36,860 nt of DNA from positions 1 through 36,860 of the forward strand of contig CACWNW010000036.1 of NCBI GenBank assembly GCA_902762305.1. The letters are read 5' to 3'. The stretch is from Fibrobacter succinogenes. GTDB taxonomy: Bacteria; Fibrobacterota; Fibrobacteria; Fibrobacterales; Fibrobacteraceae. Positions 1 to 36,860 of the stretch are shown here, piece by piece (within the stretch, counting starts at the first letter, position 1; every line of letters starts with the position of its first letter). The notes below the pieces were generated by a model. The model ran no database searches, was not told the origin of the DNA, and saw nothing but the letters and a program-made list of their open reading frames with translations. Position numbers and translations under genes: made by a program.

Positions 1-47
1 CGGATCAAGTTTCCGTTCACGCCGATGATTTTTCCGATACTAGCCAT
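1..47 (-). CDS. atpA: V-type ATP synthase subunit A, N-terminal fragment (runs off the window)
   Basis: The reverse strand opens with ATG at 47 and reads MASIGKIIGVNGNLIR before the window edge. GKI-x-x-VNG is the usual beginning of the catalytic A subunit of V/A-type ATPases, which binds nucleotide in the V1 head. Only 15 codons are visible, so the call rests mainly on operon context: the genes just upstream are DUF2764 and subunit E of the same complex, in the same order as other bacterial V-ATPase operons. The gap to the upstream gene is 17 bases. Confidence 0.75.
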   Translation of the reverse strand, partial: MASIGKIIGVNGNLI

Positions 48-64
48 TGAAAATGGACCTCCGG

Positions 65-622
65 TCATTCCTGCTCCGCCGCAGAGGCGTATGCAGGATC
101 GTTTGCATTAATAACATTCAACACGGCGCTGTCGCCAGCTTCTTCAGTCAGGCGGGCCCAGCGTTCACAAATCTTCAACTTAATCGCATATGCGTAAACA
201 TGCTTGACAGTCCCCTCGCCTACACCGGCAAGGCAGTCCACAAGCCAGAAACGGGCCTTGTCAATATCCTGCTCTTTTTCCATAGGATTCGACTTGGCAA
301 ACGCGTCCTGAATCATCTTAGCGAAAGTGACATCGTAGCCCGGGAAGGACTTGTCCGTAAAACGGACATCGGGCCCCCACGCAGCCGCGCGGAGCCTACC
401 CGAAACGTTCTTCATCTGGATTTCGTGGGCCTTGTAGGCACGAACGAACTCGTCGTCACATTCTTCGCATTCACCGTCATCGAGTACGGCGTCCAGAGCC
501 GCAAGTTCCGGCTCGGACAGCACGCCAATACAGCGGTGACGGAACTCCTCCATGGAGAGGGGCGGAACATCGCCCATCTCAAGCATCGGAAGAGACGCCA
601 TCAGGTAAGAAGGAGAGCTCAT
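65..622 (-). CDS. DUF2764 family protein of the V-type ATPase operon
   Basis: 185 aa, soluble, no signal peptide or membrane segment. It begins with a SYLMASLPMLEMGD segment followed by a PPLSMEEFRHRC stretch, the form I associate with DUF2764 proteins, which sit between subunits E and A in V-ATPase operons of Bacteroidota-like bacteria and are thought to take the place of the C/d-type connecting subunit. The family role is inferred from gene order; no biochemical motif proves it. A short CEEC cluster lies near residue 52. An AGGAT ribosome site precedes the ATG at 622, and the gene starts 8 bases after subunit E ends, so the two are probably co-translated. Confidence 0.7.
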   Translation of the reverse strand: MSSPSYLMASLPMLEMGDVPPLSMEEFRHRCIGVLSEPELAALDAVLDDGECEECDDEFVRAYKAHEIQMKNVSGRLRAAAWGPDVRFTDKSFPGYDVTFAKMIQDAFAKSNPMEKEQDIDKARFWLVDCLAGVGEGTVKHVYAYAIKLKICERWARLTEEAGDSAVLNVINANDPAYASAAEQE

Positions 623-629
623 CGCGATC

Positions 630-1219
630 CTACTTGGCCTGGGCAGCGGCGTTTACAACGCGGGAAAGTTGAGGACGGAGCAGGGCCGAGAGAGCATCGG
701 CCATGGCAGCTTCGGTAAATTCGTGGGTGACCTTTCCGCCGTCGAGCTTGATGCGGAAGCCGAACTTGACGCCCTTGTCGCTTTCGACCTTGACGCCCTT
801 GCCGAGTTCCTTGGCAAATTCGCCCATCACAAAGGAGCTGAGCTTCTTGGCATCGGCTTCAGAGAATTCCACATCCACATCGGTGGTATAGCTTTTTGCG
901 ACAGTGAGGAGCATCTGCTTCACAGTGGATTCGTCGAGGGACTTTTCCACCTGGAGGTTGAGCAAATCCAAAATCATCTTTTCGAGGTTCTTGCCTACCG
1001 AAAGCAGGAGGTCACGGGCAGACTGTTCCAGAGTGCGTTCGCTGCGTTCCGTAAACGCTTCGGCGTCCTTGTCGGCCTTTTCGAGCTTGGCGCTCGCTTC
1101 GGCTTCAGCCGCCCCGCTTTGTCCTTGGCGCGGGCAATGATTGCCGCAGCCTCGGTTTCCGCTTTATCGACAGCATCTTTCTGGATGCGTTCCATAAGGT
1201 ATTGCAAGTCTTCTGCCAT
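630..1219 (-). CDS. atpE: V-type ATP synthase subunit E, interrupted by a frameshift
   Basis: Peripheral stalk subunit E links V1 to the membrane sector. Translation starts at ATG 1219, with GGAG just upstream, and gives MAEDLQYLMERIQKDAVDKA, an Ala/Glu/Lys-rich helix typical of the subunit. This frame degenerates into Arg/Pro-rich sequence after about residue 37, near 1110. A second frame then continues as AEAEASAKLEKADKDAEAF through to NAAAQAK at 630. Joined, the two parts give about 196 aa, the normal family length. The shift lies at a run of four G (C on the plus strand), so a base-count error in the sequence is as likely as a real mutation. It is listed as a CDS because the subunit is essential to its complex and both halves are well conserved. 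Confidence 0.8.
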
Positions 1220-1643
1220 ATATATCTCCAATTACGCTCCGGATTTGGACTACACGACAAAAAACGCTCGTACGAGCCCTAATCCAGAAAATTTCGTTAG
1301 TAATATACAAGTAGTTTTAGCTAAACGTTCACAAAAAAATGAAAATTTTTAAAAAAACACGATAAAAAAAGTGTTTTGGGGGACAAAAAGCAAAACTACC
1401 TGTAAAATTGAGTTTACAAGGAGGGCGAAAATGAGAATCGCATAAGATTTCATACAATTTTTAGCTCCTGTCATATTTTTGGAAAATATGCTTGGCCAGG
1501 CATTACAGAAACTCCTGCAGCTCGGCCCTACCCCTGCAAACATGGCTGCGACACTCGCCTTGCATGGTTTTGCGAGGGGGAAGCCTCCCCCCTTATGAAA
1601 ATTTTTCTATATTTCCCGCCGAAAAATTTTTCAAGGACTCACT
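1220..1643. promoter_or_regulatory. Divergent intergenic region between the V-ATPase operon and aspS
   Basis: 424 bases without a convincing gene. On the reverse strand a TATATT -10-like box lies at about 1300-1310, 85 bases upstream of subunit E. On the forward strand a GGGGGA-N4-TCCCCC hairpin (about 1576-1592) is followed by TATATT at 1608-1613, 31 bases before aspS. A 64-codon reverse-strand ORF at 1349-1543 has no ribosome site and odd composition, so it is not called. Promoters are inferred from sequence only. Confidence 0.45.
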
Positions 1644-3399
1644 ATGAAACGTACTCATAACTGCGGCCAGCTGCGCAAGGCAGACGTTGGCCAGACCGTA
1701 ACACTCGCCGGTTGGGTGGATCGCCGCCGCGACCATGGTGGTGTGATTTTTGTGGACCTCCGCGACAAGTATGGCAAGACCCAGATCGTCTTCAACCCGG
1801 ACTACAATGCCGACGTGATGAAGACCGCCGAACAGCTCCGCAACGAATACGTGATTACGGTGACCGGTAAGGTCTACGCCCGCGAAGAGGGCAACACCAA
1901 CGAGAAGCTCGCCACGGGTGAAATCGAAATCAAGATTGACCAGATTGAAATCCTGAACGCGGCCCTTACCTCCCCGCTCGCCATCAACGACCCGAACGAA
2001 GAGTGCAAGGAAAACGACGACCTGCGCCTGCAGTACCGTTACCTGGACCTCCGCCGTCCATGGATCCAGAAGAAGCTGTTGCTCAAGAGCCGCTTCCTCA
2101 AGGCCGTGTACGACTTCTTCTACGCTAACGGTTTCGAAAATATTGAAACGCCGGTGCTCTGCAAGTCCACTCCGGAAGGCGCCCGCGACTACCTGGTGCC
2201 GTCCCGCGTGAACCCGGGCAAGTTCTACGCCCTCCCGCAGTCCCCGCAGCAGTACAAGCAGCTTTTGATGATCGCCGGCATGGACCGCTACTTCCAGATT
2301 GCCAAGTGCTTCCGCGATGAAGACCTCCGCGCCGACCGTCAGCCTGAATTTACGCAGATCGACGTCGAAATGTCCTTCGTGGACCAGGACGACGTGATGG
2401 CGATGTTCGACAAGTTCGTGACCGAAGTTCTCGGCAAAGTGTGGGACTTCGAGCCGCCCAAGAAGATCCGCCGCATGAAGTGGCACGAAGCCATGCTCAA
2501 GTACGGTTCCGACAAGCCGGACCTCCGCTTCGACCTTGAGATTCACGATGTTTCCGAAATCGGTGCCAAGTCCGAATTCGGCGTGTTCAAGAACTGCGTT
2601 GCCGCCGGTGGCAAGATCCGCGGTATCGCCGCCAAGCGAACTCACCGCCTACGTGGGCAAGTACGGTTCCAAGGGCCTCGTGTGGATGCGCGTCAAGGAA
2701 AACGACGAAGTGGAAACGCAGGTCGGCAAGTTCTTCACGACGGAACAGCTCAACGAACTGCGCGACGCTGTCGGCGCCAAGTGCGGCGACATGATGTTCT
2801 TCATCGCCGGTCCGGAAAAGGTTGCTGCTACGGCTATGGGCCAGCTCCGCCTGGAAGTCGCCCGCATCAAGGGTCTCCGCGACCCGAAGAAGCGCGAATT
2901 CGTGTGGATTACCGAATTCCCGATGTTCGAATACAGCGACACCGAAGGCCGCTACATGGCCATGCACCACCCGTTCACCAACCCGCTCCCGGAACACCTG
3001 GACATGATGCTCGGTGGCAACCTCAAGGATTGCAACGCCGAAGCTTATGACCTTGTTCTGAACGGCGTGGAAATCGGTGGCGGTTCTATCCGTATCCACA
3101 ACCCGGAAGTCCAGGAGAAGGTGTTCCGCCTGTTGGGTCTCTCCGAAGAACAGGTGAAGGAAAAGTTCGGCTTCTTCGTCGACGCCTTCAAGTACGGCGC
3201 TCCTCCGCACGGCGGTCTCGCCTTCGGTCTCGACCGCGTCGTGGCTACCATGGAAGGTGAAGAATCCATCCGCGACTTCATCGCGTTCCCGAAGAACACC
3301 AGTGCTTCGAGCCCGATGGACCAGTGCCCGAGCGAAGTCGACCTCCAGCAGCTGCAGGACATCCACATCTCCGTGCAGATGCCGAAGCAAGGCAAGTAA
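1644..3399 (+). CDS. aspS: Aspartyl-tRNA synthetase, with an internal frameshift and short deletion
   Basis: Charges tRNA-Asp in the cytosol. Frame 1 covers the anticodon-binding OB domain (GWVDRRRDHGG), class II motifs 1 and 2 (FRDEDLRADRQPEFTQIDVE) and the beginning of the bacterial GAD insertion, up to RGIAAK near 2635. The protein then continues in the next frame from SELTAYVGKYGSKGL to motif 3 (GLAFGLDRVV) and the C-terminus VQMPKQGK. About ten residues normally present between these blocks (an SRKEL-like stretch) seem missing, which suggests a small out-of-frame deletion near 2630-2640 in the strain or in the assembly. Total length is about 585 codons; bacterial enzymes are usually 580-600. 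His32 in the RRRDHGG motif matches non-discriminating AspRS enzymes that also charge tRNA-Asn. Confidence 0.9.
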
Positions 3400-3404
3400 G
3401 GTAG

Positions 3405-3425
3405 ATCCCCGACTTGGTCGGGGAT
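3405..3425 (+). terminator. Hairpin directly after aspS
   Basis: ATCCCCGAC-TTG-GTCGGGGAT forms a 9-bp perfect stem with a 3-base loop, six bases after the aspS stop. There is no T-run after it, so it may stabilise the 3' end of the mRNA while the stronger terminator follows 40 bases later. Confidence 0.5.
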
Positions 3426-3464
3426 ACAAGAGTCGCACCGACAAGTGCTCCCTTCAATTATAAT

Positions 3465-3490
3465 GCCCCGCGAAAAATCGCGGGGTTTTT
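3465..3490 (+). terminator. Rho-independent terminator of aspS
   Basis: GCCCCGCGA-AAA-ATCGCGGGG followed by TTTTT: GC-rich 8-bp stem, small loop and a T-run. It closes the aspS transcript. The next 200 bases to the CotH gene hold only its promoter region. Confidence 0.85.
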
Positions 3491-3644
3491 CGCGTTTTTA
3501 CGCGGTTTACGGATGCAGGGAATATCGGAACTAAGGGTTTCAATCGGGTCAAAAAGTGTCGTTTTTTTGGCCGTGTATACGCTTTTTAGCCTTGTTTTTG
3601 CTTTAAAAAGGGCAATATAGGGGCTAATTTATAGACGGGTTGGA

Positions 3645-3650
3645 TATAAT
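3645..3650 (+). promoter_or_regulatory. Candidate -10 box for the CotH lipoprotein gene
   Basis: TATAAT at 3645-3650 lies 41 bases upstream of the ATG, in an AT-rich stretch. A weak TAGACG sits at the -35 distance. Inferred from consensus only. Confidence 0.4.
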
Positions 3651-3690
3651 AAATGTCATTTAAACTTGTTTATCAGGGACAAGGAATAAT

Positions 3691-5937
3691 ATGCTGGAAA
3701 AAAAATCCATACTTCTGTCGGTTGTTGTGGCCGGAACTTTCTTCATCGGTTGCTCAGATGACCCAAGCGATGTGAACGGCCCCGATAACGGCTCCACTTT
3801 GCCGATAGACTCGCTCACTACAATTCCGTATACAGATCCAGAAACTGGCGAAACTTACCCCGTTTATGTTGATCCGGAAACAGGCGAGATGGTTCCTGTG
3901 TCTGCGGCAAGTTCCGCAACGATCCCGGGTAGCTCGGGAACTCTTTCCGGTAATTCGAGCTCCGCAATTGTCCCTGGCAGTTCTATGACTATTCCCGGCA
4001 GCTCCGTGGTGAACCCCATCACGAGTTCTTCGTCCAAGAACAAGGACCAGTCTTCTTCGAGCGGGCTCAAGGATTACGACGACAACCACAAGGCAAAAGA
4101 AACGTTCCTCCCGAAGGCGGGATTCTACAAGAACTTGACCATCGACCCGCCGACCCCGCAGAAGGGCGGCCAGATCAAGTGCACGTTCGACGGCTCCTTC
4201 CCCACTCAGAATTCAGAACAGATTACGCAGCCCAAGCAAATTACACAGAATTCCGTAGTGCGCTGCTCCGAATTCGTGAACGGGCAGCCCGCGGACACTA
4301 CGACGCAGACTTACTTCATCAACGAGAACGTCTCTATACCGGTGGTGGCCTTGACCGTGAATCACCACGACATGTTCGACTCCAGCGCGGGCCTCTATGC
4401 GACCGGCGACTTGAACCAGGGTGGCCAGGGCCAATGGAGTTTTGATATTGGCGGCGATGACACCAATAACCCCAAATGCACCGAGCCGTGCAGGCAGGCG
4501 AACTTCTGGAAAGACGACGAACTTCCCGTACACGTGGAATACTTCGAAAAAGGCAGTTCCACCACCGAAAAGACTTGGGAAATCGACGCGGGCATCTCGA
4601 TTATCGGTAACTACAGCCGCTACAAGCCCAAGAAGAGCGTCGCCATCAAGATGGACAACGACGACTACGGCGACAAGGTGCTCAAGTATTCCTTCTTCAA
4701 GACGCGCCCCGAAGCGAAAAAAATCAAGAGCTTCAACCTGCGCAACAATGGTAACCGTTTCTGGACCGACTACTTTGGCGACCCCATGCTGGTGAGCCTT
4801 ATGGAAGGCACCGAGGTGGATTACCAGCGTAGCCTCCAGGTGGTGGTATTCTACAATGGCGAATACTTCGGCATCCACGACTTGCGCGAACGCTTGAACA
4901 GGAGCTTTGTCGAGACCAACTACGGCATCGATTCCAAGTCCATCAACGTCGTCAAGAACTGCTCCAATGGCGACCAGGGATGCGTCAACGGATGGGCCCC
5001 CAGCGGTACGAACGGAGCCTCCAGTTCTGAATTCGGCCAGTTGGTAAATTCCATTACCGGTGGAAACTTTGCCGGCGAGAACAACCAGTCGTATGCACAG
5101 CTTAAGGAAAAGCTGAACGTCAGCAGTTTTGCCCAGTACATGATTGCCGAAATGTATATCCATAACGGCGACTGGCCCAACAACAATATCCGCGCCTGGG
5201 GAAGCCCGCAGAACGGTCATCCCTTCAAATTCATGATTTTCGACGTGGACCACGGCTACGGATTTACTCCGGGCGTCATGGGCTTCGATACCGAAGGCCA
5301 GAACATGTTCCAATGGGTGCTCGGCAGCGCCACGATGAATGGCCAAGGCGGTCAGCAGCCCGGTGGCCCGGGCCAGTGGGGCGGCGGCATGGGTATGGGT
5401 ATGGGCGGCAACACTGCTATCGGAAACATGCTGAAGAAGCTTTTGGAAAATCCCGATTTCAAGCGCTTGTTCATCAACCAGGGATGCATCCTCCTGAACG
5501 ACTACCTGACCTACGAAAAAGTCCAGAAGGCCGTGCAAAACCAGCTCAACATGCTTCCCAGTTCCGAAAGGCAGCGTGACGAACAGCGCTGGCCCCGCAA
5601 CCAGGCGAAGTACAAATGGTCGCCCACCGGTAGCGACATTCTTCAATACGCCCAGAACCGTACGCAGAGCTTTAGGCAAGAAATGGCCAGCTACTTCGGC
5701 CTCTCGGGCGAAGCCAACGTGAGCATCAGCGTCAGCGGAAACGGTTCCGTGCTCGTAGAAGGCATGAAGCTCCCGAACAGCAATTATCAGGGAAAGTTCT
5801 TCAGTGGCATGGAAATGGAAATTACCGCGGTTCCGTCGAATGGCTCTGTTTTCTCGAGCTGGTCTGATGGCCAGACGCAGAACCCGCGCAAGATCCAGAT
5901 TAACGGCCAGACGAACATTACCGCGAACTTCAAGTGA
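3691..5937 (+). CDS. CotH-kinase-family surface lipoprotein with C-terminal repeat domain
   Basis: 748 aa. The N-terminus has a lipoprotein signal ending in FFIGC (Cys21). Residues 30-130 are a Ser/Pro/Thr-rich linker with GSS and SSSS runs, common in exported Fibrobacter proteins. A CotH-type protein-kinase-like domain spans about 260-670, with PKKSVAIKM near the start, R-N-N-G-N-R-F-W, and the FDVDHGYGF metal/catalytic motif near residue 515. A Gly-rich loop (GGQQPGG to MGMGMGG) follows. The last 75 residues (NVSISVSGNGSV to TNITANFK) look like a bacterial repeat domain of about 70 residues with the SSWSDGQTQNP signature. CotH proteins phosphorylate protein targets in spores; in Fibrobacter the substrate is unknown and a role in the extracellular matrix or fibre-degrading apparatus is a guess. 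A ribosome site AAGGAA precedes ATG 3691. Confidence 0.85.
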   Translation: MLEKKSILLSVVVAGTFFIGCSDDPSDVNGPDNGSTLPIDSLTTIPYTDPETGETYPVYVDPETGEMVPVSAASSATIPGSSGTLSGNSSSAIVPGSSMTIPGSSVVNPITSSSSKNKDQSSSSGLKDYDDNHKAKETFLPKAGFYKNLTIDPPTPQKGGQIKCTFDGSFPTQNSEQITQPKQITQNSVVRCSEFVNGQPADTTTQTYFINENVSIPVVALTVNHHDMFDSSAGLYATGDLNQGGQGQWSFDIGGDDTNNPKCTEPCRQANFWKDDELPVHVEYFEKGSSTTEKTWEIDAGISIIGNYSRYKPKKSVAIKMDNDDYGDKVLKYSFFKTRPEAKKIKSFNLRNNGNRFWTDYFGDPMLVSLMEGTEVDYQRSLQVVVFYNGEYFGIHDLRERLNRSFVETNYGIDSKSINVVKNCSNGDQGCVNGWAPSGTNGASSSEFGQLVNSITGGNFAGENNQSYAQLKEKLNVSSFAQYMIAEMYIHNGDWPNNNIRAWGSPQNGHPFKFMIFDVDHGYGFTPGVMGFDTEGQNMFQWVLGSATMNGQGGQQPGGPGQWGGGMGMGMGGNTAIGNMLKKLLENPDFKRLFINQGCILLNDYLTYEKVQKAVQNQLNMLPSSERQRDEQRWPRNQAKYKWSPTGSDILQYAQNRTQSFRQEMASYFGLSGEANVSISVSGNGSVLVEGMKLPNSNYQGKFFSGMEMEITAVPSNGSVFSSWSDGQTQNPRKIQINGQTNITANFK

Positions 5938-5949
5938 CATGAAACGTCA

Positions 5950-6083
5950 TCCTGGAGCCTCGTCATTCTGGAGCGAAGCGATAGAATCAGTCGATAGGAT
6001 CCAGTCAAACACGTCATCCTGATAGGCGTAGCCTCGAAGGAACCAGACATTATGTCATCCTGAGCGAAAGCGAAGGATCCAGA
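5950..6083. repeat. Cluster of dispersed GTCATCCTGA-type intergenic repeats
   Basis: Several degenerate copies in tandem: GTCATCCTGGAGCC, GTCATTCTGGAGCGAAGCG, GTCATCCTGATAGGCG and, best preserved at 6053-6081, GTCATCCTGAGCG with AAGCGAAGGATCCAG. The same family reappears at 8091-8164, 8537-8708, 9510-9538, 10708-10810 and 17891-17941, always between genes. They resemble REP-type elements. Confidence 0.7.
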
Positions 6084-6094
6084 CCTGAATTTTA

Positions 6095-6120
6095 ATGCCC
6101 GACTCTGTCGGGCATTTTTT
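6095..6120 (+). terminator. Rho-independent terminator after the CotH gene
   Basis: ATGCCCGAC-TCT-GTCGGGCAT followed by six T. A 9-bp perfect stem with a 3-base loop. Confidence 0.9.
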
Positions 6121-6264
6121 GCGTCGGGGGCGTTACGGGGTGCTCCCCGTTAGAGGGGGTCGCGAAAGACTTGCGCCAGATTCTTCGACTTCGGCGCAAT
6201 GCGCCTTCGCTCAGGATGACACCCGCTGTTTCCTCGGGATGGTGCGAAGGCAAGGCTGTAGCGA

Positions 6265-6300
6265 GGGGGAGACCTCCCCCACAAAAAAAATTGCTATATT
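6265..6300 (+). promoter_or_regulatory. Hairpin plus TATATT promoter element of pfp
   Basis: GGGGGA-GACC-TCCCCC (6265-6280) is followed 15 bases later by TATATT (6295-6300) and then CAGCGCAAAATTTTTAACC. The same arrangement stands before aspS (1576-1613), with AATTTTTC again downstream. I take TATATT as the -10 box; the palindrome may be a regulator site or the end of an upstream transcript. The rest of 6121-6264 has no gene. Confidence 0.45.
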
Positions 6301-6366
6301 TTTCAGCGCAAAATTTTTAACCCTGCCTGTGTGAAAAACGCCGGGCAAATTCAAAAGGAAGAAACA

Positions 6367-8031
6367 ATGGCTGACAATCTGTCCGTCCTCGGCAAGGCTC
6401 GCAAGGCCTACAAGCCGAAACTCCCCGTAGCGCTGCGCGAAGGCGCTCTCAAAGTTGCTCTCGTGAAGGGCAAGCCCACCGAATCTGTGCGTGACCAGGC
6501 CAAGATCAAGGCTCTGTTCCCGAACACCTACGGTGCACCGTACATCTCCATGAAGAAGGCTACCAAGGCTGCTGCCGGTAAGGCCCTCAACGTGGGCGTG
6601 GTGCTCTCCGGTGGCCAGGCTCCTGGTGGACACAACGTGATCGCGGGTATCTTCGACGGTATCAAGAGCATCAGCAAGAATTCCAAGCTCCTCGGCTTCC
6701 TCGGTGGTCCGTCCGGCCTCGAGAACGGCAAGTTCATCGTGATTAACGAAAAGATCATGGACTCCTACCGCAACACTGGCGGATTCGACATCATCCAGTC
6801 CGGCCGTACCAAGCTCGAAACTGAAGAACAGTTCAAGAAATGCATGGCTGTTGCCAAGGCCCAGAAGCTCGACGCTATCGTGATCATCGGTGGTGACGAC
6901 TCCAACACGAACGCTGCTGTTCTCGGTGAATACTTCCAGGCCAACGGTGCCAGCTGCGTGGTTTGCGGCTGCCCGAAGACCATCGACGGCGACCTCAAGA
7001 ACGAATACATCGAAACCTCCTTCGGTTTCGACACCGCCGTGAAGACCTACTCCGAACTCATCGGCAACATCATGCGCGATGCCAACTCCGCCCAGAAGTA
7101 CTGGCACTTCATCAAGCTCATGGGCCGCAGCGCTTCTCACATCGCTCTCGAAGCCGCTCTCCAGACCCATCCGAACATCTGCTTGATTTCTGAAGAAGTC
7201 AAGGCCAAGAAGATGAAGCTCAAGCAGGTCATCAAGTACGTCGCAGACATCGTTGCTGCCCGTGCTGCTGACGGCAAGAACTTCGGCGTCTGCTTGATTC
7301 CGGAAGGCCTCCTCGAATTCATCCCGGATGTCGGCGTGCTCATCGCTGAACTCTCCGAAGCCCTCGCCCACCACGAAAAGGACGTCGAAGGCCTCGACAC
7401 CGCTTCCAAGGTTGAAAAGCTTTGCCAGTGGGTTTCCAAGGCTTCTGCCGAAGTGCTCAAGAGCCTCCCGGCCTTTGTGCAGGCCCAGCTGATGCTCGAC
7501 CGCGACAGCCACGGCAACGTTCAGGTTTCCCTCATCGAAACCGAAAAGCTCATCATCGAGATGGTCAAGAAGGAACTCAAGAGCCGCAAGAGCTTCAAGG
7601 GCAAGTTCTCCGCCCTCAACCACTTCTTCGGTTACGAAGGCCGTTGCGCCGCTCCGTCGAACTTCGACGCCGACTACTGCTACAGCCTCGGCTTCACCGC
7701 CTCCGTGCTCGCCTTCAACAAGATGAACGGCTACATGAGCTCTGTGCGTGACCTGACCAAGGGCATCGAAAAGTGGACTGCCGGTGGCATTCCTATCACC
7801 ATGATGATGAACATCGAACGTCGTCATGGTGCCGACAAGCCGGTTATCCAGAAAGCTCTCGTCGAACTCGACGGTGCTCCGTTCAAGTTCTTCGCCAAGA
7901 ACCGCGAAGTCTGGGCCAAGACTGAATCCTACACCTACCCGGGTCCGATCCAGTACTGGGGTCCGTCTGAAGTCTGTGATGTCACGAACTTCACGATTAA
8001 GCTCGAACGCGGCGCGCTGAAAGTCAAGTAA
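6367..8031 (+). CDS. pfp: Diphosphate-fructose-6-phosphate 1-phosphotransferase
   Basis: 554 aa cytosolic enzyme that interconverts fructose 6-phosphate and fructose 1,6-bisphosphate with pyrophosphate in place of ATP; it serves glycolysis and is reversible. GGQAPGGHN (82-90) and GGDDSNTNA (175-183) form the phosphoryl-donor site; the second Asp of GGDD is the mark of PPi rather than ATP use. PKTIDGDL (203-210) holds the catalytic Asp. MGRSASHIALE and PEGLLEFIP bind the sugar phosphate. Length and the extra C-terminal region (GYEGRCAAPSNFDADYCYSLG) fit the long plant/spirochaete-type clade. The start is ATG 6367 behind AAAAGGAAG; an in-frame GTG at 6331 lacks a ribosome site. Monocistronic between its own promoter and terminator. 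Confidence 0.95.
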   Translation: MADNLSVLGKARKAYKPKLPVALREGALKVALVKGKPTESVRDQAKIKALFPNTYGAPYISMKKATKAAAGKALNVGVVLSGGQAPGGHNVIAGIFDGIKSISKNSKLLGFLGGPSGLENGKFIVINEKIMDSYRNTGGFDIIQSGRTKLETEEQFKKCMAVAKAQKLDAIVIIGGDDSNTNAAVLGEYFQANGASCVVCGCPKTIDGDLKNEYIETSFGFDTAVKTYSELIGNIMRDANSAQKYWHFIKLMGRSASHIALEAALQTHPNICLISEEVKAKKMKLKQVIKYVADIVAARAADGKNFGVCLIPEGLLEFIPDVGVLIAELSEALAHHEKDVEGLDTASKVEKLCQWVSKASAEVLKSLPAFVQAQLMLDRDSHGNVQVSLIETEKLIIEMVKKELKSRKSFKGKFSALNHFFGYEGRCAAPSNFDADYCYSLGFTASVLAFNKMNGYMSSVRDLTKGIEKWTAGGIPITMMMNIERRHGADKPVIQKALVELDGAPFKFFAKNREVWAKTESYTYPGPIQYWGPSEVCDVTNFTIKLERGALKVK

Positions 8032-8050
8032 TTGACTCAATGAAAGCATT

Positions 8051-8083
8051 AAAAGTCCCCGCCTCGCGCGGGGACTTTTTTTT
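8051..8083 (+). terminator. Rho-independent terminator of pfp
   Basis: AAAAGTCCCCGC-CTCG-CGCGGGGACTTTTTTTT: long GC stem with A-tract and T-run on either side, so it may work in both directions. Confidence 0.93.
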
Positions 8084-8090
8084 ACCGATT

Positions 8091-8164
8091 CTCACCCTGA
8101 TGAAGGTCAGGGTCAGCATGACTGCTGGGTCGGAATGTCACCCTGACGAAGGTCAGGGTCAGCA
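8091..8164. repeat. Dispersed palindromic repeats upstream of the GIY-YIG gene
   Basis: Two copies of CACCCTGAYGAAGGTCAGGG with the tail TCAGCATGACTGCTGGG between them. CCCTGA-N5-TCAGGG is an inverted repeat, so each unit can form a hairpin. Same family as at 8537-8708, on the other side of the GIY-YIG gene. Confidence 0.75.
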
Positions 8165-8217
8165 ATTTTATTCTAGAATGTCATTATCTGTCGTGCTTAG
8201 AATATATTTTTTCTAGT

Positions 8218-8520
8218 ATGAAAGAAAACAATACATACTACACATACATATTGTCCAATACAAGCAATAGTGTCCTATATATTGGTGTAACCAACAACCT
8301 GGTTAGAAGATTTCTTGAGCATAAAATAAAAATCAACGAGACATCTTTTACCGCTCGATATTCCGTACATAAGCTTGTTCATTTTGAATGTTTTTCTTCT
8401 ATCAAAGATGCTATTGCTAGGGAAAAACAACTCAAAACATGGCACCGGCCATGGAAAGAGAATCTCATCAGAAAAAACAACCCTACTTGGGACGATTTAT
8501 CCCCCTCTATTTTAGCATGA
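8218..8520 (+). CDS. Small GIY-YIG nuclease domain protein
   Basis: 100 aa, a stand-alone GIY-YIG domain. YYTYIL at 7-12 and LYIGVTNNL at 20-28 are the two halves of the family signature. The Arg of LVRRFLEH and the basic AREKQLKTWHRPWKENLI helix are in the expected places. Such proteins cut DNA, as in UvrC, YhbQ-type proteins and homing enzymes. The gene is much richer in A+T than its neighbours, has no strong ribosome site (TTTTTTCTAGT before ATG), and is framed by clusters of palindromic repeats, all of which suggest it arrived by transfer. A link between the nuclease and the repeats is a hypothesis (see findings). Confidence 0.85.
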   Translation: MKENNTYYTYILSNTSNSVLYIGVTNNLVRRFLEHKIKINETSFTARYSVHKLVHFECFSSIKDAIAREKQLKTWHRPWKENLIRKNNPTWDDLSPSILA

Positions 8521-8536
8521 CGTCTAGTCACCCGCA

Positions 8537-8708
8537 TGTCACCCTGAACTGTCATCCTGACGCAGGTCAGGACAGGGTCGGAATGTCACCCTGAGGACGC
8601 TCAGGGTCAGATCGTCCCTGTCTGGTAAGATAATCCGATGCTGACCTGCGTCGGCATGACTGCTGGGGCGGAATGTTTATACCCGATGCTGACCTGCGTC
8701 AGCATGAC
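8537..8708. repeat. Dispersed palindromic repeats downstream of the GIY-YIG gene
   Basis: At least five units: GTCACCCTGAACTG, GTCATCCTGACGCAGGTCAG, GTCACCCTGAGGACGCTCAGGG, and two copies of GATGCTGACCTGCGTC followed by GCATGAC. The GCTGACCTGCGTCAGC form is itself a near palindrome. Arranged in both orientations. No gene in 8521-8749. Confidence 0.75.
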
Positions 8709-8749
8709 GCGGGAGAAAAATGTATTTTGTAAAAAACATGAGGTAGCTT

Positions 8750-9292
8750 ATGAATTTCTTTGATTTCACCGTTCTCGACAACAAGGGTGTCGAAACGCCT
8801 CTCGCCAACTTCAAGGGCAAGGTTCTCCTGGTCGTCAATACGGCAACGGGTTGCGGCCTTACGCCTCAGTACGAGGCCTTGCAGAAGCTTTACGATGACT
8901 TTGGAGCCCAGGGTTTCGAAATTCTGGACTTTCCCTGCAACCAGTTCCTGGAACAGGCCAAAGGGAGCGACGATGAAATCCAGCAATTCTGCACGCTCAC
9001 CTACCACACGACTTTCCCGCGTTTCAAGAAGATTGACGTGAACGGCGAAAGCGCGAATCCGCTTTTCAAGTTCCTCAAGAACGAAATGCCCGTCCCTACC
9101 AACGAAGGGAACAAGATCAAGAATCTCGCTATCGCGGCGGCGGCCAAGCTCAGCAAGGCCGTGCACGAAGACAACGATATCAAATGGAATTTCACCAAGT
9201 TCCTCATCGACCGCGAAGGCAAGGTTGTTGCAAGGTTCGAGCCCACGGTGACTCCCGACGTGATTGCGCCCGCCATCAAGGAACTGCTTTAG
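8750..9292 (+). CDS. Glutathione peroxidase-family thiol peroxidase
   Basis: 180 aa, thioredoxin fold. VNTATGCGLTPQY carries the peroxidatic Cys35 (Cys, not selenocysteine). FPCNQF (61-66, Gln65) and WNFTKFLID (Trp146, Asn147) complete the catalytic tetrad. Cys81 in FCTLTYHTTFPRF is at the place of the resolving cysteine of thioredoxin-dependent members, so thioredoxin is the likelier reductant than glutathione. It should reduce hydrogen peroxide and lipid peroxides in the cytosol of this anaerobe. The start ATG 8750 follows ATGAGGTAGCTT. A 56-aa gene begins 28 bases downstream and may be co-transcribed. Confidence 0.92.
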   Translation: MNFFDFTVLDNKGVETPLANFKGKVLLVVNTATGCGLTPQYEALQKLYDDFGAQGFEILDFPCNQFLEQAKGSDDEIQQFCTLTYHTTFPRFKKIDVNGESANPLFKFLKNEMPVPTNEGNKIKNLAIAAAAKLSKAVHEDNDIKWNFTKFLIDREGKVVARFEPTVTPDVIAPAIKELL

Positions 9293-9319
9293 CAAGGTTT
9301 ATCGCAAGGAGACTCAAAT

Positions 9320-9490
9320 ATGGCTTGTGCTGATTGCAAAATCCGTGCGCAATACGACAAGAACCCGAAATCGCTTATCGGGCGTTTCTGGCGTTTCCAT
9401 ATCAACTTCTGCCCCGGCTGGAAGTCGTATTTGAAAGGGCTTTCCGAAGAAGAGCGCATCGCGATTAAAGAAAAATACGACCTAAAGTAA
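9320..9490 (+). CDS. 56-aa cysteine-containing protein of unknown function
   Basis: Starts at ATG 9320, ten bases after a strong AAGGAG, and ends at TAA 9488-9490. The product begins MACADCKIRAQYDKNPKSL and contains FHINFCPGWKSY and EEERIAIKEKYDLK. A CxxC pair near the N-terminus plus Cys34 suggest a small metal-binding or redox protein, but I see no named fold. The good ribosome site, the composition like its neighbours and the short gap after the peroxidase gene support it as real and possibly in one operon with it. Confidence 0.75.
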   Translation: MACADCKIRAQYDKNPKSLIGRFWRFHINFCPGWKSYLKGLSEEERIAIKEKYDLK

Positions 9491-9509
9491 AAGCAAGACG
9501 ATTATTTCT

Positions 9510-9538
9510 GATGCTGACCTTCGTCAGCATGACTGCTG
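9510..9538. repeat. Single dispersed palindromic repeat
   Basis: GATGCTGACCTTCGTCAGCA followed by TGACTGCTG. GCTGAC-CTTC-GTCAGC is a perfect inverted repeat. It lies between the 56-aa gene and the convergent ABC ATPase gene and might act as a terminator hairpin for both. Confidence 0.65.
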
Positions 9539-9541
9539 TGA

Positions 9542-10690
9542 TTAAACGGCGTCGTTTGCCGCAAAACAGCAGGCGAAATGAGACTCGCCGACTTTCGGCG
9601 GGACTTCACTCGAACAGCATTTGGCCTGCAGTTCGGCGGAAAGGCTCGCGCATTTCTCGCAGCGGTCCGCAAAGCGGCAGCCTGCCACAAAGTCCCGCGG
9701 GTGCGGTACGGAACCCGGAATAGACCGCAGGTTGCGCATGTCGCTGTGGTTCTCGGGGATGGCAGCCAGGAGCCCCTGCGTGTACGGATGCATCGGGTTG
9801 TCGATCACATCGCGCACGGGGCCGCATTCTACGATGCGGCCGGCGTACATCACCGCCACGCGGTCCGCGTACTGCGAGACAATTCCCATGTTGTGAGTAA
9901 TCAGCAGGACCGCAGTGCCCGTGCGGTTCGCCATATCCTTGAGTACCGCAAGAACCTGCGCCTGCACCGTCACGTCGAGAGCCGTAGTCGGTTCGTCGGC
10001 AATAATCAGCTTGGGCTTCGGGAGCAGCGCCATCACGATGCACACGCGCTGTAGCATGCCGCCCGAAAGTTCATGCGGGTAGGCGTTCAGCACGCGGTCG
10101 GGGTCGGTAAAGCCCGCCTGCAGGAGCATCTCGCGGATTGCAGCCAGCGGGTCTTTATTTCCCGCGGAGACTGCGCCGGCCTTACCCGCCGCGCCATTCT
10201 TGCCGGCAGAGACTGCGCCGGATTTCGCGCCGAACTTGAACACCTCAAGCAACTGCTTCTTGATGGTCACGACCGGATTCAGGGCCTGCATCGGTTCCTG
10301 GAATATGCACGCGATTTCGGACCCGCGCACCTTCTGCAGTTCGGCCAGCGGAAGTTTCGCGAGGTCGACCGACGCGCCTTCCTTACCAGCGGCGCAGTCA
10401 TTACCTGCGGAGCCATCCTTACCCGCATCCGCGGCATCAACACCTGCACGGAACAAGACCGAGCCTTCCACAATCCTTGCACTCGGCTGCGGCAACAACC
10501 GCAAAATGCTCATGGATGTCACGCTCTTGCCGCAACCCGACTCGCCCACCAGCGCGAAGAACTCGCCCGCACATATCTCGAACGAGACGCGGTCCGTTAC
10601 CTGCACCGGCTTGATGCCATCGCGCGGGTTGCCTTTCTTGTCGAACCCGAAAGCCACCGAGAGATTCTGAACTTTCAGCACTGGAGTCAT
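9542..10690 (-). CDS. Oligopeptide/dipeptide-type ABC transporter ATP-binding protein (DppD/OppD-like)
   Basis: 382 aa nucleotide-binding subunit for a peptide importer or YejABEF-like system. Walker A GESGCGKS (49-56), Q-loop Gln131 in IFQEPMQALNP, signature LSGGM (208-212), Walker B LIIADEPTTALD (228-239) and the His switch ITHN are all intact. The C-terminal HPYTQGLLAAIPE and the Cys-rich CRFADRCEKCA region are typical of the peptide-importer family. Two low-complexity Ala/Gly/Lys insertions (about 83-108 and 153-180) built from AGKxG-type units are not part of the normal fold and should sit in surface loops. The permease gene lies 122 bases upstream on the same strand, with palindromic repeats in between. 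Confidence 0.9.
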   Translation of the reverse strand: MTPVLKVQNLSVAFGFDKKGNPRDGIKPVQVTDRVSFEICAGEFFALVGESGCGKSVTSMSILRLLPQPSARIVEGSVLFRAGVDAADAGKDGSAGNDCAAGKEGASVDLAKLPLAELQKVRGSEIACIFQEPMQALNPVVTIKKQLLEVFKFGAKSGAVSAGKNGAAGKAGAVSAGNKDPLAAIREMLLQAGFTDPDRVLNAYPHELSGGMLQRVCIVMALLPKPKLIIADEPTTALDVTVQAQVLAVLKDMANRTGTAVLLITHNMGIVSQYADRVAVMYAGRIVECGPVRDVIDNPMHPYTQGLLAAIPENHSDMRNLRSIPGSVPHPRDFVAGCRFADRCEKCASLSAELQAKCCSSEVPPKVGESHFACCFAANDAV

Positions 10691-10707
10691 GGTTCTACAT
10701 CCCTAAT

Positions 10708-10810
10708 GTCACCCTGAGGAATCTCAGGGTCGGTTGTTCCTGCCCGAAAAAAATAATCTGATCCTGACTTTCGTCAGGATGACGTACAGGGTGATCGTCA
10801 GGATGACGCT
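10708..10810. repeat. Dispersed palindromic repeats between permease and ATPase genes
   Basis: GTCACCCTGAGGAATCTCAG, then GATCCTGACTTTCGTCAGGA with TGACG, then a half unit GATCGTCAGGATGACG. Same family as at 8091-8708. These are inside a likely ABC operon and could trim or stabilise the transcript. Confidence 0.7.
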
Positions 10811-10812
10811 GG

Positions 10813-11892
10813 TTAGACATACCTGTCCCCCGACTTCGGATCCATGGCATCCCGCACGCCCTCGCCCACGAACGTGGTCAAGAGCAGCGTCACGAAGAGG
10901 GCGGCGACCGTGCTTACCGAAATCCACGGCGCATAAAGGTTGTTGAGCCCCTGGCTCATGAGTTCGCCCCAGCTGGGCGTGGGCGGCTGCAGGCCGAACC
11001 CTAGAAAGTCAAGCGAGGTAAGGCTCCCGATACCGCCAATCAGCGTGAACGGGAAAAGCGTCACTACGGGCGTCATCGCATTCGGCAGGATTTCCTTGAA
11101 AAAGATATGCCTGTGCCCGAGCCCCAAGACCTTCGCGGACTGCACGTAAGTCATGCCGCGCAACTTGAGGAACTCCGCACGCATGTAGTAACTGAGAGAA
11201 ATCCAGTTGAACGCCGCCATAATGAGAATCAAAAGCCAGAAACTGCGCCCGTAAATGCTCCCGATCAGAATCACCACGTAGAGCATGGGCAACGACGACC
11301 AGATTTCAATCATGCGCTGCATGCCGATATCCCAGAACTTGCCGAGGTAGCCCTGGATACCGCCGATGACAATTCCGAGGAACGTCCCGAGCAATGTTAG
11401 CAGCAGACTAAAACTGATGCAAATCCTGAAACCGTGAATCAGGCGGGCAAGCACATCGCGGCCATTGCTATCCGTCCCGAGCCAGTGATTTGCACTCGGC
11501 GCAAACGGGGGCGCTCCGTCTTCGCTCAAATCCGCCTTCAGCGGGTCGTGCGCAATCGGGGGCATAATCGCCCAAACCTCGGGGCAGCCGCCCGCGCGGG
11601 TAAAGCCCTCGGCAGCATCTTCCTCGCACTCGCGCACCGCGGCAAAAAGTTTCGCGTAATCGGCTTCTGTCTGGTATTCCCCGCCAAAGTCAGCCTCGCT
11701 GTACCGCACGAATGCCGGGAAATACGTCTTGCCCTCGTAACGCAACACGAGCGGCTCATCGTTCACCGTCCACGGGCTCGTGAGCGAAAGCAGGTACGCC
11801 ACCACAAGCACCACCAGCGACCAGAACGCCCGCTTGTTCTTGCGGAAGCGCTTTAGGCGGTTCAAGGTCTCTGTGGATACGCGAAATTTCAT
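10813..11892 (-). CDS. Peptide ABC transporter permease, YejE/OppC-like
   Basis: 359 aa inner-membrane permease. One N-terminal membrane segment (AFWSLVVLVVAYLLSL) is followed by a long periplasmic insert of about 100 residues (PWTVNDEP to the HWLGTDSNGRDVLARL motif), a layout typical of YejE. At least five further membrane segments follow. The EAA loop (AKVLGLGHRHIFFKEILPNA) contacts the ATPase. GFGLQPPTPSWGELM near the C-terminus is the family hallmark. The matching substrate-binding protein and second permease are not in the window; they may lie elsewhere. Probably works with the ATPase gene downstream. Confidence 0.9.
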   Translation of the reverse strand: MKFRVSTETLNRLKRFRKNKRAFWSLVVLVVAYLLSLTSPWTVNDEPLVLRYEGKTYFPAFVRYSEADFGGEYQTEADYAKLFAAVRECEEDAAEGFTRAGGCPEVWAIMPPIAHDPLKADLSEDGAPPFAPSANHWLGTDSNGRDVLARLIHGFRICISFSLLLTLLGTFLGIVIGGIQGYLGKFWDIGMQRMIEIWSSLPMLYVVILIGSIYGRSFWLLILIMAAFNWISLSYYMRAEFLKLRGMTYVQSAKVLGLGHRHIFFKEILPNAMTPVVTLFPFTLIGGIGSLTSLDFLGFGLQPPTPSWGELMSQGLNNLYAPWISVSTVAALFVTLLLTTFVGEGVRDAMDPKSGDRYV

Positions 11893-11920
11893 CGGAAGGC
11901 AATATAGAAAAAGTTCGGCC

Positions 11921-12208
11921 TTATACCTTCATCAGATTGGCGAGGACCAAGCCACGGGCGCGGGCGTACGAGATAAAGTCCTTTTCTTCTTTCGTAACGC
12001 GCATCTGGATTCTAAGCGGTTGGGAGTATTTTGGCTTTCTTCCGGCATTTTTCCTCGCCCCTCCGTGCCCGAACTCCTTTTCGTATGCAGCCAAGCCCGA
12101 GGCCTTCAAGTAAGCCTTTTCAGAGATGATCTTTTCATCCTTCGCAACTTCTGACCTAAGTTTCTTGGTTACATACCCTTCAGCATCTTTTACACATACA
12201 TACGGCAT
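11921..12208 (-). CDS. Probable antitoxin of a RelE/HigB-type pair
   Basis: 95 aa, no membrane segment. Central GGARKNAGRKPKYSQ and the C-terminal IQMRVTKEEKDFISYARARG look like the short DNA-binding module of antitoxins that follow a toxin gene; I cannot assign it firmly to the ribbon-helix-helix or another fold. Its ATG (12208) comes one base after the stop of the upstream toxin-like gene, so the two are translated together. Function as antitoxin is inferred from this arrangement. More AT-rich than the core genes. Confidence 0.6.
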   Translation of the reverse strand: MPYVCVKDAEGYVTKKLRSEVAKDEKIISEKAYLKASGLAAYEKEFGHGGARKNAGRKPKYSQPLRIQMRVTKEEKDFISYARARGLVLANLMKV

Positions 12209-12209
12209 G

Positions 12210-12506
12210 CTACACGTCCTTTAGCCTCTGTTTGGCCAGTTTAATCATTTCCCGCGGCGTCTTTTGAGTCTTCTTGACAAAAGCGACGCCAATTAAAACA
12301 ATCTTGCCTTCCTGATATCTAAACAGCGAACGTAAATTCTTCGATTTAATCTCGAATATTTTACTCTGCAGGTGTTTGACTCGAACAAATTCTATTCCCT
12401 GCGTTTCAATCAGATTGTACTCTGATTTCAACAAGTCCTGCTGTTCTTGTTGCAACCTGGCGATTTCACCATTTACGACATCGAGTTTCTCTACCTTAAA
12501 TTTCAT
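12210..12506 (-). CDS. RelE/HigB-like toxin (phage Gp49-like family)
   Basis: 98 aa. The C-terminal half fits the Gp49/HigB pattern: hydrophobic strand, KSKNLRSLFRYQEGKIVLIG, then the hallmark FVKKTQKTPREMIKLAKQR. Family members are ribosome-dependent mRNA interferases. The N-terminal half (QQEQQDLLKSEYNLIETQG) is helical and Gln/Glu-rich. The toxin gene comes first and the antitoxin second, as in higBA loci. The promoter should lie in the AT-rich stretch 12507-12560. Confidence 0.72.
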   Translation of the reverse strand: MKFKVEKLDVVNGEIARLQQEQQDLLKSEYNLIETQGIEFVRVKHLQSKIFEIKSKNLRSLFRYQEGKIVLIGVAFVKKTQKTPREMIKLAKQRLKDV

Positions 12507-12817
12507 TGTAAATATACTTCATCCATTTGAATTTGTCAACATATTCAAGTCAATGACAAGGACAACCGGAAAGAGCTGTCCCCATACATAAAACGGTCTT
12601 CGAGGGCAAAATGAGCCGAAAAATTTTGTTTACAAGCTTTTTTTTCAGAAAACGGGAATCCCTCGCGTTTTCGGAACTTTTTTCATTTCTAGCGATGTTT
12701 TTTTCGCCGAAATCTTTATAATTTTATCCACGGATTTTTGCGCCACGGGTGTGCGCCACATGCCCGGGGTGTATATGATCAGATTTTTTCGAAAAAACCT
12801 AAAAATTGGAGACACAC
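12507..12817. promoter_or_regulatory. Divergent intergenic region upstream of nifJ
   Basis: 311 bases with no gene. A TATAAT box at 12717-12722 lies about 95 bases before the nifJ start and is the best -10 candidate; the remaining leader is GC-rich and long (GGTGTGCGCCACATGCCCGG). The toxin-antitoxin promoter would read the other way from the left end. No riboswitch-like pattern that I recognise. Confidence 0.4.
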
Positions 12818-15800
12818 ATGGCAAAAAAGATGATTGCGTGTGATGGTAACGAGGCCACCGCTAGCGTAGCATTTGCTGTTAGCGAAGTTGCGGCTATCTA
12901 CCCGATTACACCGTCTAGTCCTATGGCTGAGCACGCCGACAACCGCGTGTTTGAAATGCAGTCCGAAGGTGGCGCTGCCGGTACCGTTCACGGTGCTCTG
13001 CAGGCCGGTGCTTTAACCACGACCTTCACCGCTTCCCAGGGTCTTCTCCTGATGATCCCGAACATGTACAAGATTGCGGGCGAACTGACCCCCACGGTCT
13101 TCCATGTGACTGCCCGTGCCCTTGCCATGCAGGGCCTTTCTATTTTCGGTGACCATTCCGACGTGATGGCCTGCCGCCAGACCGGCTTTGCCATGCTCGC
13201 TTCCAGCTGCGTGCAGGAATGCCAGGACCTCGCCCTCGTGGCCCACGCTTCTACTCTCGAAAGCCGCGTTCCGTTCATGCACTTCTTCGATGGTTTCCGT
13301 ACCTCTCACGAAGTGATGAAGATCGAAGCTCTCGAAGACGGCGTTATCCGTAACGTCATCGACGAAAAGTACGTGAAGGCTTGCCGCGAACGCTGCCTCA
13401 CTCCGGACCGCCCGACCATGCGCGGTACCGCACAGAACCCGGACGTTTACTTCCAGGGCCGCGAAACGGTGAACCCGTTCTACGCCAAGGTTCCGGAAAT
13501 TGTCCAGAAGTACATGGACAAGGTTGCTAGCTACACTGGCCGTCAGTACCACATTGTCGATTACGTCGGTGCACCCGACGCTGACCGCGTGATCATTTCC
13601 ATGGGTTCTTCGACCTGCACCATCGGTGACACCGTCAAGTACCTCAACTCCAAGGGCGAAAAGGTCGGTCTCGTGAACATCCGCCTGTACCGCCCGTTCC
13701 CGATGGAAGCCGTGGTTGCAGCCCTCCCGAAGACCGTCAAGAAGATTGCCGTCCTCGACCGCTGCAAGGAACCGGGTTCCGCTGGTGAACCGCTCTTCCA
13801 GGACGCCCTGACCGCTATCTCCGAAGCCGTGATGGCCGGCAAGATGGCTATGCCGAAGATGATCGGCGGCCGCTACGGTCTCTCTTCCAAGGAATTCACC
13901 CCGGCCATGGTCAAGGCCATCTACGACGAACTCGCCAAGGCCGACCCGAAGGCTCGCTTCACCGTCGGTATCAACGACGACGTTTGCCACACGAGCCTCA
14001 CCATCGACCCGAACTTCAAGCTCGAAAGCGACTTCTTCCAGGCTATGTTCTTCGGTCTGGGTTCCGACGGTACCGTGGGTGCCAACAAGAACTCCATCAA
14101 GATTATCGGTAACGAAACCGACAACTACGCCCAGGGCTACTTCGTTTACGACTCCAAGAAGTCCGGCTCCATGACCACCTCTCACCTCCGCTTCGGTAAG
14201 AGCATCATCGACGCCCCGTACCTGATTGGCGAAAACGAAGCCGACTTCGTGGCATGCCACCACACTCCGCACCTGGAATCCGTGAACATGCTGAAGTACG
14301 CGAAGGATGGCGCGACCTTCCTCGTGAATACTCCGCATTCTGCCGACACCGTGTGGGATACCTTCCCGCGTCCGGTGCAGGAAGAAATCATCAAGAAGCA
14401 CCTCAAGGTGTACGTGATCGACGCCTACGCCGTTGCCGCAAAGACCGGCATGGGCCGCCGCATCAACACCGTGATGCAGACCTGCTTCTTCAGCAAGCTC
14501 GGTAACGTGCTCGATGCCGAAACCGCCATCAAGTACATCAAGAAGTATGCCGAAAAGACCTACGCCAAGAAGGGTCAGGAAGTGGTCCAGAAGAACTGGG
14601 ACGCTATCGACGCCTCTCTTGCTAACCTGTTCGAAGTCAAGGTTCCGGCCGCTGTCACCAGCACGAAGGAATTCCGCGCTCCGATCCACGGCGACGCTCC
14701 GAAGTTCGTGAACGAAGTCACCGCAGAAATCATCAAGGGCAACGGCGAACTCCTCCCCGTCTCCAAGATGCCTTGCGACGGCGTGTTCCCGACCGCTACC
14801 ACCAAGTACGAAAAGCGCGACCTCGCCCTCAACATCCCGTCCTGGAATCCGGACGCTTGCGTGCAGTGCGGCAAGTGCGCCATGGTCTGCCCGCATGCAG
14901 CCATCCGCGTGAAGGTTGTGGACGAATCCGCAGTGAAGAACGCCCCGGAAGGCTTCAAGTACACCCCGGCCAAGGGCTTCAAGCTCGAAGGTTCCGACAA
15001 GCCGGTGTTCGCTATTTCCGTGTCCAGCTACGACTGTACGGGTTGCGGCGTTTGTACGCAGGCCTGTATCGGTAAGGACAAGACCGACGAGACCAAGAAG
15101 GCCATCAACATGGTGCCGCAAGAACCCATCAAGGTTCAGGAAGGCAAGTGCTGGGACTTCTTCGTCGACCTCCCGGAATTCGACCGCACCAAGGTCAACA
15201 AGAACCTGGTCAAGCAGGCCATGCTCCTCGAACCTCTGTTCGAATTCTCCGGCTCCTGCGCAGGCTGCGGCGAAACCGCTTACGTGCGTCTCGTTTCTCA
15301 GCTCTTCGGTGACCGCATGATCGTTGCCAACGCTACGGGTTGCTCCTCCATTTACGGCGGTAACCTCCCGACCACTCCGTGGGCAAAGAACAAGGAAGGC
15401 CGCGGTCCGGCTTGGGCGAACTCCCTCTTCGAAGACAACGCTGAATTCGGTCTCGGTATGCGCCTCGCTATCACGAAGCATGCCAAGCAGGCTTTGAGCC
15501 TCCTCGAAGCCGTGAACGTTCCTGCCGAACTCAAGGAAAAGCTCACGACCCAGGACCAGTCCGACGAAGCCGGCATCAAGGCCCAGCGTGAAAACGTCGC
15601 CGCCCTGAAGGCTGCTCTCGCCGGTGCAACCGACGAAGCATCTGTCAGCCTCCGCGACGAATTCGCCGACTACCTCGTGAAGAAGTCCGTGTGGATCTTC
15701 GGTGGTGACGGTTGGGCATACGACATCGGTTACGGTGGTCTCGACCACGTGATGGCCACGGGCGAAAACGTGAACATCTGCGTCCTCGATACCGAAGTGT

Positions 15801-16345
15801 ACTCCAACACCGGTGGACAGGCTTCCAAGGCCACGAACCGTGGCGCAGTCGCCCTCTTCGCCGCCGCCGGTAAGCGCGCCGGCAAGAAGGACCTCGGCCT
15901 CATCGCCATGAGCTACAAGAACGTTTACGTGGGCCGTATCGCCCTCGGCGCAAACGACGCTCAGGCCCTGAAGGTTCTTCAGGAAGCAGAAGCTCACAAT
16001 GGTCCGTCCCTGATCATCTGCTACTGCCCCTGCATCAACCACGGTTTCGATCTCAACAGCCAGCTTCAACACCAGAAGATGGCCGTAGATTCCGGTTACT
16101 GGACTCTGCTCCGTTACAACCCGGCTCTCGCCGCCGAAGGAAAGGCTCCGCTTATCCTCGACTCCAAGAAGCCGACGATTCCGGTTGCAGAATACATCTA
16201 CACCGAAAACCGCTACAAGCAGCTCACCCGTAACAATCCGGAAGTGGCCAAGAAGCTCGCCGACGACCTCCAGAAGGAAGTTGACGCCCGCTACGCATTC
16301 TACGACGCCATGTCCAAGGATACGGAAGGGCTGATCAGCCTGTAA
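12818..16345 (+). CDS. nifJ: Pyruvate:ferredoxin (flavodoxin) oxidoreductase
   Basis: 1175 aa single-chain enzyme that oxidises pyruvate to acetyl-CoA and CO2 and passes electrons to ferredoxin; the central catabolic step of an anaerobic fermenter. Domain order is complete: N-terminal pyruvate-binding domain (SEVAAIYPITPSSPMAEH), central CoA-binding and gamma regions, EKR region (TTKYEKRDLAL), two 4Fe-4S clusters in CVQCGKCAMVCPH and CTGCGVCTQACIG, a further Cys pair in CAGCGETAYVR for the third cluster, and the thiamine diphosphate motif GGDGWAYDIGYGGLDHV with DTEVYSNTGGQASK. The start is ATG 12818 six bases after GGAG; an earlier in-frame TTG (12806) overlaps the ribosome site. Codon use is strongly biased, as expected for a highly expressed gene. 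Confidence 0.97.
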   Translation: MAKKMIACDGNEATASVAFAVSEVAAIYPITPSSPMAEHADNRVFEMQSEGGAAGTVHGALQAGALTTTFTASQGLLLMIPNMYKIAGELTPTVFHVTARALAMQGLSIFGDHSDVMACRQTGFAMLASSCVQECQDLALVAHASTLESRVPFMHFFDGFRTSHEVMKIEALEDGVIRNVIDEKYVKACRERCLTPDRPTMRGTAQNPDVYFQGRETVNPFYAKVPEIVQKYMDKVASYTGRQYHIVDYVGAPDADRVIISMGSSTCTIGDTVKYLNSKGEKVGLVNIRLYRPFPMEAVVAALPKTVKKIAVLDRCKEPGSAGEPLFQDALTAISEAVMAGKMAMPKMIGGRYGLSSKEFTPAMVKAIYDELAKADPKARFTVGINDDVCHTSLTIDPNFKLESDFFQAMFFGLGSDGTVGANKNSIKIIGNETDNYAQGYFVYDSKKSGSMTTSHLRFGKSIIDAPYLIGENEADFVACHHTPHLESVNMLKYAKDGATFLVNTPHSADTVWDTFPRPVQEEIIKKHLKVYVIDAYAVAAKTGMGRRINTVMQTCFFSKLGNVLDAETAIKYIKKYAEKTYAKKGQEVVQKNWDAIDASLANLFEVKVPAAVTSTKEFRAPIHGDAPKFVNEVTAEIIKGNGELLPVSKMPCDGVFPTATTKYEKRDLALNIPSWNPDACVQCGKCAMVCPHAAIRVKVVDESAVKNAPEGFKYTPAKGFKLEGSDKPVFAISVSSYDCTGCGVCTQACIGKDKTDETKKAINMVPQEPIKVQEGKCWDFFVDLPEFDRTKVNKNLVKQAMLLEPLFEFSGSCAGCGETAYVRLVSQLFGDRMIVANATGCSSIYGGNLPTTPWAKNKEGRGPAWANSLFEDNAEFGLGMRLAITKHAKQALSLLEAVNVPAELKEKLTTQDQSDEAGIKAQRENVAALKAALAGATDEASVSLRDEFADYLVKKSVWIFGGDGWAYDIGYGGLDHVMATGENVNICVLDTEVYSNTGGQASKATNRGAVALFAAAGKRAGKKDLGLIAMSYKNVYVGRIALGANDAQALKVLQEAEAHNGPSLIICYCPCINHGFDLNSQLQHQKMAVDSGYWTLLRYNPALAAEGKAPLILDSKKPTIPVAEYIYTENRYKQLTRNNPEVAKKLADDLQKEVDARYAFYDAMSKDTEGLISL

Positions 16346-16362
16346 TCGGTTGACGATTGATT

Positions 16363-16397
16363 AAAACGCCCCGTCACGATGAGTGGCGGGGAGTTTT
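16363..16397 (+). terminator. Terminator of nifJ (copy 1 of a duplicated terminator)
   Basis: CGCCCCGTCAC-GATGA-GTGGCGGGG with flanking A and T tracts. The 29 bases 16363-16391 are identical to 17948-17976. Confidence 0.88.
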
Positions 16398-16423
16398 GTT
16401 GTAAGAATGAAAAATTTCGGATT

Positions 16424-16960
16424 TCAATTTTTAAGAAATTCTTTTGGGCATTCTCCGATAATTATTGCATTTATTCTATACGTCAAAGTTGTATCATCTA
16501 GGCGATTGCCTTGACACTGAAAACGGATTTTCCAATACAGGTCCATTTTCTTTCCATACATAGCCTGCACTTCTTTTTTTTGCTCAATTTCATTAGCAAA
16601 AAAAATCTGTTTCCCAACAGATGCTTTTAAATCCATTGCTGGAGGTTGTGGCATGGAAATCGTTCTGAGTCCAGCACTCCCTAAATGAGAGCACGATGAA
16701 AACGACAAAAAAGGAAACGCTTTTCCAGGGAGACCCGTTATGCTATATGACGGCTTTGACCAGGAACCACACACACAACTCACAGAGTCTTTCAAATTCC
16801 ATGACGGCGTTTTTTCCGCTGGTTTAGCATTCAGAACATAGACAGAATACGAACTTGAACAATCGCCGCAATCTTCGCAACCAAAAGCAACACACAACTC
16901 AACATTTGAATCTTGAGCATAGATAAAACTACAAAATAAAAGTGCAAATAGTTTTTTCAT
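16424..16960 (-). CDS. Secreted Cys-rich protein of unknown function
   Basis: 178 aa with a signal peptide (MKKLFALLFCSFIYAQ, cleavage after the Ala or Gln). The mature part has eleven or so Cys, with CEDCGDC near the N-terminus and CVCGSW in the middle, so disulphide bonds outside the cytoplasm are likely. I recognise no family. It is the last of three leftward genes for small exported proteins. It ends close to the nifJ terminator, transcribed convergently. AT-rich compared with nifJ. Confidence 0.6.
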   Translation of the reverse strand: MKKLFALLFCSFIYAQDSNVELCVAFGCEDCGDCSSSYSVYVLNAKPAEKTPSWNLKDSVSCVCGSWSKPSYSITGLPGKAFPFLSFSSCSHLGSAGLRTISMPQPPAMDLKASVGKQIFFANEIEQKKEVQAMYGKKMDLYWKIRFQCQGNRLDDTTLTYRINAIIIGECPKEFLKN

Positions 16961-17075
16961 ACACGCTTACAATTTCTGGCATGATTGCGAAAACCAGATT
17001 GTCTTTTGATCAGCAATGGCTTTGTCAATATTAATTCGCTCATGGGAGGTATTTAATGAATAAACAACATAAACA

Positions 17076-17324
17076 TCAATGGTTGTTTGTGTCATGCATA
17101 TATTCAACCCAACAAGAATCAAAAACAAACTTGAAACGAATGGAATCCTTAAGAATATCGACTTTTTGTGACTTAAGGCATTGGGCTTGCTTGTTGAATT
17201 TTTCCTGAACATTTTTTTTCTCCTCGTTCAATTTGGCTTGAGTCAGCTCTTTCCCTTGCACAGACTCTGTTTTTGAGCACGAAAGCAAACAAATAAGGGA
17301 AAGAAGAACAAGAATTTCCTTCAT
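17076..17324 (-). CDS. Small lipoprotein, possibly shortened by a frameshift
   Basis: 82 aa. The N-terminus MKEILVLLSLICLLSC is a lipoprotein signal with Cys16 as anchor, followed by a charged helix (LTQAKLNEEKKNVQEKF). It stops at MHDTNNH, but the next frame continues without a stop as MTQTTIDVYVVYSLNTSHER to FSQSCQKL at 16967, including a Cys. A one-base shift near 17090 would give a lipoprotein of about 115 aa. Either the gene is frameshifted or the sequence has an error there. It starts 10 bases after the upstream gene, in one operon. Confidence 0.6.
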   Translation of the reverse strand: MKEILVLLSLICLLSCSKTESVQGKELTQAKLNEEKKNVQEKFNKQAQCLKSQKVDILKDSIRFKFVFDSCWVEYMHDTNNH

Positions 17325-17334
17325 TTTTCCAACC

Positions 17335-17829
17335 TCACCATTTATTCACCGAAACATCTTTTATCGAGAAAATTATCTTGCGGCAAATTCCCTCGTCAAC
17401 GGAATCTGGATAGTAATGAAATTCCGCATACCGAGTTGTAACAATCTTAAAATCTCTTGAGTAATTTCTTGCGGCCAAGATCATTATTTTCTTTTTGCCA
17501 TGTTCATCTAGCGTATCCAACTCCCCTACCAACCTATAGTCAGACGACAAGGATTCCTTATCAGAAAAAAGATGCGAATGCGGGGTCAGATAGTCATTCT
17601 TATAATAAAGGATTGCCTTGCCGCGAGTATCCTTAATCCAGGCAAAACGAGACAACCTATTTTCATACATTTCAACATGCAGATTATTGGGAATCCACAA
17701 TTTTTCATATTTGTCCTGAAAGACATACCCTTTCTTTACGTCACAAGATGCGATACCAAGCAACACGAGCCCTAAAGGGAAAAGGGCTATAATCAATGCC
17801 CCAACAATTTGAAATATTTTAGCCTTCAT
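17335..17829 (-). CDS. Lipoprotein or membrane-anchored protein of unknown function
   Basis: 164 aa from MKAKIF (17829); an in-frame ATG three codons earlier (17838) is possible. A long hydrophobic segment (FQIVGALIIALFPLGLVLLG) ends in IASC, a good lipobox. The mature part is a mixed strand/helix domain with many Tyr and Lys (KGYVFQDKYEKLWIPNN, FHYYPDSVDEG) and no motif that I know. First gene of the three-gene leftward group that ends at 16424. Confidence 0.6.
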   Translation of the reverse strand: MKAKIFQIVGALIIALFPLGLVLLGIASCDVKKGYVFQDKYEKLWIPNNLHVEMYENRLSRFAWIKDTRGKAILYYKNDYLTPHSHLFSDKESLSSDYRLVGELDTLDEHGKKKIMILAARNYSRDFKIVTTRYAEFHYYPDSVDEGICRKIIFSIKDVSVNKW

Positions 17830-17890
17830 ACGCCCCAAATCATAGAAAAATTACAAACATTTGTACTAAAAGCTAGTCCGGGATAAACTC

Positions 17891-17941
17891 GGGGTGAAGG
17901 ATCCAGTCCTGGATTCTTCCACCTTCGGTGTCAGAATGACG
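17891..17941. repeat. Dispersed intergenic repeat
   Basis: GGTGAAGGATCCAGTCCTGG then ATTCTTCCACCTTCGGTGTC then AGAATGACG. It is a diverged member of the GTCATCCTGA...GGATCCAG family described at 5950-6083, in reverse orientation. Confidence 0.55.
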
Positions 17942-17947
17942 AATGTG

Positions 17948-17983
17948 AAAACGCCCCGTCACGATGAGTGGCGGGGTGTTTTT
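17948..17983. terminator. Bidirectional terminator of the radical SAM operon (copy 2)
   Basis: Identical over 29 bases to the nifJ terminator: CGCCCCGTCAC-GATGA-GTGGCGGGG, flanked by AAAA on the left and TTTTT on the right. It stands 20 bases after the stop of the radical SAM gene and would terminate that leftward transcript. Confidence 0.85.
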
Positions 17984-18002
17984 CATTTACCTGCAGGCCA
18001 GC

Positions 18003-19460
18003 TTACCTTGCAGCAGCTCCCTTTGCAGCCATGTCGCATTTCATGTACTGAAGGTCCTGCAGCAGATTCGCGTCCTGCCCACCGGACAAGGCGACGGCCT
18101 CGTTCATGAGTCGCAGGGCCTCGTCTGTTTTCCCGAGGCGGTACAAGGCAAGTGCACGCCCACCCATGGAGTAGGTGTCGTTGCTATTGATTTCCAGCGC
18201 TTTATCGTTCGCAGCGATGCAATCGTCGTAATTGCCGCACATGAACTCGCTGTATCCCCTAGCCCTGTAAGTATCCGCATTATCCGGCTCCAGTTCCTGC
18301 GCACGTTTCAACGCAAAAGCGGCTTCCTGGAATTCGCCCTGCGGTATCAGCGAACTTGCAAATTCCAACAAAGCTGCAGCATTGTCGCACTTGGAATACT
18401 TCGTTTCCATTTCCTTGAGAGAAAGATTATATGCGCAATATTCATTCTCTTCATAGATGCTGCCCTTCATCGTGAGGCGCGTATTCGGGCAACCGCCGAG
18501 GCACTTGGAACCGTAAATGCACTTTTTGCAAGAGCCCGAAAGCTTGTCCTTTGTCAAGTGACGTCTCCATTTAAATGCATTTTCGTCTTCCCAGATATCC
18601 CGCAACTTTCTTTCGCGGATATTCCCTTCGACAAACTCCTTGGAGCGGATAGATGTACAGCCAAGAATACTGCCGTCATGCAATATTCCGAAGCCGCGGA
18701 CACCCGCATTGCAGCCGTCCCACAAGGAATAGCCATCGGATTGGTAGGATATGCGCCTAGTCTCGAGATCCTTCGATGAGTAATACCCGATACAGTCGGC
18801 CGGATAGATGCGAATCCTCCCCTCCTTTGCCGTATTGTAGCAGAAGTCGATGATATCCCGAATCTGCCTCGGTTCGAGCAGCCAGTCTGGGCGCTTTTTC
18901 AGGTTCCCCATCGGCAAACCGATCTGCACCTGCCAGGTTTTGACGCCCATGCGGATGAGTTCCTCCTTCAAGTCCGGAAGAATGTCGATGTTCTGCTTCG
19001 TGATGGTCGTGACGGCACCGGTCTGGATTCCGAGTTCCGTCATGGCTGCGAAGGCCTGCCGCGCATGCTCGAAGGCACCCTTCATCCTGATCTTGTCATG
19101 GATTTCAGGGACGCCGTCGATACTTATCGCGACAGTAGATATCCCGTTTTCTTTTAACCTTTGGGCCATCTTCTTGTCCAAAAGCCAGCCGTTCGTAATC
19201 ATGTTCACCAGGACGCCATTCTGCGAAAGCCTCTTCACCAGTTCGGGAGTGTCCGCTCTCGTAAGAGGCTCGCCTCCAGACAAGGTAATCCACATGAGCC
19301 CAAGTTCTGCGATCTGGTCGCACAAGTCAAGCGCTTCCTCCGTACTCAATTGTCCCGGGAGCGCACCCGCACAGGAAGAGCCGCAATGTCCGCAACGCAT
19401 GTTGCAACCCATCGTCACCTCCCAAACGGCGGTGACGGGCCTATACCCGATATTTGCCAT
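18003..19460 (-). CDS. Radical SAM/SPASM peptide maturase with C-terminal TPR domain
   Basis: 485 aa. The radical SAM cluster motif is C19-x3-C23-x2-C26 in TMGCNMRCGHC, followed by GGEP (62-65) for SAM binding. The SPASM region (about 250-342) has Cys at 250, 268, 311, 314, 320, 324 and 342, enough for two auxiliary 4Fe-4S clusters as in enzymes that cross-link or epimerise ribosomal peptides. Residues about 355-470 form three TPR-like repeats (EFQEAAFALKRAQELEPDNA and two more), likely for binding partner or substrate. The gene follows the repeat protein by 79 bases and has its own GGAGG site. Substrate is inferred to be the KYGYP-repeat protein upstream. Its chemistry cannot be read from sequence; ring formation at Tyr or thioether formation at Cys are the options I favour. 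Confidence 0.88.
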   Translation of the reverse strand: MANIGYRPVTAVWEVTMGCNMRCGHCGSSCAGALPGQLSTEEALDLCDQIAELGLMWITLSGGEPLTRADTPELVKRLSQNGVLVNMITNGWLLDKKMAQRLKENGISTVAISIDGVPEIHDKIRMKGAFEHARQAFAAMTELGIQTGAVTTITKQNIDILPDLKEELIRMGVKTWQVQIGLPMGNLKKRPDWLLEPRQIRDIIDFCYNTAKEGRIRIYPADCIGYYSSKDLETRRISYQSDGYSLWDGCNAGVRGFGILHDGSILGCTSIRSKEFVEGNIRERKLRDIWEDENAFKWRRHLTKDKLSGSCKKCIYGSKCLGGCPNTRLTMKGSIYEENEYCAYNLSLKEMETKYSKCDNAAALLEFASSLIPQGEFQEAAFALKRAQELEPDNADTYRARGYSEFMCGNYDDCIAANDKALEINSNDTYSMGGRALALYRLGKTDEALRLMNEAVALSGGQDANLLQDLQYMKCDMAAKGAAAR

Positions 19461-19507
19461 TAATAAACCTCCAAACTGCCAACAGGCAGTTCTGATTTCC
19501 AGTCAAA

Positions 19508-19530
19508 CCCCATCCCATAAAGGGACGGGG
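19508..19530 (-). promoter_or_regulatory. Hairpin between precursor gene and maturase gene
   Basis: On the reverse strand CCCCGTCCC-TTTAT-GGGATGGGG is followed by TTTG only. It looks like a leaky terminator or an mRNA-stabilising stem. A smaller CTGCC-AACA-GGCAG stem lies at about 19478-19491. Such elements commonly keep precursor levels above enzyme levels. Confidence 0.55.
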
Positions 19531-19539
19531 AAATCTCAA

Positions 19540-20367
19540 TTAACCCTTTTTCTTCAAATCGCAGATAAACCCGTATTTGACCCTCGGGAATCCGTAGGCA
19601 ACCACCGGCTTAGCGTCACCGCGCGGGAATCCGTACTTAAGGTTTATATCCGGATAACCGTACTTTATGTTCTGATTCGGGTAGCCGTATATAAAGGAGA
19701 CAGACCGCGCGCAGGAATCGTCACAACACTGCGTCGCATCTTGCCCTCCGTAGGGGTAACCATACTTAAAGTTTACATCCGGATAACCGTACTTCATGTT
19801 CTGATTCGGGTAGCCATACTTAAAAGCCACAGGCTGCGTTACGCAAGGATCGCAGGAATCGCAGGGATCGGAAGAATTGCAGGAATCGTCACAGCACTGC
19901 GCCGTATCCTGAGCTCCGGGGTATCCGTACTTTACAGTCGGTTCTACAGGGTAGCCGTACTTGAATGCCACGCTGCGGTTTCCCAGAACGACACCATAAG
20001 GCATTGCCGAATTGCACACGGGATCGACCGCGTCGTCGCAGTTCTCGCTGAACTTCGCAAAATCTTCCGAATCCTTGGGAATGACAGTCACATTCACATC
20101 GACTTTCTGCTTCGCCGAAGTCATGTCAGACAAATTGATTAGCGTGAACCCGATTTCTGCCTTATCTTTCACAGCAGAAAGTGCGCCGAACCAAAATCTC
20201 TGAATTACAGGTGCAACCCCAGCCGCCGTCGGAATTGTCTCCATTCCAATCAGAGCAATCCCCTGCGGGAGCCGCGTCAGGCACCACCCCCAACAGGTGG
20301 AACCGAGCATCGATTGCAGGTCGATCGAGAACGACTTACCCTGTAATACTATCATTTCTTTTGCCAT
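19540..20367 (-). CDS. Chagasin-like domain protein with ten KYGYP-type repeats; putative RiPP precursor
   Basis: 275 aa, no signal peptide. Residues 1-97 (GKSFSIDL, CWGWCLTRLPQGIALIG, QRFWFGALSAVKDKAEIGFTL, VDVNVTVIP) follow the strand order of chagasin-type (I42) cysteine-protease inhibitors, with the usual NPTTGYxW loop replaced by GSTCWGWC. Residues 98-134 are an acidic linker with two Cys. Residues 135-267 hold ten YGYP-type units: five F/V/M-KYGYP before residue 206, then FIYGYP, IKYGYP, LKYGFP, VAYGFP and VKYGF. Cys/Asp-rich spacers (QCCDDSC, SSDPCDSCDPC) separate groups. It ends LKKKG. GGAGGTATTCT precedes ATG 20367, overlapping the end of the PrsW gene. I propose the inhibitor domain as leader and the repeats as core modified by the adjacent radical SAM enzyme. 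Confidence 0.75.
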   Translation of the reverse strand: MAKEMIVLQGKSFSIDLQSMLGSTCWGWCLTRLPQGIALIGMETIPTAAGVAPVIQRFWFGALSAVKDKAEIGFTLINLSDMTSAKQKVDVNVTVIPKDSEDFAKFSENCDDAVDPVCNSAMPYGVVLGNRSVAFKYGYPVEPTVKYGYPGAQDTAQCCDDSCNSSDPCDSCDPCVTQPVAFKYGYPNQNMKYGYPDVNFKYGYPYGGQDATQCCDDSCARSVSFIYGYPNQNIKYGYPDINLKYGFPRGDAKPVVAYGFPRVKYGFICDLKKKG

Positions 20368-21032
20368 AGAATACCTCCATTTGATGGTTTAGTTGAAGAC
20401 CTTTCATTATCCCGATTTCGCCCGCTGGTGAACATATACAACAGAATGGCGCAGGCCATCGGCATCACGTAACCGATATACGAAGAAATACCGGGCTTGG
20501 AAACAAGCAGGTTGTAGAGCCCGTGGACAGTCACCGACAGCGAGAACACTCCCGCAATCCCCGCAAAAGAGAAAATGTTGTACCTTTTCAGGAACCGGAT
20601 TCCCTTGGCAACCGCCACCAAAGTGACTATATGCATCACGCCGACAGCCGCCCCGCGAATCAGGACATTCGTAAGCTGTGGCGCACCCGACGAAAGGATA
20701 AAGCAGCAGTTTTCAAAAGTCGCGAAACCGGCCCCGATACCCACCGCAAAAAGGTCGGTCTTGTCGCCGGACGATTCGAACATATATATGCAAAACAGAA
20801 TCGTCAGCAGCTTCATGGATTCTTCTATCATCGGAGAAAGGAATATGGAGGTGTCTTCGGGGCCAAACCCGGACAGAGCCTCGATTGCCCCCGCAATATA
20901 TGCCGAAATAATGCAAGCGAGCATCCCGGCAAGGAAACTGGCGACCATACGGCGGGCGTTCCCCTTGGTAAAAAGCATGGTTACGGCCAGCGGGACCGCT
21001 ATGCATATCAGGATATTTTCAGCATAGAGCAT
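20352..21032 (-). CDS. PrsW-family intramembrane metalloprotease
   Basis: 226 aa with about seven membrane segments. The family residues are all present: Glu70-Glu71 in PMIEESMK, Glu107-Asn108 in GAGFATFEN, His134 in VGVMH and His170 in TVHGLYN. PrsW proteins cut membrane proteins; the Bacillus enzyme performs the first cut on an anti-sigma factor, and CPBP/PrsW relatives also process peptides. Here it sits between sigma-factor genes and a peptide precursor, so either use is possible. The start is taken at ATG 21032, ten bases after AAGGAG, inside the end of the upstream gene; an in-frame TTG at 21041 is too near the ribosome site. The last codons overlap the start of the precursor gene. Confidence 0.85.
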   Translation of the reverse strand: MLYAENILICIAVPLAVTMLFTKGNARRMVASFLAGMLACIISAYIAGAIEALSGFGPEDTSIFLSPMIEESMKLLTILFCIYMFESSGDKTDLFAVGIGAGFATFENCCFILSSGAPQLTNVLIRGAAVGVMHIVTLVAVAKGIRFLKRYNIFSFAGIAGVFSLSVTVHGLYNLLVSKPGISSYIGYVMPMACAILLYMFTSGRNRDNERSSTKPSNGGILWQKK

Positions 21033-21795
21033 CGGCTGCAATCTCCTTTTTCATCGACATCGGCAACAGGAGCAAGGCAATCGTATTCGCCAAGTATGCA
21101 GCCTGGTAGCTATAACCGTAACTCGAGAACATCACCAGATTCGTCCATAACAAGAATGTCGACGCAACAAAGATGTCCTTCTCCTGGTAACTCTTGAGCC
21201 CGAGCCACGCCATTACGGCAAACATCAAACCAAAACACACCGATTCGATAAAAAGATGGGCGAACCCGCCAACAAGAATCAGCACAACGTGCAACACCAC
21301 GAAAGATATGCACGCCACGAAAGCCGACTTAATCTCGTGCGGCGTCATGGAACCCCTGGTGCGTAAGCCGCGTATCAGAACCCACACGAAATAGACATAC
21401 GGGATTCCGAACACGATATCTTGCAGCCACTCCCCCGACCACACAATCCATAGCGCAATGTTCGCCCCGATAAAGAGGGCGGCAAACAAGACCTCCCCCA
21501 TCCGAACCGCCTTGTCACGCAGCATCGTGTTCAGGCCCGCCGACAAAAGCAGGATAACGGAGCATTCCGCAATCTCGTTGGCCGCAATGGGCATGCGCGT
21601 ACCCGGTTTCAGCGTGTCGTAAACAATCCAGTACAAATCGCTCAGGAGGTAGCTCACCATCGCCAAAAAAAGGAAAAACGGCAGGAACGCCGTCTTTGCC
21701 CTTATCATCGGCGCAACAAGCCGCACAACAATGACCGACAACACAAAAATCTGCAATCCAGTCAATATGAAGTTCAACAGAATCAGGCTACTCAT
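21019..21795 (-). CDS. Multi-pass membrane protein, possible sensor
   Basis: 258 aa with seven or eight hydrophobic segments spread over the whole length (ILTGLQIFVLSVIVVRLV, FLPFFLFLAMVSYLLSDLYW, VLFAALFIGANIALWIVW, and so on) and only short loops. There is no catalytic motif I recognise. The pattern resembles the 7-TM input modules of some signalling proteins. It overlaps the 38-aa gene upstream (ATG inside its last codons) and the PrsW gene downstream, so it belongs to the same translationally coupled operon. A role in sensing an envelope signal upstream of PrsW is inference. Confidence 0.7.
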   Translation of the reverse strand: MSSLILLNFILTGLQIFVLSVIVVRLVAPMIRAKTAFLPFFLFLAMVSYLLSDLYWIVYDTLKPGTRMPIAANEIAECSVILLLSAGLNTMLRDKAVRMGEVLFAALFIGANIALWIVWSGEWLQDIVFGIPYVYFVWVLIRGLRTRGSMTPHEIKSAFVACISFVVLHVVLILVGGFAHLFIESVCFGLMFAVMAWLGLKSYQEKDIFVASTFLLWTNLVMFSSYGYSYQAAYLANTIALLLLPMSMKKEIAADALC

Positions 21796-21904
21796 CGCAG
21801 GAATTCTCCCGCTTGACCCTATTCACGTGCAAGGCGAGTTGAGTAACCAGCACTCCAAAAACAAAAGCAAGCACGCCGATAATTACGTAGCCAGCAAATT
21901 GCAT
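21788..21904 (-). CDS. 38-aa single-pass membrane microprotein
   Basis: Reads MQFAGYVIIGVLAFVFGVLV then TQLALHVNRVKRENSCDE and stops at TAG. One hydrophobic helix (residues 4-25) is followed by a short basic then acidic tail with one Cys. It overlaps the end of the sigma-factor gene by 22 bases and its own end overlaps the start of the next gene by 8 bases, a tight arrangement that would be unlikely by chance. There is a GAAAGGATGGGAAAAAC stretch upstream for ribosome binding. It could be a minimal anti-sigma factor or a PrsW substrate/regulator; neither is shown by sequence. Confidence 0.65.
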   Translation of the reverse strand: MQFAGYVIIGVLAFVFGVLVTQLALHVNRVKRENSCDE

Positions 21905-22464
21905 GTTTTTCCCATCCTTTCGTACATGGCGCGAAGGGACTCCTTGCCCCTGGCCAAGAGATTGTAAGTCTGCTTGATGTTCTTTTTTATTATCAGGCTG
22001 ATCTGTTCCGGCTTCATGCCCTCGAAATAGAGGAGGTAAAGAGCCTGCCTGTAGCCCGAATCAATCTTTTCCATCGCCCGATACAGCAGCGCATCACTTT
22101 CGTTTTTCAGGAGCCTGGCCACAGGTTGGCAACTCGAATCCGCCTCGAGATTGCAGAGGACATCGTTATTGGAGAAGATAAACCTGATTTTCCGTTTGCG
22201 CAAATAGAGCAAGGCCTGCTTTTTGGCAATCGCATAGAGCCACGTCTTGAACGATGCGTCGTCTTTTTCCTTGTAGCGGGCCGTACCCGACACCAGGATT
22301 GCAAAAGTATCCATCATCAGTTCTTCGGCTTCGTCCGAATTCTGGACAATTCCATAAATAAACAGGGTCAACCCGTCTCTATATTTATCGAAAAGCGTGA
22401 CAAGCGAATTTTGGTCATTTTCGCTCAAAAAATGCATATAGAGCAATCCATCGGTATCGTACAT
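21883..22464 (-). CDS. ECF-type RNA polymerase sigma factor
   Basis: 193 aa. Region 2 begins at SLVTLFDKYRDGLTLFIYGI and contains EAEELMMDTFAIL, AxFKTWLYAIAKKQALLYLRKRK (DNA melting and -10 contact). Region 4 is DSGYRQALYLLYFEGMKPEQISLIIKKNIKQTYNLLARGKESLRAM, a typical sigma-70 helix-turn-helix. There is no region 3, as in ECF factors. I chose ATG 22464 because GGAGG lies eight bases upstream; an ATG eight codons earlier overlaps that site. It heads a leftward operon with a microprotein, a membrane protein, PrsW, the repeat precursor and the radical SAM enzyme, and probably controls it together with the divergent cystatin-like genes. Confidence 0.9.
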   Translation of the reverse strand: MYDTDGLLYMHFLSENDQNSLVTLFDKYRDGLTLFIYGIVQNSDEAEELMMDTFAILVSGTARYKEKDDASFKTWLYAIAKKQALLYLRKRKIRFIFSNNDVLCNLEADSSCQPVARLLKNESDALLYRAMEKIDSGYRQALYLLYFEGMKPEQISLIIKKNIKQTYNLLARGKESLRAMYERMGKTCNLLAT

Positions 22465-22790
22465 CAATCCAGCCTCCAGCAAAAACAAGGCTGCATTGTC
22501 ACAAAAATAAAAGACATAGACGGACTTCTCATATGCAAGACTTTTCGACTCGTAACATTATTTTATTAAAAAAATATACAATAACGTTGTTATAAAGTCA
22601 ATAATGCGCAACGAGATAAATTCTTGGTTTGTATTACATTCGACATCATATCTATTCTATATACGACACAAATTTTGTAAATATTTTTTTATACAAAATA
22701 ATGAGTAAAAATCAAAAAAAAAGCAATTAATGGAGTGCAGATGGGCTATAGCCCACACAAAAATCAACATCAAAAAAAAAGGAAAACAAA
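22465..22790. promoter_or_regulatory. AT-rich divergent control region between sigma-factor and cystatin-like genes
   Basis: 326 bases, mostly A+T, no gene. A palindrome ATAAC-GTT-GTTAT lies at 22581-22593 and may be an operator. ATTTTTTTATACAAAAT near 22683 offers a TATACA -10 box for the forward genes. An ECF-type promoter cannot be told apart by eye. Confidence 0.4.
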
Positions 22791-23141
22791 ATGAATAGAC
22801 ATAAAATGTTGCACGGAGGATGGGTCGTCGACGTAAGGAGATGCGGTTGGGACGAAGATATCCAAAAAGCCTACGAACAGCTGAACCTCCTTCCCGGAAC
22901 AAAATACGAGCCCATCGCCCAAGTGGCCAAGCAGGTTGTCGCAGGGCTCAACTACATCACCGTTGGCGAGCAGACAATCAAGGGTACACCTGAGAAAAAT
23001 CAAGTCTGCATATCGTTCTGGAGCCAGGTAGATAAAGAAAGAACCACTTCTATCCTCTCTATCATTCCGATTAAGGACGGCGCACCCGTCACTCTGCCCG
23101 ATGGCCAAGTAGTCGACTGGGCGATGTACGACAAAGCTTAA
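22791..23141 (+). CDS. Cystatin-like protein 1
   Basis: 116 aa, no signal peptide. Two hallmarks of cystatin cysteine-protease inhibitors (family I25) stand in the right places: a Gly-Gly pair near the N-terminus (LHGGWVVD) and QVVAGLNYITV near residue 48, the first-hairpin QxVxG motif followed by the usual Asn-Tyr and strand. The helix before it (WDEDIQKAYEQLNLLPG) also fits the fold. The second hairpin may be formed by PDGQVVDW near the C-terminus. It should bind papain-like proteases, or be a scaffold for modification; no experiment is implied. It is 79 percent or so identical by eye to its tandem neighbour. RBS AAAAGGAAAAC precedes the ATG. Bacterial cystatins are rare. Confidence 0.72.
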   Translation: MNRHKMLHGGWVVDVRRCGWDEDIQKAYEQLNLLPGTKYEPIAQVAKQVVAGLNYITVGEQTIKGTPEKNQVCISFWSQVDKERTTSILSIIPIKDGAPVTLPDGQVVDWAMYDKA

Positions 23142-23178
23142 ACAAAAAAACAAAAAACATCAAAAAAAGGAACATAAA

Positions 23179-23526
23179 ATGATAAGACATAATCTCAAAC
23201 CAGGCGGATGGCTAGTCAATGTAAGGAGAGCAGGCTGGGACGAAGACATCAAGAAGGCCTACGAACAGCTGAACCTCCTTCCCGGAACAAAATACAAGCC
23301 CATCGCCCAGGTGGCTACGCAGGTTGTCGCAGGGCTCAACTACATCACCATCGGCGAACAGACTATCGCAAATTCACTTAAGACAAGTCAAGTTTGCATA
23401 CTGTTCTGGAGCCAGGTAGATAAAGATAGGACCATTTCTATTTGCTCTATCGTTCCGATTAAGGACGGCGCACCCGTCACTCTGCCCGACGGCCAAGTAG
23501 TCGACTGGGATAAATACAACTCCTAA
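23179..23526 (+). CDS. Cystatin-like protein 2
   Basis: 115 aa tandem paralogue of the preceding gene. It keeps KPGGWLVNVRRAGWDEDIKKA, QVVAGLNYITIGEQT and the C-terminal PDGQVVDW. Differences cluster in the middle loop (ANSLKTSQVCILFWSQV against KGTPEKNQVCISFWSQV) and at the very ends, the positions that would change protease or partner specificity while preserving the fold. Both copies have one conserved Cys before the FWSQVDK strand. The same AAAAAAAGGAACATAAA ribosome-site context precedes its ATG, so the pair arose by tandem duplication including the leader. A terminator follows at once. Confidence 0.72.
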   Translation: MIRHNLKPGGWLVNVRRAGWDEDIKKAYEQLNLLPGTKYKPIAQVATQVVAGLNYITIGEQTIANSLKTSQVCILFWSQVDKDRTISICSIVPIKDGAPVTLPDGQVVDWDKYNS

Positions 23527-23540
23527 ACAAAACCCACTAA

Positions 23541-23570
23541 GCGCCCGGGAATATTCCCGGGCGTTTTTTA
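23541..23570 (+). terminator. Terminator after the cystatin-like pair
   Basis: GCGCCCGGGAATATTCCCGG followed by GCG and TTTTTT: a perfect palindromic stem (CGCCCGGGAAT/ATTCCCGGGCG) with T-run. Confidence 0.92.
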
Positions 23571-23645
23571 ACAATTTTTTACAAATAAAGTATGAGAAAA
23601 AAGGAGGATTTATGCTATAAATATAGAGAAGGAAAACTTGACAAT

Positions 23646-23951
23646 ATGAAATACACAACAGAGAATGCACTGAACGAAATAAAAAGGCGCGCAAGGCGAA
23701 TCAAACGGGAGCACAACAGAAAGGTAACCCGACTTTTGGCATCATCCGCCTGCCTGTCGCTAATAGCCCTCTTTGCCATGATAGGCATATTTTCGGGCTC
23801 TGAGCTACCCGAAACGCAAACCATGTACGGATCAATAATACTGCAAGCAAAGACAGGAGGGTACGTGTTGATTGCAGTTTTGGGCTTTTTTCTGGGAGTT
23901 TTGGCAACGCTTTTAATCAATCATTCAAAAAAGAAGAAATGCAAATTCTAG
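23646..23951 (+). CDS. Small membrane protein with basic N-terminus
   Basis: 101 aa from ATG 23646 (GAAGGAAAA about nine bases upstream); an ATG at 23592 is in frame but without a good site. The N-terminal 28 residues are strongly basic (NEIKRRARRIKREHNRK). Two membrane helices follow (LLASSACLSLIALFAMIGIF and GGYVLIAVLGFFLGVLATLL) joined by a loop with PETQTMYGS. It ends KKKKCKF. Function unknown. A stretch TTGACAATATG overlaps the start. Position next to the cystatin-like genes suggests membership of the same accessory system. Confidence 0.62.
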   Translation: MKYTTENALNEIKRRARRIKREHNRKVTRLLASSACLSLIALFAMIGIFSGSELPETQTMYGSIILQAKTGGYVLIAVLGFFLGVLATLLINHSKKKKCKF

Positions 23952-23985
23952 CAATTGCAGAATTACATCAAAACCGCAATAAAGG

Positions 23986-24016
23986 CCTGGAGCGAACAAT
24001 TCGCTTCAGGTTTTTT
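23986..24016 (+). terminator. Terminator after the small membrane protein gene
   Basis: CCTGGAGCGAA-CAA-TTCGCTTCAGG then TTTTTT. 11-bp stem with one G-T pair. Confidence 0.85.
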
Positions 24017-24078
24017 GCATGCAGCGCATTCCAAAAAAAGTTTAACTATCTTTTTTGATAAACTCTCGAGATCCCCCC

Positions 24079-25419
24079 ATGACGGCAACGCAGCCCCAAG
24101 CTCATTCCTCCCCCATGCGGCCACTTACGGCCGTGTGCGTCGCGGTATTCGCGATGGCGCTTGCCGCCGTGTTCGCCGGGTGCAGCAACAGCGGGTGCGC
24201 GTGGGACTACAACTGCAGCGAGGCCGAATACCTGCCCATCGACGACAGCGAATACCCCTATGCGGGCCTCCCGAGAATCGTCATCGAGACCGAAGGCCTG
24301 CGCGAAGTCAGGAACCGCGAGACCGAAGTCCCCGCGAGGCTGCAAATCTGGGGCGAAACCGAGCCCGAAAGCGACGTGATGGAGCTGACCATCCGGGGGC
24401 GCGGGAACACCTCCTGGCAGATGATGCCCAAGAAAAGCTACAAGATCGAATTCCTGCAAAAACAGGCCCTGCTCGGGATGCCCGAAGACAAAGACTGGGC
24501 GCTCGTGAGCAACTACGCCGACAAGACGCTCATGAAGAACGCGCTGGCGCACCGGCTGGCATCCCGGCTGCACGTGCGGTATTCCCCGCGGAACAGGTTC
24601 GTCGAGCTCTACCTGAACCGCGAATACCTCGGCGTCTACCTGCTTATCGAAACAGTCAAGGTCGCGGAGCAGCGCGTCAACATCCCCAAGAAAAGCGACT
24701 CGTACCTTGTAGAAGCGACGCAGAACCCGCAGTCCTGGGACAAGGTTGTATATTCCGACGTGTTCCACCCCGACTCCCTCGACATGTCGTTCGCCGTGCA
24801 CCACCCCAAGGACGCCTCCGACGAGGCGCTGGACACGCTCCAGCAGCACATCAAGAAGTTCGAGAAATTCATCAAGGCGATGAAGACGTACGAACCGAAC
24901 GACCTCGGCAAATGGCTGGACATCAACGAGTGCACAAGGCACTACTGGGTGCAGGAATTCACCAAGAACCCCGATGCGAAGGGCTATTCGAGCCTGTACT
25001 TCACGTGGGTCAAGGGCGGGCCCATCCGCATGGGGCCCGAATGGGACTTCGACCTCGCCTTCGGAGGCCACAACAACGACACCACGAACCAGTCCGACAA
25101 TATGTACATCAAGATCGGCTACTGGCATTCATACATTTTCAGGGATTTCGACGCGGCAAAATCCCGCGTGTATTACTGGCGCGAGAACAAGAAAAGGTTC
25201 TCGAACACGCTCGATGCCGTCGATTCGCTGTACAGCCTGCTGCAGGGCGCCGCGGAAAACAACTTCAAAAAGTGGAAAATACTCCAGAGCACCGAATACG
25301 AATACCACCGGCACGCCTACGGCTCATACGCAGACGCCGTCGAAGATCTGAAGGCATGGATCAAGGAACGCTACGACTGGATAGACGAAGAAATGTCCGT
25401 ATCCAAGAGGGCGTACTGA
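24079..25419 (+). CDS. CotH-kinase-family lipoprotein
   Basis: 446 aa from ATG 24079; ATG 24115 is equally possible and gives a classic 22-residue lipoprotein signal (MRPLTAVCVAVFAMALAAVF, then AGC). No clear ribosome site marks either. The CotH domain spans most of the protein: MELTIRGRGNTSWQMMPKKS, KDWALVSNYADKTLMKNALA, RFVELYLNREYLGVYLLIE, and the metal-binding GPEWDFDLAFGG near residue 320. The C-terminal segment (YGSYADAVEDLKAWIKERYDW) is typical of the family end. Related in domain but not closely in sequence to the protein at 3691. The last 105 bases and some 3' flank exist again at 26688-26810. Target of the presumed kinase is unknown. Confidence 0.87.
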   Translation: MTATQPQAHSSPMRPLTAVCVAVFAMALAAVFAGCSNSGCAWDYNCSEAEYLPIDDSEYPYAGLPRIVIETEGLREVRNRETEVPARLQIWGETEPESDVMELTIRGRGNTSWQMMPKKSYKIEFLQKQALLGMPEDKDWALVSNYADKTLMKNALAHRLASRLHVRYSPRNRFVELYLNREYLGVYLLIETVKVAEQRVNIPKKSDSYLVEATQNPQSWDKVVYSDVFHPDSLDMSFAVHHPKDASDEALDTLQQHIKKFEKFIKAMKTYEPNDLGKWLDINECTRHYWVQEFTKNPDAKGYSSLYFTWVKGGPIRMGPEWDFDLAFGGHNNDTTNQSDNMYIKIGYWHSYIFRDFDAAKSRVYYWRENKKRFSNTLDAVDSLYSLLQGAAENNFKKWKILQSTEYEYHRHAYGSYADAVEDLKAWIKERYDWIDEEMSVSKRAY

Positions 25420-25435
25420 GAAACGGATAAGGCCT
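25313..25435 (+). repeat. Direct repeat, copy 1 (3' end of the CotH gene)
   Basis: 123 bases covering the last 35 or so codons of the CotH gene and 16 bases after the stop. They match 26688-26810 with about three mismatches, offset by 1375 bases. This is the parental copy because it lies in frame in an intact gene. Confidence 0.9.
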
Positions 25436-25508
25436 CGCAGTTCATTATTTTTTGAATAAATTTATATTTCTTTGTCCGTAATTCCCTTGTTCGAAGTACA
25501 AAAAATAT

Positions 25509-25514
25509 TATATT
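25509..25514 (+). promoter_or_regulatory. TATATT -10 box of the secreted-protein gene
   Basis: TATATT 33 bases upstream of ATG 25547, in the same form as the boxes before aspS and pfp. Confidence 0.45.
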
Positions 25515-25546
25515 GCGGTCACAGAACTTTTTTAGGAGAAAATCTC

Positions 25547-26581
25547 ATGAACAAGATTTTTGTTTTAATCCTTATCGCCACCTCGATGTGCTTCGCTACA
25601 AGAATCGGAGTCTTGAAAGGCAAATCGGCCTGTGCAGAACAGATTACCATCCATCTTGATACCGAAGACAAGAACGGCAGCACCGGGATAGTCCAGCCCC
25701 AGCTCGAACCGGGCGTATTTATCCTAACCTCCAATTTGGTCGCGAACGGAATCGAATCGACAAGGTCCGACATCACATTCAAGTATTGCGTCTTGAACGT
25801 CGCCGACAAGGAACTCACCACGGGTTCGCGCCGCGTTCCCTACGATTATGCAGTCCTGATGCTGGATAGCAAATGCCCCGCAGGGACATACAAGTTCAAG
25901 CGACATCACGACACAGAGGACAAAGGAAACAGCAACTACTACAGAGGGAACATTTATCCGAACGTCGTGAACGACAATGCCGACTTGTATTACTGCTTCG
26001 TGCCCGCAAGCAGCGGTGCCACGGCATCATTCCCGTTTGAAGGCTACGGCATTTTCGCCAACACTTACAAGACCGCCCGTCGTTACGCGGGCAACACCAT
26101 TTCCGTATACCAGACCGAGCTTACAGAATTCTACATAGACGACGAAGACAGCGGCAACAGCAACGGCTGGGACTATTACGGATATTCCAACGTTTCGGGA
26201 ATTTCGCAAATCATAAGCGGCGGCAAGAATACGACCATGCACGTCTCTTACTGGGGATTCGTCTACGTCGACGGGATTATAATGACCAAGGCCAGCAGTG
26301 CGGAAAATCCCGCCGCGCCGGCTAGCGCGGAACAGCTGGCGGCCCCGACGCTCAAGGGATTTGACCACTCCGCCATCGCAGTCGACCTCAAGTCCGCAGG
26401 CGATGTCAGGATTTCTGTCGCCAACGTCAACGGCGCCGTCGTCGCCAACATCGTAGAAAGCGGCCTCCAGCCGGGTGTACACCAGATCAAGTGGAACTCG
26501 GGCGCCATCCCGAACGGCCGCTACATCGTGACCATCAAGCAGAACGGCATGGTCAACGCTAAGAACGTGATTCTGAAGTAA
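25547..26581 (+). CDS. Secreted protein with C-terminal sorting/FlgD-like Ig domain
   Basis: 344 aa. Start chosen at ATG 25547 behind TTAGGAGAAAATCTC. A signal peptide (MNKIFVLILIATSMCFAT) is followed by a strand-rich domain of unknown type (GVFILTSNLVANGIE, CVLNVADKELTTGSRR, WDYYGYSNVSGISQIISGG). An Ala/Pro linker (ENPAAPASAEQLAAP) leads to about 75 C-terminal residues, DVRISVANVNGAVVANI to NGRYIVTIKQNGMVNAKNVIL, which fit the beta-sandwich found at the ends of type IX-secreted and FlgD-like proteins. Fibrobacter uses such tails, so export to the surface by type IX secretion is a fair inference. No catalytic motif is visible. Confidence 0.75.
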   Translation: MNKIFVLILIATSMCFATRIGVLKGKSACAEQITIHLDTEDKNGSTGIVQPQLEPGVFILTSNLVANGIESTRSDITFKYCVLNVADKELTTGSRRVPYDYAVLMLDSKCPAGTYKFKRHHDTEDKGNSNYYRGNIYPNVVNDNADLYYCFVPASSGATASFPFEGYGIFANTYKTARRYAGNTISVYQTELTEFYIDDEDSGNSNGWDYYGYSNVSGISQIISGGKNTTMHVSYWGFVYVDGIIMTKASSAENPAAPASAEQLAAPTLKGFDHSAIAVDLKSAGDVRISVANVNGAVVANIVESGLQPGVHQIKWNSGAIPNGRYIVTIKQNGMVNAKNVILK

Positions 26582-26599
26582 TTACAAGCGACAAATGCG

Positions 26600-26946
26600 C
26601 TACACCGGGGCTGCTTCGAGCATCTGCTTCATGAGCGTCTGGTAGCCGATGCCCGCGGCGGCGGCACGCTTCTTGTAGCGCTCGATTACGCCTACGGCTC
26701 ATACGCAGACGCCGTCGAAGATCTGAAGGCATGGATCAAGGAACGCTACGACTGGATAGACGAAGAAATGTCCGTATCCAAGAGAGCGTACTGAAAAACA
26801 GATAAGGCCTAGCGGTCCATTTTCAGGAAGGAGATCGGGCTGAAATCCTCCGTGACGGTTTTCACCTTCGGACGCTCGAGAAGAGACTTCCCGACCTTGG
26901 GGACCTTCGTTGTCGTCGTGCGCTTAGTAGTCTTTTTCTCAGCCAT
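26600..26946 (-). pseudogene. Antitoxin-like (ribbon-helix-helix type) gene split by the CotH fragment
   Basis: The reverse strand opens at ATG 26946, three bases after the upstream gene ends, and reads MAEKKTTKRTTTTKVPKVGK through DFSPISFLKMDR, then stops at 26809 where the duplicated CotH tail begins. After the 125-base insert the same strand continues as IERYKKRAAAAGIGYQTLMK and QMLEAAPV to a stop at 26600. The second part matches the C-terminal helix region of BrnA/CopG-type antitoxins (Arg-Ala-Ala-x-Gly-x-x-Tyr-Gln-Thr-Leu). Together they make one protein of about 75-80 aa broken by the insertion. The first 45 codons may still be translated. No toxin gene is adjacent. Confidence 0.6.
26688..26810 (+). 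repeat. Direct repeat, copy 2 (CotH 3' end inserted in antitoxin-like gene)
   Basis: About 97 percent identical to 25313-25435. It encodes the same C-terminal peptide (SYADAVEDLKAWIKERYDW), has the CotH stop codon, and is in forward orientation, antisense to the gene it interrupts. Confidence 0.9.
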
Positions 26947-26948
26947 AC

Positions 26949-27695
26949 TTACTTACCCTTCCTGCTCTTCTTCGCCGGCCTTTTTCCGGCATCTTCGGTT
27001 TTCGCGCTGTGCTTCACTTCGCATTGGATAGGCTCGACCTGCCTGACCCAGACGCTGTCTTCCAGGCTCACCTTCACGGGCGATTCCGAGAGCACCTTCA
27101 CCAGGGAATCGGCCTGCACCTTGATAGGCGTTTCGGACTGGATTCTCACCACGTCGGCCGGCTTGTCGTCAAGGCCCATCCGAATGAGGAACGTGAGCGA
27201 CAGCGAAACCATCGTAATCATTATAAATATAATTAGATGCCTGTAGCAAAAGACCTTCTGGTCGTTGCACTTGATGTTTTTCGAGGTCGCTTCGAGCTGC
27301 TGCTCGTAAAGCACGTCTTCAATCTCGGCATTGAGGACCTCGTCGGTGGGTTCAATGTCTTGTTCCTTAAGCTGGTTAGCAAACTTTTCCATGTAGTCAT
27401 GCAGTACGGCCGGGTCCGAAACGTATTCGTACTTGTAGCCGGTCTGGTGCCTGTACACGAAAATGAAGCAGATGACCACGCCGGCAATGGACACGAGCAG
27501 GAACAAATAGAACAGGAAGCTCAAGAAGAAATTTGAGTTGTCGGGAATGTGGCTGAAGAAATACCCCAAACAGCCGACCAGCACTGAAATGAAGGCTATC
27601 GGGACAGAAATCATGCTGTTCAGCTCGTTCTTGCGCTGAAGTTCTCGTTCGTACCGTTCTTTTGTTTCTTGATGAAGAATGTTCTTTTGTTCCAT
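26949..27695 (-). CDS. Membrane protein of unknown function with coiled N-terminus
   Basis: 248 aa from ATG 27695; an ATG 29 codons upstream (27782) runs through promoter-like AT-rich sequence and is less likely. The order is: charged helix (HQETKERYERELQRKNELN), two close membrane segments (MISVPIAFISVLVGCLGYFF and FFLSFLFYLFLLVSIAGVVICFIFV), a cytosolic region rich in Glu and Asp (LKEQDIEPTDEVLNAEIEDV), a third membrane segment (LIIFIMITMVSLSLTFLI), and a C-terminal tail with repeated short strands (ETPIKVQADSLVKVLSESPV) ending in Lys/Arg. TATATT lies about 12 bases before the ATG. It is followed directly by the broken antitoxin-like gene. Position in a defence island is suggestive only. 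Confidence 0.6.
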   Translation of the reverse strand: MEQKNILHQETKERYERELQRKNELNSMISVPIAFISVLVGCLGYFFSHIPDNSNFFLSFLFYLFLLVSIAGVVICFIFVYRHQTGYKYEYVSDPAVLHDYMEKFANQLKEQDIEPTDEVLNAEIEDVLYEQQLEATSKNIKCNDQKVFCYRHLIIFIMITMVSLSLTFLIRMGLDDKPADVVRIQSETPIKVQADSLVKVLSESPVKVSLEDSVWVRQVEPIQCEVKHSAKTEDAGKRPAKKSRKGK

Positions 27696-27774
27696 ATCAT
27701 TTATAAATATATCGCCTTTCTGCGGAAATGGAACCACCATAAAAAAACATTTACGAACAAGCGCCCTAAAATTT

Positions 27775-27824
27775 CCCCTCAAAAAAAATGCTTTTTTTAT
27801 TTACAAAACCGAAAAATCGGCTTA
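27775..27824 (+). repeat. 50-bp direct repeat flanking the PARIS-like pair, copy 1
   Basis: Begins CCCCTCAAAAAAAATGC, then a T-run, then ATTTACAAAACCGAAAAATC and GGCTTA. It matches 29925-29975 with one substitution and one T indel. It ends 3 bases before the stop of the DUF4435 gene. Confidence 0.92.
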
Positions 27825-27827
27825 TTA

Positions 27828-28850
27828 TCACGTCCAAATTTCACCTACATCCCTAGAAATCATGTCGTAGATTTCTAGCTGGTGCTTATACCGGTAGTTC
27901 CGGCAAATAGAGGCAGCTACAGACTTTTTTTGTCTGGCACTGTATTGCTTCAGCCTTTCAGTCCTTTGTTGTTCACTTAAAGTTTTAAGCCGTGCAAAAT
28001 GCTTTTGCTTGAAAAATTCCACACCAGATGTAATAACCGTATTAACCAAGCTGGTCATAAAGTCATGGCCACGGATATAAAGATAAGCATCTTCAGGTGC
28101 AACTCCCTTTTCATCACGGAGCTTTGTTTCAAACAAATTCTTTGCATTTATTTCGGAGCAATACCTTGCTTCAATATCACGCACCCTGTTGTCTACTTCA
28201 GCCTTGATTTGCAGCAGCAAAGACTCGAACTCATGCCACAACGATACAGCGTCAATTGTGGACATATCAACATTAATCTTTGTCTTAGGCAAAACAGAAC
28301 CCCAATCCCTGGGCGTAAAATCATGGATTCCTTTGCCACACAAATAGGCAGACCAGACAAGCAGTGGATAGACAATACAGGAGAATTGTTTTAAAAAGCC
28401 ACAGAAATCAAAGGTTACATCTTCTTCCGTTAGATTGCTGCAAAAATCTTTTAACGACCCCGAGAAGCACAGCAAGTTTTCAATTGAATAAGCGTATGTC
28501 TGAACCAGGTACTTATTTGTTGTCAGCAATTCACCATATTGGGTCGAGTCCGAAAGCAACCAGTCGTAATCGCTATCTACGCACCCAATGTACCACTCGT
28601 TAAAATCCGGCGAAAGTTTCATAATATGCGACTTGCCATTGCCGTTCTTTTCGCTATTATCGCCATCCGATCGTGTAAAATAGGGATTGAAATGAAAATC
28701 CTTATTTGGGCATAAGTCGCTCAGCAAATCTTTCCAAAAAGAGGCGTCAATGTTGTCTTCGACCTCAACCGTCACACGATTGGGGTTGCCCGTCAAAACG
28801 GCTGCATTTTTCGAGTAACTCGGATTATATCCAGAAGTCAGCGTCGACAT
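27828..28850 (-). CDS. DUF4435 (Toprim-like) protein, AriB-like part of a PARIS-type defence pair
   Basis: 340 aa. VTVEVEDNIDASFWKDLL holds the first acidic residue of the Toprim-like core. YIGCVDSDYDWLL gives the Asp-x-Asp-x-Asp motif, and YAYSIENLLC is the SIEN signature of DUF4435. The rest is helical, with a basic C-terminus (RQKKSVAASICRNYRYKHQ). In PARIS systems the DUF4435 protein AriB is an effector nuclease released by the partner ATPase when a phage inhibitor of restriction is sensed. The gene starts 4 bases after the ATPase gene ends, as expected for such a pair. It is strongly AT-rich relative to core genes. Confidence 0.75.
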   Translation of the reverse strand: MSTLTSGYNPSYSKNAAVLTGNPNRVTVEVEDNIDASFWKDLLSDLCPNKDFHFNPYFTRSDGDNSEKNGNGKSHIMKLSPDFNEWYIGCVDSDYDWLLSDSTQYGELLTTNKYLVQTYAYSIENLLCFSGSLKDFCSNLTEEDVTFDFCGFLKQFSCIVYPLLVWSAYLCGKGIHDFTPRDWGSVLPKTKINVDMSTIDAVSLWHEFESLLLQIKAEVDNRVRDIEARYCSEINAKNLFETKLRDEKGVAPEDAYLYIRGHDFMTSLVNTVITSGVEFFKQKHFARLKTLSEQQRTERLKQYSARQKKSVAASICRNYRYKHQLEIYDMISRDVGEIWT

Positions 28851-28854
28851 TATT

Positions 28855-29775
28855 TCACTTGCGAATCAGTTGTTCAACTTCTTTCACGCAATCATGCCAA
28901 CCAGTAATCACACTCGGGGCATGAGTAGAAAGAATAATCTGCATATTGGGGTTGAGCTTATGCAGTTCCGTAACCAGAATTTCTTTCCAGTCGATATGCA
29001 TGCTCAAGTCCGGCTCATCCATAAAGAAAATGCAGGGGGAATTTTCTGTATTACTCACCATCAACAAAATGAGCAATATCTGTTTTTCTCCCATTGAAAG
29101 GCCTTCAACACCAATAATCTCGCCTTTCTTCTTGAATGAAAAATCACTTTCAAAAGGCTTGTCATAATCCACGAAGAATTTTTCCAACGATTTGAATATT
29201 TTTAAATAGAGCTTAGTATAATATACTAGAGTTTCAATCGGATTCCCCACCCCTTTTTCTCGCTGACTTACAATCTTTTCTGCAATCTTCGAAATAAAGC
29301 CATTTCGTATATTTATCTGGTCTTTTATCATCAAGTCAAGCAAAACGGAATCATCGATTTTATTGACAGAAAAAAGTTTTTCATATTGATGAACTTGGTA
29401 CAACCGTTGTTCAAACGTATTCAGATAAAAAACTTGTATCTCATTTTTCCAATCTTCAGCGGTGATTTTTTCTTTTTTTTCATCAAAAAAAGAAAATGCA
29501 TCATCACGGACAGTGTCTTCTGAGTTTTTTTTATTCCACACCAAAGACCATCCGTTATCGAATGTCAAGCAAACATTATCAAACAGTTTGGAAAAGAAAT
29601 CATCTTGCTTGTTATTTATTATGGTATTCGACAGAAGGCTATAACAGATCCTCAAGATAGAAGTTTTACCACTACCATTCTTTCCGCCAAGTATGTTGAC
29701 CTGCGGGTCGAGATCCCACACGAAATTGCCCTTGCCAAAGAAATTTGCAATCTCTATTTTCGTTATTATAGCCAT
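28855..29775 (-). CDS. AAA/ABC-type ATPase, AriA-like part of a PARIS-type defence pair
   Basis: 306 aa of the SMC/ABC-like AAA15-AAA21 group. Walker A GGKNGSGKT (30-38), ABC signature-like LSMGEKQILLILLM, Walker B CIFFMDEPDLSMH and the switch ILSTHAPSVI are present, with a short helical insert between. It is shorter than the characterised AriA proteins (around 500 aa), so a related two-gene system instead of strict PARIS is possible; AAA plus DUF4435 pairs come in several forms. Translation starts at ATG 29775 after GTAGGAACTTATT. Both genes of the pair lie between 50-bp direct repeats, which suggests acquisition or loss as a unit. Confidence 0.78.
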   Translation of the reverse strand: MAIITKIEIANFFGKGNFVWDLDPQVNILGGKNGSGKTSILRICYSLLSNTIINNKQDDFFSKLFDNVCLTFDNGWSLVWNKKNSEDTVRDDAFSFFDEKKEKITAEDWKNEIQVFYLNTFEQRLYQVHQYEKLFSVNKIDDSVLLDLMIKDQINIRNGFISKIAEKIVSQREKGVGNPIETLVYYTKLYLKIFKSLEKFFVDYDKPFESDFSFKKKGEIIGVEGLSMGEKQILLILLMVSNTENSPCIFFMDEPDLSMHIDWKEILVTELHKLNPNMQIILSTHAPSVITGWHDCVKEVEQLIRK

Positions 29776-29924
29776 AATAAGTTCCTACACTATAAATCTA
29801 ATAAATTTACAGCACAAGGAACAGCGAAGGGCCTTTTTCGCCCACAAAACACGATTTTGCACCATTTTGTAGAAAAAACTCATGATTTATGGAAGAAAAA
29901 CGAAAACGAGCCCGTTTTTTCCAT

Positions 29925-29975
29925 CCCCTCAAAAAAAATGCTTTTTTTTATTTACAAAACCGAAAAATCAGCTTA
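29925..29975 (+). repeat. 50-bp direct repeat flanking the PARIS-like pair, copy 2
   Basis: Same sequence as 27775-27824 with one extra T and one G to A change. It lies 25 bases upstream of the AbiC-like gene, so the repeat may include promoter material of whatever gene followed the site before the pair was inserted. Confidence 0.92.
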
Positions 29976-29999
29976 AAGTGCGGCATTCTATTCTATCTT

Positions 30000-31214
30000 A
30001 TGCGCCAAATGAAAAAAACTGGCGATAAAGACTCCTTTTTCAACAAAATTATGCAACCGCGCGTCTTGTTCTTCGTCGCGGGATTCTTCATCGCATTATC
30101 TTTTTTGGCCCCGGCTCTTTTCACGAGGCCATGGGGCTTGTTCACGTTCAACGTAAAGACGAGCTATATCGGCGAGACCTTCGGCATCATGAACCCGTTC
30201 ATCGCCATCGCGGCGGCAATCATCACGTACGCCGCCTTCTGGGCCCAGTTCAAGGCAAACCAGGACATGCTCGAGAACAACAGAATCCAGCACGAAACAG
30301 ACCTAGCGAAACAAGAAGAAGAAAACAACCACAACCAGAAACAGCTCGCAATCAACCGCTTCTACGAGATGCTGCAAATCCACCGCGATAACGTCAAGGA
30401 GCTGGAATGGTTCGTCGTCGAGGGCGACGGAAGCATCACCAGGATGAACGGCCGGCAGATATTCGCCTACCACCTGCTCGAATACAACCTCATCTATTCC
30501 ATCCTGGACACGCTTTACCCTACACAAGACCCTGAAAAGGATGATGCAACCAAGGCAAAGAAAGCGTACGAAATTTTCTACAAGGGCGCAAACGACGCGC
30601 AATTGAGCCTCGTAAAAAGGGCCAACATAAACAAAGCCATCGCCAGCTGCGCAAGTCCACAATATTTCATAGGAAAGGTAGCGGGCATTCTAGGCATCAG
30701 CAACGACACCGCGAAAGAGCACGCAAAACTCGTCGATTCCCTGAAAGACATATACGCCAACAAGAACTTCTTTATAGCGCAGCCGCCGTTCAGGGGGCAC
30801 TTCGAGGAACTCAACAATTACTACCGCCACCTGTTCTTGACCGTAAAGACGGTCGTAAAGGTTGAAAAAAAATACCTGGAATACAACGAAAAGCGCGACC
30901 TGTTGCGAATCCTGCGGGCGCAGCTCACCAACACCGAGCAGGTAATGCTGTGCTACAACTGGTTTTCCGGAAACGGCCGCCAATGGGAAGAAAAGGACGG
31001 GAACCATTTCTTCACCCAATACAGGATGGTGCACAACATCACGCCGAACAAGCTACTCCCCTTCCGCACCCCCATGAATAACGATGCTGCAGCCTACAAG
31101 AATTTCATGGCGCACTTCGGAAAAAGTGAATCCATCAAGATGTTCTGCAACAGGCAAGACCCCATGTTCGAATTCGAGGACTGGGACGGATACCCGAAAT
31201 TCAATTACAACTGA
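30000..31214 (+). CDS. Membrane-anchored putative phage abortive-infection protein (putAbiC-like)
   Basis: 404 aa from ATG 30000 (30009 also possible; neither has a visible ribosome site). Two membrane segments lie near the N-terminus (VLFFVAGFFIALSFLAPALF and PFIAIAAAIITYAAFWAQF), then a coiled coil (QDMLENNRIQHETDLAKQEE). The cytosolic part has RFYEMLQIHRDNVKELEW and, towards the end, LLRILRAQLTNTEQVMLCYN with WFSGNG, which fits the C-terminal signature of the putAbiC family seen in defence islands. The remaining residues include HFFTQYRMVHNITPNKLLPF. The biochemical activity of this family is not settled. Neighbours (PARIS-like, Panacea, RloAB) support a role against phage. Confidence 0.68.
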   Translation: MRQMKKTGDKDSFFNKIMQPRVLFFVAGFFIALSFLAPALFTRPWGLFTFNVKTSYIGETFGIMNPFIAIAAAIITYAAFWAQFKANQDMLENNRIQHETDLAKQEEENNHNQKQLAINRFYEMLQIHRDNVKELEWFVVEGDGSITRMNGRQIFAYHLLEYNLIYSILDTLYPTQDPEKDDATKAKKAYEIFYKGANDAQLSLVKRANINKAIASCASPQYFIGKVAGILGISNDTAKEHAKLVDSLKDIYANKNFFIAQPPFRGHFEELNNYYRHLFLTVKTVVKVEKKYLEYNEKRDLLRILRAQLTNTEQVMLCYNWFSGNGRQWEEKDGNHFFTQYRMVHNITPNKLLPFRTPMNNDAAAYKNFMAHFGKSESIKMFCNRQDPMFEFEDWDGYPKFNYN

Positions 31215-31284
31215 CTAGCGGATTCGCGAAACGAGACGGCCCGACGCGGTAACGTATATTTTCTTTCGCAAATTCCACTAAGGG

Positions 31285-31758
31285 GTGCGCACGGCAAATC
31301 GACGAAGCCGGCCTCAAGGACGACCTGAAAACGCTCATCCGGGGCACTGTCGAGACAGCCATCATAGAGCGCTACCGACGCAGGGAATCGTCCGTGGAGG
31401 AGTCCCTCATCGAGATGTACCTGGCAGGCGTATCCGTGCGTCGCGTGGAGGACGTCACCGAGCTCCTGTGGGGCTCCCAGCCAGCACCGGCGCAACATCC
31501 GGACGAACAACATCCTCGAACAGCTGAACCGCGAGATACGCAGAAGGACTCGTGTTGTCGGCTGCTTGCAGAAACATCCTCGGCTCGGATATGAAAACAT
31601 GCTAGCATGTTTTCGCATCGCTCGCCTTGCGGCGTTTTCCCAGACGGTGAAACGGCCCTGATGCTTGTCTGCGCAAGGCTAAGGCATGTCGCCTCATGCT
31701 TCAGCCTAAATCTGAGGTTGGAACAAACTATTTTTTGCGAAAAAACCTTGACACTACC
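31285..31758 (+). pseudogene. Decayed IS256-family element with internal deletions
   Basis: Three islands of a mutator-type (IS256) transposase remain. First, LKDDLKTLIRGTVE is joined directly to TAIIERYRRRESSVEESLIE and MYLAGVSVRRVEDVTELLWG; about 60 residues are missing at the join. Second, after a jump of about 220 residues and a frame change, NIRTNNILEQLNREIRRRTR with VVG. Third, after about 75 foreign bases, GVFPDGETALMLVCARLRHV with A. It ends at the terminal repeat (TTGGAACAAACTATTTTTTG, then CGAAAAAACCTTGACACTACC to 31758). That end is the inverted form of 36657-36698, so the same element family is present twice. No complete catalytic triad remains. Confidence 0.85.
31593..31614. repeat. 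22-bp perfect palindrome inside the IS256 remnant
   Basis: GAAAACATGCT followed by its exact reverse complement AGCATGTTTTC. It sits in the roughly 75-base foreign segment that separates two transposase fragments, followed by GCATCGCTCGCCTTGCGGCG. Confidence 0.85.
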
Positions 31759-32166
31759 CTACTTAAAATATTCCTGTTCGATCTTGCTCAACATCGGGCA
31801 GGTCTGCCCTGCACGCAGAACAAACGCCATCGAGATTTCGTTCAACAGTCCCACGGGCACAAACACGCCCTTACTCATGTTATTCAGAAAGACATTCACA
31901 TCTATCGCAAAGATCTGCGCACAGTCTACAAAGGAATCGTGATGCAGAAAGTCGTTCTCGCTCTTCAGGATCTTGGGCTGCGATTCCTCCGGCTTGAAAC
32001 GGTAGCGTTCCGAATTGATGGAACAGCATACCACCAGCGATTCGGTTTTCTTGACAACCAGCAAATACTTGCCATGGTCCGTTTTTATAACAGAATTGAC
32101 TTCCGAATGGACCACCGCACCGCGCTCAGAATACAAGCGCCCCGTTAACTCCTTAGGCAGTTCCAT
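31759..32166 (-). CDS. Probable toxin partner of the Panacea antitoxin
   Basis: 135 aa. Strand-rich: GRLYSERGAVVHSEVNSVI, KYLLVVKKTESLVVCCSIN, then ILKSENDFLHHDSFVDCAQIFAID and a C-terminal helix EISMAFVLRAGQTCPMLSKI. The order of strands and the DSFVDC-x-x-IFAID segment remind me of PemK/MazF-like RNases, but the match is weak. It starts 2 bases after the antitoxin gene ends. Its stop codon abuts the end of the IS256 remnant (31758), so the element probably inserted at the 3' end, perhaps removing a few codons. Confidence 0.55.
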   Translation of the reverse strand: MELPKELTGRLYSERGAVVHSEVNSVIKTDHGKYLLVVKKTESLVVCCSINSERYRFKPEESQPKILKSENDFLHHDSFVDCAQIFAIDVNVFLNNMSKGVFVPVGLLNEISMAFVLRAGQTCPMLSKIEQEYFK

Positions 32167-32168
32167 AA

Positions 32169-32711
32169 TTAAAGCGCCTGCCTGAAGAGAATATCGTCTT
32201 TTACGTATTCGCGGAGTTCGCTGTCCGCACCAATCTCATCAAGGATTTCATCTATCCTGATGGACGTATTCATGCCCGCGTTCCGGGCCGAATTCCAGGC
32301 ATGTTTGTGGGACAACTGGGTCAATTCGTCGAATGACTTGTCTTTATACAAATTAAGCGAGTAGGTCAGGGCCTCGACATCGGTCTCCGAAAGGTAATCC
32401 GCATTGACACTCTTCAGCGGCACCACGAAGCCCTTCTCGTTTTCGCGGTCGAAACGCCGGAAGGCATCGCCCTCCGACGGGTCCGGCTTCATCTCGTCGT
32501 ACAAGACAGACGGCACAGGTCCATTGTTCATGGCGATATACGTGTCGCCAGTGACGGTCCTGCCGTATTTTTTCAGGTGGTACAAGTCCGCAAACCACAA
32601 GATTTTGAAAATCTTGTGCAAGCGACACTGATCCTCGGGCAACCTCGTGGCGACCCACAAGGCGGCATTGATCAGGACATCCTTGCCGAACAATGGTTTA
32701 AATGCGGACAT
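32169..32711 (-). CDS. Panacea (SocA/GepA-like) antitoxin
   Basis: 180 aa. The Panacea/DUF4065 signature is clear: KILWFADLYHLKKYGRTVTG followed by DTYIAMNNGPVPSVLYDEM. Residues 95-125 (DYLSETDVEALTYSLNLYKD) and LTQLSHKHAWNSARN complete the domain. Panacea proteins neutralise many unrelated toxins encoded next to them (PanAT), and close relatives include the proteolytic adaptor SocA. Here the antitoxin gene comes first with the candidate toxin 2 bases downstream. An inverted repeat at 32784-32805 upstream may be its operator. Confidence 0.83.
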   Translation of the reverse strand: MSAFKPLFGKDVLINAALWVATRLPEDQCRLHKIFKILWFADLYHLKKYGRTVTGDTYIAMNNGPVPSVLYDEMKPDPSEGDAFRRFDRENEKGFVVPLKSVNADYLSETDVEALTYSLNLYKDKSFDELTQLSHKHAWNSARNAGMNTSIRIDEILDEIGADSELREYVKDDILFRQAL

Positions 32712-32783
32712 GCGATTCCTTTCCCCTAAAAATATGAAATTTCAACATTCGAGTCAACCCCCTCTATTGGACCTAAGTCGGTT

Positions 32784-32832
32784 TTGTTCAAGGAATTATG
32801 AACAAATTTTGCATATAATGCACATTTGTTCA
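32784..32832 (-). promoter_or_regulatory. Candidate operator of the Panacea pair
   Basis: TTGTTC-N10-GAACAA forms an inverted repeat at 32784-32805, with a third TTGTTC at 32826-32831 and TATAAT between them. About 75 bases upstream of the antitoxin start, a sensible place for autoregulation. Confidence 0.4.
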
Positions 32833-32908
32833 CTATCAAATATGCACAAACAGATTCGGTTTGTCAATAGGTCTAAGAGATTTTTTTTTCGACTAATTAA
32901 ACAATTAC

Positions 32909-33046
32909 GGGCGTTCCCCGGCCAGGGCCGGGGCCGGGCTCTCGCGGCATAAAATTGCGGCCTCACGCCGCAATTTTTCCGCCTAGAGGGCCGAGTGCAT
33001 TTAACGAGCGGCCCTCCCGGCCCTTCGGGCTTCCATCCCTAACGCT
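32909..33046. ncRNA. GC-rich structured intergenic element
   Basis: No ORF. Starts GGGCGTTCCCCGG and CCAGGGCCGGGGCCGGGCT, then CTCGCGGC, a strong stem AATTGCGGC-CTCAC-GCCGCAATT with TTT (32953-32978), then GCGGCCCTCCCGGCCC and ends TTCCATCCCTAACGC. Composition contrasts sharply with the AT-rich surroundings. I recall sequences of this build (GGGCGTnCC, GGGCTnTCGC, CCCTAACGC) as recurrent between genes in Bacteroidota mobile regions, but cannot verify. It could be an RNA or a mobile-element end. Confidence 0.45.
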
Positions 33047-33103
33047 GGCCATAGCCACTAAGCAGCAGAGCCGCAAGTGGCTGGAGGCCTAATGCGAACA
33101 AAT

Positions 33104-33960
33104 TCACTTATTCTTTCGTTTCGTTGAGACCTTTTCCCTTTGTTTTGCTCCCATTTCAAATGAGGCGCAGTATTCGCCAAGCAATTTCTGGACCGTTTCC
33201 TGCGGAATCAGTTTCTTCTTGTATTCGGCAATCAAAGTCGGGCTCATAGAACGACTCATCGCATATTCGACAACGACCTGGTCTGCCGATGGACAAAGAA
33301 TCATGCCGATTGACGGATTTTCGTTGGACTTTCGGACATCCCGATCCAATGCCTCCAAGTAAAACTCAAGTTGCCCTAAATCCTTAGGATGGAACTTTGT
33401 CGTTTTGAGTTCGATCGCCACCAAGGCCTGCAAGCCTCTATGGTAAAAGAGCAAATCAGCCTTGTAGGAAGATGCACCCACCTGCAGAACATACTCCATA
33501 TCAACAAACAAAAATTCCCTGCTGCCGAGTTCCAGAATGAAATTTTTCATCTGTTCCACGATAGACTTTTTCAACTTGTTTTCCGACTTGCAATTGCAAA
33601 GAATCGCTACATGATTTGTAAATGAAGTCAAGCCGATAAACTTCAATCGCATCCCGTTTTTGAATATTTTCCAATTGTGCAGTTTCCAACTGCACAAATT
33701 CAGGATTCAGTTTTGATTGGACAAAATTAAGGAAATCCTCAGACGAATATTCGTCATACAGTACATAATCAAGGCCGCAATTTTACACCGGAGCTGGGAA
33801 ATCTGAAGAATTTTCCGGCTTTCCCCTTGACGGGGTCCCGGCCGGACTAGTAGCTCAAAGTACGCCGGAACAATCACATCAACCACCAGATTCCGACAAC
33901 CGATCTTGTTGTCAGGATCCATGAACCACTGTTTGAGGCAGTAAATAAACAGCCTAGAAG
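33104..33960 (-). pseudogene. DUF1016 (YhcG-like) PD-(D/E)xK nuclease gene, 5' part broken
   Basis: The C-terminal nuclease domain is well preserved (33104 to about 33590): FILELGSREFLFVDMEYVLQ, ADLLFYHRGLQALVAIELKT, LGQLEFYLEALDRDVRKSNE, PSIGMILCPSADQVVVEYAM. These supply the Asp and Glu-x-Lys of the active site. The segment before it changes frame: one frame reads YDEYSSEDFLNFVQSKLNPE and VQLETAQLENIQKRDAIEVY, the other MRLKFIGLTSFTNHVAIL. The normal helical N-terminal domain of about 150 residues is absent or unrecognisable. Such proteins are common in defence islands beside restriction systems. I treat it as a decayed gene; an open ORF starts at 33697. Confidence 0.65.
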
Positions 33961-33974
33961 GGGCTTACGGTCCA

Positions 33975-34583
33975 TTATAATTCTTTCAATAAAGTCATCA
34001 ACCGTCCCAACTCTGAGTAAGTATAATCTCTTCCATCCTTCTGCTTTTCCGCCATTGATCTTTCAGCATTGGCTACAGCATTATCAAGACTTCCTTTGTT
34101 CCGTTCAAAGTAGCTGTGCAAGCCCTTTCTGAAGAACTCATTTGCCTTCTTGTAAACCACACACTGATTCAAATCATTTAAAAGTTGTTCTTGATTTTCA
34201 TAAGGACGCGATGTGTATCGGAAATAGTAAAGGAAGAACAACTCTGTACAGCGATGTGTTTCGAAAAACTCGACCTTACAATAAATACCTTTCTTCGGTT
34301 TGCTGATTGGTTCGGCATATTTTTTCTTTAACTTTTGATATTGAGAAAGTTCCGGTTCTTTGTCCTTCGTATCCATGTCAATAATGCAGAAGATACGATT
34401 GTAGCCTGAATCAACGCCCTCTTTTATCTTCGAGTCAAGTTCCGTCAGGTTCGTATGCTTGGGGGAGTCGGGCTTGATGGTCAAACGTTTGAACACATCG
34501 CACAAGGATTTGAAGTAATAGAATTCAGTAGGCCCTTCGCCCAAAACAAGTGCCGTTTGACGTAGTTTGCCCATATCAATCAT
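33975..34583 (-). CDS. RloB-like Toprim-domain protein
   Basis: 202 aa. ALVLGEGPTEFYYFKSLCDV supplies the first Glu of a Toprim-like fold, NRIFCIIDMDTKDKEPE the Asp-x-Asp pair, and CKVEFFETHRCTELFFLYYF the later RloB block. RloB proteins are the presumed nuclease partners of RloA ATPases, first noted as restriction-linked ORFs. The start overlaps the end of the ATPase gene by 8 bases, so the two are translated together. AT-rich. The analogy with the AAA plus DUF4435 pair at 27828-29775 is close: each is an ABC-type ATPase with a Toprim effector. Confidence 0.82.
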   Translation of the reverse strand: MIDMGKLRQTALVLGEGPTEFYYFKSLCDVFKRLTIKPDSPKHTNLTELDSKIKEGVDSGYNRIFCIIDMDTKDKEPELSQYQKLKKKYAEPISKPKKGIYCKVEFFETHRCTELFFLYYFRYTSRPYENQEQLLNDLNQCVVYKKANEFFRKGLHSYFERNKGSLDNAVANAERSMAEKQKDGRDYTYSELGRLMTLLKEL

Positions 34584-35856
34584 CCAGATTTATAAAGATA
34601 CTACCAAGTTCGGGCTTCGCTCCCAATCGACCAATGCGATATGAATTGTAAAGGGAAAGGTTCTTATGCAATCCAAAAGAATCACCGCGAGAATATGTCG
34701 ACGATGCCGTCTCTTTGTTTTTATCAACAAACCATACAACGCCTCTGTTTTCATTAATCAAATCTTGAGATAAGAGTGTCGTTTCCTGACTCGTGATAAT
34801 CAGCTGTGATTTGTCTGAATTGAAAATGAATACATTAAGATAAAAATATAACAAGTCATTGTGTAGGTTCTCTCCTAATTCATCAAGGTAGTACACATGA
34901 GAGCCGGTAATCATATCGTATAAAGCGTCCAGAATGCGTATATATTTTAGGGTTCCTTTTGACTGCCATTTGAGGGAAACATCAAAATCGCCATGGACAG
35001 AATGATTGACAAAAGCCACAGAATCGACTGTCGGCTTAAGCAACTTATCTTTCATTTTTTCGGAAAAAAATTCCCTTTTAATGTGCTCACGAAGTTCTGC
35101 CGGTATAACACTATCTTCCACAATAGGTCGATACTCCACAATGTTCAAATCAGCTTTTTGCAACATGGTGTTATAAAACTTTCGCTTCTTGGGCTCGTTA
35201 TATGCATTCTTCAAGATTTCAACGGGTCCCTTATTCTCATCGCCATCCACTTCATGATAATTATCCACAATCCAACCGTGAAGGGTGTTGAAGGGGGCGA
35301 CATCTTCCTTCAAGGCTGCTTTTCTGCAAACAGACAGGACACTATGGTTGTTCAAGGTGTTCTCACGAATACTGTTTTGAGTCTTGACCAGCAGTTTAAG
35401 ACTTGCGCCAAACTTGATATCTGCCTGCAAGTTTTCGCCTACAAACGAACGCTCATAGAATAAAGACTTTGACTTGTTGGGATAATAGTGTAAGACCTCA
35501 TTCAAAATGTATTTCTCGTTGAACTTCACATCATAATCATATCTGATGCTATTGGCAAAGAATGACACATGCATCTCTATGGGTTCATTTTTTGTGAGAA
35601 CAAATGGAATGCTACTGTCAATTTTTTTGGTTGCATCTGATTTCGGTGAAACCAATATGTGAAACACTTCATTTAAGGCTAACAACATATTAGACTTGCC
35701 GGAAGCATTTGAACCATACAGGATGCCCAATTTATACAAGAATTCGCCATCGGCAACTTCTGCAACAAGCTCCGACGAGGGCCCTTTAGCTAAGAAACTT
35801 AATTCTTGCTTGTCGCGAATGGAAAGGTAATTCTTTACCCAAAAATCTCTTATCAT
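34576..35856 (-). CDS. RloA-like AAA/ABC ATPase
   Basis: 426 aa from ATG 35856 (GAAAGG eight bases upstream); an ATG 28 codons earlier has no site. IRDFWVKNYLSIRDKQELSF is the typical first strand of AAA15 ATPases. Walker A is YGSNASGKSN (47-56). A long helical and strand insert follows (KSKSLFYERSFVGENLQADI, RENTLNNHSVLSVCRKAALK). Then comes a Walker B-like YYLDELGENLHNDLL and the switch QLIITSQETTLLSQ. It ends with a basic RIGRLGAKPELGSIF. The partner RloB gene overlaps its end. The pair is an OLD/Gabija-like architecture and probably protects against phage. Confidence 0.85.
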   Translation of the reverse strand: MIRDFWVKNYLSIRDKQELSFLAKGPSSELVAEVADGEFLYKLGILYGSNASGKSNMLLALNEVFHILVSPKSDATKKIDSSIPFVLTKNEPIEMHVSFFANSIRYDYDVKFNEKYILNEVLHYYPNKSKSLFYERSFVGENLQADIKFGASLKLLVKTQNSIRENTLNNHSVLSVCRKAALKEDVAPFNTLHGWIVDNYHEVDGDENKGPVEILKNAYNEPKKRKFYNTMLQKADLNIVEYRPIVEDSVIPAELREHIKREFFSEKMKDKLLKPTVDSVAFVNHSVHGDFDVSLKWQSKGTLKYIRILDALYDMITGSHVYYLDELGENLHNDLLYFYLNVFIFNSDKSQLIITSQETTLLSQDLINENRGVVWFVDKNKETASSTYSRGDSFGLHKNLSLYNSYRIGRLGAKPELGSIFINLDD

Positions 35857-35974
35857 GGACGAACCTTTCTGTATAAAATTTGTAATTACGTTACAAAAAT
35901 ATACAAAAAATCCACCCAAAACAAAAATATTTTGCAACAAATCGTAATATTTCTACATTTTTTACTATCTTTGT

Positions 35975-36198
35975 AAGAGAAAAGGGCTCCGCCCGCTAAG
36001 GTGAAGCCCAATTCAAAGGACCGAATGGTTCGGCTCCGTTTGAGTGATAGGAACCCAAATATAGCCGAAATCCTCCAATTTGTCTAGAGACAATCCATTC
36101 TTGTCTCTTTAACATCCCTTTTCGATCCACTAGACCTGCACTGCAGGTTTAGTCTTCGAATAAGGAACACCGGATCCATAAGATCCAGGAGCGATAAA
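35975..36198 (+). ncRNA. Long structured leader or small RNA upstream of the 43-aa gene
   Basis: After TTTACTATCTTTG (possible promoter near 35960) come 220 bases with several hairpins: GGGCTCCGCCC; AGAGACAATCCATTCTTGTCTC; CTAGACCTGCACTGCAGGTT with TAG; and GGATCCATAAGATCC near the ribosome site AGGAG. It contains no ORF. It may be a regulated 5' leader. I do not recognise a named riboswitch, tmRNA or 6S RNA in it. Confidence 0.35.
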
Positions 36199-36330
36199 AT
36201 GGCAAAGAAAGTTACATCGCCTAAAATTGCGACCAAAGCTTCTCAAGCACTTCGAGATGGCCGAACCAGCAAAACTACGAAAAGCATAGCCGGTAGCGCC
36301 CTTTCGCAAAGAGAGCCGAGACGTAAATAA
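36199..36330 (+). CDS. 43-aa basic protein of unknown function
   Basis: ATG 36199 follows CCAGGAGCGATAAA. The product begins MAKKVTSPKIATKASQALRD and goes on GRTSKTTKSIAGSALSQREP and RRK. It is very rich in Lys, Arg, Ser, Thr and Ala with no hydrophobic core, so it is probably a nucleic-acid-binding or disordered protein. I have an impression of very similar short ORFs in genomic islands of many bacteria but cannot name the family. The strong ribosome site and a terminator 20 bases after the stop argue that it is a real gene with its own transcript. Confidence 0.72.
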   Translation: MAKKVTSPKIATKASQALRDGRTSKTTKSIAGSALSQREPRRK

Positions 36331-36351
36331 ACGCGCAACTTCAAACCAACG

Positions 36352-36378
36352 AAAGGACCGCCTTACGGTGGTCCTTTT
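36352..36378 (+). terminator. Terminator of the 43-aa gene
   Basis: AAAGGACCGCC-TTAC-GGTGGTCCTTTT: 11-bp stem with one G-T pair and a short T-run. Confidence 0.85.
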
Positions 36379-36386
36379 GGCTATTC

Positions 36387-36656
36387 CTACCCCACAACCT
36401 TCCGCTTAACCCGGCCGAGGATGCCTCGCACGCGGGTATACGCACGCTTCAAAGGTGACGGGAAGGGACAATACATCTTTATCAGCTGATCGAGGGAGCA
36501 TTTGTCCAGGTTGGCAAAGAATTCGGCGCGTTTGGGGTGCGGCTTGCTGGAGCGGACGATACAGGGGTTGCCGGCGATGGCGTATTCGAGCTTGGATTCG
36601 CATTGGACAACCTTGTCGGCGACGGACTCAAACAAGGCCTTACCATGTTCGGTGTT
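36387..36656 (-). pseudogene. C-terminal remnant of an FrhB/FdhB-like protein cut by an IS256 element
   Basis: The reverse strand reads NTEHGKALFESVADKVVQCE, then NPCIVRSSKPHPKRAEFFAN, LIKMYCPFPSPLKRAYTRVR to KVVG. The SSKPHPKRxEFF and LIxxYCPxPSxLKR blocks are those I know from the ends of coenzyme F420 hydrogenase beta-subunit-like proteins, which occur in polysaccharide gene clusters of gut bacteria. Everything before NTEHG is replaced by the end of the IS element at 36657, so only about 90 codons of a protein of some 400 are left. An apparent start (36680) lies in the IS end and is accidental. Confidence 0.6.
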
Positions 36657-36860
36657 GGTAGTGTCAAGGGTTTTTCGCAAAAATAGTTTGTTCCAACATC
36701 AGATCTAGGCTACATTTCCGTCCTTTTCCTGTTCCCGTTTCAGCTCGTTTTCCTTTTCCTGCTCGTAGAGATGCTTCATGTTCAGGTATCTCTTGGTACC
36801 CCATTCCTTCGTGGCGATATGCCTTAGCCTGGCGCACACAAGCATCAGGGCAGATTCCCC
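36657..36860 (-). mobile_element. Right end of an IS256-family insertion sequence (continues past the window)
   Basis: The terminal repeat runs inward from 36657: GGTAGTGTCAAGGG, TTTTTCGCAAAAATAG, TTTGTTCCAAC. It is the reverse complement, with a few changes, of 31715-31758. The transposase end follows at 36710. The other end and the target duplication are outside the window. Confidence 0.85.
36710..36860 (-). CDS. IS256-family transposase, C-terminal fragment
   Basis: The reverse strand, entering from the window edge, reads ESALMLVCARLRHIATKEWG, then TKRYLNMKHLYEQEKENELK and REQEKDGNVA, and stops at 36710. ALMLVCARLRHIA is the conserved end of mutator-family transposases and the counterpart of ALMLVCARLRHVA in the decayed copy at 31640-31690. 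The charged tail is normal for this lineage. The catalytic DDE residues are outside the window. Nothing suggests decay here, so this copy may be active. Confidence 0.87.

Follow-up and report, generated by a model that had tools for sequence, protein, structure and literature searches.

A radical SAM enzyme and a repeat protein with a chagasin-like N-terminal domain are encoded as a conserved pair of genes, the modification that joins them most likely being backbone splicing at Xaa-Tyr-Gly (XYG) motifs, in which tyramine would be lost and an α-ketoamide left behind. Splicing itself is known chemistry; the architecture around it is what appears to be new. On balance we think it probable that a folded leader with many ketoamide warheads serves to restrain papain-fold cysteine peptidases, under ECF sigma factor and PrsW control.

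The locus lies at 18003-23951 of the window (the whole stretch of Fibrobacter succinogenes DNA analysed, 36,860 nucleotides), where six leftward genes on the minus strand face three divergent genes on the plus strand. An earlier note, made from the sequence, described the leftward genes as an operon with overlaps at most junctions. A check of the open reading frames bears this out: the frames are where it placed them and four of the five junctions overlap (sigma/38-aa peptide, 38-aa peptide/multi-pass protein, multi-pass protein/PrsW and PrsW/repeat protein), with a 79-bp gap between the repeat protein gene and the radical SAM gene. The radical SAM/SPASM/TPR, PrsW and ECF sigma identities were likewise confirmed by Pfam. 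The start of the membrane gene had to be moved from 23592 to about 23646, its orthologues beginning (M/V)(K/N)YT and a promoter-like element lying at 23594. The features are:

18003..19460, minus strand: radical SAM/SPASM enzyme with TPR repeats at its C-terminus, predicted to act as a splicease on XYG motifs (Pfam, NCBIfam, CX3CX2C, pairing of relatives)
19540..20367, minus strand: precursor, with a chagasin-fold N-terminal domain (about residues 1-100) and a tail with 12 Tyr-Gly sites (AlphaFold2, fold matches, Pfam I42 in relatives, motif statistics)
19543..20010, minus strand: XYG repeat tail with Cys-rich spacers and predicted splice sites (site list, DNA repeats)
20352..21041, minus strand: PrsW-family intramembrane protease (Pfam PF13367, motif residues)
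21019..21795, minus strand: multi-pass membrane protein between sigma and PrsW (Fibrobacter orthologues)
21788..21904, minus strand: 38-aa single-TM peptide (resemblance to TM2 of the divergent membrane protein)
21883..22488, minus strand: ECF sigma factor, likely start 22464 (Pfam Sigma70_r2/r4_2)
22703..22731, plus strand: promoter-like element GAGTAA-N17-ATTAAT upstream of the cystatin-like genes (element scan)
22791..23141, plus strand: cystatin-like protein 1, QVVAGLNY (identity to protein 2; fold from family model)
23179..23526, plus strand: cystatin-like protein 2, QVVAGLNY (AlphaFold2, Foldseek, stefin matches)
23594..23622, plus strand: second copy of the promoter-like element, GAGAAA-N17-ATAAAT, upstream of the membrane gene (PWM score)
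23646..23951, plus strand: membrane protein with two TM segments, candidate partner of the ECF sigma factor as anti-sigma or sensor (same genomes as sigma)

The tail of the precursor had been read as ten KYGYP repeats. Exact KYGYP occurs six times, and the count of ten holds for XYG[YFV][PI], with KYGFP, IYGYP and AYGFP among the variants; repeats are also evident in the DNA. The true repeat unit is XYG, the target of PlpX-type spliceases. In 33 related tails YG occurs 327 times, against a mean of 68 and a maximum of 88 in 500 shuffles, so that the enrichment is not due to chance. In these tails the residue before YG is Lys at 67% of sites, itself preceded by L/M/V/F/I at about 86%, and this hydrophobic-Lys pair stands before the predicted splice site in most of the loci where the gene pair was found. 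Relatives have up to 16 sites per precursor, in near-identical repeat units with spacers.

The partner enzyme matches Radical_SAM, SPASM and TPR in Pfam, and carries the CX3CX2C motif at residue 19 (CNMRCGHC). Its best NCBIfam model is TIGR04103 (nif11-class radical SAM maturase 3), at 234 bits against a cut-off of 725 and with TIGR03913 scoring nearly the same, and it is 34% identical over two thirds of its length to a Nostoc TIGR04103 enzyme. We take TIGR04103 to be the InterPro class of PlpX. Related enzymes adjoin other XYG carriers, including GG-leader peptides, short peptides, SLH proteins, dockerin proteins and DUF1843 peptides, most of these last with xYG; a Nif11 precursor ending ALYGLPPELF adjoins a TIGR04103 enzyme. 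PlpX excises tyramine at XYG, a tag used for it being GGPIRPLYGLPI (PMC10533398), and ketoamide products inhibit proteases (PMC10373908; PMC11002830). No PlpY-like gene recurs beside the pair among ORFs of at least 60 aa compared across the loci; a remote or shorter gene, or the TPR domain, may fill that role.

The earlier note had the SPASM enzyme modifying the repeat protein in an unspecified way; the pairing stands, and splicing is now the modification to be expected. A different one, such as a Tyr or Cys cross-link, seems quite improbable. It would fit the indecisive family scores, and in relatives a Cys does come after the YGYP-type motif at 63% of the sites, but the window copy has lost most of these Cys and kept YG, which argues against a Cys cross-link as the main modification, and YG alone is common to the Nif11, GG, SLH, dockerin and DUF1843 partners. 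PADLOC gave only viperin-like matches, which the generic radical SAM domain explains, and a viperin-type defence role was set aside.

The N-terminal domain of the window precursor has no match to chagasin in Pfam (PF09394) or NCBIfam. Its AlphaFold2 model (pLDDT 82) matches chagasin/ICP structures with Z of 10-11.6 (EhICP2/chagasin 10.4-11.6), indicating the immunoglobulin-like chagasin fold, and PF09394 (I42) matches 8 of 30 relatives, L053 at 4e-9, above the cut-off, and L065 at 5.5e-4, below it. The chagasin-like assignment is thus upheld by predicted fold and by relatives. Chagasin inhibits through the motifs NPTTG, GXGG and RPW/F (PMC2607524); all three are altered in the window copy, so the domain is classed as a chagasin fold and not as an I42 inhibitor, and it may be a leader alone. 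Compared with the chagasin/ICP I42 inhibitors of Trypanosoma, Entamoeba and Pseudomonas, the fold is common and part of loop L2 persists as ST-x-Y-x-W in most relatives, whereas the window copy lacks GXGG and RPW/F and is fused to the XYG tail.

The two cystatin-like proteins are 76% identical and have no Pfam or NCBIfam match. Their identification is carried by the predicted fold: the model of protein 2 (pLDDT 84) finds only cystatins or stefins among its top 16 Foldseek matches and matches stefins with Z of 8-9.3, while the family profile finds PDB cystatins weakly (E 0.36-1.6). They share with cystatins and stefins the beta-alpha-four-beta topology, a Gly-Gly near the N-terminus and a QVVAG loop of the QxVxG type (QVVxG in most relatives), and differ in being bacterial. 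Two-domain and three-domain copies also occur in Fibrobacter. Neither these proteins nor the precursor have a signal peptide visible on inspection.

Conservation of the neighbourhood in other genomes had been named beforehand as a test, and it was found: the radical SAM gene and an I42/XYG precursor gene stand together in 34 loci of Fibrobacterota, Bacillota, Bacteroidota and Pseudomonadota (Fibrobacter, Lachnospiraceae, Bacteroides, Thiodiazotropha). The earlier note had expected enzyme, repeat protein and cystatins to co-occur. Only the first two do so as a core; cystatins also occur without the splicease and were excluded from it. On gene content, then, the conserved core appears to be the precursor and radical SAM genes, with sigma, PrsW and cystatins as a Fibrobacter regulatory setting.

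That setting has the marks of one signal-controlled gene set, as had been proposed; a promoter-like element is common to several of its genes. The copy upstream of the cystatin genes is the only exact GAGTAA-N17-ATTAAT in the 3.6-Mb genome, and that at 23594 scored PWM 43 when left out of the training set. In Fibrobacter the element, which the ECF sigma factor may read, stands before the cystatin genes, the gene of the small membrane protein and an operon for a secreted papain-like protease, as well as before a barnase-family lipoprotein (L021). The PWM scan gave no scoring copy upstream of the sigma operon, nor was one found at the cystatin genes of four genomes (G012, G015, G076, G078), for which co-regulation was dropped. 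Of 61 Fibrobacter genomes, 11 have an orthologue of the sigma factor (Sigma70 r2 and r4_2), the orthologues starting close to its Met9 (about 22464), and the two-TM protein occurs in exactly the same 11. The YG(A/S)FIL motif of the two-TM protein persists where the radical SAM enzyme is absent, and this protein is not favoured as a second substrate. Of the four genomes with a splicease in the genus sampled, only two have sigma (p 0.15). PrsW matches PF13367 (E 1.6e-12) and has the EExxK/FxxxE/His pattern (EESMK, FATFE, His137, His173), with the NCBIfam equivalog below threshold at 35 bits (cut-off 225). The multi-pass protein belongs to no known Pfam family and has orthologues 46-57% identical in Fibrobacter sigma loci; the 38-aa peptide occurs only in three sigma loci, every one in a splicease-bearing genome. 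In Bacillus, PrsW works with an ECF sigma factor in the PrsW/SigW module; here PrsW lies inside the sigma operon, a multi-pass protein is added, and the candidate partner is a two-TM protein of 101 aa, very little of which is cytosolic.

In the mechanism that we favour, the splicease would bind the chagasin-fold leader and cut out tyramine at as many as 12 XYG sites, so that the residue before each (usually Lys, itself preceded by Val/Leu/Met/Phe/Ile) is joined to an α-ketoamide. The product would be a folded inhibitor-like domain trailed by a series of electrophilic warheads of a kind that suits papain-like cysteine peptidases. In this Fibrobacter its gene belongs to the operon of the ECF sigma factor, and the regulon would also take in the cystatin-like proteins and, elsewhere, the operon of the secreted papain-like protease. 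The earlier note was right about an inhibitor-fold leader and separate inhibitors, and overlooked that the ketoamide product is itself a likely inhibitor, by which leader fold, product and cystatins point one way. Of the targets it named, the cell's own papain-fold enzymes are the better-linked; given the lack of visible signal peptides, the idea that precursor or cystatins act directly on proteases of protozoa or the host is unsupported. Most likely the products would restrain papain-fold peptidases, either the cell's own one prior to its export or foreign ones once damage has occurred; as neither a signal peptide nor an exporter is visible, contact with a protease that is secreted could be explained only before export or after lysis. 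Two genetic links speak for the restraint of papain-fold peptidases, the promoter-like element shared with the papain-like protease operon in Fibrobacter and a C92 gene next to the pair in Lachnospiraceae. A more specific version, in which up to 16 ketoamides on a chagasin fold covalently trap papain-fold peptidases, with cystatins alongside and with a genetic tie to peptidases of this fold in each of two phyla (C1-like in Fibrobacter, C92 in Lachnospiraceae), is plausible but slightly on the doubtful side.

In 10 loci of Lachnospiraceae the pair has a C92 (permuted papain-like) gene as its neighbour, which could also be taken another way: the domain would be only a leader, as its altered loops allow, and a maturation protease of papain type (C92 or C1) would cut the spliced tail into small bioactive ketoamide peptides. 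The near-identical units and spacers suit this, and C1A proteases work in other RiPP clusters (PMC10885120). We consider it rather unlikely, since a cysteine protease would tend to be inhibited by a ketoamide substrate, the Fibrobacter C1-like gene is far from the pair with a product that looks secreted, and no exporter gene keeps a constant position near the pair (6 loci have an ABC ATPase, at scattered offsets). The varied cargo behind one element, the ECF/PrsW wiring, the gut and rumen distribution and an apparent transfer between Fibrobacter and Butyrivibrio would also suit an antagonistic or anti-predator regulon, in which envelope damage brings out a secreted protease or ribonuclease together with inhibitors that shield the cytosol from the papain-like effectors of competitors or rumen protozoa. 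This is unlikely, as no delivery system or immunity pairing was seen and nothing directly supports a target in the host or in protozoa.

PlpX/PlpY and its spliceotides were reportedly described in Morinaka 2018 and Scott 2022 (as cited in PMC10533398 and PMC11002830), the latter said to list 939 predicted splicease systems, among which some of our loci may already figure. In the literature covered, no paper treats YGYPCG, or radical SAM with SPASM and chagasin. The Pleurocapsa system resembles ours in its SPASM radical SAM enzyme, its XYG target (often YG-hydrophobic-Pro) and several sites per precursor, while its leaders are Nif11/nitrile-hydratase-like where ours has a chagasin fold. The TPR domain, the missing PlpY-like neighbour, the larger number of sites and the Lys before them also set the present system apart. 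In SpeB/Spi, staphopain/staphostatin and Bacteroides Bfp/Bfi the gene of a cysteine protease is linked to that of a small inhibitor whose supposed role is to protect the producing cell (PMC2873492); here the link differs in being a promoter element common to several loci, and the candidate inhibitors are a cystatin fold and a protein predicted to be spliced.

To our knowledge no clear natural role has been assigned to spliceotides. Leader fold, expected warhead, site-flanking residues, cystatin neighbours and two separate papain-fold links converge on the control of cysteine peptidases, which, if true, would constitute a ribosomal route to polyvalent ketoamide inhibitors. The analysis also outlines an ECF/PrsW regulon in a fibre-degrading rumen bacterium, with a secreted papain-like protease and cystatin-like proteins under a common promoter element.

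The six-gene leftward operon and divergent genes described in the earlier note, encoded on a single contig from a 3.6-Mb genome, were borne out, with the sigma factor, PrsW and the radical SAM (rSAM)/SPASM/TPR enzyme each confirmed by Pfam. Pfam finds nothing in the window copies of the repeat protein and the cystatin-like proteins, and NCBIfam nothing meaningful. By eye, 12806-16345 and 24055-25419 in the window are pyruvate:ferredoxin oxidoreductase-like and CotH-like lipoprotein-like, and are probably unrelated.

22488-21883, leftward: ECF sigma factor (ORF; Pfam sigma)
21904-21788, leftward: 38-residue single-TM peptide (ORF)
21795-21019, leftward: multi-pass protein (ORF)
21041-20352, leftward: PrsW (ORF; Pfam)
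20367-19540, leftward: repeat protein, the precursor (ORF; no Pfam match)
19460-18003, leftward: rSAM/SPASM/TPR enzyme (ORF; Pfam architecture)
Rightward, divergent from the operon: two cystatin-like proteins and a two-TM protein (ORFs)

Among 84,980 species genomes scanned, relatives of the rSAM enzyme are encoded at 46 loci, the nearest named ones being from Fibrobacter. An iterated profile of the repeat-protein N-domain detects a partner adjoining the enzyme at 33 of 47 loci (window counted), with L061 as one further locus, so that the neighbourhood is indeed conserved. The hosts of the pair are Fibrobacter, Butyrivibrio, Kineothrix, other Lachnospiraceae, Bacteroides and a Thiodiazotropha. 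Three other genomes of the sampled genus Fibrobacter carry the pair with no adjoining sigma factor or PrsW, and the conserved core is two genes, precursor and enzyme. Fibrobacter and Butyrivibrio sequences of the enzyme share a single clade (100/99) of its tree, nested among Lachnospiraceae sequences, which suggests horizontal transfer.

Every I42-type (chagasin family) precursor read has Tyr-Gly sites; 33 tails contain 327 of them, where shuffling gives an expected 68. The partners of more distant enzyme relatives are unrelated to one another, their sole common trait being the Xaa-Tyr-Gly (XYG) motif.

L052, L054, L055, L056, L059: GG-leader peptides with XYG, enzyme neighbours
L046, L047: short peptides with XYG, enzyme neighbours
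L049:6392-7183, L051:9026-9976: secreted SLH proteins with XYG, the C-terminus of one being PPYGFPPYGFPI
L048:9484-9999: secreted dockerin protein, YGFP five times, adjoining a splicease-like rSAM enzyme

No XYG-carrying partner was found beside the enzyme at L060 and L064. On a Nostoc plasmid, a TIGR04103 enzyme adjoins a Nif11 precursor with terminal ALYGLPPELF and has a 71-residue ORF after it, and 'GDL' enzymes adjoin DUF1843 peptides, of which several have an early xYG. TIGR04103 is also the best family model for the window enzyme, at 234 bits well below its cut-off of 725. PlpX excises tyramine at XYG, and GGPIRPLYGLPI serves as a tag for it (PMC10533398). The XYG-only partners and the Tyr-Gly excess together make the case that the enzyme is a splicease, excising tyramine at XYG to leave an α-ketoamide, strong in motif and genetic terms, short of proof. 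The window copy retains YG but has mostly lost the Cys found after YGYP in relatives, an argument for YG being the target. The L066 precursor (11515-12234) has Tyr-Ala-Tyr-Pro repeats, with just 2 Tyr-Gly in the readable part of its tail. In the SLH-domain and dockerin proteins (L048, L049, L051), which come from gut-type bacteria, YG(F/Y/V)P arrays are terminal or internal; ketoamides could possibly be attached through these proteins to the surface or cellulosome.

The residue preceding YG is Lys at 67% of sites, with a hydrophobic residue one position earlier, the most frequent pairs being Leu-Lys, Val-Lys, Met-Lys and Phe-Lys. A hydrophobic P2 and basic P1 suit papain-like peptidases, and also, less specifically, trypsin-like ones.

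The chagasin-like assignment of the precursor N-domain stands as to fold (model pLDDT 82; Z 10.4-11.6 to EhICP2 and chagasin, against no more than 8.4 for unrelated rows), and Pfam I42 matched 8 of 30 relatives, 1 of them above cut-off. Inhibition by this family uses three motifs (PMC2607524). Loop L2 is partly retained, as ST-x-Y-G-W in most relatives and STCWGW in the window, and motif comparison found neither GXGG nor RPW/F in the window copy. The window domain is therefore filed as a chagasin fold, for which an inhibitory action of its own is a candidate function. Spliced (ketoamide) residues, according to reviews, confer protease inhibition (PMC10373908, PMC11002830). L2 itself (about 20283-20300, residues 23-28) is mostly x-Tyr-Gly-Trp in relatives, an XYG, and Cys-Trp-Gly-Trp in the window.

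The cystatin assignment was upheld by the fold. Cystatin topology is seen in the model (pLDDT 84), the best 16 Foldseek matches are cystatins or stefins throughout, with modest E-values of 0.007 and up, stefins align at Z 8.0-9.3 (VIA-align), and QVVAG is exact. Of 61 Fibrobacter genomes, 8 encode relatives, and some of these proteins have two or three domains.

The DNA ahead of the cystatin genes has a 47-bp match on a second contig, a T-rich stretch followed by GAGTAA-N17-ATTAAT. The 21-bp longer form of this promoter-like element has two sites genome-wide, upstream of the cystatins and of a secreted papain-like protein operon, and its reversed control has no match in the whole genome. The sole exact genomic copy of the shorter form is upstream of the cystatins; matches to it with one mismatch do not outnumber those of the reversed control, and therefore mean little by themselves. 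Copies of the element also stand upstream of the two-TM gene (window and several other genomes), of cystatin genes (G004, G019), of the protease operon or its first gene (G008, G018, G019, G031, G062, G075), and of a barnase-family lipoprotein (PF00545) in another Fibrobacter (L021:5783-6391). In G006 it is followed by two-TM protein, precursor and rSAM enzyme, all in one direction, and in G036 it lies at a contig end, downstream of the two-TM gene. A second sigma copy in G019 (L072:2387-4297) lacks the multi-pass protein and PrsW; with it are a two-TM gene that is truncated and a cystatin gene with two domains, each preceded by the element.

Of 61 genomes, precisely the same 11 carry the sigma gene and the two-TM gene (hypergeometric 2e-12, with the caveat that related genomes are not independent); in the loci read the two genes are adjacent and divergent, with the multi-pass protein and PrsW after sigma. 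We infer that the ECF sigma factor probably reads the element, with the two-TM protein a candidate anti-sigma factor or sensor partner. The 38-residue peptide resembles TM 2 of the two-TM protein and is limited to three sigma loci, all in splicease-bearing genomes. The inter-TM loop of the two-TM protein and its orthologues has YG(A/S)(F/I)(I/V)(L/I), retained also where the rSAM enzyme is absent.

Two kinds of papain-fold gene are linked to the system:

G000:C1:21742 to about 27400 (L080:6743-12411): operon of secreted small protein, large protein and papain-like protein, with the window's element upstream
L033:5005-6042, L034:5858-6859, L036:6119-7069, L045:6719-7597, L057:5820-6755, L063:5714-6631: C92 permuted papain-like gene adjoining the pair, GHKL kinase and mostly LytTR

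The Peptidase_C1 match of the former is confined to the His/Asn half (E 5e-6), and inspection by eye shows a segment, GESGACAS, that contains Cys. Among the Lachnospiraceae-type loci, 13 have a GHKL kinase flanking the pair, 11 a LytTR regulator, and 10 a protein of about 290-345 residues in which GD, His and Cys-Ser are invariant; the six members that were aligned all match YaeF/YiiX models of permuted papain-like enzymes at scores below cut-off (best about 2e-7), and two match Peptidase_C92. Two phyla thus link a papain-fold enzyme to the chagasin/XYG protein, with different wiring, and this enzyme may be the target or the maturation protease.

The earlier finding holds, and improves somewhat on its first description: the enzyme is of splicease type, and its substrate combines a chagasin fold with multiple sites. 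The chemistry of splicing is known and has been surveyed on a large scale (27 characterized and 939 predicted systems, as cited in PMC10533398), so the architecture counts as a variant of established splicing, and a new one unless the 939-system survey already includes it. In this Fibrobacter genome, the splicease-type pair would belong to an ECF/PrsW regulon that also takes in cystatins and a papain-like protease.
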